NCBI GenBank assembly: GCA_001910725.1
Contig: MJGA01000003.1
Span: 372,001 to 436,000 of the forward strand
DNA length: 64,000 nucleotides
Direction of reading: 5' to 3'
Source of the DNA: Phanerodontia chrysosporium
Taxonomy: Eukaryota; Basidiomycota; Agaricomycetes; Polyporales; Phanerochaetaceae
Positions within the stretch are counted from its first letter, which is position 1. Each line of letters begins with the position of its first letter. A program made the translations under genes and the position numbers. The notes below the pieces were generated by a model. That model saw nothing but the letters and a program-made list of their open reading frames with translations. It was not told where the DNA came from and ran no database searches. Below are positions 1 through 64,000 of the stretch, one piece after another.

Positions 1-398
1 CCGGCGCACCTTGCCAGGTCCCGCCGGCAGACTCGGTCGTTCATAGGAGAAGAGGATGGAGCGCAGCGCCAAGACTGGTCGTAACATTTCGTGACGAAGT
101 CATGTATCGACAAAATCTGCGGTATGCAAAGGTAGGATCATTACAAAAAGATACCATGTACAATAAAAGAAAATATCCTGAATAAGTTACCCTGTCCGAT
201 GTCAAGCCAGTCGTGCCTTGTCGACACTCGTCCTGGTCGTGCTGCTAGTTAGACTGGCGTGCTTGTTTTCCGACGATAACAAGCTGTCCGATGAAATGGA
301 GTCGTTTGCAAAATGGATGGACGCGCGCGTCGTTAGCGCGTTGAGCGGAATTGTACTTGAGGATGCGGGTGGAACGTTGAGCGACGGCGAGCGTGAGG
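1..398. other. 3' flank, no gene seen
   Basis: This is the left edge of the window and the 3' flank of the NIPA-type gene. Short open frames on both strands have no recognisable domain. An A/T-rich stretch near 140-185 would suit a polyadenylation region of the minus-strand gene, but no clear signal can be singled out. Confidence 0.5.
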
Positions 399-2544
399 TC
401 ATCGTACTAGGTGAAGCCACTCGCTGTTTCTCGTAATGTTGTCGTCGTCTGAGGCTTCGATGATCTCGACATGGCCTTTCTCGGCGTCGCTTGCGTCGTG
501 CATGGGCTGGAACCGACTGCTCTTCGGCGTCACCCAGTGCCCAGACAGCCAGCTGGGCCGCACATTTGTGCTTGCACGGTCGTCGGTACCCTGGCTCATG
601 GTACTGCGCGTTGCGTGGCTGGCGGCAGAAAGGGCACGGATACGCCGCTTTGCGCGGATAATTGTGCCGATGGCCCCAAATGTCCCGCGCAGAGCGTCAA
701 TACCAGGCTCTTCGGACTTCTCCACAATTTCGCGGGTCGACTGAACGTCTGAATCAAAGCTCCAGTCGAAGTCGTCAGGGTTGCCATCGCTGTGAACATG
801 GTGTCGCAAATGAAGTTGAGGAGCTGCGTCGCTGTCGGTGTGGCCATGGCCATGGCTATGTGCGTGATGGGACGGGACGTTGGAAGTGCGAGAGCGTGCT
901 TCGGAGTGGTGAGATCTGAATGAAGTTGCGCGGCGGAGGGTAGCTCTTCGTGCAGCATTAGGGTCTGCCTCTGCACGAGCGACCTCAAGCCACAGGGTAG
1001 TGTGTTCATCAACCTAATGATCAAGCATAAGAATTTAGTTCTACATGGTGACGACAGGCTCACCTTCTGCAGTTTCCGGGGATCGACTTTGGACATTTGT
1101 AGGATGAAGATGCCAGAGCAAATAACAAAAAAGGCGAGGACGACAGTAATTATCTGAGTCGCGCTGGCCTTCAAGCCTTGATAGAGAATCTACCGGTTCT
1201 CAGTAACGGTGTGGAATGAGGGCGATAGTTTATTTGTTGACTCACGACAGAGGTGACCAGTGTGCAGAACGTGACTGCATTACGATCAATACTTGGTTCG
1301 GAATAGACATATATGCCGAAAGACTCACATAAGACATAGTACGTGGGAGTGACTTCATGGACATGTCAGTGACCTGCACATTTCAACTTGCTTAGACTTG
1401 ACGTACCCATAGCTGTGAACTTGAGTTAACACCGATCTGTCGCATGCAGTAGAGATCGCTTACCTGTATTGTACATTGCCAACGCTACATTGAGATAGTA
1501 TATCTCGGTCACTGCGATTGAACGTCAGTAGCAAGTTAATAACGCACTGGCTCAGACTTACAAAGAGTGATGACGACCAGTATCATGAGGAAGTAGATGA
1601 ACCAGTTCTTAAACTGGGGGGACGTGGTGAGCCGCAGCATTCATAGTAAACGAATGAACTAACCTGATTATGGCCTCGAATGCTAGTCAAAATGCAGGCA
1701 CCAAGCCTTGGGTACAGCTCACGCTGATGCCCCAATTAGACTGCATATGCCGATGTCTGCTCGCTCTAGTCAATGTCTGAAATGCACACGTCGCAGCAGA
1801 ATTGACTGACAAGGTAACATGCTCTTCTTCCCGTATTTGGGCGCGACCCAGACGGCGAGAACGACGGCAGCTACGATGAGCACGCCGGCATAGCTCAAGA
1901 ACCACGGCGTTACAAAGAGCTCGCGAAAGCCGTCAATGGTGTTCACGCTCTGCTCTTCGGGACCGTTCAGCGCGAGAATTGAGGAACCTATGAGACATTG
2001 GATAGACGCGATCCAGCCAAACAGGGACAGTTTCTCGTCCAAGATGAAATGCGAAAGGAGTGAGGAGATAACCACGGAAAGTGCGCCCATAGGTGTCTAG
2101 ATAGACCGGTCAGCGGGACGCCTGAGGTAACGTGGGAGCTGCGGACGCACCACTATGATGGCCTCCACAAACGCGTAGGCCGCAAAGTTACACAGCTCTC
2201 CAAGGATCATGATGATCATACCGGTCCACCACATAGGCTGCAAAGAAGCATAGTTCTATTCAGCACGAGGTCCTGACGTAGGTAGGCGAGGGAAGCACTG
2301 ACCGACTTGAGGTACGCGACGCCCTCGCCTGCTACATGGCCCTTTTGAGAGCTGAGGAGGCCCTTCTTCTTAAAAACGAACGAGGAGCCAATGAGGGCAC
2401 CAGAGCCTATGGCGAGGAGCACGCCGATGCTGGTTCGACGGTTCAGATCACGCGTCGCGAGGCACGTCGAGAGGAGACTTACGCCCTGTACTCTTTGGGC
2501 TGCGACAAGGCAGAGCCTGTCGCGGTTGGTGAGGGGGTCGCCAT
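399..2544 (-). CDS. NIPA-type magnesium transporter
   Basis: Multi-pass membrane protein of the NIPA (DUF803) family, which carries Mg2+ and sits in plasma or endosomal membranes. The start at 2544 (MATPSPTATG) follows from splicing a GTAAGT intron near 2481. The next exon reads IGVLLAIGSGALIGSSFVFK-KKGL, the family's first membrane segment. Later exons give WWTGMIIMILGELCNFAAYA, then MGALSVVISSLLSHFILDEK, then the NALAMYNT-like and TPTYYV-like segments, and finally the VVLAFFVICSGIFILQMSKV helix near 1075-1150. About nine exons are needed. The last exon encodes a long cytosolic tail rich in His, Ser and Arg, typical of fungal members, with the stop at 399. Divergent from DPH4 across about 370 bp. 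Substrate specificity within the family is inferred. Confidence 0.85.
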
Positions 2545-2914
2545 GTCTGTGCCCACCCACACAGAGCTTGAGGACGGCGAGAAGGAGAGACGGAGGTGGG
2601 GGTTGTGTTGGGATAAGAAGTGGGATCATGCCCTCGCTTCTATAGCGACTTGCTCAAAGCGGCACGGTCTCGCTCCACTTTCCTGTCCCACCACCTCCCA
2701 CCTCACTCCTCCTCAACATTGTCGCAGTGCACCCTCATCCTCGTGTCATCGAATGCTCTGTACCCGCTTCTTCTCCGGACTCCGTCTTATCGAAGCAGCT
2801 CTGGGGCGAACACTCACATCTTGGGCCAAAGTTCGCGCGAAGATCAGGCTTGGGGGTCCCCACGAGCTTCAGCACACGTTCACTGCACATAGAGATGTGC
2901 CTGAGCATTCCTGA
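2545..2914. promoter_or_regulatory. Divergent promoter region, NIPA / DPH4
   Basis: About 370 bp separate the inferred start codons of two divergent genes. The stretch is pyrimidine-rich on the plus strand (2680-2760). No TATA box stands out and no coding potential is recognised. Confidence 0.4.
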
Positions 2915-3506
2915 ATGAGCCCTCGAGACCCTGCAACGAGATTGGGAAGATGGTAGCTTGTGCAAATCTCGATCTGCTTCCGTTGCTCCCTCGGTCGCCG
3001 CTTCCGGTGTGCTCTAGACGCCAGCAAATCTTGTCCCCAATCCACCACCGGCCACGCTGGATGCATCTGCAGAGCCCGACTACTACGCGGTGCTGTCCAT
3101 CGAGACAGCTGCGTCGGCTGCCGAGATAAAGGCTGCCTACCATCGGGCATTGCTTCTTCACCATCCCGACAAGCTGCTTGCATCGGACCATCGCAAGGAT
3201 GCCATCGACCTCGACTTGCTCAAGAGAGCGTTTATGACACTCTCGACACCTGAGCTTCGAGCAAAATACGATGCTGCACGACTTCGCCCTCACTCGGGAC
3301 CTCGACCTGCTCAGGTGGTATCCCTCGAGGATTTTACAGTACATGAGGACGCCGATGACGTCTACTGGACGTACGATTGCCGTTGCGGAGGCACGTATCG
3401 TATTACGGAAAAGGACATGGAGAAAGACCAACATTTGATCGGGTGCCATACCTGCTCAGAGGTGGTTTGGGTGGGATATGAAGTGGCAGATGAGGACGAG
3501 GCCTAG
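2915..3506 (+). CDS. DPH4: DPH4-type J-protein (diphthamide biosynthesis)
   Basis: Short J-protein with a C-terminal DPH (CSL) zinc finger, the Dph4/Jjj3 architecture. Dph4 supports diphthamide synthesis on elongation factor 2. The J domain begins around DYYAVLSIETAASAAEIKAA and carries the invariant HPD within LLLHHPDKLL. The zinc finger follows near 3375-3480 with CRCGG, then CHTCSEVVWVGYE, giving the CxC...CxxC metal ligands. The protein is about 150 residues, normal for the family. The open frame is closed upstream by a stop at 3015, so I infer a first exon from the ATG at 2915 spliced over a 66-nt intron (GT at about 2954, acceptor CTAG at 3017). That first exon is less certain than the rest. 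Confidence 0.85.
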
Positions 3507-3661
3507 ATATCGATACAGAGTTCTAGTGGGTAAGTTCAGACAATTACTGTTGCGCAACGATATAATAATCGAGTAAGACTTGATAACCAGGAACATGGTC
3601 TCGTATACCAATCAGACCCTATACGTGTTCTCATAGATGCAATAAATAACGATCGAGACCT

Positions 3662-6600
3662 TCATTCGTCGTCTGAATCAAGAACGATCACGTCGGCGTC
3701 CGGTGGAGGCTGCTGCTGCTTATTGCGCAGCCAGTCCTCGAACAGCGCGTCCCGAAGCTCACGTCCAAGCGCATTCCCTACCGGCCAAGGAACCGCATTG
3801 CCAATCTCTCGTTGCATCTGTGGTGGTGAAATAATGAGCTCCACGCCATACGCGGCTCACAGAAGGAAGACGAACCGTCTTGACATTGAGCGTGTCATAA
3901 CAGTAGAACTGGAAATGATCCGGGAACCCTTGCGATCGCGCGAGTTCTCGCACACTGACGACGCGTTTACACTGTCGGATACCGTCAATATATCACACCG
4001 CACGACGTGTGCGGACGAACTCACGTAGGGGTTCAGGACCTTGCACTGCTTCGCCGTCGGCTCGACGTTCGTGACGGTGGTCTGGAACCATTCGTTGGGG
4101 TCCAGCCGGCCGTACAAGCCGGGGCGGTAGCCCCTCCGGGCGACAGCAGACTTGGGATCATGATAGTGCCATTCGAGCAGGTCTTCGGGGACGCTGCGGT
4201 CCTTGAACAACGCTACGAGGCAAGAATGTCAGCCGTTGTCGTGCAAACGTGTTCCCCACTCGAAGCCTACCGTGGTAGTCTGCCTTGGCTGATAGCGGTA
4301 TGTACGTGACTCTGTGGGTCGTGCGTGAGCTCCGTGAATACTCTGCTGTGCAAGGCACCGACCTCGCAACCGTGTCCGCCTTCAGCGGGCGTGTGACATG
4401 CTGCAGGTCCCTGATCTCATCCTCTCTGGCGCGGGCCTTCTCCTGGTATCGCGTGTGCGGGGGCTTGTGGTAGCGGACCAGATGAGCGCCAAGAGGGCCC
4501 ACCACTCGTTTGCCTTTCTCGACGACAGCCACGACCGCAGGGATGGGTTTATGCGTCTCGGGGTCCTCGCGCTCGCGCTGTCCACGTTTGTTGCGCGGGT
4601 TCACCCTGCAACGCTCGTCGTCAACAACGGCTCAGCTCATACAGCGAGGCGAACCGACCAGTCCCAGCGAAGCAGGTCCCAATCGCGTCGTCGACGGTGA
4701 CATGTCGGAACGGCGCGATGCCCTTCCCCGTGTTAATGGGCCGGATATTGAGTCCGTGCGCAAACTTGATCTCGAGTGTCTCCCAGTTGGGAAACGCGTA
4801 CAGCGGTGCAGGGAAGCTGGGGAGCGGCTGGCCGAGCTGCGCCGCGATTAGGAAGAAGCGCACGCGTGTCTGTGGGGTGCCATAGTGCGCAGCCTGGAGC
4901 ACACCAAATCTGACCTGGTACCTGCAGCCGAGAAATAACACGATAGATGAGATTGTCATGCGCTGTGGGGACGTCTAGGCACGTACCCCATTGCCACCAA
5001 CGCTCGCACCAAGAACTTGAGGCCCCCCATCTGTATGCCGCCCTCAACCTTGTACCGGCTGGCCTGGATGGAGTTGAGGCTGTATTGCAAAAAGCCGCGG
5101 ACGTTTTCGAAGAAGCAGAACTTCGGCTCCAAAAAGTCTACCCACGACAGCAGGTTGAGGATGAGATGGCTTTTCCTGTCGTCTGCCTTTTGGAACATGT
5201 TCATCCGAGAGTGGGGCTGGCTACCGTAGCATTGGTATGAATTGGGGCGTCCAACGAGGTACAGGATGTACTTACCAGGGAAAACCTGCGACGATGCAAT
5301 CAATGTCCCCTGGCTCGGCGGCGGCGGAAGAGGCGACAGGGCGCGGTGGTCCTTGAGGATGGGCTTGTAGTCCGCAGGCAGCTGGTATCCAGGGATGCGC
5401 ACGGTCTTCACCGCATGCTCAAGTATGCGATTCGCACACTGGTTGTACACCACCGTCTCGGGCGAGTTCCGCCTGTTTGCCCCACGTCAGCTAACTTGGC
5501 TGGACAAGCAAGGACACTGCGTGGCTCACTTCAACGTCAACGCGGCCGACGGCGACAGCTCGATCGCGTGCGTAAGCTTGAGGCAGCCTGCCTCCTGCAT
5601 CGCGAGCGCGAACGCACCGACGCCGCCAAACGGATCGAACGCGCGCAGCGCGCGGCGGGCGTTCAGACGCGTGAACTCGCGCAGCGCGCGCACGCGCGGC
5701 TCGTCCTCGCGGTGGCAGACCGGGCACACGTCGGGGCTGTGCGAGCGCCGCGTGAGTTTCTTCGCAGCGTCCCAGTCCGTCACCTTGAGCCGCGGGAACT
5801 TGTACTGGACGTAGAAGTTGTACGGCGACTGGTCGAGGTACGCGGCGGTGTCGCACTCCCAGTACCACGGCAGAGAGAAGAAGTTCGCGACGCGGCAGCG
5901 CCGGATGAGGTCTCTCGCGCTGACGGTGATGCGGTTTACTTCGGTGTTGGATACGAGGTATAGGTGCCTCTAAACGTGAAAACTCAGTGTAAGAATTCCG
6001 AGAAGAAGGCAGCATACCTCATCCTTGACGAGGGTCTTGTCCGGGCAAGTTGCTAGGATATCGTTGACCCGCCCGAGCGGCACAACCGTGACATCGCACG
6101 ACCCCTGCGCCCGCGCATCCCCATCAAACGCGAAGCCCACGATCTGCGCAATTAGACACACAGGGCTGTCCGGCACCTTGATCATCGCAAAGTCGTGTAT
6201 GTGGTAGTTGGTCCCACAGAAGGCGATGCCGCGTCCATTCTGGATGGCTTGTGGATGCTCCTCCTGCTCCCTCGCGGCCTGACGCACGCATACTGGGCAG
6301 TTGTCTGGCGGGATTACCAGCGGCGATTGCACGTCGCTCTCTCCCACGCCGACGAAGGAGCCGTCCTTCTCGTTGTATTTGAAGCTACGGAGGTGTAAGC
6401 GAACAGGCATGGGAGCGGCACAGAGCTACACTCACCTGTAGAAGAAGCGGGGATCCTCGGGTGGCAAAGTAGGAGGATTGGGCAGGAATCGCCCACGCTG
6501 ACTTTTGAGGAGGGGCTGCTCACGATGGACGGCCTCCACCTTTCCCACCAGAACGCCAATATCCTCGGTGTCGCAGATGTCCGTGAGGAATAACTCGCGG

Positions 6601-8592
6601 GGGTCGTAGATCCTGCAATAGGATGAAATGCTGCTTCGGCTGCATGCGGTATATCAACGTACTCTTGCATGATTGTTCTAGACGAGTGTTCGAACCACCG
6701 CAAATGCACTTTCTTGCTTCGTTGATTGAAGTACATTATTTGTGCGAACCTGTTATTCTTGATTAGACTTCCGATGCTTCAAGGAAGTGCGTCTTTCCCA
6801 CCAGAAGTAATCCGACAGCGCACGCCCTTCGGGAACATTGGTCCCTTGTTCGTCTACGAAGGCGGGGATCTCTTCAGGCGGGCGACGCTTTGGGTAGTTG
6901 CTTGCAGGAACCAACACCACATCTCCTACCTCCAAGCAGTGGTAAACCAAGTGTCCCATAGAGGAGACACATGCATACCTCGAATGTAACGCCATCCACC
7001 ACCGCCGAGCTCCAAAACTCGCTTCGCGGCTCGACCTGCCCGTCGTTCGGGAACCCGATGTTCACGCGCCGCCTGACCGCACGACGCAGGAACTCGAGGA
7101 GCTGCCTGCGCTGGCGCGCCGCCTCGCGCCTGATCTCCTCGGGGGTCTGCTGCTGGCGCGCGGTGACGAGGAGCTTGAACTGCTCGCCGAGGAACAGCCC
7201 ATCCGAGAGCTTCGCGACGAGCGGCGTCACCGTTGTGTTGTTCTGCCGCTCGGGACGCAGCACAAGCAGATCAAGGTCGTTCGTGCTGAAGAGCTTCGTC
7301 CGCGTGATCTGCTGCGCAGGCCGCGGACCACCGCCCCACGCCCGCCGCCCGCCGCGCACCTTGGGCTGGGCGTCCCGCAGGTCTTGCATATACGGCGAGT
7401 GCATAGCTTCCGCGTATTCGTTGCCGTTGTCTTGGATCACCTCGTAGAGAACTTTTTCCTGGAAAGGCCGACATCAGCGTCCGTGCACCGAAAGAGGCTG
7501 CGCGCTCCACGCACTGCCTGGCCAATGTCTTCCTCCATGATAGTCCCTTTTATGTCAGCATGGTATGTACCAACGAAGCGGTCGTGCACGCGCTTCCTGG
7601 TACATCGTTCGCGCACTTGCGTGGCGAACGTCATGATCAGCTGCGCGATGCGGTGTGGACGGTAGAAGGAGAACCAAATTTGGCTGTATATCTCCGCTGG
7701 TGTCTTTAGGGCATACCAGGCGTATTGAGTTTGAATGTAGACAGAGCTGGGGGAAGTCTTTAGGCGTGTTCGCGGAGCCTCACTGTGGAACACACTCACT
7801 CGCTTGAGTTGTAATCCAGAGTGAAGCTGAATATTGCACTCGTGCGGAGGCGCTGCCTGGAAGAGTCCTCCACTGTATCGTCATCATCCAGACCGCGTCT
7901 TCTTCGTTATTGAAGACCGGTGCGACATTGCCTATGGCACTGAATTGACGGTCGGATGTGGGGTCAAAGAGTTCTTCCAGTGATATGAGTTCGTCGTCGT
8001 GACCGGGGTCAACGACCACAAAGTCGGTAAGGATTCGAACAGGGAGAGATTGAGATCGTTCATCGTCATTCAGAGCGTCGAGGTCGTCTACATCTTCTCC
8101 TAATACAACAGTATTCGCGTCTTCTTGAAGGTAGGTATCATCGTCTGGGTCGTAGCGAGGTCCTGGATTGAAGGTTACGCGGATTGTTGAGGTGAGTAGC
8201 GGCACAATAGCACACACTTTGGGGTTGTGAAGGTCTCGTCCTCTTGTCAGGCTGACAGCGGACGTCGCGGTTAGACGCGCCGCTTCGGTCAGTGGTAATC
8301 TTAGTGACGGACGCACTCTCTTTGCCCTGCCCTGATCCCATTCCGCATCCTTGCGCTTACCAATCTGTGTGTTCCGTGGGCTGCCAACTAGGGTGCTTCC
8401 GCCGACAGACGAGGCCGGAGAGTAGGCCCGAGAGATGGAGTTTGGCGGAGTGCTGTTCGTCGCGGCAGAGTTTGGAGGGCGAGGTGGTGGGCGGGCGAAA
8501 GGGGACGTGTTGTTCGTCGCATTGAGGGTGACCTGGGAGTCTGTCTCCCCGGTGGAGACCTCCCAGGCGGTGGGTCGCTTACGAGGGGGCAT
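3662..8592 (-). CDS. DNMT1-type DNA (cytosine-5) methyltransferase
   Basis: Maintenance-type C5 methyltransferase acting on nuclear CpG DNA. Starts at 8592 (MPPRKRPTAWEV) with a disordered basic N-terminus. A replication-foci domain follows (SVYIQTQYAWYALKTPAEIY, then SFYRPHRIAQLI, near 7640-7760). Next are two BAH-like regions (EVGDVVLVPASNYPKR near 6900; YHIHDFAMIKVPDSPVCLI near 6150-6210) with Cys-pair segments. The catalytic domain has motif I DPFGGVGAFALA (usual form DLFxGxG), the PCQ loop rebuilt across an intron (AGFPCQPHS, near 5195-5290), ENVRGF (motif VI), GTPQTRVRFF (VIII), VRELARSQGFPDHF (IX) and QREIGNAVPWPVGNALGREL (X). All key catalytic motifs are intact. One single-base frame break lies at about 7893 (see findings). 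Convergent with DPH4; divergent from EXO84 across 250 bp. Confidence 0.9.
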
Positions 8593-8839
8593 CGTCGGGC
8601 GACGGCATGCGGGTCGGGCGTGACACTGACGGCCGTGGGCAGAGCGCGTAAACGCCGGTCTTCGTGGCGCGGCGATTGCCGTTTGCCGCGCCTCCAGACT
8701 GGAAACAGCGCACCGTCTCCCACCACCTTTAGACACCCTAGGCGCAGCCGGCTTACGCTCCTCGCACTCTGTCACACACTGCTACCTGGCTGCCCCTACC
8801 CTACGAGATTTTGATACGCGAGACGCCGACTAGGCAACC

Positions 8840-11531
8840 ATGCAGTCCTTGCGCACACGGAGGCCGTCGCAGGCTCGTACCAAGGGACAGAAGCGGGAGC
8901 CCACCATCAGGCAGGGTCGCGCCGTCGAGCGCAAGTCCACCCGTGTAGATGACAAGATCAAGAAGCGCATGTCGATGCGCTATGCGGACATATCCTCTCC
9001 AACCGGTGGTGACATCCCCGCCGTGCCCGCTCTCCCGCTCGCTCTCCAGCCAGGCTACAGGGGCCAGAACATCGCGATACCCAGGACGGAAGAGCCAAGG
9101 GAGGATCCCAAGGAGCTGGAGCAGAGGCTGCTGGATCAGGATGACTTTGACCCCGATGCTTGTGAGGCTGTTTCTCATGTCTATGCTAGACTGTTGAATA
9201 CAACGCGGGATAGACCTGAAGCTCAAGATGGCAAACTCTACAGAGGCCGAGCTACGCTCCCTGCAGTCATCTCTGCAGGCGTCGAAAGATGACGTCTCGC
9301 GCGACCTGCAGCGCAATGTCTTCAAGAAGTGAGTCCTGCCACCCCGAGTGCGTGTCTCCCTGGTGACACGGGGACAGCTACGCAGAGTTCGTCATGGTCT
9401 CCAAAGAAGTCAGCACTCTGGAAAGCGAGATGCTGGAGCTGAAAGAGGCTCTGGCAGAGTGGAAAGGCATGCCCTCCTTGCTGCACATTGACGACTCTGC
9501 CTCGGTTGCTGGTGCGCTTTTCCGCACTGGTCACGCAAAGCAAAGGCTCACCACTCTGCAGAGCGCCGGAGAAACGTCCGCTCGTCAATCGCTGATCTTC
9601 GGGTATTGTACGCGACACAGATGCAGAACCTGCACAACCAGATTGAAGGCTCGAGCAAGTTCGTTCCTACGACCCCAGGCCGACATGTTGTCCTCGAGAT
9701 GGACAATATTCTCGCGCTGAACCCCGCAACATACAAGGTGGATCATGCGGTCCATTTCGTTCTGCTCGACGATGCTGTATTGGTCGCTCGGAGACGAAGA
9801 CGCAGAAACAATGGCGAGACCGACAAGCTGATTGCCGAAAAGTGTTGGCCGCTGAATGAGATGCTCGTTCTGGACACGAAAGACACGCAATGTAGGTCCT
9901 GCCTTTGGTTAGCCTGTGCAAAGCCTCACACCTGGTTCTCTGCCAGCAATGACGAACGTCTTCAAGATACGGCACAACAAAGAGACTCACGTCTACCGGA
10001 CGGAGGTCGCCGCAGACAAGAAGCATCTGCTCGTGCAGTTCAGGCATGTGGCTGAGGAGCTGGCCGCAAAACGGCGCAAGGAGCGTGAAGGCGAGCACCA
10101 GCGGCGGAAGAGTCTGTGGGTCGGTGGCGACGTAAGTGCTCCGTTGATTTCGCACAGATCAACTTACGGAGGTGCGACTTTCAGCGGTCCTCACAAGCGT
10201 TTCCCCCAGACGTACCCCCGCTACCCGATTTCCTCGCTGACATGGCAGGAAAGTCTGAGATGGGCTCTTCGGCGAAAGAGAAGGCGGAGCGCGATGCGCG
10301 ATGGCTCAGTGATTTCTGTGACGATCTCACCGTGGCCATTGCCCTCCGTAAATGGGACCATGCGGTTGCATTGGTCGAGCAGGTATGGACCTCGACGTTC
10401 TATCGGACGGTACCAAGCTTATGTTGCCCGGATAGGCGATAGCAAGCTGGACAACATGCCGCTTCTAGGTCCCAAGCTCACGCCGCTCAAGGCGTCGCTC
10501 ACCTCGGCGCTGTTACAGTCGCTGTCGTCGCCAAGCAATCGCAAGTCGGCAGTAGTCCGCCTGATCTCCTTGCTGGTGCGCCTGAAGGCCGGGGCTGCTG
10601 CACGGAGTACGTTCCTCGCGTCCCGCACGGAGGTCATGCGCAAGCGTGTGCGCATGATCACGTTTGAGGGCCACATCGGCATGTACATCAACGATCTCGC
10701 CATCGTCGTCTTCAGCGGCATCAAGCACACCGCGGACTGGTTCCTAGCGAGTTTCAAGGAGAACGAGGTCGCAAGTTGTGAGTGAAGAGTCCTGACTTGC
10801 GGCTGTGCCCGTGTTGAGTGAGGTGTTAGGTTTCGTAGAGTGGGCAAAAGAGCAGGTTGAATCGTACGCGGAGATGTTCCGCAAGCAGGTCTACATCTCG
10901 GACGTCGACCCTCAAACGGTCGAAGATGCTAAAACCATCACCCATGTACATAGTAAAAAGGTGTGTCCACCAGTAGTTGCGTCCTTGCTCCCGAGATCTC
11001 ATAGATCTAAAGCTCCTAGAGGAGTACGGCTTGGACTTCCGCTTCATGCTCGACAGACTTCTGAAAGAACACCCCGGAGACGAGCCCAAAGTCCAGCCGC
11101 CAATATACCGACAACACGAGAGCCGCAGGCCGTCGGACGCACACACGCCCACGTCGACGCCCGTCCGCTCGCGCTCGCCCGCCCCCGCGATCGCGGTGCC
11201 CATCCCCTCGCGCATGCGCTCGCCCGCGCCGAGCTCGCTCTCCTCGTCGCCCGCCATATCGACGCTGCCGCCGCCCGTGCCGTCGCCGCGCCGTCGCCGC
11301 GCCGTCGTCCGCGTCCGCGCCGGTCCCGCGCACGCGCGTCGCCTCGAACGCGTCTGCGCCGCCGCGCCCCGACAGCTCGCACGGCGAGCCCGTGTCGAAG
11401 ATCCCCGGCCCGCGCCCGCCGCCCCGCGCGAACCCCGTGGCGCCGCCGCCGCGCTCGACGGCGCGTCCTGGGAGCGCGACGGGCCATCGCCCGCCGCCTG
11501 TTGCGGTGCCGAAGCGGGAGGGGATGTTTTA
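8840..11531 (+). CDS. EXO84: Exocyst complex component EXO84
   Basis: Subunit of the exocyst, which tethers secretory vesicles at the plasma membrane. Start ATG at 8840 (MQSLRTRRPSQART). The diagnostic N-terminal segment is seen after splicing a GTGAGG intron (about 9168-9215): AYLKLKMANSTEAELRSLQS, SKDDVSRDLQRNVFK, YAEFVMVSKEVSTLE, WKGMPSLLHID. A PH-like domain follows (about 9660-10090), then the helical exocyst repeats (ARWLSDFCDDLTVAIALRKW; MITFEGHIGMYINDLAIVVF; DFRFMLDRLLKEH). The tail is Ser/Pro/Arg-rich. The plausible tail frame ends PPVAVPKREGMF at 11531, but reaching it requires a frame change at the 11-bp repeat at 11280-11301. Without that, the frame ends at 11552 in low-quality Arg/Ala sequence. 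Confidence 0.9.
11280..11301 (+). repeat. 11-bp tandem duplication in EXO84
   Basis: The unit CCGTCGCCGCG occurs twice back to back, followed by a partial third copy (CCGTCG). A third full unit would restore the reading frame of the EXO84 tail (see findings). Confidence 0.9.
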
Positions 11532-11731
11532 GTTTGGGGTGTGGACTTTTAGGATCGGATTGTAATATCAATATCGTGGACGCATATACATTTATCTTAG
11601 TTTCTTTTGCAACTCGTGTTGCGGTGTGAACGACACAGTACATCGCCTGCAGCCAACGCGCCCCTGCAGCCCTTCGCCACGTCGTCAGCCTGCCCTGAAG
11701 TGCAGCTGGCCCGTGCGCGTGGCGCCGGCAG

Positions 11732-11739
11732 TATATAAG
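11732..11739 (+). promoter_or_regulatory. TATA box of U1 snRNA candidate
   Basis: TATATAAG lies 34 bp upstream of the proposed U1 5' end. That is the spacing expected for a focused RNA polymerase II start. Confidence 0.6.
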
Positions 11740-11765
11740 CGGGGGCGCGCCCGTCGTTGCACCTC

Positions 11766-11940
11766 ATACTTACCTTGATGGCACAAGCCCCTTCACGTAC
11801 CTGGGCTTGTGGGCCGTGGGGGCCTCTCATAGCACGGCGACCTTGTCCTCAGGGGGACCCTGCGGTTTGTACGGGCTTCGGCTCGTGCACCGTCCAAATA
11901 TTTTCCTGTCCTGCTTCGGCCTTCGGGCTGGGCAGGCCAT
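11766..11940 (+). ncRNA. Probable U1 spliceosomal snRNA
   Basis: The stretch opens with ATACTTACCT, the invariant U1 5' end that pairs with 5' splice sites. It is followed by a perfect 8-bp stem, ACAAGCCC (from 11782) with GGGCTTGT, closing a loop that contains TTCACG, in the position of U1 stem-loop I. Further helices can be drawn: CCGTG/CACGG; a TGTACGGG/CTCGTGCA stem capped by CTTCGG; and a final CCTGC...GCAGG hairpin with a TTCG loop. Between the last two lies CAAATATTTTCC, an imperfect Sm-type site lacking the usual G. About 175 nt fits U1. The TATA box sits 34 bp upstream and no protein frame explains this conservation-like structure. The 3' end is a guess. Confidence 0.7.
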
Positions 11941-11961
11941 TTTTTTTGGTTCCTGCGCGGT

Positions 11962-11978
11962 CCTAACCCTAACCCTAG
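11962..11978 (+). repeat. Short interstitial telomere-like repeat
   Basis: About two and a half units of CCCTAA lie just downstream of the U1 candidate. It is far too short to be a chromosome end, and genes continue on both sides. Confidence 0.6.
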
Positions 11979-12326
11979 TGTACTGCCTAATAAAGAGTTT
12001 TTTCCTCACAAAAATGCGTGATTTGGGCAAGAATTGGTCATAATTGGGGTCTCTGGTGAATTCTCCATGACGCCCAACGGTGGCGGCCATAAGTTCTCTC
12101 GCGAACTCTACTCGCTGATTGGGTCGCTCGTAGCCAGTGTACAAAGGTAGATGTCTTCCTGGCTGCTCTCGAGTCCTTTTGAAGTAGTGCTAATATCTTT
12201 GACATCATTGGGGTCGCCATCACACAACGAACGCTGTTGAATAGTATACTAAGGCTACAGATCCTGACTACGTGCTACAATTAAGGGTGCGAATACAATG
12301 ACAAGTACATATCAAGGCGCATTACA
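11979..12326. other. Gap between U1 candidate and deaminase gene
   Basis: No convincing gene. A small minus-strand frame (12038-12223) lacks any domain I know. AATAAAGAG followed by a T run at about 11989-12004 could serve as a 3'-end signal. Confidence 0.4.
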
Positions 12327-13878
12327 TCAGGCCGCAACTGCCACGTCCTCCTGTGTCCACATCCTGTACTGGCGGTACTCCTCGAGGAGGTGGCTTGCGA
12401 ATCTGGACTCCACGTCGGAGCCTAGGCCGTCGAGGCGTGGCGGAAGCCACGTGCTAGCCTTGCCCGGCGATGCTGCTTTCTGCATCGACGACAAGTGTAG
12501 AAACAGCGGGTAGTGCGATTGCTGAGGCCCGTCCGGACGAGTGGTATGGTAGGTGGAGAAGAGGATCCTGCAGGCGTGACAGGGGTCTTTTGAGGTGCCG
12601 ATCATGTGCGACGGAGCGTCTGGTGCGGGTGCGTAGCGGTGCCCTGGGTGGAACATGTTGTGGTGGTATTCAAGGAGTGCACACTCGGGATGGAGCGAGT
12701 AGAGCACCGTCGAGCTCTCGTCGCGCTTCTCCCTGCGCAAGAGGCTCTTCCAAAACGAGAGCGAGCCCGCCCGCGGGTGTCGCTCGGAACGGCAGGGGAT
12801 CGTGACGACGTGGAAGTGCGGGATCGTGAATATTGGCGAGTGAGTACGGTAGCTCGCGAGCCGCATAATCAGGTTCGCGTGATCGACGAGGGACGCGCAC
12901 TTTGCGATATAGTTACTCAGGCGATTTGCGAGTACGTGACTGTCTGATAGAGATTATTCAGTGGTTGGCAAACAGAGCCCATAAGGGTAGTAGCGCACCG
13001 TCAGTACTCATGTGAAGTTGATCCAGGAAAAGCCTCATATTGTCGAGATGTCGCACAGACGACTTCTGTTCCGCCAGATAGAAGCGTCCCAAGTGCGGGG
13101 CTACATGTGCACCCCAGTCGTCTGGCGGTATCGACATCATGAGAGCCTCCCTGAGCTCGGCGATGCGCAGCGCCACCACACAGAAGTCTTTGTACATGCG
13201 CCCGCGTTTGACCTGCTCGGCTTGCAGGCGGAGGCAGGTGCTTTGCAGAAGCTCCCAATGCTTCTGCACGCGATACCGCAGTCGCTCGATGCCGTGGCGG
13301 ACGAGCCGTTCGAGGATGCGCCGCTGTGCTTCGTGGCCTCGCACCTTTGCCTTCGAGCTCCGCGCCTGCGGGTTCCCGATGATTTGCGCAAAGTCCACCA
13401 GGAGCTCCCATACGTCGTGCACCATCTCCGAGATGCGCCGCCCCGCCCGCTCGCCGGCGTCCTGGGCAACGTGCAGGACGATGCGATCTCGCGTGTGAAC
13501 GAGCGACACGGCGACGCGCTGGCGCCGCAGTTCGCACACGCACAGCGCGGCGACGGCATTCAGCACTTCTGCGAGCTCACTACTATCGGTTGGCTCGGCG
13601 GAGAGGGGCTGTGACTTCGAGTGCGGTGAGCGGTGCCCGCCGGGGCTGCGGGCAAACGCCGATGGGAGCGCCCCTTTCGCGTCGGCGGTGGGCACGATGA
13701 GGGCGTTGTAGACGTCGCGCGCAATGTCGCGGGACATGGCATTGTCCTGTGCGATGTTGTGGCGGAAATTGAGGGGGAGAGGGAGAGATAGGTACGTCGA
13801 GTCAAGCAATTTTGCGAAACCTTGTTTCAGAGACGAGACGCACTTTTGGAGGTGGAGCTCCCGATTGGCAGAGCCCAA
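12327..13878 (-). CDS. OTT_1508-like deaminase family protein
   Basis: Two open stretches join across a 55-nt intron (donor GTGCGC near 12998, acceptor CTATCAG near 12945). The joined protein has an N-terminal all-helical region (for example GRRISEMVHDVWELLVDFAQ) and a C-terminal zinc-deaminase core. The core shows SLHPECALLEYHHN (His and Glu of the HxE motif) and MIGTSKDPCHACRILFSTYH (the paired Cys). This layout matches the fungal OTT_1508-like deaminase family. The family fold is related to nucleotide and nucleic-acid deaminases, but the substrate of fungal members is not known to me. The frame remains open upstream of 13878 and no ATG sits there, so the true start, probably in an upstream exon within 13880-14080, is unresolved. 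Confidence 0.6.
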
Positions 13879-14190
13879 CGGATGCTTAATAGCTGGTTCC
13901 GCTGAGGCTCGGGAGAAAGAACGTTGCGGACCTGATTCAGGGAGAGCAGGCTGTAGACAAGGGGTGGATTCGTGGCGTGAGCGAAGGAGGCAGGGCTGGC
14001 CGGAGGATCCCGTGGTGCTGAACTCTATGTCAGGAGGCTCGAGTACTCTCGGCGCAAGGAGTCTCCATAGCCGCGTACCCCTCCAACGCCGAGGTGCGCA
14101 GCGTCGGCCGGGGTGCCGGACAATTATACATTGGTCGTGGAAATGACGTTTGCATATTTAGTAGAGGGAAGAGGTGCTACCGGTACCGTC
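13879..14190. other. Gap upstream of deaminase gene
   Basis: Probably holds the unresolved first exon and the promoter of the minus-strand deaminase gene, plus the 3' flank of the ADC-lyase-like gene. The candidate ATG near 14070 (METPCAEST) could be joined by an intron, but I cannot fix it. Confidence 0.3.
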
Positions 14191-15001
14191 TTATAGGGAC
14201 GCGAGCCTGGCCAAATGACAACCTTCCACACTGTTGAACGTCATTATCACCTCGTCCGCTTGGAGCTCACTCCTGTAGATGTCCCCTTCGACAATACGAC
14301 CTTCATCTAGCAGCAGACGTCGTACGACACCGGCCAGACAACCGGACCCGGCACGGGGAGTGATCCATGCGTCCCCACGCTTAAAAGCAACGTTGCGAAT
14401 AGATGTCTCGGTGACGAGGCCGTCCGGGGCGTAGAGTAGCACGTCGACGTGTGCTGTATCAGGTGTGGGTAGCGGTGTGAGACCTGCTCTAGCCCGAGCA
14501 GCGTCGTATGCCATTCGCTGAGTTGTCTTCGTGCGAGTGAAGAGTGATGCCGGAGTGGGCTCAGTGTCGATGTATATGACGCGTTTGACATCGGATGAGG
14601 GAATGAGGAAATCAGGGGTAGCCAGAGGAACCGCGGGGGATGCAGTGACTGTGAGTGCACCGCTGATTTCGAGAAGGATTCTCAACTGAGTGCAAGCGTC
14701 CTCAACCCAGGTCCAGAGAGCCGCAGAGACGACATACTTTCAGAGCCCCCTTGCCATGAGATTCATGGGCGTTGCTGACCACACGTTCGCACTCCTCCAG
14801 AAGCGTTGTCCTAGTTACTTGCTGCGGTATCTGCCATCCATGGTCCTTGGCTGCTGCCATCAGTCTGTCGAAATGATACGGCAGGAGCATATACGGCGAA
14901 GGCTGTCCAGCGTTGGCACGGGTATTCCAGTCCATAGAAAGAAGTGCATCATCGTAGCGAGTTGAAGAAAGCAAATGATAGGCTGGTATCACGTTGTCCA
15001 T
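14191..15001 (-). CDS. Class IV PLP enzyme, aminodeoxychorismate-lyase-like
   Basis: Pyridoxal-phosphate enzyme of the class IV aminotransferase fold. The closest match by motif is fungal 4-amino-4-deoxychorismate lyase, which makes p-aminobenzoate for folate. Start ATG at 15001 (MDNVIPAYHLLSSTRYDD). One intron is spliced (GTATGT ... CTCAG, about 14693-14740), joining GKGALK to LRILLEISGAL. The second exon carries FTRTKTTQRMAYDAAR, containing the expected PLP lysine, then VLLYAPDGLVTETSIRNVAF and WITPRAGSGCLAGVVRRLLL, the substrate and phosphate loop region of this fold. About 250 residues is slightly short of yeast Abz2 but complete. Branched-chain or D-amino-acid aminotransferase activity is an alternative. 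Divergent from the NBR1-like gene. Confidence 0.75.
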
Positions 15002-15140
15002 GAGATCAGCAATTGGCTAGTGCACTAGAAATACAACGGCGAAGAGACTGAGGATGGTTGTCTGCATCCCTACTACGCACGCGTCTAATCCATATATCGG
15101 GCACGTGCGCGTAATCCAATTAGGCAACGCGCAGCGCTCC

Positions 15141-15147
15141 TATAAGG
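15141..15147 (+). promoter_or_regulatory. TATA box upstream of NBR1-like gene
   Basis: TATAAGG lies 94 bp upstream of the ATG at 15235, in the 230-bp divergent promoter shared with the class IV PLP enzyme gene. Confidence 0.45.
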
Positions 15148-15234
15148 CTGCGCGGGGTGGGGAGGCGCTCAACCAACATCCTCTTTCCCCGCACCCCCCG
15201 TCGCACTTTCCCCCACTTGGCATCGAGCGCGGCG

Positions 15235-18200
15235 ATGTTCACCGTGAAGGCGACGTACCGCGCGGAGACGCGACGGTTTACGTTTCCAGAAGACCATTTT
15301 CCTTCGTATGACAAACTTGTAACTCAGGTGCGTCCGTAAGCTGCGTCAGCGCGCCTCGCCAGAGCTCACGCCCCGTTTTCTGAAGATTTACAAAGTCTTT
15401 CCTATGGCAAATGCATACTTCATGTCAAGGCTTATATTCTCGCCGAATCCTCTCGCTCCCGGCCAGAGCATTCTCATCGGCCTCGAAGCTCATGACGAGG
15501 CGGAGTATGATAAGCACGTCGCGCAGTTCCAGGGGCGGTCCTGGCCTGGTGCTCTTCTCAAGTTCACTGTGTACGACGAGACACCACACAAGAGACCTTC
15601 CGCCTCCACAGCATCTCATAGTCGTCCCCTGAGCATGGTCACCGACATTACTGTTGCCAGTGATACAGTTGTTGAAAGCGACATACCCGAAACCCCTGCT
15701 GTTGCCCCTGTGTACTCAACACCTGTCCACATCGATCATCCGTCCATCGACATTGGAAGGACCTCAATGTTGGCTCCCATCCGAGAGCGTGTGAGAACAC
15801 AAGCGCAACTGAACCCTCAACCTTCCAGCAGGCCGGAGCGCCCAAGGAGTCCCGGTGGGTCTATTCCATCCCCTCAAGTCGCATTCGCTCATCTATTCTC
15901 GTAGACTCGACTGTGTCCTCCTTGGATTACACAGCAAATTCAGTGGCCGAGACGGTCACCCCGCGATTCAGTGCCGGGAGGATTCCGGACGTCTCGGTGT
16001 CCACTCGACTGTCTGCCGTCCTCCGTGACATGCACGCACAGCGCTCAGTATCAGCTTCGGAGGCGGCGGCGTCGTCCTCAGGGCGAATATCTCGTCTTCA
16101 AGACGAACTCGCTGCCATGCACGAGCGCAGCGTCAGACTGAAGGGGGAAACAGCAGCGCTTATGGAGCAGTCGTCGGCATTGAACAGGATACCTTTGAAT
16201 GCGATGCACGCCTCCCCTTCGCCATCAGCAATACCCGTAACTATCACTGATGCAAGTATTGCCACACCTTCACCAGCCTATGCTCCCATCGACGAGGCCT
16301 CGAGCGAACATGCTGGCCCTCACGGGCGCTCGGAGGAGACAATAGAGAGCTGGATATGTGATACTCCTCTACGCTCCGCGCGCTCGCAGGTCAGCCAGTC
16401 AGCGGGATCGAGACCTCGAAGCTCCATTGATTCACCTGTGACATCTCCCGCTCCATTCATCCCCTCTGCTCGGCCTTCCAGCGGCACAGCTGTGCCCGAA
16501 GAGCATCATTCTTTCGAGGAGGCCACAGAGAGAACGTATCGCCTTGGCCTGGATCTCCTTCGCCGATCGTCCAGCTACGCAGCGCCTTATGAAGCTGTGT
16601 TCGAGAACTCTGAAGCCTCGAGCGACGAGGAGACGATTCCACCAATGCCGCCAGCGCATGTGTGCGCCGCTCGTGACGAAACTGAGAGAGGTCGGTTGCT
16701 TGATAGGCTTCGTGTCAGCCGTCCATTGCCTCCGAGGCCGGTCGCGATCCCGGCCCCCACTGGTGTTCAGCCTGTATGCGCTGCTCCCACCTTCCGTCCT
16801 CGAAGCCCTAGCTTGGCGAGCCTCCGTTCGAGGAGCCCAGCGAGTGAGCGCTACTGTCGGAGGAGCCCTAGTGTTGACAGTCTCAATAGATATGGACGTC
16901 GTCGCAGCATCAGTCCCGACAGTTCGGTTGGACGACCTGTTGTGGTCCAGCCGCCTCCTCGACGTTACCGCAGCAGGAGCCCTAGCATAAGTCGTAGCTG
17001 GACCCTCCGCCTCTTCGAGGGATCAACCTTTACCGCCGCAACTGGAGTCGTAGCTCGCCCATTGTACCTCGTCCTTATTCTTCGACATCGACATACTATT
17101 TCTCTCCACCGTCACCACCAATCTTCTCTTCTGCGTATCAGCGACCGCAGTCCATTCCACTCGCAGTCCGTGTAGCATCGCCATCCGTACCCTACTCCGC
17201 AGCACAGCACGCCTGCGGATGGGCCGAGGAGTGCGAAAAGTTGAAGCGGCAAGTGGACGACGTGCAATCTTCATTGGCTGAGCTGCGGCTGGAATTCCAA
17301 GACGCCGTCAGCAAAAAGTATATCGTGCCCGATGAGCAGACGCCGGCTGCGCCTCCCGCAGCCCATGCGGCTGAAGGTCCAGGACGCGTGGCCTCCTCTG
17401 ACGACTCTTTGCCCAACGCAACGATGAGCAACGTACTCCCTCCTGGCTCTGTTCCAATCCGTGTTCATGGCACATTCTCGCCTACAGGAAGCACTTCCAC
17501 GCCTTCATCTGTCACTCACCCGAGGATAATCTGCGACGGTTGTGAGGGCCCCGTGGTCGGTGTCCGCCACAAGTGCTTGGATTGCGATAACTTCGACTTG
17601 TGCTCAGCTTGTCTCAACAACCCACACATGCGGATCATGCATAATTCTCGACATGCCTTCTTCCCCATCGATGTTCCGGACGAGATCACACTCTTCCGGG
17701 ATGTCCAGTACGGTCGCCGTGGCGTGGAGCACCCGGGAATCACTTGCGATGCATGCAATGCAAGCGTCTTCGGCACTAGGCACAAGTGCATAGAATGTGC
17801 AGATTTCGACCTCTGCGAGAAATGTGTATCATCTCCAGCAGTGCGTTCCCGACACGAGGCCAGACACCATTTCTTCCCAATCGAGTACCCTTGGAAACAA
17901 GACACGTATCGCGCAGTCGCCGAGGAACTGAACGTCCGGCCGTTAATCAAGGTGCCGTACACCCTGCTACATGTGACGGCTGCAACCAGACTATCCAAGG
18001 CGTTCGTCACAAGTGCTTGTCTTGCGCGGACTTCGACTTCTGCCCCTCATGCATTGCCAGTCCCGAGAAGCGTGCAGGGCATGATGTCGGCCACGCTTTC
18101 TTCCCAATTGACACGCCGAACGACAAGGATGCTTATTTCGCCGCTCGCGCGAGGGTCGAGGCGCTGCCGTCATCTGGACCGGCCGTCCACGAGAACGTCA

Positions 18201-20743
18201 TCTGCGACAAGTGCGACAACGTCATCGTCGGTGTGCGGCACAAATGTCTCGACTGCCTCAACTTTGACCTGTGCGACCGCTGCGTCGAGCTTGGTGCGAA
18301 GCGCGACCATCATGGAGCGCACCAATTCCTGTCGATCTCGAAGCCAGGCGAGGTCATTGTACACACCGTGCACTACGACGAACCGGCAAGGCAGCCCACT
18401 CCGCCTCGTGTCCCCACGCCGCCTCTGCCACCGGTTGCTCCGCTCGTCGTGCACAGCGCTGTATGCAATCTATGCGACTCCACTATCCGCGGAAGCCGCT
18501 ATGTGAGCCCTTTGTTTCGCCATCTCAGGTATATTCATACTCATTCTCTACAGAAATGCCTCAATTGCCCGAACTTCGACACGTGTCAGGCATGCTTCAG
18601 CATCACACCTGAGCACCACCCTGGTCACGGTTTCGTGCGAGTCAATAATCCCGACGACCTGATGGTGAGCATACTGCGCATACCCTCAAGTGTCCATGGT
18701 TTGATAGCCCTTCACAGCTTCGCAACATCCTCCGCGCGGACGTTGTACATGCCGCCAAGTGCAATGAATGCGGCGAACACATCCATGGCACCCGTTATAA
18801 GGTGAGTTGGTTTTGCCTTGGTCTTGTGATGCTGTGCTGATGGGGTCTGCTCAGTGTCTCCACGCAGAGTGCCCGGATTACGACCTGTGCCAGAATTGCG
18901 AAGCTCTTCCGATACCAGTCCACCCGCAGACCCACCCGCTCGTCAGGCTTCGTATTCCAGAGACCGAGATACCGTGCGTATACGCTCGGCTCAACTGGCA
19001 GCCGTCCGGCAGCACTCACAGACCGGAGCAACGTGCTCCTAGTCCATCCTACGCCCCGATCCCGGCAGAGGTCGCTATGTGCGCGAGGACGCCAACTCCT
19101 TCGTTCACTCCTGTTATTCCGGATCTGCCTCCCGCTCCTTCTGTCGCTCCGCTCATCCCTGCCACCTGGACGCCGCAGGATATCGACTGGAGATGGACGC
19201 CGACCCCGCCCTGCCCGATGTCCATTCCGCGGGTGCTTCAACCTGAAGACCAGACGCCCCTCCTCGATCCCAGCATGTCGGAGCCTCTGGCACGCATCCC
19301 CAGTCCGGTCCTGCACCCTCTGTATGGTCCATCCGTGTCCTACTTCGCCCCGCCTGAGGCGACTGAAGTAGCTAGTTCAGTCGTTGAAGATGTGCATACT
19401 CCTTCTATCCCAGCAGATTCTCCTCGCGTGGCATCGCCTGGCCCTCTCCCTCGCTCCCCTCCAAGGGCTCTCATCGACCTTGAGGATCCGTCCACGACGC
19501 CGACGTCTCGGGTGCAATCACCAGCCGTCCCTTCTTCGCTCGAAGGGCTCTCGACTCCCTCAGACCGCGTGTCCTCCCCCGTGGCGTTGACTGAGCCTGT
19601 TCCTCGGCTCGAGCCTGTCCAAGACCAGGAGTGGCGCGAACTCTGGCCTGAGCTGACGACAATGTTCAGGCACCTGCTTCAGCCTGTGACCCCTCCGGCT
19701 GTCGATGACACTCAGCCCGAAGTAGTGAACATGCCCGGTGCTATGACTGTCGATGACGTCTCCACAGCGCCCATCGTCGAGAAAGAAACGCAGACCACTG
19801 TTGAAGAGCCTAAGCCTGCCGCAGATGAGAGCTCTCTTGCGGAAGAGGCTCTACTGGCTCCCCCAGCACCGATGGCGGAGATGGTCGAACGTTCGCGCAC
19901 CAACCTACTGGAAGCTCTGAGTCGCATTGCACCCGCTCTCGCACCCTCACCCTCTGCAGAAATTCATCACCATGCCACGTTCGTTGCTGACAACAATATC
20001 GCTGACGGTACTGTCTTCCCGCCTGGCGCTGAGTTCGTCAAGTCCTGGATCATGCGCAATGACGGCGAGACGGCCTGGCCCGAGGAGACTACACTCAGGT
20101 ACGTTGCGGGTGACAGAATGTTGTCTCGTGACGGTATTACTGCACGCGCGCCCGTCGGCTGCGTCCTCCCGGGTGCAGAAGCGGAGCTTGTGGGCTGCGA
20201 GATGAAGGTATGTTGCTATCTCTAGTCATACGTGATGGACGAACTCATCATTCGACCACCAGGCTCCGGATGTGCCTGGCAAGTATGTGAGCTACTGGCG
20301 TCTCCACGACGGCAACGAGTTCTTCGGCAGCAGTATCTGGGTTGAGTAAGTGCAATGCTGCTCTTGTCTCTGGGGATGTCCTAATGCGTCTTGCCAGGAT
20401 TGTCGTCGCTGAGCTCGACCACGGTGAGGATCCCAGCAGCGAAGAGTCCCTCGCAGCGTCCTCCGTCATTGTTCCACCTGCGCCCTCGGCCGGAGCCCAG
20501 ACGCACCAGTCTACCGGCATGTCTGTGGCGCCGTCGACCACGGTTCCTTCGAGCCCGCTCTCCGACGATGGCTCCTTCGACTCGTCCCTGTCCCTGATCG
20601 ACGCCCCGTCCTCTCCCTCGATCGCATCCGCGGACGACGAGATATTCCAGGACAGCCGGGAGGCGGCCTCCCCCGTTGACCCAACCCGTGACATGGAGTA
20701 CGTCGTCCTTTACGATACCACCTCGTCTGAAGACTCGGAGTGA
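15235..20743 (+). CDS. NBR1-type selective autophagy receptor, six ZZ domains
   Basis: Large cargo receptor of the NBR1 family. N-terminus is PB1-like (MFTVKATYRAETRRFTFPED, then LVTQIYKVFP after splicing). A long Ser/Pro/Arg linker follows, then six ZZ zinc fingers in a row starting near 17526, 17740, 17965, 18190, 18450 and 18760. Each has CDxC...RHKCLxCxxFDLC-type ligands. The C-terminal four-tryptophan (NBR1) domain runs about 19960-20400 (VFPPGAEFVKSWIMRNDGET, WPEETTLRY, YVSYWRLHDGNEFFG). The end, EYVVLYD in an acidic Ser-rich tail, is a candidate LIR. Standard introns occur at 18510, 18667 and 18805. Three single-base frame breaks (about 15870, 17003, 17940) each close with one extra C. 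No UBA domain is seen. Confidence 0.85.
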
Positions 20744-21076
20744 ACGTCTTGAACGAATCCTTCTGCATCCCATGGACTCTCACGTGTAACAGTATTGCCA
20801 TATGCCCCCTCTCTTTTCTCCTTGTCCTGCCCGGTGTACAGTCGTGAAACTCTTGTGCTGCGTCTCGCTCGTTCTTGTACCAAAGTGATGTATAAAGTGT
20901 GAAATCAATCGAATGTCTATTTAACTATGCAAAAGACTAGAGAACTACTTTTGCGTGTTATTTGCGACAGGGTATACAAACGCAACGAAAGCAATCCGAG
21001 AACCACAAGACGACACAGCATACTACCAGTGTTCATCGATATCACAATTATGTAAAACGGTATGTTTTTCACTCCC
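20744..21076. other. Convergent 3' flanks
   Basis: AT-rich 3' region between the plus-strand NBR1-like gene and the minus-strand MATH/BTB gene. I see no gene here. Confidence 0.5.
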
Positions 21077-22741
21077 TTACTTCTTGACATCAGTCGTCGC
21101 CACGCTGTCGACTTCCTCGCGTATGGACGTGCGCAGGAGGAGATCACCTAGTACATAGCTGGCGTGGGGCAGCCTGCCGCTCGCGACGTCGACCATTTTC
21201 TCCCGGAGCGCGTCCGACCCGCGGAGCTCGTCCCAGTGCTTGACCACAGCGAGCATCTCGAGCTTGCGCACCTCCTCGTACCTGGTGCAGGTGCGAATGT
21301 CAAAAAGGAGTAAACTCGGACGGGGCGGGGGAATGCACGCACCGAGCGGTGAACGGGCTGAAGAGCTCGTGGAGGTACGTCTGCATCGAGAGCTGTGCAG
21401 TGAGATGGTCCAGCGCGCGTTTCTTAAGCGTGTCGAGATGCAGCTGCAGGAGCACACGATCACCACTCAGATCTCAGAAAGAATAAGGCCGAGCAAGGGG
21501 ACGTACCGCGTCGGCCAGCCTGTACACAGACTTGCACGAGACAGGCGCAGGCCTGTCCGGGTTCGCGGCGGCGTACTGCTCGATGAACTGGTCGCGCGCG
21601 GCCTTGCCGCCGCTCTTCAGCGGCGCGAAGACGACGATGCCGGTGTATAGCCAGTACAGGAGCGCCTCCCAGCTGGTTCGCGGACGTCAGCGCGGTGTGC
21701 GGCGGGCGGAGTAGGACCTACGTGCGGGCAGCGGTGCCGAGCATCACGATCGTGCGGTCGGAGAGGTGGTCGCGCGTCCCTGCGGGCGGGAGCGCGCCTG
21801 GCACTCAAGGTCAGAATAGTTAGTAGGGTTTGCGGGTTAGCGTACCTGCGGAGATGGGTTCAGCTTTGACTGTGCTCGGTTTCGACGAAGGTTCGTTCTG
21901 AGGCTGCTGATTGCGGCGGGGTATGCTCCTGCAGCTGCGCGTCGACCATGTCGAAATCGTCTTGCTCGACGTCTGACACGTCATCCTCAAAGTCGCTGTC
22001 GTCGTCGCGGTAGTTTGTGAAGATCGTGCGTTTTGCCTCTTCGCCACTCTTCAGAATGCTTGTCAAGAGCTTGTCGGAGCCTCCCTCACATACTGCCTGT
22101 CGTAAGCTAGTTGCAGGTACGCGCCACACGGACAAGATGTACGTACAGTCTCTGAGCTCGTCTGAACGCTGTGCCATTGCCTCCTTGCTTGAATAGAGCA
22201 CGCACGGTCCGCTAAGCCTTCCATTCGAGTCGCGCTTCTTGTATGCCACGTAACGGACATTCGGCGCGCTCTTGCCTACGACAACGCGGTGCAGCACGTC
22301 CAGAGTCGGTCGCGAGACAATGGGCCAGACAGGAGCGAACTTGAGGGTCGCGCAGAGTACCAACGAGTCTTCGGTCTTCATTGATTGCGAAGTGTGGAAC
22401 TGCTCAGAGGTGAGGAACTTGGACCAACCAATGGCTTCACCGCTCTTGAAAGTGTACGACATGGTCTTGCTCTGGTACACCTGGCCCTGGAGCGACTTTG
22501 CCTGTACGGTCCATGTCACGTTGAGCGCGGGATACTCCTTGGAGGTGTAGAGGTACAGCCCGACATGGCTCGGCTCGCTGGCAGGGCTGAAGGTGTAGAG
22601 GCCGAAACGTAGGCCGGGCCCAAAGTGCTCAGAGTAGCGTGTCGGGGATGCACGCGCGAAGCAGGTCTTGAGGTCGTCGATCTGGAACTGGACGTTGGTC
22701 TCGCACTCGACTTTCTGAAGTCGGACGATGCTCGTCGACAT
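21077..22741 (-). CDS. MATH and BTB/POZ domain protein
   Basis: Start ATG at 22741 (MSTSIVRLQKVECETNVQF). The first half is a MATH-like domain: FGPGLRFGLYTFSPASEP, GLYLYTSKEYPALNVTW, AIGWSKFLTSEQF, KTEDSLVLCATLKF. It is followed by a BTB domain (NVRYVAYKKRDSNGRLSGP, VLYSSKEAMAQRSDELRD) that is interrupted by a long acidic insert (DDDSDFEDDVSDVEQDDFD). After the insert it resumes as SDRTIVMLGTAARTWEALLY and WLYTGIVVFAPLKSGG. The C-terminal helices end at DVKK (21077). MATH-BTB proteins act as Cullin-3 substrate adaptors; that role is inferred here. The exon joint near 21900-21945 is unclear: either a 41-nt intron or a frame error lies before QPQNEPSSKPSTVKAEP. Confidence 0.7.
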
Positions 22742-23014
22742 GTCGCGGGAGCCTCGTGCGTGCTGGTCGTGGTCGGACGCCAAGGTGCGAGTGCGCCACG
22801 GCTCTGGACGCGAGCCTTGATGCGCCCCGCGATCGCGTTGATGCGCCACAACGCCTCGATAAGCCGCCGCCTCCTGGCAACCGTAAGAGTTATAAATGCT
22901 TCATCTGCTTTCTACAACAACATTGACCAAAGACAAAATCCATCAAACAAGAAATAAATGAGGGTATAACGATAGATGATAGCACAAAACAGGGATATTT
23001 CTTTACATCAATTC
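22742..23014. other. MATH/BTB promoter and RIB7 3' flank
   Basis: Less than 300 bp between two minus-strand genes. Minus-strand TATAAC occurs near 22890. No gene is seen. Confidence 0.35.
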
Positions 23015-24082
23015 TTACTGTGTGAACTTCATGGAAAACACGACATCGCGACCAAAGACCGCAGTGTGGGTATGCTGCAGCTTCTCAACCTTGACCAGAA
23101 TCAGAACTATCAACACGGACAGATCAGCAAGTCCACTCACAGAAGTACTGGACAAGTTGGCGCCGTAGCCTACACCCTCGTCTCCAACGAAGACCGGCGC
23201 GACGGTAACGATCACAGTATCGACTAACCGTGTCTTTTCCGTCGAAGCTGCGAGGAAGGATTGGATGACGCGGGCCCCGCCCTCGACCATGAGCGATCTA
23301 ACTCCGAGTTTCCTCAGTGCCTTGAGCATCGAAGGAAGCGAGACGCGGCCTGTGAGAGCCAGAGTGTCAGCAGAGATACACGAGACAACATTGCCCATCG
23401 CACCATTGTCGCGCTCGACTTCTATGACTTTTGCGCCTGCGACCTCCAGGTCGTGCTTTCGGACTCCCCAGTCGGCGCAGTTCTTCGTCGGAGGGACGGC
23501 GACGACCCAAGGCCTGCGCCCGCGCCCTTCTGCAAAGTTGCTCAACAACTTGCATTCAGGGGAGAGACGCAGATCGGCATCCAGTATGACAGGTCTTGGC
23601 AGGTGGAACTTGTGCAGGTGGCCCTCTGGGAAAGGCGGGACGTGGCGCGCTGCAAACCGCGGGACCTCCAGTACCCCTTGCCAAGCAGCATCAACTGGAC
23701 TTACTGTTCAGCTGGGGGTTGTCGTTGAGCGCTGTGCCAATGCCAACCATAATCGCGTCGTGCATGGTGCGCATCCTGGAAGCCTCAGGTGAGACGAGGA
23801 CACGACCGCGACTCCTAACACATACCAGTGCGTCATGACAAGACTCTCCTTGCCGCTCAAAGCGAGCTGCTTACCGCCCTTCCCCGCGATCTTTGCGTCC
23901 AGAGACTGCGCAAAGGTAAGCGTGACATACGGTCTCGTATCGTCAGAGTACAGCGGGGTCGGGATCCTGGCCTCATCGCTCCCGGTGTAGAGCGAGAGTC
24001 CGGGGAGATCGCTGGAAGACGCGTTGAAGAGCGCGTCCAGCAGGATCTGAGGGGGCTGCGGGATGCCAGAGGAGGTATCCAT
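23015..24082 (-). CDS. RIB7: RIB7, diaminoribosylaminopyrimidinone-phosphate reductase
   Basis: Riboflavin pathway reductase acting on 2,5-diamino-6-ribosylamino-4(3H)-pyrimidinone 5'-phosphate with NADPH. Start ATG at 24082 (MDTSSGIPQPPQILLDA). Family motifs in order: RPYVTLTFAQSLDAKIAG near the start of the fold, SLVMTHWMRTMHDAIMVGIG across an intron, GTALNDNPQLN, RPVILDADLRLSP, then LRKLGVRSLMVEGGARVIQS and a C-terminal VAPVFVGDEG. Ends FSMKFTQ at 23015. Intact over the expected length of about 280-290 residues. Divergent from MetAP2 across about 270 bp, so the two probably share a promoter region. Confidence 0.9.
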
Positions 24083-24354
24083 AGCTATGCGGGGCAAGAC
24101 AACTTGCAGGCACGTTCGAGCGGAAGAGCGAGCTATAAGAATGACCGAAGCCGAAGGTCCAGAGCCAAGCGGGCACCCCGTCGCCAGGGGCAGGTCGCGC
24201 CTCATCCTAGAGACCTTCCAAAACCAGATCAATCGGCACGTGACATCATCGACGCATCTAATGGGCGCTAGTCGGTGCGCACCCGTCCCAAGAATTTCTC
24301 GCCTTCTCAGCTGCGGACCCCCGCAATACAGAACCCCGGCTCGCCCGCACAACC

Positions 24355-26100
<1,746 letters not shown>

Positions 26101-26596
26101 TCAGCTGGTCGTGCGTGCGACGTGTAGCGTGTCGTTTGTAGCCCGTGTAGCTCAGAGTATCCCGATTCCGTGCTTGGTTCGCTCCAATTCGACAGTTTTT
26201 TTTGCGGACGGCGATATCGAGATGGTCGGGTCAGGCTGGTGCAGTGCGGGGCGCGAGGCTAGCACCGCTCGCTCCTCGGACACATGTGATTGGCCCCTTA
26301 CGTCAAGGCGTGCTCACTCGGGCGCTTCTTACGCCGTGGTCATTTCCTGAAAGCTCTGTCCACTGCGCGCACATCCCTCTCGAGTCAAAAACCGTTTTGC
26401 CCCCCACGCAAGCCATCCCCAAACTTCATGTCTCTGACACTCATCCCTGTGCCAGAGAGTCCAACCCAATCTTCCTCGCTTTGCTCTCTCCTGGTCCCCC
26501 ACCACCAACAACGGGCTTCTCTAGCAAGCTGAAACGTCCCCCGCTCGTTTGCGACCATCGTACCCCGCAGCCCAGCCTTACCCCACATCCACAGCC
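26101..26596. promoter_or_regulatory. Promoter region of alpha/beta hydrolase gene
   Basis: About 500 bp between MetAP2 and the hydrolase gene. A T8 run lies near 26196, and a long C/T-rich tract (26440-26520) precedes the start, as is common for fungal core promoters. No gene is recognised. Confidence 0.4.
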
Positions 26597-29153
26597 ATGA
26601 CCTGGACGATTCCCCTGCTCTCTGGCCGGTGCGAGAAGGAACCCCGCGACACGGTCGACGGCGTGCACGCGGGGCCGCCTAAGGCGGAGGTCAAGTCCCG
26701 ACCGAAGTCGGTGTCGCTCCCCGTCAAGGAGCTGCTGCGCTACTTCGAGGCCCCTGGCGTGCCCCCGCCGCCGTCCTCGCGCGTCGGCGACCCCAAGCTC
26801 AAGCAGCGCCAGTCGCAGCCGTTCAAGCTCACGGACCTCTGGAAGTACGGCACCTTTGCGGCCTGGAAAGGTGAGCACCCGCCGTGGCCGTGGCCCCTGC
26901 GCGCGCCCATGTACAGGCGCACCGGGCGCCGCACCGCGCCTGGACGTGCAATGCAGAGCGGGACGCTGACGCCCTTGCCTCCGCAGTCAGCGAGCTCGTC
27001 TCCGCCGTGATTGCGCACCAGCTCCGGGGCCCCGCGAGGCCGTCGTGGGGCATCGAGATGACGATCCTGACGTGCATCATGCGTGACGTCTCCCGGCACT
27101 CGCACCTCGCGGACATTGTGAGCATGCCCCCATATGCATACATGCGCACGCGCCCCCGTTGCTGACCGACCGTGCAGGCGATGGTTCGCATGCTGATGAG
27201 CATCAGCGGTCTCGTGCCCGTGCCCTCGGACGCCTTGGTGACGTCCGTCACCTTCCACGTCTCCAGGCGCAGCCTCCGAGGCATCCTCGCCGAGTTTGAT
27301 GCGGCGGAGGACGGCTCGCGTGAGCTCTCTGGAGAGTGGGTGGTGGGAAAGAAGACATGGCAGAGGCTCCAAGCGGAGTGGAAGGCGGCGAAGAAGGACG
27401 CCTCTCGCTCAGGCTCGAGTTCTCCTGGCGAGTCACATACAAAGCGCAAGGAGCGGGTCGTCTTGTATCTGCATGGTGGTACGTCATATCCTATTGTTAT
27501 ATGCGCAACATTTGACGGCGGTTCTCCAGGCGCATATTATTCATCTAGCCCAGCTACCCATAGACTGATCACAATACCGTTGTCGAAGTCCCTAGATGCT
27601 AGGGTGTTTGGTACGTTCGTTCTCTCGAGACGTCTGGCACTTGCATTAACCTACTTGTATGCAGCACTCGACTACCGTCTCGCGCCAGAAACAAGATTCC
27701 CTGGCCCTCTGCACGACGCAGTCTCCGCCTATATGCGTCTCACTGAAGACCTCCAGATCCCCCCTGAGAATATTATTGTCGCAGGCGACAGTGCTGGTGG
27801 AGGTCTATCGCTGGCTCTAATGATGTACTTGCGGGACAATGACTATCCCCTTCCTGGTGGCGGAATCCTCATGTCCCCTTGGGTCGGTGAGCACATTTCC
27901 ATGGATTTTATTTCTCGCGTTCTCACACAGCGCAGACCTTACCATGAGTTGCGACTCGTGGGAGAGTAACGAACCTTACGACATCGTCCCTAAGCCGATA
28001 CCAGGTGACCACCTCAATCCGATCGCTTGTTACCTTGGCGAACACATGGAGAAGTATTTGACACACCCGTATGCCAGCCCGCTGTTCGGCGACTTGAAGG
28101 GGCTCCCACCGCTGTTGATTCAAGCGGGAGAAGCGGAGGTACTGCGCGATGAAATCACGCTTTTGGCTCACAAAGCTTCCCTTGCAGGTGTGCAAGTTCG
28201 GCATGAGTTGTACGAGGATGCGGTACGTGCTCCCGATGCAGCATTTTACATGTCAGTCGGCTCATGTGGCATTCAGGTACACGTATTCCAGACTTTCCCG
28301 TTCCTAGATCAGGCGCGACAAGCCTTCTCTCGGCTCGGTCCTTCGTGCGTGAAGACCTTGCCCCTCTCAATGCCGATGCTCCTCGCAAATTCCAGACAAA
28401 GACAGAAGAGAAGCTCGAGAAAGAGATCAACAACGCGGCCACCCACGTTGTACGGGGCGATGGGTCAGAATGTCAGTCGCCAAGGACGAAGTCGCTCATC
28501 GCAGTGCGAAGCACAGTCGTGCATCCCTACCGCGACCAACGCAGGATGCAGATTCCGAAGAGGGCTTCTCCAGTCAGGACGAGGACCCCAGCTGGGTGTC
28601 GACGTCTGCGTACCCATCTCCGCCCCCCTCTCCGGAGATGGAGGAGGAGAAGCCGGCGTCTTCCCCTACCCGGAAGGAGCTTGTTCGGTCAAACACAGCA
28701 AAGAGCTCATCCTCAATGCGGAGTACAGCCTCAGCGAAGAGTTCGACCTCGACACGCAGTCGCGCGACATCACTTACAAGCAGCTCATTCTGGTCGTCAC
28801 CGCTGTCGTCTCTTTCGTCTCTTGCATCTTCTTCCGAGTCTGCCAGTACCCTGTCAACCAACAACTCCCTGCGGCGTGTGCGGTCTCGCACATACATCAA
28901 GCACGAGCCCGATGCTTCTGCAAGCAGCCACCCGCCGACACGCCAGTACCAGCTCTCGGCATCAACCGAAGCAGTTCCGCGACCGACGATCCGCCGCTCG
29001 TCCTGCAGCCATCCCGACATCACCTCGCTGTGCGCGCAATGGGCCTCGAGTGGGCCCGCGAACCGCACCTCCGTCTACAAACCCGATACCCTCCCGTCGC
29101 GACGCCGCAAGCACGCCAGCTCCGTCTCGTCGACTTCTGCTCCTCGCTCCTAA
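26597..29153 (+). CDS. Alpha/beta hydrolase (hormone-sensitive-lipase-like)
   Basis: Esterase/lipase of the alpha/beta-hydrolase 3 (HSL) group. Start ATG at 26597 (MTWTIPLLSGRCEKEPRD). An N-terminal region of about 240 residues precedes the catalytic domain. The oxyanion motif HGGAYY forms across an intron (GTACGT at 27480 to CTCCAG at 27530). The nucleophile sits in VAGDSAGGGLSLAL near 27785. PLLIQAGEAEVLRDEITLLA contains the expected Asp or Glu, and the catalytic His lies in YEDAVHVFQTFP, formed across an intron at about 28223-28275. The C-terminal 300 or so residues are a Ser-rich, low-complexity tail ending SVSSTSAPRS. Function by family: hydrolysis of acyl or steryl esters. The substrate is unknown. 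Confidence 0.85.
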
Positions 29154-29428
29154 TACCCCTATTTGCTACCTGTCCCGACAAATGAGCAGCGACTCGAGGC
29201 GTCTGCCGTCCCTTCTCTACGGACTTATCATGCGTTCCGTTGCTTGCTGTGCTACCTTCTGTTGTCCTATTGTACGTGTTCTGCTTGAATCCTGAATACT
29301 GTAATCATTGCACTTGAAGGACTCAAGTACTCATAGTGCATGTAGTCATCGCCGTTTCTCTTGTCTAGTCATAACAATTCTCATACACTCCATACATACG
29401 TACAATGTCGTCTGTAACCTTGCAAATA
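29154..29428. other. Convergent 3' flanks
   Basis: Short region between the hydrolase gene and the first carboxylesterase gene. It is AT-richer than its surroundings, and no gene is seen. Confidence 0.4.
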
Positions 29429-31835
29429 TCATTTCTGCATCTGTGCCAGTACTTCCTCGGAGTTCTCGAAATTTGTTTCACTAATAAGAAAGTCTACTGA
29501 GAGATTAGCTTCCTGCAGCGAAGGCTTCGATTGTGTGCGTACCGTCAGAGATGACCGTAATGTTATCGCGCTCGAGTTGCAAAATCTGCCGTGAGTCCAG
29601 AGTGTATTGGGGCCACGGCGCTGTTGCGATTGTAAGCAGGCAAGGTAGGTACGTGGTCGTAATTGACTTACCTCCAGGATGAAGGTCAGACACAAAGTTG
29701 ATGTAAAAATCCGTGAGCTGGTTCGCGAAGTCTTCCTCGACCGGGTCGGCGACTGGGCCGAAGATGAGCGAGAGCTCTGCTCCGTGGGCCACTAACGTCG
29801 AAGCCTTCAGTACACAATGGCTACGTCAGCGTTACGGAGAAGACCCACCTCCGAACGTCCGATTGTTTCCAGGAACGAACTCTGTGAAGAAATACCCGAA
29901 AAGCGGCTGGTGCGGCGCAGCGTGCTCGAAGAAGAGCCTGCGCGGCGCAAGGTACATGTTGTCCGTGTACCACGCCGCGGCGCGATCGAAGAGGCTGTCG
30001 CCCGTGTTGAACGCCCCGCCGAGCGTGCGATCATTCGCGCGGTACAGCGTATGCAGTCTTTCGAAGGTGCTGTCCGCGACGGTTGACGGGTCGATGAGCA
30101 GATCGCGCACGAACGCGTCGAACGCAGCGTCTTCGTCTGCAGGAGCGACGGAGAGGCCGAGCAGGGAACGGCTGTGGCCGGTGCCTTCGTTCAGCTGGGT
30201 GTATGTCAGGTGCTGTGCAATGGAGGGACCGATGGAGCGTACGTTGGTGCCTGCCAGTACAGGCACATGCAGGAAGTCTCCGCTGGCAAGTCGCACAGAG
30301 GGACGCTCGGAGACGAAGCTTCCTGGCGGACCCACAGCGGGTTGCCAGAGTTGGCCGTTGAGCCGTTTGTCTGTCAGGGCTATAGACGCGTTGAGCAAGG
30401 TCTGTGGCTGGTCAGTTAATTCCTGACACGTACAATTCAGGGAACGCCATACCTCGAAGGGGACTTGCTGCAAGCACTCGAATGAGCCCGGCCCGAATGT
30501 ACACCCGACAGCTTCTGTCAGGAGGGCGAACGGCTTGCCAGGCTCGTCATACGTCGTGGCCGGTGGTGCTGTCTTGCTGTGCAAAGCTTAGTCTATGATC
30601 CTCACACAGAATAAGATGCTGCTGACAATGGTCCAGTAGTCGAGTCGAGAATAGCGGCATGGAAGAGCGACTTTTGCGTGGGGAAGAGGATCTGTGCTTC
30701 AGCGCTGCCTGCGCCAGCAGACTGGCCCCAGATGGTGACCTATGCGGATCGCCGCCGAAGGCTGCGATGTTGTCTTGTATGAAAGCGAGAGCTTGTCTCT
30801 GATCGTGCAATCCTGCGTTCAGGTCTTCCGGAGGTACGTGGGCGCTGGCAAGCTGAAACAATACTTAGGCAGCGTCATGTAAGGATGGAAGTGAACTGAC
30901 AAAGCCAAATGTGCTGACACGATAGTTGCTAGCAGTGCGCTGAGCAAACGCTTGGAGAAACGAGAGATCTGTTTCTGCTTACACTGACACGAAGACAATC
31001 GGCTTCGAGATATTTGCGCTACGATTGATTATGCCTGCGACATTATCTTGAATACCAGCAAAATATCACAATACGAGCAGATCTTACGCGTTGGGTCGTA
31101 AGAAGGGTATGAAGCGGCTCTGTAACGAGTTGAGTGATGTTATTGGACTGCATACTAATACTAGTGAAAGCACACACCCATTCGTGAAGGCCCCACCCTG
31201 CCAACATACGTCAGCGCGTGAGAAGGAATATGTGGAGGCACTCACGTAGAACCAAACCAGGACGGGCAATTTAGCGTCACGCTTCGTCCCTGCCGGTCTC
31301 CACACCTGCGGACGGCATCAGGCGGTGCCCCTTTGCAAAGCGTAGCACATACATTGAGATATAGACAGTCCTCACCCATCGAAGCACCTAGATAATTCGA
31401 CGGCTTTTGGGGGCATGCATTTCCGAACTGGCTGGCGTGTTGTATCGTGGTCGGAGGGTGGGTGATAGCTACCGGTGCCTTGAAGCGTAGATCGCCAATC
31501 GGCGGCTGAGCAAAGGGTATGCCCAGCCACTTGTCTGTATTACTCGGATAGCCAGTCCTCACACCAAGAAAAATTCCAGATGTGAGCTTAACCACCAGAG
31601 AAGGCTCGGGCTTCGTAGCCGCTAACACCGTCGCTAGCAAGATGACGAGCGCCAGGCCCTGTAGAATGCGGACTCTGGTGGAAGTGCGGGGCAGCACTCT
31701 CTGGTCGTGTAAGCTCTCTCCATAAGTCAACTCATGGTGGATATCCTCGGTATCGTATTCGCTGTCTGAACGCTGATTATAGGCATCGCCTTGACGCGAG
31801 GGAACCTTGGAACCCCATGAGGCAAGCAACGCCAT
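29429..31835 (-). CDS. Type-B carboxylesterase/lipase 1, membrane-anchored
   Basis: Carboxylesterase type B (cholinesterase/lipase fold). Start ATG at 31835 ([20 protein letters not shown]). About 55 hydrophilic residues precede one hydrophobic segment ([15 protein letters not shown]), so it should be a signal anchor rather than a cleaved signal. Family marks: [59 protein letters not shown], then the serine in [12 protein letters not shown], the acid in TNLNEGT, and the His in [13 protein letters not shown]. Ends [10 protein letters not shown] at 29429. About nine introns. One base appears to be missing between GGDP and VTIWGQSAG (about 30739, next to the catalytic Ser). Very close to the third carboxylesterase at 47.4 kb. 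Confidence 0.8.
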
Positions 31836-32254
31836 GAAAGCTGCGAACCATGTATCAACCAGTCTTGCTACGTCTCAGAAACTGACGCACCTCATACGTC
31901 TTCGTAGGATGTTTTAGTCTACCCGTAAGCTTTCGGGTGTATGTGATTGCCTCGACAGATTACAAACCGACTCTAGCACAGCGCATGTGCTCCTTGAAGC
32001 AATATAGAACAGTAGATATGAGACAGATACGTAGTGCAAGGCCTTGAGGGTGAAGTTAGATTGTGCTGTAGTGATAATTTCTAGATTCCAGAGGTGCGAG
32101 GGTGGGTAGCACAGAACAAGTGCGGTCCCGCAGTGCCCGAAGCGCCCTCCGCGTTGCGCTTGCCATCAATCTCCCGCGTGTCCGAGGTGCGGGAGTGAAG
32201 CGCAGGAGACGCGCCTCCGCCTTGCACGCACACCCTCCTACAACCCACCCCACG
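31836..32254. promoter_or_regulatory. Divergent promoter, carboxylesterase 1 / METTL14-like
   Basis: About 420 bp between divergent start codons. No TATA box is obvious for either gene and no coding potential is recognised. Confidence 0.4.
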
Positions 32255-34591
32255 ATGAGCACCGCCGAATGCATCGCGTCGGCGAACGACCTCCTCGCCG
32301 CACACGCAGCGCTGCTGGACCGCGTGCGCACGACACAGCGGGCACACCGGCGGGCCCTGCGCGCGCTGCCGGCGCCGCCGACCGCGGTGCTGAACGTCCC
32401 GCTCGTGCCGTCGCCGCAGGCGTCCCCGCCGGCGTCGCGCTCGCCGTCGCCGTCGTCCGCGCTGCCCGCGCGCCCTGCGCCGTACCGCCCGGACCTGCCG
32501 CCCGCAAAGCGTGCGCGCATGGCGCGCTACGCGAACTACGTCCCCGAGGAGGAGACGATCCGCAACGACTACTCGCAGCGCTACGTCGACGGCGGCGAGT
32601 GGCCGCAGAACTGGGTGCTCGGCGCGGACCCCGAGCACCGCTTTGAAGAGTGCGTAGTCTTCTCCCCGTCTCAGGATTCTGTGGGCCCCGTGGCGGCGCT
32701 TCTAGGATGCGTCCTGGTGCGGCGGCGAGTGGTTGCGCGCCGGTCGGCGTCGCAGCGGGATGCACTCTGTGGTTGCCGGCCTCGCACAGAGGCGGCTCGT
32801 TCTCCTCGTGTGATGCGGTCGCATCCTGCTCTTGCTCACGTTGTCCACACAGGTATCCGAAACAGCAACGGCTCCTCGCACTGAAGAAGGCTTCAGTAGC
32901 CCAGCACGCACTGGCACCCCGCTACCTCCCATTCTCATCTCTGTCCTCGCTGCATCCGTCCAATTTGACGTCATCCTCATCGACCCTCCATTCTCCTCGT
33001 CATTCACATGGGAAGACCTACAGGAGCTCCCAATCCCGGCACTCGCAGCTGATCCATCATTCGTGCTCATGTGGGTGGGAAGCGGGGCAGGCGACGGTCT
33101 GGAACGGGGACGAGAGGTCATGGCAAAGTGGGGTTTCAGGAGATGTGAGGATATTGTCTGGGTGAAGACGAATAACACGACGAATCGTGGGCCTGGTGTG
33201 CGTCGCCGTCTTGCTATTCTCTTGCATCGGACTAACGCGAAGGATTGTCGTTTGTCACAAGATAGACAGACCCTCCTACAACATCGCTGCTCACTCGCAC
33301 TAAGCAACATTGTCTCATGGGGATCCGGGGAACGGTGCGAAGATCAACAGATTCGTGGTTCGTGCATTGCAACGTCGGTATGCACGCGCTTTGGAACTAC
33401 TCTAGGGTCATACTCACGAATTCTGCAGACACCGACGTGCTCATATGGGAAGGTGACGCTTCTGACCCGACGATGAAGCCACCAGAGATGTACACATTGA
33501 TAGAGAACTTCTGTCTTGGCCTCCGCCGGCTGGAGATCTTCGGTCGTGCACGAACCCTGAGGCGAGGCTGGGTCGCCGCCTTAGCCGAGGGAGAGGAGGC
33601 ACGAATAGAAGATGCTCTCGGAGACGATGCGCGAATGGAGGACGAGGATACACCTGTGAAGTGGGACCGAGAATCATGGGAGGCAAGCATGAAGGAGCTG
33701 GCTACGAAGGCCGGCGGGAAGTTTGTAGTACCAATGACAAATGGTGAGTTCGACGCGTTCCCGTTGGAGCTTCTCGCTCATGTGGTCGCTAGAAATTGAT
33801 GCACTCCGACCGAAATCGCCTGTCCGTGGGGGCGGTCAGTCGTCGACGCCAGCAATGGGCGCAATGCCAATGTCGAGTACGCCAAGCGGGATGGCAACGC
33901 CGATGGGCATGCCGGCTCAGCACACGCACAACCGTAACTTCAACCGCCGCCTCGGATGATGGGACCGCCCATCGTGATGGGCGGTGTCGGGCAGATGGGC
34001 GGGATGGGCGGAGAGGGCCTGGCGATGCCGATGCAGAATATGGCGCAGGGCATGGCTCCAAACATGGGCTGGCAGGACCCGAACGTCGGCATGGCGGGCA
34101 TGGGCGGCATGGGTGCTATGGGCAACATGGGCAACATGGGCAACCTCGGCGCGCTTGGTGCGCTCGGGAACATGGCGAACCTTGCGAACATGCCCGGCGG
34201 CGGCATGGGCGGCATGGGCATGGGTGGGATGAACATGGGGCAATTCGGCGGCGCCGGCGCTGGCGGTGCGGTTGGGTTTGATGCAGGCGGCATGCATGGC
34301 ATGGGCGGCTGGGAGGGGCAGGAGATGATGGGCATGGCGGGGATGGGGATGGGAGGAGGGATGGGGAACATGGGTGGGATGGGGATGAACGGTGGGATGG
34401 GCGGAGGAATGGGAGGCGGAATGAGCGGCGGTATGGCCCTGTCGAACGCGATGGGTTTGAATGGGATGAATCAGGCGATGGGGATGAACGCTGGGGTGGG
34501 CCCTCGTCTAGGCTCGATGGGCCTGGGTCCGATGGGAGGGGGGATGAACAACATGGGAATGGGAGGCATGGGCCAGTGGAGGACTCGATGA
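32255..34591 (+). CDS. METTL14-like MT-A70 protein with Met/Gly-rich tail
   Basis: MT-A70 family member most like METTL14, the RNA-binding partner of the m6A mRNA methyltransferase. Start ATG at 32255 (MSTAECIASANDLLAAHAAL). The first exon ends at 32649. It is joined over about 200 nt to a segment reading YPKQQRLLALKKASVAQ. The core contains VILIDPPFSSSFTWEDLQEL, PIPALAADPSFVLMWVGSG, MAKWGFRRCEDIVWVKTN, TKQHCLMGIRGTVRRSTD, then TLIENFCLGLRRLEIFGRAR, which match METTL14 block by block. The METTL3 catalytic DPPW appears as DPPF. The tail, from about 33956, is a 210-residue Met/Gly low-complexity region. Two single-base frame breaks (about 32956 and 33954) each need one extra C or G. Confidence 0.8.
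33956..34588 (+). repeat. Met/Gly-rich low-complexity coding repeat
   Basis: About 630 bp built from imperfect ATGGGC / GGCATGGGC-type units. They encode runs such as MGGMGAMGNMGNMGNLGALG. Met and Gly make up the large majority of residues, with scattered Asn, Ala and Gln, and very few charges. It forms the C-terminus of the METTL14-like protein. Confidence 0.85.
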
Positions 34592-34865
34592 CGCCGCTGC
34601 GGCCCTGTTCTGTTCTGTTTTTCCTGCTCGGACATTTGTACTGCGATTAGCTGTGTTGAATATGTGCGCTTTTTCCGGCGTCTAACGCCACGAAGGCGTT
34701 GCGCGGCCTGGACCCCGTCGCACGCGCTTCCGGACGTTTGCGACCGACCATCGAGAGGCCCAACACGGCGACCGGCCGGGCAAGCGGGCCCCCCGCACAC
34801 CCTCCTTCCCTCGCCCCCCTGTCCACTCTGGCCTTTTCTGCCCCCGCCCTCAACCCCTCCACGCC

Positions 34866-36821
34866 ATGGCCGCGCCCCCACAGGCCCTCGAAACCAGCAA
34901 GCTCAACCGCGGCTACCTCCACCCCTTCTGGAACGGCGGCAGCGGGCGATACTTGTACGGCGTCGGAGAACTCCCGAGGACGGTGTGTGCTCAATCCACG
35001 AGTCCGTGCACGCCTCCCGCTCACTCGTGTTCAGCTCACAGAACTCGCCATGTGCCAGTTGTCCGCCACCATTCGCCGCACGGATGGCTGGTGGACAAAG
35101 CTCAACGACCCGGGATGGCGGTGCCACTGGAAGAGCGCCGCACGCAATGCATCCTTCTCCGTCCGCACCTCCACAGGCAACACCGGGACCTTCCTTTCCC
35201 AGAAACAAGTCAGTTGACCCCTCTCATCCCTCGAGGTCACCGTGATGTACTCTTCAGGCTGAGCTATCGTAGATCCACTATGTCCTCGACGAGCTCTACG
35301 GCTACCTCGCCCTCCGAGATCCAGACGGAAACTGGTGAGTTCCCCTGCGGCAGCCCCCGTGCATGCGACGTGTTTGACTCGGCTTTAGCGAGGTCTCCTG
35401 CTTCGACCGCATATGGGAGACAAGTGCCCCCGACGACCCACACTTCCTGCACGCCCTTCAAGACCAACTCAATGTCCTCCGCACCGCACCGATCTCGGGC
35501 ACCTGCTGCCGCAACATCATCAATCCGTACCTGTACCCCCTCGTCTACGGCCGGACACTCGTTCGCAACCACGCGGGAGAGCTCGTGCGCGCGCAGCGCC
35601 CGCCCTTTGCCCAGCTCAACTACACCATCTCCTCGCACTTCGCGTGCCTCCCGACGCCGTTCGCCGTCGCACCTGAGTGGGGCGTGCCGCGCGTGTCGGC
35701 GCGCGCGTACATCAGCGGGGTGCCGCCGTGGGAGGACGGGCTGTGCAGCGGGCTCGCGCGCGCCGTCGCGCAGTCGGTGCCGCTGTTCGAGCACGTCCTC
35801 ACAGACCTGCACCGCAGCAACCTGCTCCCGCACCGCATCCCGGGCATGTGCCGCTACACGATGTGCGACGGGCCGCTCACGCCCGAGCACTCGGACGACG
35901 AGGAGAGCTGGGCGGCGTACCAGCGCGAGCTCCGCGCGTGGACGCTCAGCCGCCCCATCCAGTACCCTGACGTCCCCGACGGGGCTACCCCGGCGGCCTC
36001 GAGGCCCGCAAGTTCCGCGTGAGCCTCAGAGGGAGGGACATCAAGGTCATCCTGAAGGTCACGGACATACACGTGGTCAGTAGCCATAGCTGTATGCTGG
36101 AATGAGTGACTTACCAGATGTGGGAACCGCAGCATCCAAACCAGCCTGCGTTCGACGGTACACCTTGGCACGCCGAAGGCATGAGAAACGAGCGCATCAT
36201 CGCGTCCGCGGTGCACTGCATATCCATGGTGCGCACCTTCTTTGGCTCGCCGTGCCGCGTCTCGGCGCGCTCACACTCCCGCAGACAAACGTGACGCCAA
36301 TCAGCATCGCCTTCCGCATGCCCGTGCGTGCGCCGGTGGGGTGCTCGGCGGACGACGAGGGCGCGACGATCCGGACGTGGGGCCTGCGGCTGCACTCGCC
36401 GAGCCACCAGTTCCTGGGGACGACGGCGCTGCGCGCGGGGCACGCGGTCGCGTTCCCGAACATCTACCAGCACCGCTTCACGGACGTGCGGCTCAAGGAT
36501 GCGACGCGCGCGGGCGCGCTCACGCTGCTGAGCGTGCACCTCGTGGACCCCGAGGTGAGCGACGCGCCCGACGGCGAGGTGCCCGGCACAGACGTGGTGC
36601 CGCCGCAGCCGCACGGCTGGGTGCGCCGCGCGCTCGAGGAGAGCGTCGACGCGCGCGTGCCCGAGGAGATCATCGAGCGCATCATGGCGTTCGTCGAGGG
36701 CACGATCCACGACGAGGAGGCCGCAGCGTACGCGCAGGCGATGAAGGAGGAGCGCGTGCGCTTCTGGAAGGAGCACAACCACCTCTGGTTCAGCCTCCCG
36801 TTTGCCGGGTTCGAGAACTGA
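34866..36821 (+). CDS. DUF4246 family protein
   Basis: Large fungal protein of the DUF4246 family, of unknown biochemical role. Start ATG at 34866 (MAAPPQALETSKLNRGYLHP). Recognisable blocks: GWWTKLNDPGWRCHWKSAAR, YVLDELYGYLALRDPDGN after an intron at about 35213-35273, INPYLYPLVYGRTLV, KFRVSLRGRDIKVILKVTDI, and the family-typical GTPWHAEGMRNERIIASAVH after an intron at about 36076-36117. Near the end are HQFLGTTALRAGHAVAFPNI and YQHRFTDVRL. Stop at 36821. WHxEG and the later His-containing block could form a metal site, which is inference. A single missing G at 35991-35994 breaks the frame before YPGGLEARKFRVSLR. Convergent with the second carboxylesterase. Confidence 0.8.
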
Positions 36822-37169
36822 AGCGGGCGGCGCTGTGCTGCGCAGCGGCGGGATGGGGACACTGGTTTCTTCGCATATACCTGGTCTGGCTGCTTGGATC
36901 GATGGGTCTCGCCTTCTTGTGGTGCAGCTTTATGTATGTGTACGTCTTTTTCTTTCTTTCTAGGATCACGCCAATCCACGTCATATCGGCGGGTCCATTA
37001 GGGACTTTCCAGCAGTTCCGATCACTAGTAAAGTGCGTGCGCTCCTTCTGAACAGAACAGCAGGCAAGCGTGAGGTAAAACATGCCACAACTCCGCCGCG
37101 GACCAGCATGCGGGCTAGGTCGACCGCTACTCTTAACGCCGCGTACCGCAGATCCCACCCTACTTCCGC
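36822..37169. other. Convergent 3' flanks
   Basis: About 350 bp between the DUF4246 gene and the second carboxylesterase gene. I see no gene here. Confidence 0.5.
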
Positions 37170-39447
37170 TCATTTCAGCATCTGGGCAAGCACAGACTTG
37201 GAGTTGTCAAAGTCCGTCTTCTCTTGGAAAAAGTCTAAACCCGGGTCAAAACGTTGCAGGAGACGGACAAGTGTCAGACTGGGCGTACCGTCGGGAATGA
37301 CAGTGATGTTGTCCCGCATGAGCTGCAGCACTTGTTGCTTTCCGCGGTGTACTGCGGCCAACCAGCTATCCGGCGCGACAGATGAGCAGCCTTTCCAAGA
37401 AAAGACCGGAGTGTGCTCACGACCGGGGTTCAAGTCCACCACAAAGCGGATCCAGAAATCGAGCATCTGGTCCGCAAACGCGTGCTCGACCACCGCCGCC
37501 GCAGGGACGGGCCCGAAGAGTAGCGCGAGCTCGCTCGCATGTGCGACGCCCATGCTCGGATCGTTCCCGGGGATGAACTCCGCGAAGAAGTACGCGAACG
37601 CGGGCTGCAGCGCCGCCGCCGCGGCGCGCGCGAAGAGGAGGCGGCGCGCGGCGAGGAACATCGTGTCGGTGTACCACGCCTCCGCGCGGTCGAAGAGCGC
37701 GTCGCCGGTGCGGAACGGCCCGCCGAGCGTGCGATCATCCGTGGGTACAGGCTGTGGATGGCGGCGAAGGTCTGCGGGTGGACGGCCTGCGGCTCGATGA
37801 GCAGCGCGCGGATGTAGCGGTCGAAGGCGGCGTCTTCGAGCGCGGCGGGCGTCGAGAGGTTGCGCACGGCCTGTGCGAATTGCGTGCCTTCGTTCAGCTG
37901 GTGGGCGGGATCAGAGAGGCGTTTGGAAGGGTGGAATACAGGCTTACGTTCGTCCCGCCTAGTATTGGGATGTGCAAAAAGTCACCGCTTGCTATCTTTT
38001 CCGAGGGCGGGCAGAGAAGAAGCTGCCCAGAGGGCCCAGGGCAGGCTGCCAGAGCTGCTTGTTGACGCGTGCGTTGGTCAAAGTGGACGTGATGTTATGA
38101 AGGAGCTGTTGGCAAACAACATGAGATGTGCTAGATAAGCTGGACAGTGACCGGCTCACATCGAAGGGGACCTGCTGCAGGCACTCGAACGACCCGGGCC
38201 CTCTGCACACCCCGTCATGTTGAGAATGATCGAGTATGGCTGACCAGGTTCATCGTATGCCGATGCCGGAGGTGCAGTTTTGCTGGATGCGTAGCGTGAG
38301 TCCAGCACTAACAACGAGTGGAGTCGATCTTTCTCACAAAGGCCCGGTGTTCGAATTCATGATGCCTGCACGGAATAGTCGCTGTTCCGTGGAAAGATAA
38401 TATGCGCTGCAACGCTGCCTGCGCCCGCAGACTTCAAAGCATCAGCAGTGTAACCTGTCTCGAGATGTGAGGTACATACCTGGCCCCATATCGTTACCTG
38501 AAGACACCAACAAGCCTGGTGTTAGCACTGGAATTCTGTGATTGAATGGAAGTAGAACCTTCTCTGGGTCACCACCAAAGGCAGCGATATTATCTTGCAA
38601 GAACCTCAGAGCGAGGACCTGGTCCTGGAGACCGGCATTGAGGTCTTCTGGCGGGACATGTCTACTAGCCAACTGGATGAAATATGTGTTACAACAGAAC
38701 TGACTAGCTGGCGGCGGGTACTCACGAAGCCAAACGTGTTGACCCTCCAGGAGCTACGACGGATATCAGTCCATCGTATCAATACCAGACTCTTTATTCG
38801 TACACAGAGACGAAGACGATGGGTTTCGAGATGTTGTCGCTCCGTTTGATGATGCGCGTCGGGTCAAATGTTGGGTCGGACGTCGCGCTATCATCATGAC
38901 CTCTATGGTTGTACTCCTCTGAACTAATAAACCGACAAACCCATGCATGAATGCGCCTCCCTAGCCAGACTTAAGACTGACTTCTGTAGTGAACGCAAAG
39001 CACTTACATAAAACCATACAAGGACAGGCAGTTTATCATCGGCGGAGGTTCCAATCGGCCTCCAAACCTACCAGCGCACTTGGATACAGAGTGTCCAAGT
39101 AGAGTCATATCCAACTCACGTTCAAGTTCAAGCAGTCTTCGCTCATCGCGGCGCCAAGTGTCGCAGAGGGCAGTTGCGGACAAGCGTCGCCAAAATTGCT
39201 GGCGTCCTGCACCTTCTTCGACTTGGCCTTCACGGGCACGGAGCTTTGAAGCGCAGCTTCCAATCGGCGGCTCGGCAAACGGAATGCCCAGCCATCTCTC
39301 AGTACCATTGGCTACGGATGAGACACCGCGGAAGGTACCTGAACTAAGGCTGACAGTGAGTGGTGTCGACGCGACGGATGTGGCGAAGAGCAGCTCTGGT
39401 CGCGCCAGAAGGCCTACGCCTAGGAGAGCGAAGGTGAGAGACAGCAT
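37170..39447 (-). CDS. Type-B carboxylesterase/lipase 2, secreted
   Basis: Second type-B carboxylesterase, more diverged than the other two. Start ATG at 39447 with a signal peptide ([20 protein letters not shown]). Motifs: [77 protein letters not shown], and [13 protein letters not shown], followed by SAGAGS across introns that flank the catalytic Ser. The His is in [14 protein letters not shown]. Ends [10 protein letters not shown] at 37170. Three single-base losses are implied, two close together at about 39240-39255 and one at 38005-38007. A minus-strand TATAATT lies about 40 bp upstream of the ATG, which argues for a live promoter. Probably secreted; substrate unknown. Confidence 0.75.
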
Positions 39448-40798
39448 CTGAGAGCTCGGAGAGAAGTCTCACCGAGCTGCCTAGTGAATTATATGCATCT
39501 TTGCGCCAGAGAATCCTGAGCATCATAGGCATCCTCATCGATAGGCACCATACAAACCCGTTCGTACTCAGATCGTCACGAGAGCTTCGTGACCAGGTAG
39601 AGACTATGCTGTGGGCATTTGGGACTTATGAAGGCAGAGCTGACCTAGATATGTATTGACAGCGCGCGCGCACTTACGGTCGTGGGAAGGGCTTCACGCA
39701 AGCCACGCTGTGAGGTTAATCCCTGCACTTGTGCAACTAGGTAGCAGCGCTGCCCAGAGCTACTGGTTCGCCCAGATCCGTAAGCTAGACATGCGTATAG
39801 CATCCGCGCACGAGTTGCATACGAGGATGATATTTGCTGAGCTGCCGGAGGTATGGGTCGGAGAGAAGCCACGAAGGTGGGCGCCTACGCGTCGAGTGCG
39901 CGGGCGAGTGCTCGTTCCAGGCTTGCTCCTGACTTCCATCTGGAAGGCGACGCGCGACTCGTTTCACCTTCTTCCCACACGCGCAGGCCAAGCGACCATG
40001 TCTGCTCTACGCGGAAGGCTGCCTTCTAGCTGTCGTGTAGCCCATGCATCAACAGCGACCCTGCACGTCAGTCGCGTCGAAACACGGAGCACGTCCTCGA
40101 GCGACCGCAGCACCACCTCGGCTGCTGGTCGACTCGCGAGATCTGCTCAGATCCTGCTACTGCTTGCGGGTATCTCATCTGCTTGCCATGCGTGAGTGCG
40201 TGACGGTGAGTCCCCCGTTCGCTAGATGGCCGCCGAGCCTGTGCTGAGAAACGTGCAGTTCCCATGGCTTGCCGCGCTCCTCTGGGCGCGTCCAGAAGAG
40301 CGCGTTGATTTAATTTGCACTTTCGAAGCCCAACGGGTCTGCTGTTCTCGCGCCTTCGCCCGTGCGGGTTTACAGACCCTCGCCCTGATTCACGGTGCAT
40401 CGGCAGCTAGCACTCGCGTTGAGCTTCACGCCCAAGTGCGCCGGCATCTGGCGGTACATCTGGCTTGACTGAACGTGTGCATGCCCACATATGAGTAAGA
40501 CAAGAACGTCGTAACGTATGCCAGTTTAGATGATGTACTTGTGAGGCCGACGGCAAGGGTGGGCATCGTGTTGTGGTCCTGACATTTCCGATCATACTGA
40601 TCCCCGTTGATGTTGCAGGCCAGTCCGCTTCCAGACCATTGCTTCGCTTCCTGTCCGTCTCGGTGGTGTACTTTACGTGAACCGGTCTAGATACCCTCTA
40701 TTTCCCTCAAACTCGGACGTTTAGGCCATTTGCGGATATTATCATCGCTAACGTCAGGACGCCAGCAGAACGCGATGGCAGGCATCATGAGACGCACA
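39448..40798. other. 1.35-kb intergenic region
   Basis: Lies between the divergent carboxylesterase 2 and PriA-like genes. Minus-strand TATAATT occurs at 39487-39493, serving carboxylesterase 2. Several open frames (for example 39656-40195) show no domain, no clear start context and no family resemblance. I do not call a gene. Confidence 0.4.
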
Positions 40799-40805
40799 TA
40801 TAAGG
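40799..40805 (+). promoter_or_regulatory. TATA box of PriA-like gene
   Basis: TATAAGG sits 86 bp upstream of the ATG at 40885, as expected for a strongly expressed secreted-protein gene. Confidence 0.55.
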
Positions 40806-40884
40806 CGGCATCTGCCCTTTCGCAGATACAGGTTTTGCTCATCCCCGCTTTTCCTTGCGGTCCGTCACACCCACGAGGTCCAAG

Positions 40885-42245
40885 ATGCGCTTCAGTACCA
40901 CAAGTGCTCTCTGCTTCGGGGTCGGTCTGCTCTCGTGTGTATCGAGCAGCGCGCGCGCGCAACCTACCAACGTCACGCTCGAACGACGACGGACGTTTGT
41001 GCCAATGTCGACGCCGGTTTGAAGGTTAACCTGCTGGGTATTGTGGTCACTGTCGGCGTTGTCGGTAAGCACTGATCTGTTCCATGCAATGTCGAGTCTA
41101 ACGTGACGACAGATGTTTGCCTCTGCATCTCCGGGATCCCCGAATTCCTGAAGGTGGACGCTGTTGCTAAGACCGCCGTGGGCATCGCGGAGTGGCTGCA
41201 GTCACGGCGCAATTGGAGGCCATGGTCAGTAGTCTTACCCGCGTACCAGTCTGCATGTCTAACGACTTATCCAGATCAACAGCGCTGCCGATCACAAAAC
41301 ATGCTCGTATCCCGATAACTGCACCCCCGTCTGTTCCTCTGGGTATGTGCCATCTCATGTACAGAGATGGCGCGGACTAACGGACGCGCAGGTCTCCTTG
41401 CGGCTTCAACTGCAAGAACGGCTTTGTCCCGTACCCGTCCGATCATCCGACAGAGTGCATTTGCCCCGCCCCAAAGAAGGTCTGCAACGGCGTTTGCGGT
41501 TCGTTCCCGTCTTGCCCGTCCGCCGGTCCCAAGAAGCGCGACAGCATCGACCGCAGCGGCTCCTGCGGCGCGGCCTCACAGCGTGCGGCGTGTACGGCTG
41601 GCAAGGCGTCGGGAGCGAGGCGTGGGAGTGCATTGATACCAAGCGCGACCTCGAGAGCTGTAAGTGGTCGCTCTGTACGCACGCCTGTCACGCTGTGACC
41701 GTGACCTTGCGAGCAGTCGAGCAGTTCGCGCTCGCGAGCGCGAGCAGCATCAGCCGTCAGGCGCGGCGCGCCGCGCCGCCCTGCCCCGTGCCGGCCCAGT
41801 CCAGACGGCGTCACGCCTCCGTGACCGTGCGTGACAGTTGTCGTTCGTACGTTCTTCCCGCGCTCGTCGAGCGCACACACGTCACTTTGCTGACTGCATC
41901 TCTTCTTTCTTGGCTCATTTCTCCGGCACGTCAATCTGTCGCTTGTCCTCAACTACTTCGCTTCCGATGGCTACCGGGCACGTCTGCACCCGCAGGCGGC
42001 GGCTGCATGGTCCCCTTCGGGCGCAATATCGCCAGCGGCGTCGACTGCACGGCCATCCCGGGTGTGATGGACGTCACCTGCAACTCTGGCTCTTGCGTGG
42101 TCCACCGCTGCCAGCCTGGTTACATTGTCTCCCTAGACAACTCTTACTGTCTCGACGGCGAGAAGCTCGCCAGGATCCAGGCAGGCGACGTCCCGGCGGC
42201 AGTGTACGGCTGGAGCATGTTCCCCTCCATAAGAAGAGCGATTGA
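40885..42245 (+). CDS. PriA-like secreted Cys-rich protein
   Basis: Secreted cysteine-rich protein resembling the PriA family of mushroom fungi. Start ATG at 40885 with a signal peptide (MRFSTTSALCFGVGLLSCVS). After the signal come DVCANVDAGLKVNLLGIVV and DVCLCISGIPEFLKVDAV, then a Cys-rich middle (SPCGFNCKNGFVPYPSDHPT, VCNGVCGSFPSCPSAGPKKR). The conserved C-terminal block is ACGVYGWQGVGSEAWECIDT, KRDLESC, MVPFGRNIASGVDCTAIPGV, DVTCNSGSCVVHRCQPGY. Likely ends GLEHVPLHKKSD at 42245. Three sites (40991, 41567, 42208) each need one extra base, a G in the last two, to keep this frame. One long intron (about 41660-41990) interrupts DLESC. Function unknown; cell surface or matrix. Confidence 0.7.
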
Positions 42246-42575
42246 GGTGCGGCATCTAGCGGTGCTGTGGCGTAGAGGACTATGGGTGTGCGTGGAGTTA
42301 GACTGGACTTTTACGGACGTTGCATACGTAGAGGCGGACTGTCATAGCTTGGATTGCGGTCTCGTGCGCTGTCTGTAGCTATTCCTCGGACCTCGGTGTG
42401 CAGAGACTTCGATTTGCGCAAGTCTTGGCTCTTTCAGTCGGATAGTGGCACAGAGGTTTGGAAGTTTGAGTATAATTGGCATGACGTTCATTATGGCGTC
42501 AAGATACAGCAGTATAATGGACATTTACATCGCATAGTGCCCAAAGTCGAGTCAGGCACCTCATCAATGATACAA
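42246..42575. other. Convergent 3' flanks
   Basis: About 330 bp, AT-rich, between the PriA-like and XPF/ZIP2-like genes. No gene is seen. Confidence 0.45.
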
Positions 42576-45500
42576 TTACGCAGCAAGAGCTTCCATGTAT
42601 GAAGCCGATCTGCTGGACACCGGTGGCGAGGACGATGGCAGCTCCATGGCCTGCCTTCGTCGGGCGAGAACAGTGTTGAATGTTTCCTGTAACAGCACGC
42701 AAACATCGAGGAAATATGAGTATTACTATAGACAACGAAGGTTTCTCACTCACGATGCGCTGCCATCCGATGAGCCCGCCGAACGCTTCTAATCGCTCCT
42801 CGGGCGTGCGCTCCAAAAAATCATCGAGCGTGACGCTGGTGAGGATGACTGCGGCAGCAAACACGTTCATGCCGTCTATTGCAGCGAGGTCGCGCTCGTC
42901 CTGCGCCGTCAGGAGAGATCAAGTATGAGTCTAGGTATACATCGAAGAGACAGACGTACCAGGTCCTCGTCGTCCTGTTCCAGCCAGAGACGGTCGTTCC
43001 AGAGCGCTCCGTCGGTAGCGTCCCTACCCTCGGCGAGATCCCCAAAGAACCGCACAGTCTGCGCGGCGTCGGCCAGAGTAAGCGGGAACGCAAACTGCAC
43101 GACGGTGTCCTCGCGTTTGTCGTAGCACGCCTCCGCGAGTGCAAGATCCCGCTTGAACTTCTTCACCGCTTTGATGACGGGCGGCGAGAACGGGTTCAAG
43201 TCCAGCGTTCGCTGGTCGTCTGCACCGACGGCGTCAGGCGGGAAGGACTCGAAGACGACGAGCAGGTGCGCGAACCGCCACGAGAGCCGGCCCACGCGTG
43301 CCGTCAGCGCGTCGCACCTGCTCGGCAGCGCCCGGAGCGAGCTGAACACGATCGCGGTGTCTGCGTCGACGATGACGTCCGCGTCGCCGAGGGACTCGCG
43401 CTCGGCGAGCTGCACGGCGCATGCGGGCGCCCCCAGCGCCCGGACGAGCCCGCGCCGCTGGATGAAGTCGAGGGAGGCGAGGTAACGATGGACGCTGCGC
43501 GGCACGGAGCGTACATGCGGCAGAGTGAGAGTGTGGCGGCCCACGAGATCCTGCGGGACCGCAATAGGAATCTCGTCCGCCACGGTCTCGCCCGCGCGTG
43601 AGGGGTGGGAGGCTCAGAATCCGGTTCCGAGTGCGCTCCGACTTGCCTGGACCGCATTCGCATGAACTCTTCCAGGGATCTCTTCGCAGAAAGTTGGCCC
43701 TGCAGCCGGGTATCGTCTGGTACAGGTCGATTGCCATGAAGGGTAGTCTTGATTGGTAATTCCGTAGCTGGCAGATGTATTGCTTGGTCCTTCATACGGA
43801 CGTCTCCACGATCTTCGCGTTCGGGTGACATTAGCCTAGGCCGCCCAGCGGCGGCACCCACACATTCCGGCATTTCCAGCAACGAGGCAGCATTGTCGTC
43901 GGTAGCGTAGCCAGCGCCGTTGAAATCCACGAATTCGGCAAAGACATTGTCATCATTTTCGAGCTCAAGAGGTAGAGGTCGTTCCCAGGCAGGTGCTGTT
44001 GCATCATCGGGCTCCCAGCGAGTCAAGAGAACAGGGTCTACATCAGGGATTACTTCGCCGTCGTCAGCAGGCCCTTCGAATCCCTGCGCGTCGTCCGAGA
44101 GTTGAGAAAACGTAGTCGTTCGCAGTCCACTTTGCTCGGGGATGAAGATACCAGAATCTTCGATGTAATCCATATAGTCCTCGTTAGTTTCAGAGTCAAT
44201 CTGAGCAGATACGTCAACCGGTGCGGTACAGTCGTCTTGTTCAGATGCTGGACGAGGTGAAATGGGTATTATCTCATCCGGAGAAGAGAACCTGAGTCGT
44301 TTGACTGGACGATCCTCGCTGACAGAGTCTGGGGTGTCGATTTCTTCGTCACTGTCGTCACAGGTAGTACCATCCGGTAGCCCAAGGAGACGTCGTCGCT
44401 CAGCAGCAGTCAAGACAAACTCTTCAGTATTCTCCTGTATATGAGCTTGTAGGAAAGCCTCGTCGATAAACCAGCAGCGAGTAGCAGGAGCATCCGCAGA
44501 GCCGTTATCGGAGTTAGACGGATGAGTGTCAGAGAAAGCCATGTCGCCTAGTAGTTTAGCCAAGGCCTTATCGACGTCGGAGACTTCCTCGGGATTGTCC
44601 AGCGTAGACTTGATGTGTTCCAAACACTCAACTTGGACGTTCCCTGAGACTCGGGATACCTCTTCGTTCGTAGGAACACTCTTGCCAAAGCTGAAGGGTC
44701 TGGATTTTGGTCACTGATATTAGCGGTAACACAGCCTGGAAATGGAGGGCAGGGGCGGACCGCCAGCTTAGTTCAAGGTTCAGGGACTTGAAGCCTTTGA
44801 TCTCCTCCAGGAAGCCCCTACGGCGAACTCATCTTGAGATACGATGGCCGCAGGCCCGTTAGCATCCGCTGCATGCGTCCCAGTAGTGCTGTGCTTCGTC
44901 ACTAGGAGAGACCTAAGGGTAGTCGGCATATATCCATCGTTTGGCGGGTGTTGATTTGGCGGCAGTAATTCGGGCACTGCGAGTGCATATAGTCAGGAAA
45001 ACGGTATCACTCGAGAATCACGTAACACTGTACCATCCATGAGGTGAGTTTCCTTCTCATCCAGCCTCTCCCTGAGAATGAAGTCTCCTGGATCTACGAC
45101 AAGCTTGCCCTTCTTGCCCGTTTCCGAATTGTACAATTTCTTCAGAAGCCTCGCGACTCCAATGTCGTCGCTACTCAAATCATGACTGCTTGAACACACT
45201 CCGTCTTGGTCAGAATCCAAGGCAGTCGCAGGTTGACCGAGAAGCGAAGCCGTGATGCTTGTATGCGGCGAAGACGGCATCGACTTTGGCGTGCCGGCGT
45301 TGCCCGCTCCTGAACACCAGCACCAGCGCGAGCCGAGGTCTTGGTTGGCGTTATAGGTGTAGGCTTGAGGAACGCTAGTATTGATTGAAGGCTGCGGGAC
45401 GTTACTCCAACGGCCTACAATTATTGTAGCGGAACATACCTTTTTGGCTCTTCGATAAGCACTCGCTTTCCTCGCGACCCTCGAATTCTCTGGGACCTAG

Positions 45501-46853
45501 GTAGCTCGTGTTCGTCTGCGCATGGAAGGTCGTGTTAGCAACGGCGCCTCCCGGGTGTCCGCGACTTACCCATCATCTGAAGTTGTAGTCCTGTGACTTT
45601 CTCAATAGCACCAGGAGACGACCACGGGAGATATTTGTCCACTACCAGCTCATCCTCCTCTAGACTAGAAGATGACAACGAGGAGACTGGCGAAGGCGGT
45701 ATCTTATATGCATCTACAGACTCATGTTAGCTTGCAACGTATGTTGGGTTGTATACACTCACTCCAGCCGTCAATAACGACCATGTGTTCCTGGTATAGG
45801 TCGGTTCTTGCTTCAGTGTCTTCAGCGGTCGTCAGAAGCGAACCGAGATCTTTGACATCTTGCAGCGCGCTGCTCGGGCTAGCGGACACCAACAGCGCAC
45901 TTCCAGGATTGCGATCCCTCGAGAATAAAGGTGGCGAAGCATAACGCGGAGCTTCGTAACAAGGCGAAGCTGGACCTGTCCCCTGCATGAAAGCTGTAAC
46001 GTGAACGTTCTCGTCAGAGCCAGCGTTCGATGCTCTTCCTTGTGGCAGAGTTTGTCGAATGAGATCCCGTACGGACAGAAGCGTTTCCGACTCGATTACG
46101 AGCTTGCGCCCTCTATACATGAAGTCCGTGAGCATGAAAGACGAGAAGTTCAGACAGAGGACGCGATTACGAACAGTACCACCTCGCATATATTCGCTTG
46201 TTGGGCTTGGTCGAGCTTGGACAACTCGGTCTCAACTGCAGAAACGTCAACCTGCAGGAAGCCGTGTTCTACGAGCAAGGAAGAAGGCGGCCCAGGGACA
46301 CGACTGCTGGCGGTCGTCTTGCCAATTTGCGGGTTTGGCGGAGAGCTCGTAATGTCAAAACTGGTGACATTGGACGTAGCATAGGCGTGTCTGATGCGAG
46401 TAAGTTCGACTGGAAGGCGATGAAAATGGGGCGCGTACCTCTCTCATCTTCTGTCCAGTAATGCTCAGAATGGCTACCACTGCGTTGTGAGACTGTGAAG
46501 GACTGCAGAAAGCTCTTGACGTATTGCTTGGACTCCAAAGACACATCAAGCTTCTCTTGGTATTGTGTGACTTCCTTCAGCTTTAAAGTAGAGGCAACCA
46601 AATCTTGCAGTGAGGGCTCGAGGGCAAGTGAAGTGGGGTCTCGGGTGGGCACTACGTGTAGACACTGATGTAGTATCTGTGAGTATGCAGGAGGTCAGGT
46701 CAATGAGACCACAATGAAAGTCTCTAGTCTAGCACGCGCCTCACACACAGCGTCATTGGTGAAGGCAATGTGGTCAGTCGTGATGTGCGTCAGTGCGTAA
46801 TCGTGCAGCAAGTCGTGTATATGAGTCCGCAGTTGTGCTTCTCTGAGAGACAT
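42576..46853 (-). CDS. Large XPF-like protein, ZIP2/SHOC1 candidate
   Basis: Long multi-exon gene starting at 46853 (MSLREAQLRTHIHDLLHDYA), where GTGAG closes the first exon. The middle is acidic and Ser-rich (DDSDEEIDTPDSVSEDRPVK). The C-terminal 280 residues are folded: VRSVPRSVHRYLASLDFIQR; DADVIVDADTAIVFSSLRAL; WRFAHLLVVFESFP; a basic helix VIKAVKKFKRDLALAEACYD; VQFAFPLTLADAAQTVRFFG; then a terminal HhH-like stretch GMNVFAAAVILTSVTLDDFL, ERLEAFGGLIGWQRI. This pattern resembles the degenerate XPF nuclease plus HhH fold of meiotic ZIP2/SHOC1 proteins. No ERK-type catalytic motif is seen, so it would be inactive. Final exon after a 60-nt intron ends near 42576. One G appears lost at 43591-43593. 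Identity is moderate at best. Confidence 0.45.
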
Positions 46854-47359
46854 GGCTAGCCCTAGCTAGCGGCAAGGATGATCGAGACCAGTTTTTTTGT
46901 GTGTGTATGAGAGTGTGGATGGGGAGGGGGGGAAGATGGAGGACACGATCAAACGCCGCCTGCGACGAACGCGACGCGATCGGTCGCGTCTTCACGGCGC
47001 TTAGCCGAATGGCTTGACCGCGAACCACCATGATCTCGCTCACTACTATGGCACAATTCATGGACGAAAGCGCTTTGTTTACCACTGCGAGATTCTTACT
47101 ATTGTTTACGCACGCTTAACATACAAGAAGTTACCGAAGTTCTCATGAACAAGGCACGAGTACCGGTCGCAATACCGAGCTCTCACGCAGCAAGACCATA
47201 CGAGAACTTCAGCTGGTTTATTTTTGTATTACGCGGAGCAGGTATAGTCCAAAGGCATGGCTTCTATGCCGTGACGCTGACTCTCATGACCTGTAGGCCT
47301 CATGCACTTGCTCGTGTCATGGGCTTCCAAGAACCCGTTTCGCGCGAGAGTAGGCTGCA
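46854..47359. promoter_or_regulatory. Divergent promoter, XPF-like / carboxylesterase 3
   Basis: About 500 bp. Contains a short GT run near 46897-46906 and a G-rich tract at 46920-46933 (plus strand). No gene is recognised. Confidence 0.4.
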
Positions 47360-47366
47360 TATATAG
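47360..47366 (+). promoter_or_regulatory. TATA box of carboxylesterase 3
   Basis: TATATAG sits 57 bp upstream of the ATG at 47417. Confidence 0.55.
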
Positions 47367-47416
47367 ACCACTGAGAGGAGGATCAAGATGAAGCAGCCTA
47401 GATCCTCATCGATAGC

Positions 47417-49662
47417 ATGGTTCGCATCTCTCTGACCTTTGCCCTAGTTCCGTTACTTGCAACAGCACTCGCTGCTGCCAAAGCCGGCTCGATGGTTGTC
47501 AAGCTCACATCGGGACGTTTCAAGGAGTGACTGCAGGCCCTCCGAACAACACCGACAAATGGCTCGGCATACCCTTTGCAAAACCCCCCGTTGGCAGTCT
47601 GCGATTCAAGGCACCTGTGGCCATTACTCATCCTTCGCATACGGTGCAAGACGCCAGTCAGTTCGGTAACGCGTGTCCCCAAAAACCGTCGGACAGCCTG
47701 GGTGCCCCTCTTAGCGAGGACTGCCTATTTCTCAATGTCCGTCTCCCTACTTGTATATGCTGAACAAGCTGACGTCCAGAACAGGTTTGGAGGCCAGCGG
47801 GAACAAGTCCCGACGCAAAATTACCGGTGCTGGTCTGGTTCTACGTGGGTTCGATGACGTTCATCTTCCGCTTTATGACATTAACTCTATACTGTTAGGG
47901 TGGAGCATTTATGAATGGGTAGGCACTTCATATTGAGGCAGTTCATGCCTAATCTGCGTCATCTAGAGCCGCTTCTGACCCTTCGTTCGATCCTACGCGT
48001 AAGAGTCAGTTCTGATATTTCCCGCATTTTCTCTAAATCCCAGTTCAAGGAATCATCAATCGCAGTGCGAACATCTCAAAGCCGATCATTTTCGTCTCTG
48101 TGTAAGCGCATATGCGGCTTCACCTAGCTGTAACCTTACTAAGCTTCCACTGCAGGAACTATCGAGTCAACACGTTTGGCTTCGTAAGTCCGTGTCTCTT
48201 TAGCAGGTATGGATGCCAACAGTGCACTAGCTCGCCAGTTCGCATGTACCTGCCGAAGACTTGAATGCCGGTTTCCACGACATACGACAAGCTCTCGCCT
48301 TCTTGCAAGATAATATCGCAACATTCGGTGGCGACCCGGATAAAGTCACCATTTGGGGCCAGTCCGCTGGTGCCGGAGCTGCTGAAGCGCAGATACTCTT
48401 CCCCGCAGAGCAACGTCTCTTCCGAGCCGCTATCTTCGATTCGTCTACGGGGCCTTTGTAAGTAGGCAATTCAGCCCGCTTACAGAATCACGAGCTAATT
48501 CTTCTACAGCAAGACCGCACCACCTGCTTCTACATACGACGAAGCAGATAAACCTTTCGCACTCCTGACGAAGGCCGTTGGCTGCACATCAGGTCCCGGC
48601 TCGTTTGAATGTCTTCAACGAGTTCCGTTTGATGTAGGTCATTCCACATCCATGAGAGCGTGCAGAGGTCTTATCGAGCATGACAGACTTTACACAACGC
48701 TACGAATACGCTAACGGACCAACGTCTCAACGATCAACTTTGGCAACCTGCTGTAGGTCCTGCAGGAAGCTTTGTCTCCGAGCGTCCTCGGCGAGAATCG
48801 CCAGTGGAAATTTCCTGCACGTACCCGTACTGGCAGGCACGAATGTAAGCTAGGTATCTCTGCAGGAGCTATCCCACTGAGGCTGTCTACCAAGGTCAAT
48901 GAAGGCACCCTCTTCAGCAAATCGGTGCTCGGGCTCTCAGTCCCACCTGAAGACGAAGATGCCGCGTTTGACACATTCGTGCGAGACCTGCTCATCGACC
49001 CATCAACGGTGGAAAACAGTACCTTCGCGAAACTGCATACGCTGTACCCCGCGAACGACAGCACGCTCGGCGGCGCGTTCAACACCGGGGACAGCCTCTT
49101 TGACCGTGCCGAAGCCTGGTACACTGACAATATGTATCTCTCCGCGCGCCGACTCTTCTTTGCAGAAGCAGCCAAGCATCAGCCACTCTTTGGTTACTTC
49201 TTCGCAGAGTTTATTCCTGGGAACAATCGTACCCTCGGAGGTGGGTAGTGTGCGATTGCCTTCCTCGACGCTTAACTAAGTATATTGGACGATAGTATTC
49301 CACGGCTCGGAGCTCTCACTCATCTTCGGACCCGTTCCGAATTCCATCGAGGACGACTTTGCGAATCAGTTGACAGACTTCTATATCAACTTTGTGACCG
49401 ATCTCAACCCAGGATGTAGGTCTTTATCGTGCACAATCCTGGTCAGAAACTTACCAACGTACTCTACTAGCGCCATGGCCTCAATATACGCTCGAGTCCA
49501 AACATCTCCTGCAGTTGCAGCGCGACAATATCACGGTCATTCCTGACGGTATGTCAATAGTCACAGAGTCCTCTGCCAGATGCTGACGATCCGACAGACT
49601 TCTTGATCACGAAGACCACATTCGAAGACTCGAAGAGCGTGTTGGCGCAGATGCAGAAATGA
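47417..49662 (+). CDS. Type-B carboxylesterase/lipase 3, secreted
   Basis: Third type-B carboxylesterase. Start ATG at 47417 with a cleavable-type signal ([20 protein letters not shown]). Motifs: [90 protein letters not shown] with the catalytic Ser, [23 protein letters not shown] with the acid, [20 protein letters not shown], and His in [13 protein letters not shown]. Ends [10 protein letters not shown] at 49662. It is a close paralogue of carboxylesterase 1 along the whole length. Two C/G-run losses break the frame (47512-47514 after KLTSG, and 48785 within SERPSARIASG). Eight to nine introns. Secreted esterase; substrate unknown. Confidence 0.78.
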
Positions 49663-50281
49663 CCTGGAGAGCCATCTTAGTCTACAAGAGCCAGCTATCA
49701 TACCGGGATCGATGCACAAAGGAGTCGTTGTATCACCCGTGCGGAACGATGGTTGACCAGAGACTGCAAGATAATAGCTGGTTAGCTCATAATGAATTCG
49801 AAGCAGGCCATTACGTGTTGGCCTCTGGATAATTCGAGCTTGAATGAGAAGCCTTAAATCCCAACCGTAATTCTCGCCGAGCGGCGAGTATTGCGACTCC
49901 CGGCGCTTCTGACACGTGGGCCGCTGATGGCAAGTGTTCCCGGTCCCGCTGCCATACTTCTGCCTGCAAGTCTACCGATACCCCACCAACGATATATTTT
50001 CTACAAACTGCTAGCGAGTCTGCAACATTGCTGCGACGTATTTTATGGTTCATTTCTGCCGTTCTATCTTGTTCTAGCAATGTTCTGCACAGATGTCGCC
50101 AGCAACAGTAATCGGGACGGCAGCTGAGTCATAGAACGGCTATGTTCCCCTGGATCCTCCGCCGCGATTTTGCTCTCGCCCAGCACCTCGCGCTCGGCCA
50201 CTCTGCAATTAGCGGGCGTACAGCTTCCGCTCGAGCCCCAGGCATCCACCGCTGTCAAGCTCTGAGAAACCTCGGACCAGG
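49663..50281. promoter_or_regulatory. Intergenic, carboxylesterase 3 to MOSC gene
   Basis: About 620 bp. A perfect hairpin, CTCGCC-GAGC-GGCGAG, lies near 49873-49888. The rest should contain the 3' end of carboxylesterase 3 and the MOSC promoter. No gene is recognised. Confidence 0.4.
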
Positions 50282-51831
50282 ATGGCCTTCCCGCAGCTCA
50301 CCCTCGCGGACTGGATTGTCACCGCCGCGGCAGGCCTGGGAATACTGCTCGTTTGGCTCAAGGTGCGATCTCGTGTTGTCTTTTTCAAACGTGCACGCTG
50401 CTATATAGGCCGAGGGGCAATCCGCGCAGAGAACCCGAGGACACCCTCCTGCTCCCGCTGTTCCCGCGTACGCTCGGAGGAAGCCAATGGCTCAAGTCGA
50501 CAACGGCCAGGTCCGCGTGACCAAGATACTCGTGCACCCTATCAAGGTGCGTGCGCACTAGCCCGTCTCGCCTTAACGCAAGGGCCTGACCACGTCCGTT
50601 AGAGTTGCCGCGGTACAAGCGTTCCGGAGGTGCGCTACACGCCGCAGGGTCTCGAGGTGCGTCTCTAGCGCTTCGCTACTCCACATCTGCACCTAGGGCT
50701 CATGAAACACGCCTGCAGAACGATAGGAAGTGGGCCATCCTCGATCCCGCGGAGAACAAAATCCTCACGGCGCGCGAGGTCCCGAAGCTCGTGCTCGTGG
50801 AGCCCGAGCTTCGGTACGATGCGTCGTCGTCGACGCAGGGCAAACTCGTCGTGACTGTGCGCCCTGCGTCCGGTCCCGTCTCGTTCTCCGTTCCCATTGA
50901 GCCGACGCCGGACATCCTCGCGCAGTGGCAGGTGTACGTACCGGACTACCTCTCCGCAAGTGAAAGTGCGGGCTGACCTCTCGCTAGTGTCAAGGACCCG
51001 ATTCTGTTCGGAAAGTCCGCTTCTGACGCCTATGTTATCACGCCGCTCTCGCCTGGCGATCTCGATCCGTCGAAAGTCCTGTCAGACTTCCTCGGCCGCA
51101 CGGTGCAGCTCATCGTCAAAGGCCCCACTCCGCGCTTCTGCCCGCCGACGAAGGCGTTCCCGACTCTCAGGCGACCTCTGTCTTCCAGGTTAGTGTACCT
51201 TCTTCTATGGGCGCATATATGCTCAACTGTGTGTCTCCAGGACGGCTACCCCGTACTTGTCGCAAGCGAGGAGAGTCTTGAGGCTGTTGCACAGGCGGTG
51301 AACGACGCTGCAAAGCCCAACGCGCCTGAGAAGATTGGCGGACTTGACCAGGCGCGATGGCAGCAGGAGAAAGTTCCGATTGAGCGGTCAGTTCTTTGTA
51401 CTAGTCTCAGATGACGAGTGCTGAGACTGTAAGCAGCTTCCGCCCGAACATTGTCGTCCGTGGCGCCGGCATTCCATTTGCCGAGGACGCATGGCAGAAG
51501 ATCTACATCGTTCTCCAGGCAGCACGACAAAAGACGACTCGCGGTCTTTCACACTTGTGTCGCGCTGCCCTCGCTGCCTCGTGCGTACTTCATATGCGTA
51601 CCGCCACAGTTGCACGCGCTGACGTCTCTGCAGCTGCCCAATGTCGACCCGAAGACTGGCGAGCGCGACGCCGCAGTTCCGTATAAGGTCATTAGCAAGT
51701 TTAGGACGGGCGTCGATCCTGAAAACATCAAGACTCCATGCTTTGGCAGCAATGCTGTTCCTGGGGGTAGTGGTGTGCTGCGCGTGGGAGACCGTATCTC
51801 TGTGGTGGAGTGGGTCGAGCCTGGCAACTAG
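50282..51831 (+). CDS. MOSC-domain protein, mARC-like
   Basis: Membrane-anchored molybdenum-cofactor sulfurase C-terminal (MOSC) protein, similar in layout to mARC N-reductive enzymes. Start ATG at 50282. The N-terminal hydrophobic helix (WIVTAAAGLGILLVWLK) is followed, after an intron ending CTATATAG near 50408, by a linker and the MOSC_N beta-barrel: QVRVTKILVHPIKS, then SVPEVRYTPQGLE and DSKWAILDPAENKILTAREV. The MOSC core has FLGRTVQLIVKGPTPRFCPP, FQDGYPVLVASEESLEAVAQ, RFRPNIVVRGAGIPFAEDAW, then VDPKTGERD and a C-terminal GVLRVGDRISVVEWVEPGN. The moco-binding Cys of mARC would lie in the segment near 51590-51640 (LVSRCPRC), which is plausible but split by introns. Outer mitochondrial membrane location is inferred. 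Confidence 0.82.
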
Positions 51832-52202
51832 CTCTGTCCACTTCATTCACCACTTCATCCTGTGCTTTTCAGCTCTCAGCTGTATCATTGCGGCATGTAG
51901 TGTAATGTAGCTGTGTTCATCTTCCTTCCTGCTCCGTTTTCGAGAGCAGGGATATGTGATTCACGTGCACGTGACCGCGTTAAATTGGCGCGTCGTAGTC
52001 GGTGTCTATTCTTAGTCGTGGAGTGCGCCTGCCGCGCCCTGCTCCACCACCAGGCCCACAGGGATACGACACAGCGGACGACGTCACACAGATATCGAGT
52101 GGGTATATACGACGTGGGGACAGCGACCAGAGACAACAAGATCCTTCTCTCTTTCTGTTTGTTACGACCCGTCACGAACCAGCGAAGAAACACGTTGCCA
52201 AG
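51832..52202. promoter_or_regulatory. Promoter region of PEP mutase-family gene
   Basis: About 370 bp with no recognised gene. GGTATATACG at 52099-52108 is a possible TATA element about 100 bp upstream of the ATG at 52203. Confidence 0.4.
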
Positions 52203-53363
52203 ATGAAAGACGCGCTCCCTGTATCTTACAAGTCTGACATGCCCCAGCGGCTTCGCCAGCTCCTCAAGAAAGGTGCGACCTCCTCTTGCTACTGCCTGGA
52301 CCTGCCTTGAACTCATAGATCTCGATCAGACGGGTGCACGATCTGCCCAGGCGTGTTCGACGGCATTTCCGCACATCTCGCGAACTCGGCCGGCTTCGAC
52401 TGCCTCTACCTCGCGGGGAGCGGCACGTCGGGCAGCGCAATTGGCGAGCCGGACCTCTCTGTGATCACCGCGGACGAGCTCGCGAACGTCGCGCGCATGA
52501 TGGTCGGCGTGAGCACCGTGCCAATCATCGCCGACGCCGACACGGGCTTCGGCGGCCCGCTGAACGTCGCGCGCACTATTGCGCTCTACGAGGCCGCCGG
52601 CGTCGCCGGATGCCACATCGAGGACCAGACGTTCCGTGCGTAGCCTTTCCTCGACGTGGATGCTTGTGATCCCGCTGACGCTGGGGGTGCGACAGCGAAA
52701 CGGTGCGGACAGCTGACGGGCAAGGACGTCGTGAGCATGGAAGAGTACCTCGAGCGCATCCGCGCGGCGGTCAAGGCGCGGCGCAACCCCGACTTCGTGA
52801 TCATCGCGCGCACAGACGCGCGCAATGCGACGACGTACGGCGGCGAGAAGGCCGGCGAGGAGGCGTTCGAGGAGGGCGTGAAGCGCCTCAAGGCCGCGCT
52901 GGCCGCGGGCGCGGACGTCGCGTTCATGGAGAGCCCGCGCACGCGCGACGAGTGCGAGCGGCTTGTCAAGGCGCTGCACCCGCACCCCGTCATGATCAAC
53001 GTCCTCCCGAACGGCCTGACCGGGAACTACTCGACGAAGGAGTGCACCGAGATGGGCTTCAAGCTTGCGATATATCCGTGCACAGGCTTCATCCCTGCGG
53101 CTATTGCGATGAAGCAGGCATATAAGAACCTGAAGGAGAAGGGCACGGACCTGGATGACTGCCAAGGATGGCAAATCAAGGACTTCTTCGAGGTACGCAT
53201 TTGCTCAACTCCATAGCGCAGTCTTCAAGCCTTACTGACTGCAACTGTGTAGCACGTCGGCCTCAAGCGTTCGTGGGAGTTTGACAAGGAGGTTGCCGAG
53301 GAAGTGCACAACAACGTGCAGCCCAAGAAGTATGAGCAGCTTACCAGCCACGCTCTGTTCTGA
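52203..53363 (+). CDS. PEP mutase / isocitrate lyase superfamily enzyme
   Basis: Enzyme of the PEP-mutase/isocitrate-lyase superfamily, the group that includes oxaloacetate hydrolases and 2-methylisocitrate lyases. Start ATG at 52203 (MKDALPVSYKSDMPQRLRQL). The barrel shows CPGVFDGISAHLANSAGFDC, LYLAGSGTSGSAIGEPDLSV, the Mg-binding VPIIADADTGFGGPLNVART, EAAGVAGCHIEDQTF, then the active-site loop KRCGQLTGKDVVSMEEYLER, PDFVIIARTDARN, GADVAFMESPRTRDECERLV, MINVLPNGLTG, and a C-terminal helix WQIKDFFEHVGLKRSWEFDK. Stop at 53363. The loop normally reads [KR][KR]CGH. Here Gln replaces His, so the chemistry may differ. Introns at about 52271-52318, 52636-52690 and 53193-53252. Confidence 0.82.
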
Positions 53364-53519
53364 GCCCGTTGTTCTGCAACATCTTGCTTGATCGAAACCT
53401 TTTGTACCACCAATTATGGACACATTTAGATAGTCTTCGGCTGGAAAACTGTATTCGTCTTGTATAGTAGTACAACTCTGAGAGCGAGCTCCGTTACTTG
53501 TCGATCCGCATGCGAGAGA

Positions 53520-54219
53520 TTATGCCGTGCGTAGGATGAGATGGACACCGCTGTCGGTGCTCACGATGTCGCTCATCTCTCCAACCTTGAGTGCAAATGT
53601 GGCGTCTTCAAACGGCTTCTGCATTTGACCCTGCACGTTCACGCTGCGTCAGCTGCGGTAGATGCAACAGGGCATGTTGGGCACGCACCCTGCCGAACGG
53701 GCCGAGGTCACCACCGTTCTTCGCAGACGAGCAGTCCGAATGTACTCTCGCGAGCTCGGCAAACTTCTCAGGCGAGCCGTTGATCTCCTTCTGGTAGCCC
53801 CTCAGGATTTCAATCGCCTCCTCCTTCGTGCGCGTGATGTTCGCCTAGACCAGTCCGCCTCTCATCAGCATCCACCTACTCAAGGACACTCAAGACATGC
53901 AAGACTCACCTCCTTCCAGCTGCTCGGCCGCCGGCTGTCGCGGTGCTTCACGAGCAGGTGGCTCGCGCGCACCTTGGACGGCGAGCTGAGCAGGTGTGCG
54001 CCGGGCAGGCTCTGGACCTGCTCTGGTGTGAGTCCCGCGGGCGGCTCCCATGTCGACTGCTGCGTCTCGGTGTTGAAGAAGTACGGCACGCCGCGCGAAT
54101 TGGACATCCGGATCTCGTAGGGCAGGCTCTGCGGTCACTTGGCGTTAGCGTCGGGGACGGGGATGGCGGGCGGGGAGCGCAGCGAAACGAGCGAGAAGCG
54201 GAGGGGAAGTGCTCACCAT
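53520..54219 (-). CDS. PIN1: Pin1/Ess1 peptidyl-prolyl isomerase
   Basis: Phospho-Ser/Thr-Pro specific parvulin with a WW domain, acting in nuclear control of transcription and mitosis. Exon 2 begins [20 protein letters not shown], followed by the second WW Trp ([10 protein letters not shown]). The parvulin domain runs [20 protein letters not shown], then [77 protein letters not shown]. Catalytic Cys (DCSS), His pair (SHLL, GVHLI) and the basic triad (K, R-R) are all present. Stop at 53520. The most economical start places the ATG (54217-54219) directly against a GTGAGC donor, so exon 1 would contain one codon. About 170 residues, normal for the family. Confidence 0.9.
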
Positions 54220-54998
54220 CGTGGTTGGTGGATAGCTAGAGTATGTCGGGGTGGGTTACAAGCAGGCAAGAGGAAGGCAAGTGGTCGTCGTCGGGGTGAA
54301 CTGTGTGAGACGGTCGCCGGGTCGCTTTGCGCGCCTGCCTCAGCCTTCGATCGCGTCAGCGCTAGGCGCCTGTTGTGCCTTACCTGCGACTCCCACCCCG
54401 ACGTGACTCTAGACTCCATAGCTCCAGGATCCGTGGCATCGACATCCATACATAGTCTGGTGTCAGTGCGAAAGCGAAGAAATAAGCTTTGAGGACAAAA
54501 TCTTGTTTCATGCGTAGAAGTGAACGCCCAACTCACGCCCTATCCTAAGTGAGTGGACCGCGAGGACTTGGAGCATACAGCAGACAGTGCTAATTTATCA
54601 GGCTAGCACTAGTTAGAGTGCCGTATATTAGACTATGCAGCCTGCTCACACGAGTTGGAGTTTGTGCATACCCACGACCCAGGCCAGGCCAGGTACCGCA
54701 TTTGCCTTGCGTGCAGGGCTTCAGCTGCAAGTACCCGCGAATCCGCTACGGCTGGGTGCGATTTCCGAACGTGAGCAGGACCGAACCGGAGTATTGCAGG
54801 CGCCTAGATATAGGTAAGTCCTCCGCTCGGAGTTCCAGCTATGCGAGACTTCTGTCTGCCGAGTGCACAATGTTCATCGATCACCAGATTTCTGGTGAAG
54901 AGCCCGCCGAAATCCTTGCCAAGAGGCGCCACGGGACGCTTTTGCAAACGCAAAACTATGCGCCCTTGTCAATTGGTATGATGCATGGACGCCCCGCA
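54220..54998. other. Intergenic, PIN1 to acidic gene array
   Basis: About 780 bp. Open frames exist (for example 54618-55178), but the longest runs through the promoter and first exon of the next gene and has no domain. I see no gene. Confidence 0.45.
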
Positions 54999-55006
54999 TA
55001 TAAATA
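54999..55006 (+). promoter_or_regulatory. TATA box of acidic family gene 1
   Basis: TATAAATA, a near-perfect core element, sits 63 bp upstream of the ATG at 55062. Confidence 0.65.
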
Positions 55007-55061
55007 CAGAGGGAACGCCGGGAAACGACATTCACACCCGCTACGTACCATCTGCACCGCC

Positions 55062-55404
55062 ATGTCTGAAGCTACCGAGCCACAGAACGCTGCCGCGCAG
55101 AGCGCACCCAAGGATCCCTCTCCCGCCGAGAGCTTCCAGTGCGTCACTTCCGCAGAATCACCTGTACGCATGATTTGACACAGACATCTAGAGCCGAGAA
55201 AGACGTAGTAGCGCCGACTCCCGAAGATGACGATGACGACGACGATTTCGACGTCGAGGCGGCTCTCGAAGAGGCGTGGGTGCACCTTCATATGTCCGCA
55301 ATCTGCTCTAGACTGACAGCTGTCCCAGTGGTCTTGAACCCCGCGGTCCCAAGACTACTACTACTGCCAGCGCTCCTGGGGGGAAGAAAAGGCCTGTGGG
55401 CTGA
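55062..55404 (+). CDS. Acidic array family, copy 1 (unknown function)
   Basis: Not recognised. Three exons. Exon 1 reads MSEATEPQNAAAQSAPKDPS and ends at SFQ (CA|, phase 2). After a 56-nt intron ending CATCTAG, exon 2 reads AEKDVVAPTP then EDDDDDDDFDVEAALEEA. A second phase-2 intron (GTGGGT near 55277 to TCCCAG near 55326) leads to exon 3, GLEPRGPKTTTTASAPGG, ending KKRPVG at 55404. About 78 residues, predicted disordered except for the hydrophobic patch at the end of exon 2. No signal peptide or membrane segment. Strong TATA box. Closest relative is copy 2, which has introns at the same positions and phases. Confidence 0.6.
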
Positions 55405-55956
55405 GGTATGTCATTAGAACGATCAACACAGCGAGATTAGGGTTGAACATGATACTCCTGGCAGACTCATGCAGAGCTGCGGTGACCAATAACTTGTCGT
55501 GGCGTACAAACTACCAGTCATTTTTGTTTCAATGCATCACATATCCCATCCCGTCTCATTGCACCAGCAGGCGTTTGGACAGCACTTCAGACCGTCTCTC
55601 AGCCACTCCGTAGTCGTCGGCGCTGACATACGCTAACACGAATCTCGTGGCTCTCCAGAGACAGAACCTAACTGCTAATCGCATCCCCATCCGGACAGCC
55701 CTGGGTTCTCTTGCCTGATTCCACCACTCCAATGCCCCTGCTGACTCGTCCCCTTGTAAATCGCTGTTCAATGGAGCCGGTGGCGTGCGCCTGTCGGGAA
55801 CACCTTTCGGCGGTAGAAGACGTGGACCCTTACTTCGTGGGAAGAGTGAACGCAATGTGAGTCCTGCACATTGATGCAGAAAAGCGCATCATCGACGGCC
55901 TTTAAAGCAGCGTTTCTTCAGCTTCGGCTGCTGCCCTGCAGCGCGTATCCCACAAC
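55405..55956. other. Spacer between acidic copies 1 and 2
   Basis: About 550 bp. No gene is called. A minus-strand frame (55556-55855) contains acidic residues and an EPRA string but lacks the family's intron signature. TTTAAAG at 55902-55908 may be the core promoter of copy 2. Confidence 0.35.
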
Positions 55957-56387
55957 ATGAGCCAGGTGACAGAGCACGAGCCGGCGACCTCGCGGTCGAC
56001 TGAGGCCGGTCTGGGCTTCTTGCCCGCTGATGCTGAATCCCAGTGAGTTTCGCTCCACTGTCGCACCAATGACGCCGAGTGTAGCATGGTCACGCCCATT
56101 CTCAGGGACCCGACTGCGTCCAACCCCGCTGAAGATGACGATGACATCGACATAGACATAGACATAGACATCGAAGAAGTGCTACTGCGGGCGTGAGTGC
56201 CAGAGCTCTGTTTCATTCAAATCGTCTGAAACTCTTCATATCCAGGGGTGTCGAACCTCGTGGGATAAAGGCCGCCACCACAGCGACTGACAACAGGATG
56301 GGTTCAAAGGAAACCAAGGGCACTACCACGACGACTGACAAGAAGGCTGTGAAGCGGCCCGTGGGTGCTTCGAAACCCACGCGCTGA
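55957..56387 (+). CDS. Acidic array family, copy 2 (unknown function)
   Basis: Not recognised. Same plan as copy 1. Exon 1 is MSQVTEHEPATSRSTEAGLG ... AESQ (CA|, phase 2). Exon 2 begins DPTASNPAEDDDD, continues through an Ile-Asp repeat and ends EEVLLRA. The phase-2 intron GTGAGT ... ATCCAG follows. Exon 3 begins GVEPRGIKAATTATD and ends KRPVGASKPTR at 56387. The KRPVG near the end matches copy 1. About 104 residues, highly polar. The Ile-Asp run is written by a GACATA hexanucleotide repeat. No membrane or signal segment. Confidence 0.6.
56143..56172 (+). repeat. GACATA/GACATC hexanucleotide repeat
   Basis: Five in-frame units (GACATC then GACATA x3 then GACATC) encode the Asp-Ile repeat of acidic copy 2. 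Length change by whole units would keep the frame. Confidence 0.85.
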
Positions 56388-56651
56388 GCCGCGAGGCAAC
56401 AGGTCTGTCGTCCCTTTTAGACGTATTCGTTCGTACGCTAATGACATTAGCTAGCATTTCAAGGCGTGATTCTCCGCTGCTCAGGATGAATGTACATTAC
56501 AAGAGCCTGCTTATGCAAATAGGAAGATAAGAGTAACAACGCGCTACCTGGCCGCCTTGTGACCTTAGTCATACATGCGTCTCAAACAGACACAAGTCCC
56601 TTCTATGTTACAGACTCACGATCATGCTGGATAGAGTGAAGTCTAGAGGCA
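56388..56651. other. Convergent flank, copies 2 and 3
   Basis: Short AT-rich 3' region. No gene is seen. Confidence 0.4.
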
Positions 56652-57500
56652 TCAAACTGAACGAGGCTCTGGTTTCTTACTACCTTCGCCTTCAGACGCA
56701 CTAGGTTTTGAGGCGGCGGTGCTGCTTGGCGGCGCAGTGTTGGCCTTCTTCGCTTTCTTTTGCGGTCTCTTGTCGTCCTTCAGGTTCGTGTCTTCCCGTG
56801 CGGTCAATACCGGTGCTCATCGCAAGACTGTAGACTCACCACTGGACGAACGCTTCGCGCCTGGTCCTGTGGGCCGCGACACTCCCTTACCACGCTTGAC
56901 TACCGTAGCCCGGTCTGCCGGAGCGCGCGATTCGAGTCCCCTGACGTAACAAGGGTCAGTTGCTCGCAGCCGAAGGGGAAAAAATAAAGAGCGTACATCT
57001 CGTCGAGAAATTCGTCGACATCGAGGCCGTTGATCGTGTCATCTTCGCCTTCGTCCTCACCTTCCAACGTATTCACTTCGTTGTCGACAACTTGAATTTC
57101 CACCTTGGTGACATGCACGGTGCATTCACCATGCTCGGGGGAGTCTTCATCCTCCGGTTTCACGCTTCCTTCCTTGCGTTCGTCCTTGTTGCTCTCACCG
57201 TCCACACCAGCCGCGTCGATGACCCTCTGGTCCTCCTTTTCAGCAGGAAGTTCGGTTTCTTGATGCAAAGCAGCACGTGGCATGCTGAAGGAAAGTCAGT
57301 CTGTGTTTTATGCCTCGGGATATATGCACTGACTGCTCTGCATCTATCGAAGTCGTCACCGACGGTGCGAGCACATCACTTTCTTCAGTCACAAGTGATG
57401 TGCTTGCCTCCGTCGCATCTGGTCCCGCCAATGATGCCTTTTCAGGATGATTGATGGCGTCGACATCGGTCTTGCTCACTTCAGAGCCGTACATGGTCAT
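56652..57500 (-). CDS. Acidic array family, copy 3 (unknown function)
   Basis: Not recognised. Start ATG at 57500 (MTMYGSEVSKTDVDAINHPE). Intron 1 is phase 2 at CA| (GTCAGT ... CTTCAG, about 57282-57332). The long exon 2 is acidic (VKPEDEDSPEHGECTVHVTK, GEDEGEDDTING) and ends LDVDEFLDEM. A phase-2 intron (GTACGC ... GTCAG) leads to GLESRAPADRATVVKRGKG. A further intron (GTGAGT ... CTGAAG) joins DDKRPQKKAKKANTAPPSS, and the stop is at 56652. About 230 residues, the most expanded member. A minus-strand ATATAAG at 57575-57581 lies about 75 bp upstream of the start. Confidence 0.6.
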
Positions 57501-57963
57501 GGTAGAGAACGAACAAGTCGGATAACGGGCTACCGGGTGGGAGGAGATAGGGCTGCGGCTCTGCACGTCCTCCGCTTATATCCCAGTCACACAACCGCCT
57601 CGAGAGATCGACTGATGCATCAGCCCGCCGACTGCGTACTATGTAGTCGATTCTCAGAGTGTCCCTTTCGCGATGAACCTCACACAATCAAAAGCGGGCA
57701 TCGGGTGCCTGATATCATTTATTGGATGGACGTGAGAAATGACGACGGACTTAAAGACAAAGACGATCGAACCTTACTTGAGCTCGCTGTACCCATTCTC
57801 AGTACGCATAGCATCGATTCCAGGGACATACATTCAGCAGTAACTATGAGCAGGAACGGTATAATGGACTGCGTAAAGCGAAATAGCCTGACTGTATATG
57901 GTTCTGCAATGGCCCAAGAGACGGTATGGCATGCAGAGATTTTCAACGAATGGCTGCCATGCG
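57501..57963. promoter_or_regulatory. Spacer between copies 3 and 4
   Basis: About 460 bp. Holds the copy 3 promoter (minus-strand TATAAG near 57580) and the copy 4 3' flank. No gene is seen. Confidence 0.4.
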
Positions 57964-58825
57964 TCAGCGCGACGACCTAAGCCTGCGTATGACTTTCTTC
58001 AGGCGCTCTATCCACTTCTTGCGAACGGGTTTGACTGAGATCGGGGTAATCAGTACCGGAATGGACACCATGTCAGACCGAATGAGCGTACTGGAAGGAG
58101 TAGTTGGCGCCTTTGCATCCACCTGTGTCTTTGCATCAGTCTTCGCTGCGCCTGCTGGAGTCACCAGCGTTCCCTTAGGCGTCGTTGACGCAGTTCCGGC
58201 AGGGATTGTAGCAGTGGCAGTCTGCGAGACGGCGAGAGCGTTGGTCCTAGGTGGGGTAATGGTCATCCGGACAGAAGCGGTCGATAGCGCTGCAGACTTA
58301 GTCGATATCCTAGCTGGAGATCTAGAAGTCATTGGTGTACCACTAATCGACGACTGGAGCCTACGATTGACGGTTGCGTTTGTAGGGGTCTCCACCGAAG
58401 TCGGGTCGTTACCTCGTCCGCGTAGTTCGAGACCACTGCACAGGGAAACTTAGCAGGGTCACTCAGTACTAATATCTCAGAAAGCACGTACACAGAAGTG
58501 AAAATACCATCTAAGTCTAAGTCCGTGTCGTCGCAGTCTTCATCCTGATCCTCGTGGCGGTATCCATCCTTGCTGCAACCATTGTCCTCTATGGCGGCAC
58601 GGTTGTCTTCCTCAGGCTTGATATCGAGAGGGCTATATGAAGATAGCCATACCGTCTCAGTTGCGCTAAATTTTTAGCGTGGAGGAGCACGTACTGATGG
58701 TCTACGGGGAAGGTGGTAGCTGTAGCGCCGTTTGCACGGGAAGGTGTATGGACGTCATCGTAAACTGTAAGATCCACTGCTGCGGTGATTACGCCCCTCT
58801 CGAGAGTGTGATTGCCTGTAGACAT
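57964..58825 (-). CDS. Acidic array family, copy 4 (unknown function)
   Basis: Not recognised. Start ATG at 58825 (MSTGNHTLERGVITAAVDLT). Exon 1 ends at FPVDH (CA|, phase 2) before GTACGTGC. Exon 2 is acidic (HEDQDEDCDDTDLDLDGIFT) and ends SV (GT|, phase 2). After an intron ending GTGCAG, exon 3 opens GLELRGRGNDPTSVE, passes through a Thr/Ser/Ala/Pro-rich region, and ends in a basic aromatic tail, RKKWIERLKKVIRRLRSS. Stop at 57964. About 230 residues. A minus-strand TATAAG at about 58900 lies about 75 bp upstream. The tail could form a basic amphipathic helix for nucleic acid or membrane contact, which is inference. Confidence 0.6.
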
Positions 58826-58906
58826 GGTTCTGGTCGTTCTGTTGCAGTCTGTCTTGAAAATGAGCTTGATCTGTTGGGCGTTCAGCGAAGGCTTTGAACT
58901 TATATG

Positions 58907-59836
58907 GCCTACCGCACACTTCCTAGGAAGCAAGGGGAAGCGCCACGGCAGTGCGCGTAACATTCACGCGTGCTCAATTGCTGCAAGCTGTGAAGAACCG
59001 GTGCATTGTGTTAATTTCTGACGAATCCAACACAAGAGTCGGCATAGCCAAACTCACCACAAACCCGACGCACAGCCAGCTAAGTGCCCTGCCTTCAAAG
59101 TACTGTCAACTCGACTCGGACCGGGGCCCATCAGTGCATCTTGGTGGATAGACATGTCCCGAGAAGCAACGGTCATCCAGAAGCTTCACAGCAAACGACA
59201 CAGGCCCCGGGCGCCCGTCTGCACTTGGAAGGTCTGAACATTAGCAGTCCTGCGAATACGCACTACGGAGTACGGAGACTGGTCGCAACAGTTGTGGAAG
59301 CCAGCTGCATGGAGCAGTGACTTCGTATAGCCTCACGAGGCGCGCGATTCAGCAGTCCCGGTCTTTCTGCAAAATGATCGTAGAGGCTTTAGACGGCCCG
59401 GTCGCGCGATGCTGACAATACGTCAGCGCTTTCCAGGTGAGATCCATGGGGCAGTGAGATACGTAGGCTAAGATGAGGACTCTGATGCACGTCGTGCAAT
59501 CAGCGAACGGCTCTAAATGTGTTAATACTTCATGCAAAGGGTGTCAGACGTACCCACGTTTGTTCAGTAGCTTGCTAGATACACTGCAAAGTATCCTTCT
59601 CGATCTCATGGTAATCCGACCACACAGGTAACGGAGTTCCAGAGAATCCGCCACAAAAACAGCCACAGACACCGACGAGTGAGGAGAGTGAGGTGACGTC
59701 GAACGACTGGAACAGAGATGTACGGGATCATCTTATTCCATGACAATTCGCGCGGCAGCCCTAGACCACGCATTTTTGGTAAGCTGGTTGGTGGAAGATG
59801 ACATCACCGACATCTTGGTTGAAGCTGCGCATACCG
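58907..59836. other. Spacer between copies 4 and 5
   Basis: About 930 bp. Small open frames only, none with the family signature or a known domain. It could hide a decayed copy, but I cannot show one. Confidence 0.35.
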
Positions 59837-60350
59837 TCACCATCGAGCTACAATTCGTAACTCACTGAACGTACCAGTCATGGGAACCTGCGGGGGCGGG
59901 GAACGGGTGACGCTTACGACCGCCGCAACAGTCACAACCGCAGTCGGAAATGTGAGTCTGTCTCGTGTTTCAAGACCACTGCGTGTGCGAGATGCTGCGT
60001 CAGACCTGAATGCACATTGGACGATATGTTGCAACCTACATCGATTCAAGAAACGTCTCGAGCTCCATTTCGGTCTCTTTCCTTCGGCGACGCCGCCGTC
60101 GTCGCCGCTGCGCATCCCAAGGTCTCCGCCTTCCTCGCCGGCAATGAAAGCATCGGGAGCAATAGAGGGCCTACAAAGTATCAATGACAGTGAAGGATTG
60201 CCTGAAAGCGGCCTACTCGTGGGCAGACGTAAATGAAGCAGCACTGAACGTGGGGCTAGCGGGCGCCGTCTCGACGACAGGAGATGTCAATGCGTCCGAG
60301 TCGCCGACGGTGGATCTAGTTGTGCCCGAGTTATGACCACCTTCCGCCAT
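59837..60350 (-). CDS. Acidic array family, copy 5 (unknown function)
   Basis: Not recognised. Start ATG at 60350 (MAEGGHNSGTTRSTVGDSDA). Exon 1 ends SAH-, phase 2, before GTAGGC. Exon 2 is acidic and Gly-rich (FIAGEEGGDLGMRSGDDGGV) and ends MELETFLES. Reaching that end from the upstream frame needs one extra C at 60072, the same type of loss seen across the window. After the phase-2 intron GTAGGT ... ACGCAG, exon 3 opens GLETRDRLTFPTAVVTVAA. The 3' end is uncertain: either the frame runs to 59837 or a further intron starts near 59885. The identification rests on the shared exon plan. Confidence 0.45.
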
Positions 60351-60904
60351 GAGCCGTCTATCTTGGTAGGCAGGTATGTACAGCCTCGAGTGCCTGCGGA
60401 TGTGCCGATGACAGGAGACTTTGTACTGTGACCTTCCGCGCTCGTCAGGTGCAACCACAGATAACCTGCGATGTCGACCAAGGGTCCTGGCAAAGTGGTG
60501 AGATATCACATTGCTAGGACATGGAAACCAATCCGCGCAAAGACACGTACAATGCCTACTGCGCACGGGAGAAGGAACGGAACGGGTCCGTGTTCATATT
60601 TCCAGGCAGTCAATCATTCGCGAGCATGGACCCTAAGTGGAAGCGGTTATCATTGGTGATGTATGAAGTTGTATCACCACTCACTGATATATGCCCACGA
60701 ATAGCTTGCTTGAATGGATGGCAGAGTGCTTTACAAGGGACAAGCAGAGGATTGTCGCCTCTGCCGATATTAAGCCCTCACAGCTTAGGGCGGTGGCCTC
60801 TATTGCTCTGCTGATAATGCATGCCAGCACGTACATCTGCTCGAGAATGATACGGTCAAGCTAATAGGAAGACGGAGGATCTGGTGATCTGAAATGAAAC
60901 AGGT
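60351..60904. other. Spacer between copies 5 and 6
   Basis: About 550 bp with the promoter of copy 5 and the 3' flank of copy 6. No gene is seen. Confidence 0.35.
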
Positions 60905-61365
60905 CTAACGTCTATTCCCGCGTATACGAGCCCACAACCGTCGCCAAAACGAATCCTTTCTTTTTGTCGCCTCGCCTACAGGTGAGGCGCCATGGCCAAC
61001 ACCAACGGTAGCTTCCTTGCGCTCGCCGCCATGATGGTCGGAGGGCAAGGTAGGCGTCGTCTTCGGTTTTTTCTTGGTTGCGGTAGGCTTGTCCGCTGGG
61101 GCACGCGTCTCAAGATCTCTACCAGCATGTCAGACGGCCCCATGGACTGCTTCAGGACGCACCATACATAGTTCGTAGGACTGAGGCCATGTCAACGCCC
61201 TGAGGCTCGATATCTATGTGTCCAGCTTCATGACTATGCCTCGAGGCATCAGGTGTGTCCGCCCTTGAGCGATAGTCAATCGAGGCTGATTTGTTAGGAT
61301 GAGCTCGCGACGCACCTGTGCTCGGCAGAGACAGAAGGTCTACCATCGCCGTTGTCGATGATCAT
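60905..61365 (-). CDS. Acidic array family, copy 6 (unknown function)
   Basis: Not recognised. Probable start ATG at 61365 (MIIDNGDGRPSVSAEH). Exon 1 is followed by a short phase-2 intron (GTGCGT ... CTCAAG, about 44 nt). Exon 2 is RADTPDASRHSHEAGHIDIE and ends VDMASVLRT. A phase-2 intron (GTATGG ... TGGTAG) leads to DLETRAPADKPTATKKKPK. The LE[ST]RAPAD stretch closely matches copy 3. The C-terminus is basic and aromatic (KRKDSFWRRLWARIRGNRR), like copy 4, with the stop at 60905. About 137 residues. TATAGAG occurs on the minus strand about 90 bp upstream. Less acidic in exon 2 than its relatives. Confidence 0.55.
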
Positions 61366-63650
61366 GAGGCCGTATACTGAGAAAGCAAGACTTCACCGGT
61401 GGAGAATGGTGCGGGATGGTACGGAGGCCCCAACTCCGATGGCTGTAGTGAATGTCTCTATATGACGGTATTGCCGCACTGGATATCGTCCGACAAGACT
61501 ATGGGGCTGTGCGACAATGGACTTGTTCCGGTTGCCTTCGAGAAGCGGTTAATGAAGGCCATATGTCATCCCGGCCCTCGGGTCTCGCTCACTATGCTTG
61601 TTATGTCTCTATGTCACCGTCAGTATAGATCAATAGGGAAGTATGAAGCTGTTCTAACATACCGAATAGACGAGCTGCGCGGTGTGAAGCGAGGTGGGTC
61701 GCGGCGCCTCCAAACACGGAAAGGCACAGCCATCTCGACAAGTGGAAGCCATACAGAGACCGCTACGCAGCTCCGTTGAACAGAAGCGTAAACCCTGTCT
61801 GCGACCAGGGACTGGGGGAGATTATTTTCCGGGGCTGCCTGCAGAAGGAGGCTATTCATTTGAAGGTGTCCATCGCGCGAGACAATGCAGTGTCGTAGCG
61901 CCTTTCTTGTGGAAGACACATGGGTTCCATGAACTACTGGCGGCAAAGTGAATTGCGCATATGGTCGACGGAACCAATAGCGCTGCTGAGGAACATCCCC
62001 GTCCTCGTATGCTCGCGCGATGACGGGAAGCATTGGACGGGATGCTGCGCAGAGTCTACCATCGTGAACGATGTGGCTCAGGACCCTAGCCAAAAGATGA
62101 TGGACATATGTCAATCAGGATGAGAAGCTGACAGACTACTCACAGGACAGCCCAACACTAGTTCAAGATTCCATCCGTGAGTAGTTGTTTCGTGACCAGT
62201 CCAGAGGCGGTGGATAGCACGGAGCGCTTGGATCTAATGCATCCGAAAGGCGGTAGAACCCTTGGGAACGGTGGAGAATCCTTCCAAGCAGTAGTCAGGC
62301 TTTCGTGCGAGAAAGACTCGAGAATCTGGCACGAGCTTTCTCAGAAATCATCATGATACTTCTTGCAAGATCTGCTACTCACTCGTCATTACCTTGTTCA
62401 ACATCTGGCATGGTGCACAGGCATTGAGCCCTTTCGTAGGTAATCGCCAGGTATGGTCTCTTCGGCTGCTGCAAGCAGAGGTGATGGCGGATGGAGAAGA
62501 TGCTCGGCCTTGGCGTCTATCTGCGCCCGCGCCGTGATGCGACTCGCCGCGGACGCGACGCGCCTCAACTCCGACCTTCTCATTCACCACGGCAGAGGTT
62601 GGCCAGTGATCGAGGCAACCAAGCTCTTGCATTATTGGAATCTGGAAGGTTGGCCGGGGTATGTACATGTATTCTCTTTGTATTCTCAAGCTCGCGGCGA
62701 CCGCTGCCGTATAATGTAGCTAGGAAATTTGAATTCAGGAAGTGGCTTTGTTGAGCCTGTGACCCGACGTTCCCGGCGAGCGTCCCGAAAGGAGAAGCAG
62801 CATCGTGGAGGAGTCTTGTATGTGCTAACTTAGCACACCGCAAGCCGCGGAATGCGGCCCGCCCTATGCTTCCACGCTGCGTAAGCGGCGTGGTTAGCAG
62901 AGGCGAAGGCCCACAACCCATCCAGTCGTACGGCGCCTGCAGGATGGTTAGGCGAGAAGAACACGAGGTGCCACAGCCATTGAAGCGGCCGTTGTGTGCG
63001 GTTGGACACCGATATGCCGTGGTACCATTTCGAACCTCGGGAGCGACGCTGGACCCCGGCCTGCATTGAAGCTCAACGCTAGGGCATCGATAACCTCGTG
63101 GATGGAATGTGTGTGTGAACCTTGTAAATGCCGGGCTAAGAAAGCACAGCAGTGCCCGATTATGATGCTGTGGCGGCGGCAAACCTCAGATACACGTGAG
63201 CATGGCTTGCGGTACTCGACCTCGAGAACGGCGAGAACAGAGTGCTATTCAGTCTATAGATCTTATACCAGGCCCGTTACATGCACTTGCGAACTATCGA
63301 GTGGCAATAGTGAATATATATGCACAACGTTTACCAAATTGGCCAGCAGGTCGCACACTATTACTACAAGTCTTCTGAGCAGATCGACTGTTTACTGGTA
63401 GACAAAAATCCGTATGGAACTCTGCACAGGCGTTATGTGGCAGTGCACTTAATTGATGCGTGAGGACTCATGTATATTTACGTTCACATGTCAGGACCTT
63501 TGACGCGAGTACTCGCTGTCGGCGCGGCAGCTTTACACGAAAAGGCTTCGAGGGGGGCTGAAGCAGCTTGCGCTGTGGCACCTTCTTGAGCTGCAGGTCA
63601 TTTATTAGTCGTGCGCACTTTTCATGACTGTATGCACGTACGTGAATCAT
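61366..63650. other. 2.3-kb spacer between copies 6 and 7
   Basis: No gene is called. The longest frame (61620-62114, minus) has no domain, acidic block or family intron signature. A minus-strand GVEAR string near 62535 is noted but rejected. Confidence 0.35.
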
Positions 63651-64000
63651 TCACCGGCGGTGGTGGTGAGCGTGGCTTGGCGGCCCATTTTTCTGTTTCA
63701 CCTGACTTGGGGCGTTAAGTCTTCCACGGACCTCGAAACCCCTAGACCACACCACCCATCGGAATTCTGCTAGTTAGTATCTCTATTGAAGCGACGTACA
63801 TCGAGTAGAGGAGAGGGCCCAACCCATTGTCATTGCTTTCGTCGTCACCGGACTCATTGCCCTCAGAACCATCTTCGCCGGCTCTGACATGCATATGAAC
63901 ATCGGCAACGGTGGCCTCAAGAGGCGGCAAGGAACTATGCGAAGTTAGTAGCAATCAGAGGCCAGCTTTGTGAAGGACATACGCAGAGCCTGCAGGGGAT
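63651..64000 (-). CDS. Acidic array family, copy 7 (partial at window edge)
   Basis: Not recognised; exon 1 runs off the right edge. Exon 2 starts after a phase-2 intron (GTATGTCC ... GCATAG, about 63930-63982, with a textbook CTACTAAC branch site). It reads LPPLEATVADVHMHVRAGED, then GSEGNESGDDESNDN, and ends LGPLLYS. The phase-2 intron GTACGTC ... GTCTAG follows. Exon 3 opens GFEVRGRLNAPSQVKQK and ends HAHHHRR at 63651. Same layout as copies 1-6. The array may continue beyond the window. Confidence 0.5.

Follow-up and report, generated by a model that had tools for sequence, protein, structure and literature searches.

A one-locus array of small, divergent genes sharing a fixed exon plan and a short core in Phanerodontia chrysosporium

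The right-hand end of the window (the whole stretch of DNA analysed, 64,000 nt) carries a cluster of small genes on both strands. We scanned both strands for an acidic exon end, a phase-2 GT..YAG intron of 45-109 nt and a following exon that opens with G/D-[LVF]-E-x-R. Across the window this spliced-motif scan gave nine matches, which represent seven distinct core sites, at 55276 and 56193 on the plus strand and at 56996, 58491, 60039, 61167 and 63799 on the minus strand, and the remaining 55 kb contained none. In 30 simulated windows (order-2 Markov), the mean was 0.03 matches and the maximum was 1. The copies are as follows, with a slash in each core at the exon 2/exon 3 junction and E values from the leave-one-out profile search described below.

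c1, 55062..55404, plus strand: exons 55062-55138, 55192-55275 and 55329-55404; 78 aa; core DFDVEAALEEA/GLEPRG, tail KKRPVG; TATAAA at -63.
c2, 55957..56387, plus strand: exons 55957-56042, 56106-56192 and 56246-56387; 104 aa; core DIEEVLLRA/GVEPRG, tail KRPVGASKPTR; E 1.9e-5.
c3, 56652..57500, minus strand: exons 57500-57334, 57284-56997 and 56940-56817 as modelled; core DVDEFLDEM/GLESRA; E 9.3e-6. Read by eye, a phase-1 third intron (56839-56792) may lead to an exon ending at 56652.
c4, 57964..58825, minus strand: exons 58825-58695, 58632-58492 and 58435-57964; 247 aa; core DLDGIFTSV/GLELRG; cationic amphipathic C-terminal end KKWIERLKKVIRRLRSSR; E 1e-7.
c5, 59680..60346 (extent approximate), minus strand: core ELETFLES/GLETRD at 60039; probably a broken copy.
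c6, 60905..61365, minus strand: exons 61365-61316, 61263-61168 and 61118-60905; 119 aa; core VDMASVLRTI/DLETRA; tail DSFWRRLWARIRGNRR.
c7, 63484..64000, minus strand: exon 1 64122-63983, mostly in the adjoining contig stretch (L001), where the gene starts; exons 63934-63800 and 63741-63651 as read here.

The first-pass annotation had described seven genes in 9 kb. All seven sites were found by the scan, but the array is larger than that, with at least 11 copies over ~16.7 kb (window position 55062 to L001 position 7722). Another four copies are found within 8 kb past the window, and a remote member lies 1.7 Mb off on the same contig. Both this continuation and the tail classes discussed below were missed in that earlier, sequence-only account. 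Eleven copies were modelled, namely six from the window, four from the stretch that follows and the remote member. We excluded c5 because no single-frame model could be built; its acidic exon and core helix sit in different frames, which is why we consider it probably broken, and it matches the family profile at E 0.0022.

Genome-wide, nine array copies and the remote copy pass the motif test. All 53 genome-wide matches to a relaxed exon-3 pattern (introns of 44-79 nt) were inspected; c5 (D at the end) and c9 (AAG acceptor) escape this pattern, and other odd copies might too. The reversed pattern gave 43 matches against the 53, so chance matches to the exon-3 pattern are expected. One sequence, present twice (L054/L058), passed a loose filter and was dropped by judgement, its junction reading HGVVH/ELEERG with an exon 3 that begins with Glu. 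In a profile search for additional or degenerate copies among 18,950 junction peptides from 134 kb, the best 45 matches all fell inside the array. No direct or inverted repeat of at least 24 nt was found between window positions 54000 and 64000, the window and L001 being searched separately. In L001 the only repeat has a 12-bp period and lies outside the genes.

The modelled copies have in common their intron positions, their intron phases and a gapless core of 34 residues. In 11/11 modelled copies, both intron 1 and the core intron fall in phase 2; the core-intron phase was part of the search pattern, the intron 1 phase was not, and some acceptors were picked among alternatives to preserve the frame. 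The single exon plan proposed earlier thus holds throughout the modelled set, to which c5 does not belong. A TATA[AT] element lies at -115 to -55 in 6/11 modelled copies, compared with 4.4% of random windows of the region (p=2.6e-6); this control consists of random windows rather than promoters, and so indicates that TATA boxes are present without showing them to be exceptional for genes. Read by eye, c9 and c11 have TATA[AT] at about -50. The first-pass annotation had given four copies with a TATA element.

A leave-one-out profile search, whose failure the first-pass annotation had named as a refutation, recovered 8/11 copies at E<1e-4 (rank 1-2 of 3,046 peptides) but the other three only more weakly: c7 at E 0.0015 (rank 7), c10 at 0.026 (rank 10) and c9 at 0.034 (rank 11). 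Of the peptides that outranked a left-out copy, those inspected (the first two for each copy) came from junctions of c11, itself a member. The shared intron phases and positions and the gapless core give good support to the earlier proposal that the copies arose by local duplication and then diverged deeply while retaining a core.

Intron-free public proteins match five family members. P0003 is identical to c1 (78/78 residues) and P0006 to c11 (85/85, across four introns), P0001 agrees with c6 at 116/119 residues, and P0005 equals the remote copy over the last 194 of its 203 residues. The fifth, P0002 (160 aa), is identical to c7 over its first 112 residues, after which the frames differ; P0002 extends past a phase-1 intron to a further exon of the c7 locus, placed by eye, that ends at ~63484. 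In this haplotype, c7 is frame-shifted. For six of the 11 modelled copies there is no counterpart among public proteins, and public protein searches found no spliced protein for c2. The continuous proteins are probably transcripts, given a source label, 'lgn', that we infer to mean assembled transcripts, but the longest contig behind P0003 (3,024 bases) exceeds what a c1 mRNA would need. Judged from these sequence matches, the array genes are most likely transcribed.

A c1 orthologue in Phanerochaete sordida (P0004) retains FDVEAALEEAGLEPRGPK unchanged at an overall identity of 51%. Because the core is unchanged while the flanks have diverged, this one comparison suggests that purifying selection acts on the core. 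It is also the only interspecies comparison we have, and it lends no support to the arms-race reading that the first-pass annotation had suggested. We consider it quite improbable that these are fast-evolving conflict or nonself-recognition genes. The confinement of the array to one locus, its deep divergence, the broken c5, and the frame difference of c7 and three residue differences of c6 relative to public proteins would fit such a history, but the c1 core is the same in both species, public proteins match c1 and c11 exactly, and no secretion signal is obvious.

In agreement with the earlier impression that no known family is represented, no Pfam family exceeded its cut-off in ten spliced models and six public proteins, the latter covering c7, and NCBIfam gave no match for the six public proteins. 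The best sub-threshold Pfam match was GAGA_bind (E 0.016), located in the remote copy's charged tail. Among solved structures, the single match was a designed protein at E 0.18, which we took as chance. Literature searched at the level of titles and abstract openings yielded nothing describing the array.

Exon 2 is strongly acidic in c1 (net charge -13), c2 (-11), c3 (-24), c4 (-13), c7 (-9) and c9 (-17), and in these same copies the net charge of exon 3 is positive. This arrangement would suit acidic transcriptional co-regulators, in which a general coactivator would be bound through the D/E-rich stretch, and DNA, RNA or chromatin through the basic tails. The acidic stretch presumably resembles activation domains, with hydrophobic residues set in acid, as in DDDFDVEAAL of c1. 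However, no DNA-binding domain exceeded the Pfam cut-off, exon 2 is barely acidic in c6 (net -3), c8 (-2) and c10 (-5) and the core is kept nonetheless, and the Trp/Arg and CPC ends described below do not fit a nuclear role. Overall, we regard co-regulators as unlikely.

The core itself invites comparison with ubiquitin-interacting motifs (UIMs), helices with an invariant Ala and Ser. Were the copies UIM-like or other ubiquitin/SUMO binders, the acidic stretch and the hydrophobic-x-x-Ala helix would form the binding element, and c1 and its P. sordida orthologue do come close to the UIM consensus. Pfam nevertheless reported no UIM match at a limit of E 10 (its filters drop most matches above ~0.1), and in the core alignment most of the other copies have a different residue at the alanine position, making this reading very unlikely.

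A further comparison arises from the neighbourhood. An NCS1 purine-cytosine permease gene 28 kb to the right of the array (C69) carries FASGVEARG, matched by the motif pattern at C69:471704, with a PF02133 match downstream of the motif, which could suggest that the family descends from, or mimics, the N-terminal segment of such a permease. In a second NCS1 permease gene (C54), IEPTTEEQRTDTR stands at an exon start, and the motif site would fall in the upstream exon. However, the C69 motif lies inside one exon, without a phase-2 intron, a 71-residue segment of that gene matches no Pfam family, and the N-terminal stretches read in two other genes (C24 and C58) lack the motif. Matches to the pattern are also expected by chance, as the reversed control indicates. 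PF02133 had no match in the small array proteins, whether spliced models or public proteins. On the permease stretches read, we consider a permease origin very unlikely.

The tails fall into classes. The three plus-strand copies carry RPV[GS], and four minus-strand copies end in a Trp/Arg amphipathic stretch, two of them with CPC. The C-terminus of c8, CCTS, has formally the CaaX form, which is absent from the other 10/11 modelled copies. Over 18-residue stretches along the whole protein, the hydrophobic moment is highest at the C-terminal tail in c4, c6, c8 and c10, a weak signal in that 0.009, 0.11, 0.07 and 0.04, respectively, of same-composition shuffles reach the observed value. A search with the c8 tail for another place in the genome that could have supplied the Trp tail returned c8 alone. 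AlphaFold2 models of c6 (helices 42-47 and 99-116, the core and Trp/Arg tail only; mean pLDDT 56.5) and c11 (helix at the core only; mean pLDDT 60.9) are of low confidence and tentatively suggest a short core helix within a disordered chain. From reading the models alone, neither a membrane span nor a signal sequence stands out.

Our preferred reading, which we put forward tentatively as possible but short of probable, is that the array is a real, most likely transcribed and hitherto undescribed family of intracellular proteins, small and disordered, which arose by old local duplication at one locus and whose members act as docking-helix adaptors. Each protein would be a disordered adaptor whose acidic stretch and short amphipathic helix, closed by Gly-hydrophobic-Glu-x-Arg, fold on docking to a putative cellular partner common to the paralogues. 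The variable tail would set location: Lys/Thr/Pro-rich tails with RPV[GS] would be of a soluble or nuclear type, whereas Trp/Arg amphipathic ends with or without CPC cysteines, possibly lipidated, and the CCTS of c8 would be of a membrane type. On this reading, the duplicates would have retained the docking helix while exchanging the tail that sets location. The poor profile fit of the c7, c9 and c10 cores means that some copies may bind a different partner. A bolder version, which we find doubtful, is that the locus generates address tags, with a fixed docking peptide and exchanged tails (soluble RPV[GS], amphipathic Trp/Arg, lipidatable CPC/CCTS) steering one partner to different places.

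Families of this kind are easily missed in annotation, being small, disordered and hardly alike, with a core split by an intron. Here, intron phase and a short core identify the family, and five models are backed by public continuous proteins. If the adaptor reading is true, the locus would be a compact natural experiment in which duplication keeps a binding peptide and changes localisation, and white-rot mycology would gain an unknown family that is tractable and has, in c1, a conserved member.

Three known systems come closest. Like the lipopeptide pheromone precursors of basidiomycetes, these are multicopy small genes at one locus, but only c8 has a CaaX form, 10/11 modelled C-termini lack it, and the array genes have an acidic core and introns. 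DSS1/Sem1, likened only in how it works, resembles c1 and c11 in having fewer than 100 residues, an acidic disordered body and a single amphipathic helix near the end; the array proteins have no Pfam match to that family, however, and the GLExRG end and the basic or Trp/Arg tail are not known to be part of it. The general class is that of lineage-specific tandem arrays of small fungal paralogues, with which our array has in common a single locus, many divergent copies, a broken copy, TATA promoters and an apparently restricted distribution. It differs from them in that no secretion signal is obvious, a gapless helix core is kept, and the tail classes are exchanged.

The small genes at the right end of the window form a real family, one that is bound to this locus and old enough for DNA similarity between its copies to have been lost. 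The window covers bases 372001-436000 of a 2.5-Mb contig (C69) in a genome of 39.0 Mb and 145 contigs. We scanned both strands for a spliced motif, the core, comprising an acidic exon end, a phase-2 GT..YAG intron of 45-109 nt and an exon start of the form G/D-[LVF]-E-x-R. Its nine matches fell at seven sites, the same as the seven copies (c1-c7) claimed by the first-pass annotation, with none in the other 55 kb of the window; 30 simulated windows gave a mean of 0.03 matches and a maximum of 1. The seven-copy observation is not chance, and the array is larger than these seven, with four more copies in the next 10 kb (L001). Another member lies 1.7 Mb from the array on the same contig (remote copy, in L011) and has a long charged coil-like tail.

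Family copies outside the window
L001:2346, minus strand: core intron of c10, right of the window
L001:4291, minus strand: core intron of c9, right of the window
L001:5557, minus strand: core intron of c8, right of the window; C-end region at L001:5210-5302
L001:7241-7722, plus strand: exons of c11, with four introns; identical public spliced protein, P0006
L011:1257-1976 (C69:2137 kb), minus strand: remote copy, same plan, core GVLELLRAA/GLEPRG

Whole-genome searches with a pattern blind to c5- and c9-type junctions indicated no further member among 53 matches, all inspected. The array is bounded on the right by an NF-Y/DPB3-type histone-fold gene (L001:9638 to L002, plus strand; PF00808, E 1.6e-11), with 12-bp-period repeats between it and c11 (L001:8259-8423). 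To the left, a CPL1-like domain (PF21671) is encoded at window 41263-42375 (plus), and eight other ORFs scanned in window 34-54 kb matched nothing in Pfam at E 0.001. Farther left are a ZZ-type zinc finger protein (16998-18503, plus) and an alpha/beta hydrolase fragment (27824-29182, plus).

The exon plan with two phase-2 introns was upheld in all 11 modelled copies (c5 left out), although phase 2 of intron 1 in c1, c6 and c10 is partly built in, because their acceptors were picked among alternatives to preserve frame. Public proteins confirm the c1 and c6 models. Introns measure 48-65 nt, plus a single one of 87. An extra phase-1 intron occurs in c8, c9, c10 and c11; by eye, c3 has one too, as does c7 in its public form; the c8 frame stays open even without it. 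Exon 2 is acidic in most copies, and exon 3 (in c11, the exon after the core intron) has a positive net charge in 11 of 11.

The core aligns over 34 columns, gapless except for one shifted Phanerochaete sordida row, with an invariant Arg, a nearly invariant Glu and spaced hydrophobic residues ahead of Gly/Asp; a Gly and then a hydrophobic residue commonly terminate a preceding helix. Leave-one-out profiles, the check that the first-pass annotation proposed, regained eight of 11 copies (c1, c2, c3, c4, c6, c8, c11 and the remote copy) at E<=1.9e-5 and more weakly c7 (E 0.0015), c10 (0.026) and c9 (0.034), at ranks 7, 10 and 11 of 3,046. An all-copy profile, built with the copies themselves included, placed its best 45 matches among 18,950 junction peptides drawn from 134 kb all within the array.

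One protein search, with the family alignment, returned P0003 (78/78 identical to c1), P0001 (differing from c6 by substitutions at three of 119 residues), P0002 (identical to c7 for 112 residues) and P0004, P. sordida PsYK624_055500. Two further searches added P0006 and P0005. P0006 matches c11 at 85/85 residues across its four introns. P0005 agrees fully with the remote copy for the final 194 of 203 residues and differs earlier, by eye as though some 65 nt were absent there without GT-AG borders. Exon junctions of the c1, c6, c7, c11 and remote models run continuous in these proteins, the sole difference at the first c6 junction being a nearby substitution. The longest contigs underlying five "lgn" proteins are 1,029-3,024 bases, and we infer that these proteins are assembled transcripts; alternatively, they could come from an intron-aware gene caller run on DNA. 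Most likely, the family is expressed. Three public searches, two of which (alignment type) scored only candidates sharing most words, gave no match for six of 11 modelled copies (c2, c3, c4, c8, c9, c10).

In the one orthologue pair, c1 and P0004 share 51% overall identity, with FDVEAALEEAGLEPRGPK unchanged and the RPVG end retained. The acidic exon and core helix of c5 are in different frames, and c7 of this haplotype departs in frame from P0002 beyond residue 112, which may be an assembly error.

On the plus strand, the three copies terminate in RPVG, RPVGASKPTR and RPVSK, and four minus-strand copies have W/R ends: c4 KKWIERLKKVIRRLRSSR, c6 DSFWRRLWARIRGNRR, c8 KISWWRGVWNSLCPCCTS and c10 NSCWRWLRNLLCPCLKIRK. 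Neither type of end is present in c3, c7, c9 or the remote copy. In each W/R copy the most amphipathic 18-residue stretch sits at the C-end, but the signal in two of the four is suggestive only, because the fractions of same-composition shuffles reaching the observed moment were 0.009 (c4), 0.11 (c6), 0.07 (c8) and 0.04 (c10). AF2 models were of low confidence throughout (mean pLDDT 56.5 for c6, 60.9 for c11), with helices only at the core (42-47) and W/R tail (99-116) of c6 and at the core (53-59) of c11.

The claim of no known family stood: Pfam gave no family over cut-off for ten models and six public proteins, nor did NCBIfam for the six proteins. Nor is the family a UIM according to Pfam, and solved structures yielded nothing except a designed protein (E 0.18). 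An NCS1-type permease gene 28 kb right of the array (L004 from 5562, plus) has an N-terminal nonapeptide, FASGVEARG, that resembles the core but lies inside one exon; of three further permease stretches (C24, C54, C58), the two readable at the site, C24 and C58, are without it. We tentatively favor a disordered adaptor family, in which the shared helix would dock on one partner and each tail would set the place. Transcriptional co-regulators and conflict genes are both less probable than adaptors. A pheromone precursor family was rejected, the CaaX form being absent in 10 of 11 copies. A CaaX box permits prenylation, and among the 11 modelled copies the form occurs in c8, whose cysteine cluster, CPCCTS, ends in CCTS, a candidate prenylation site by its form.
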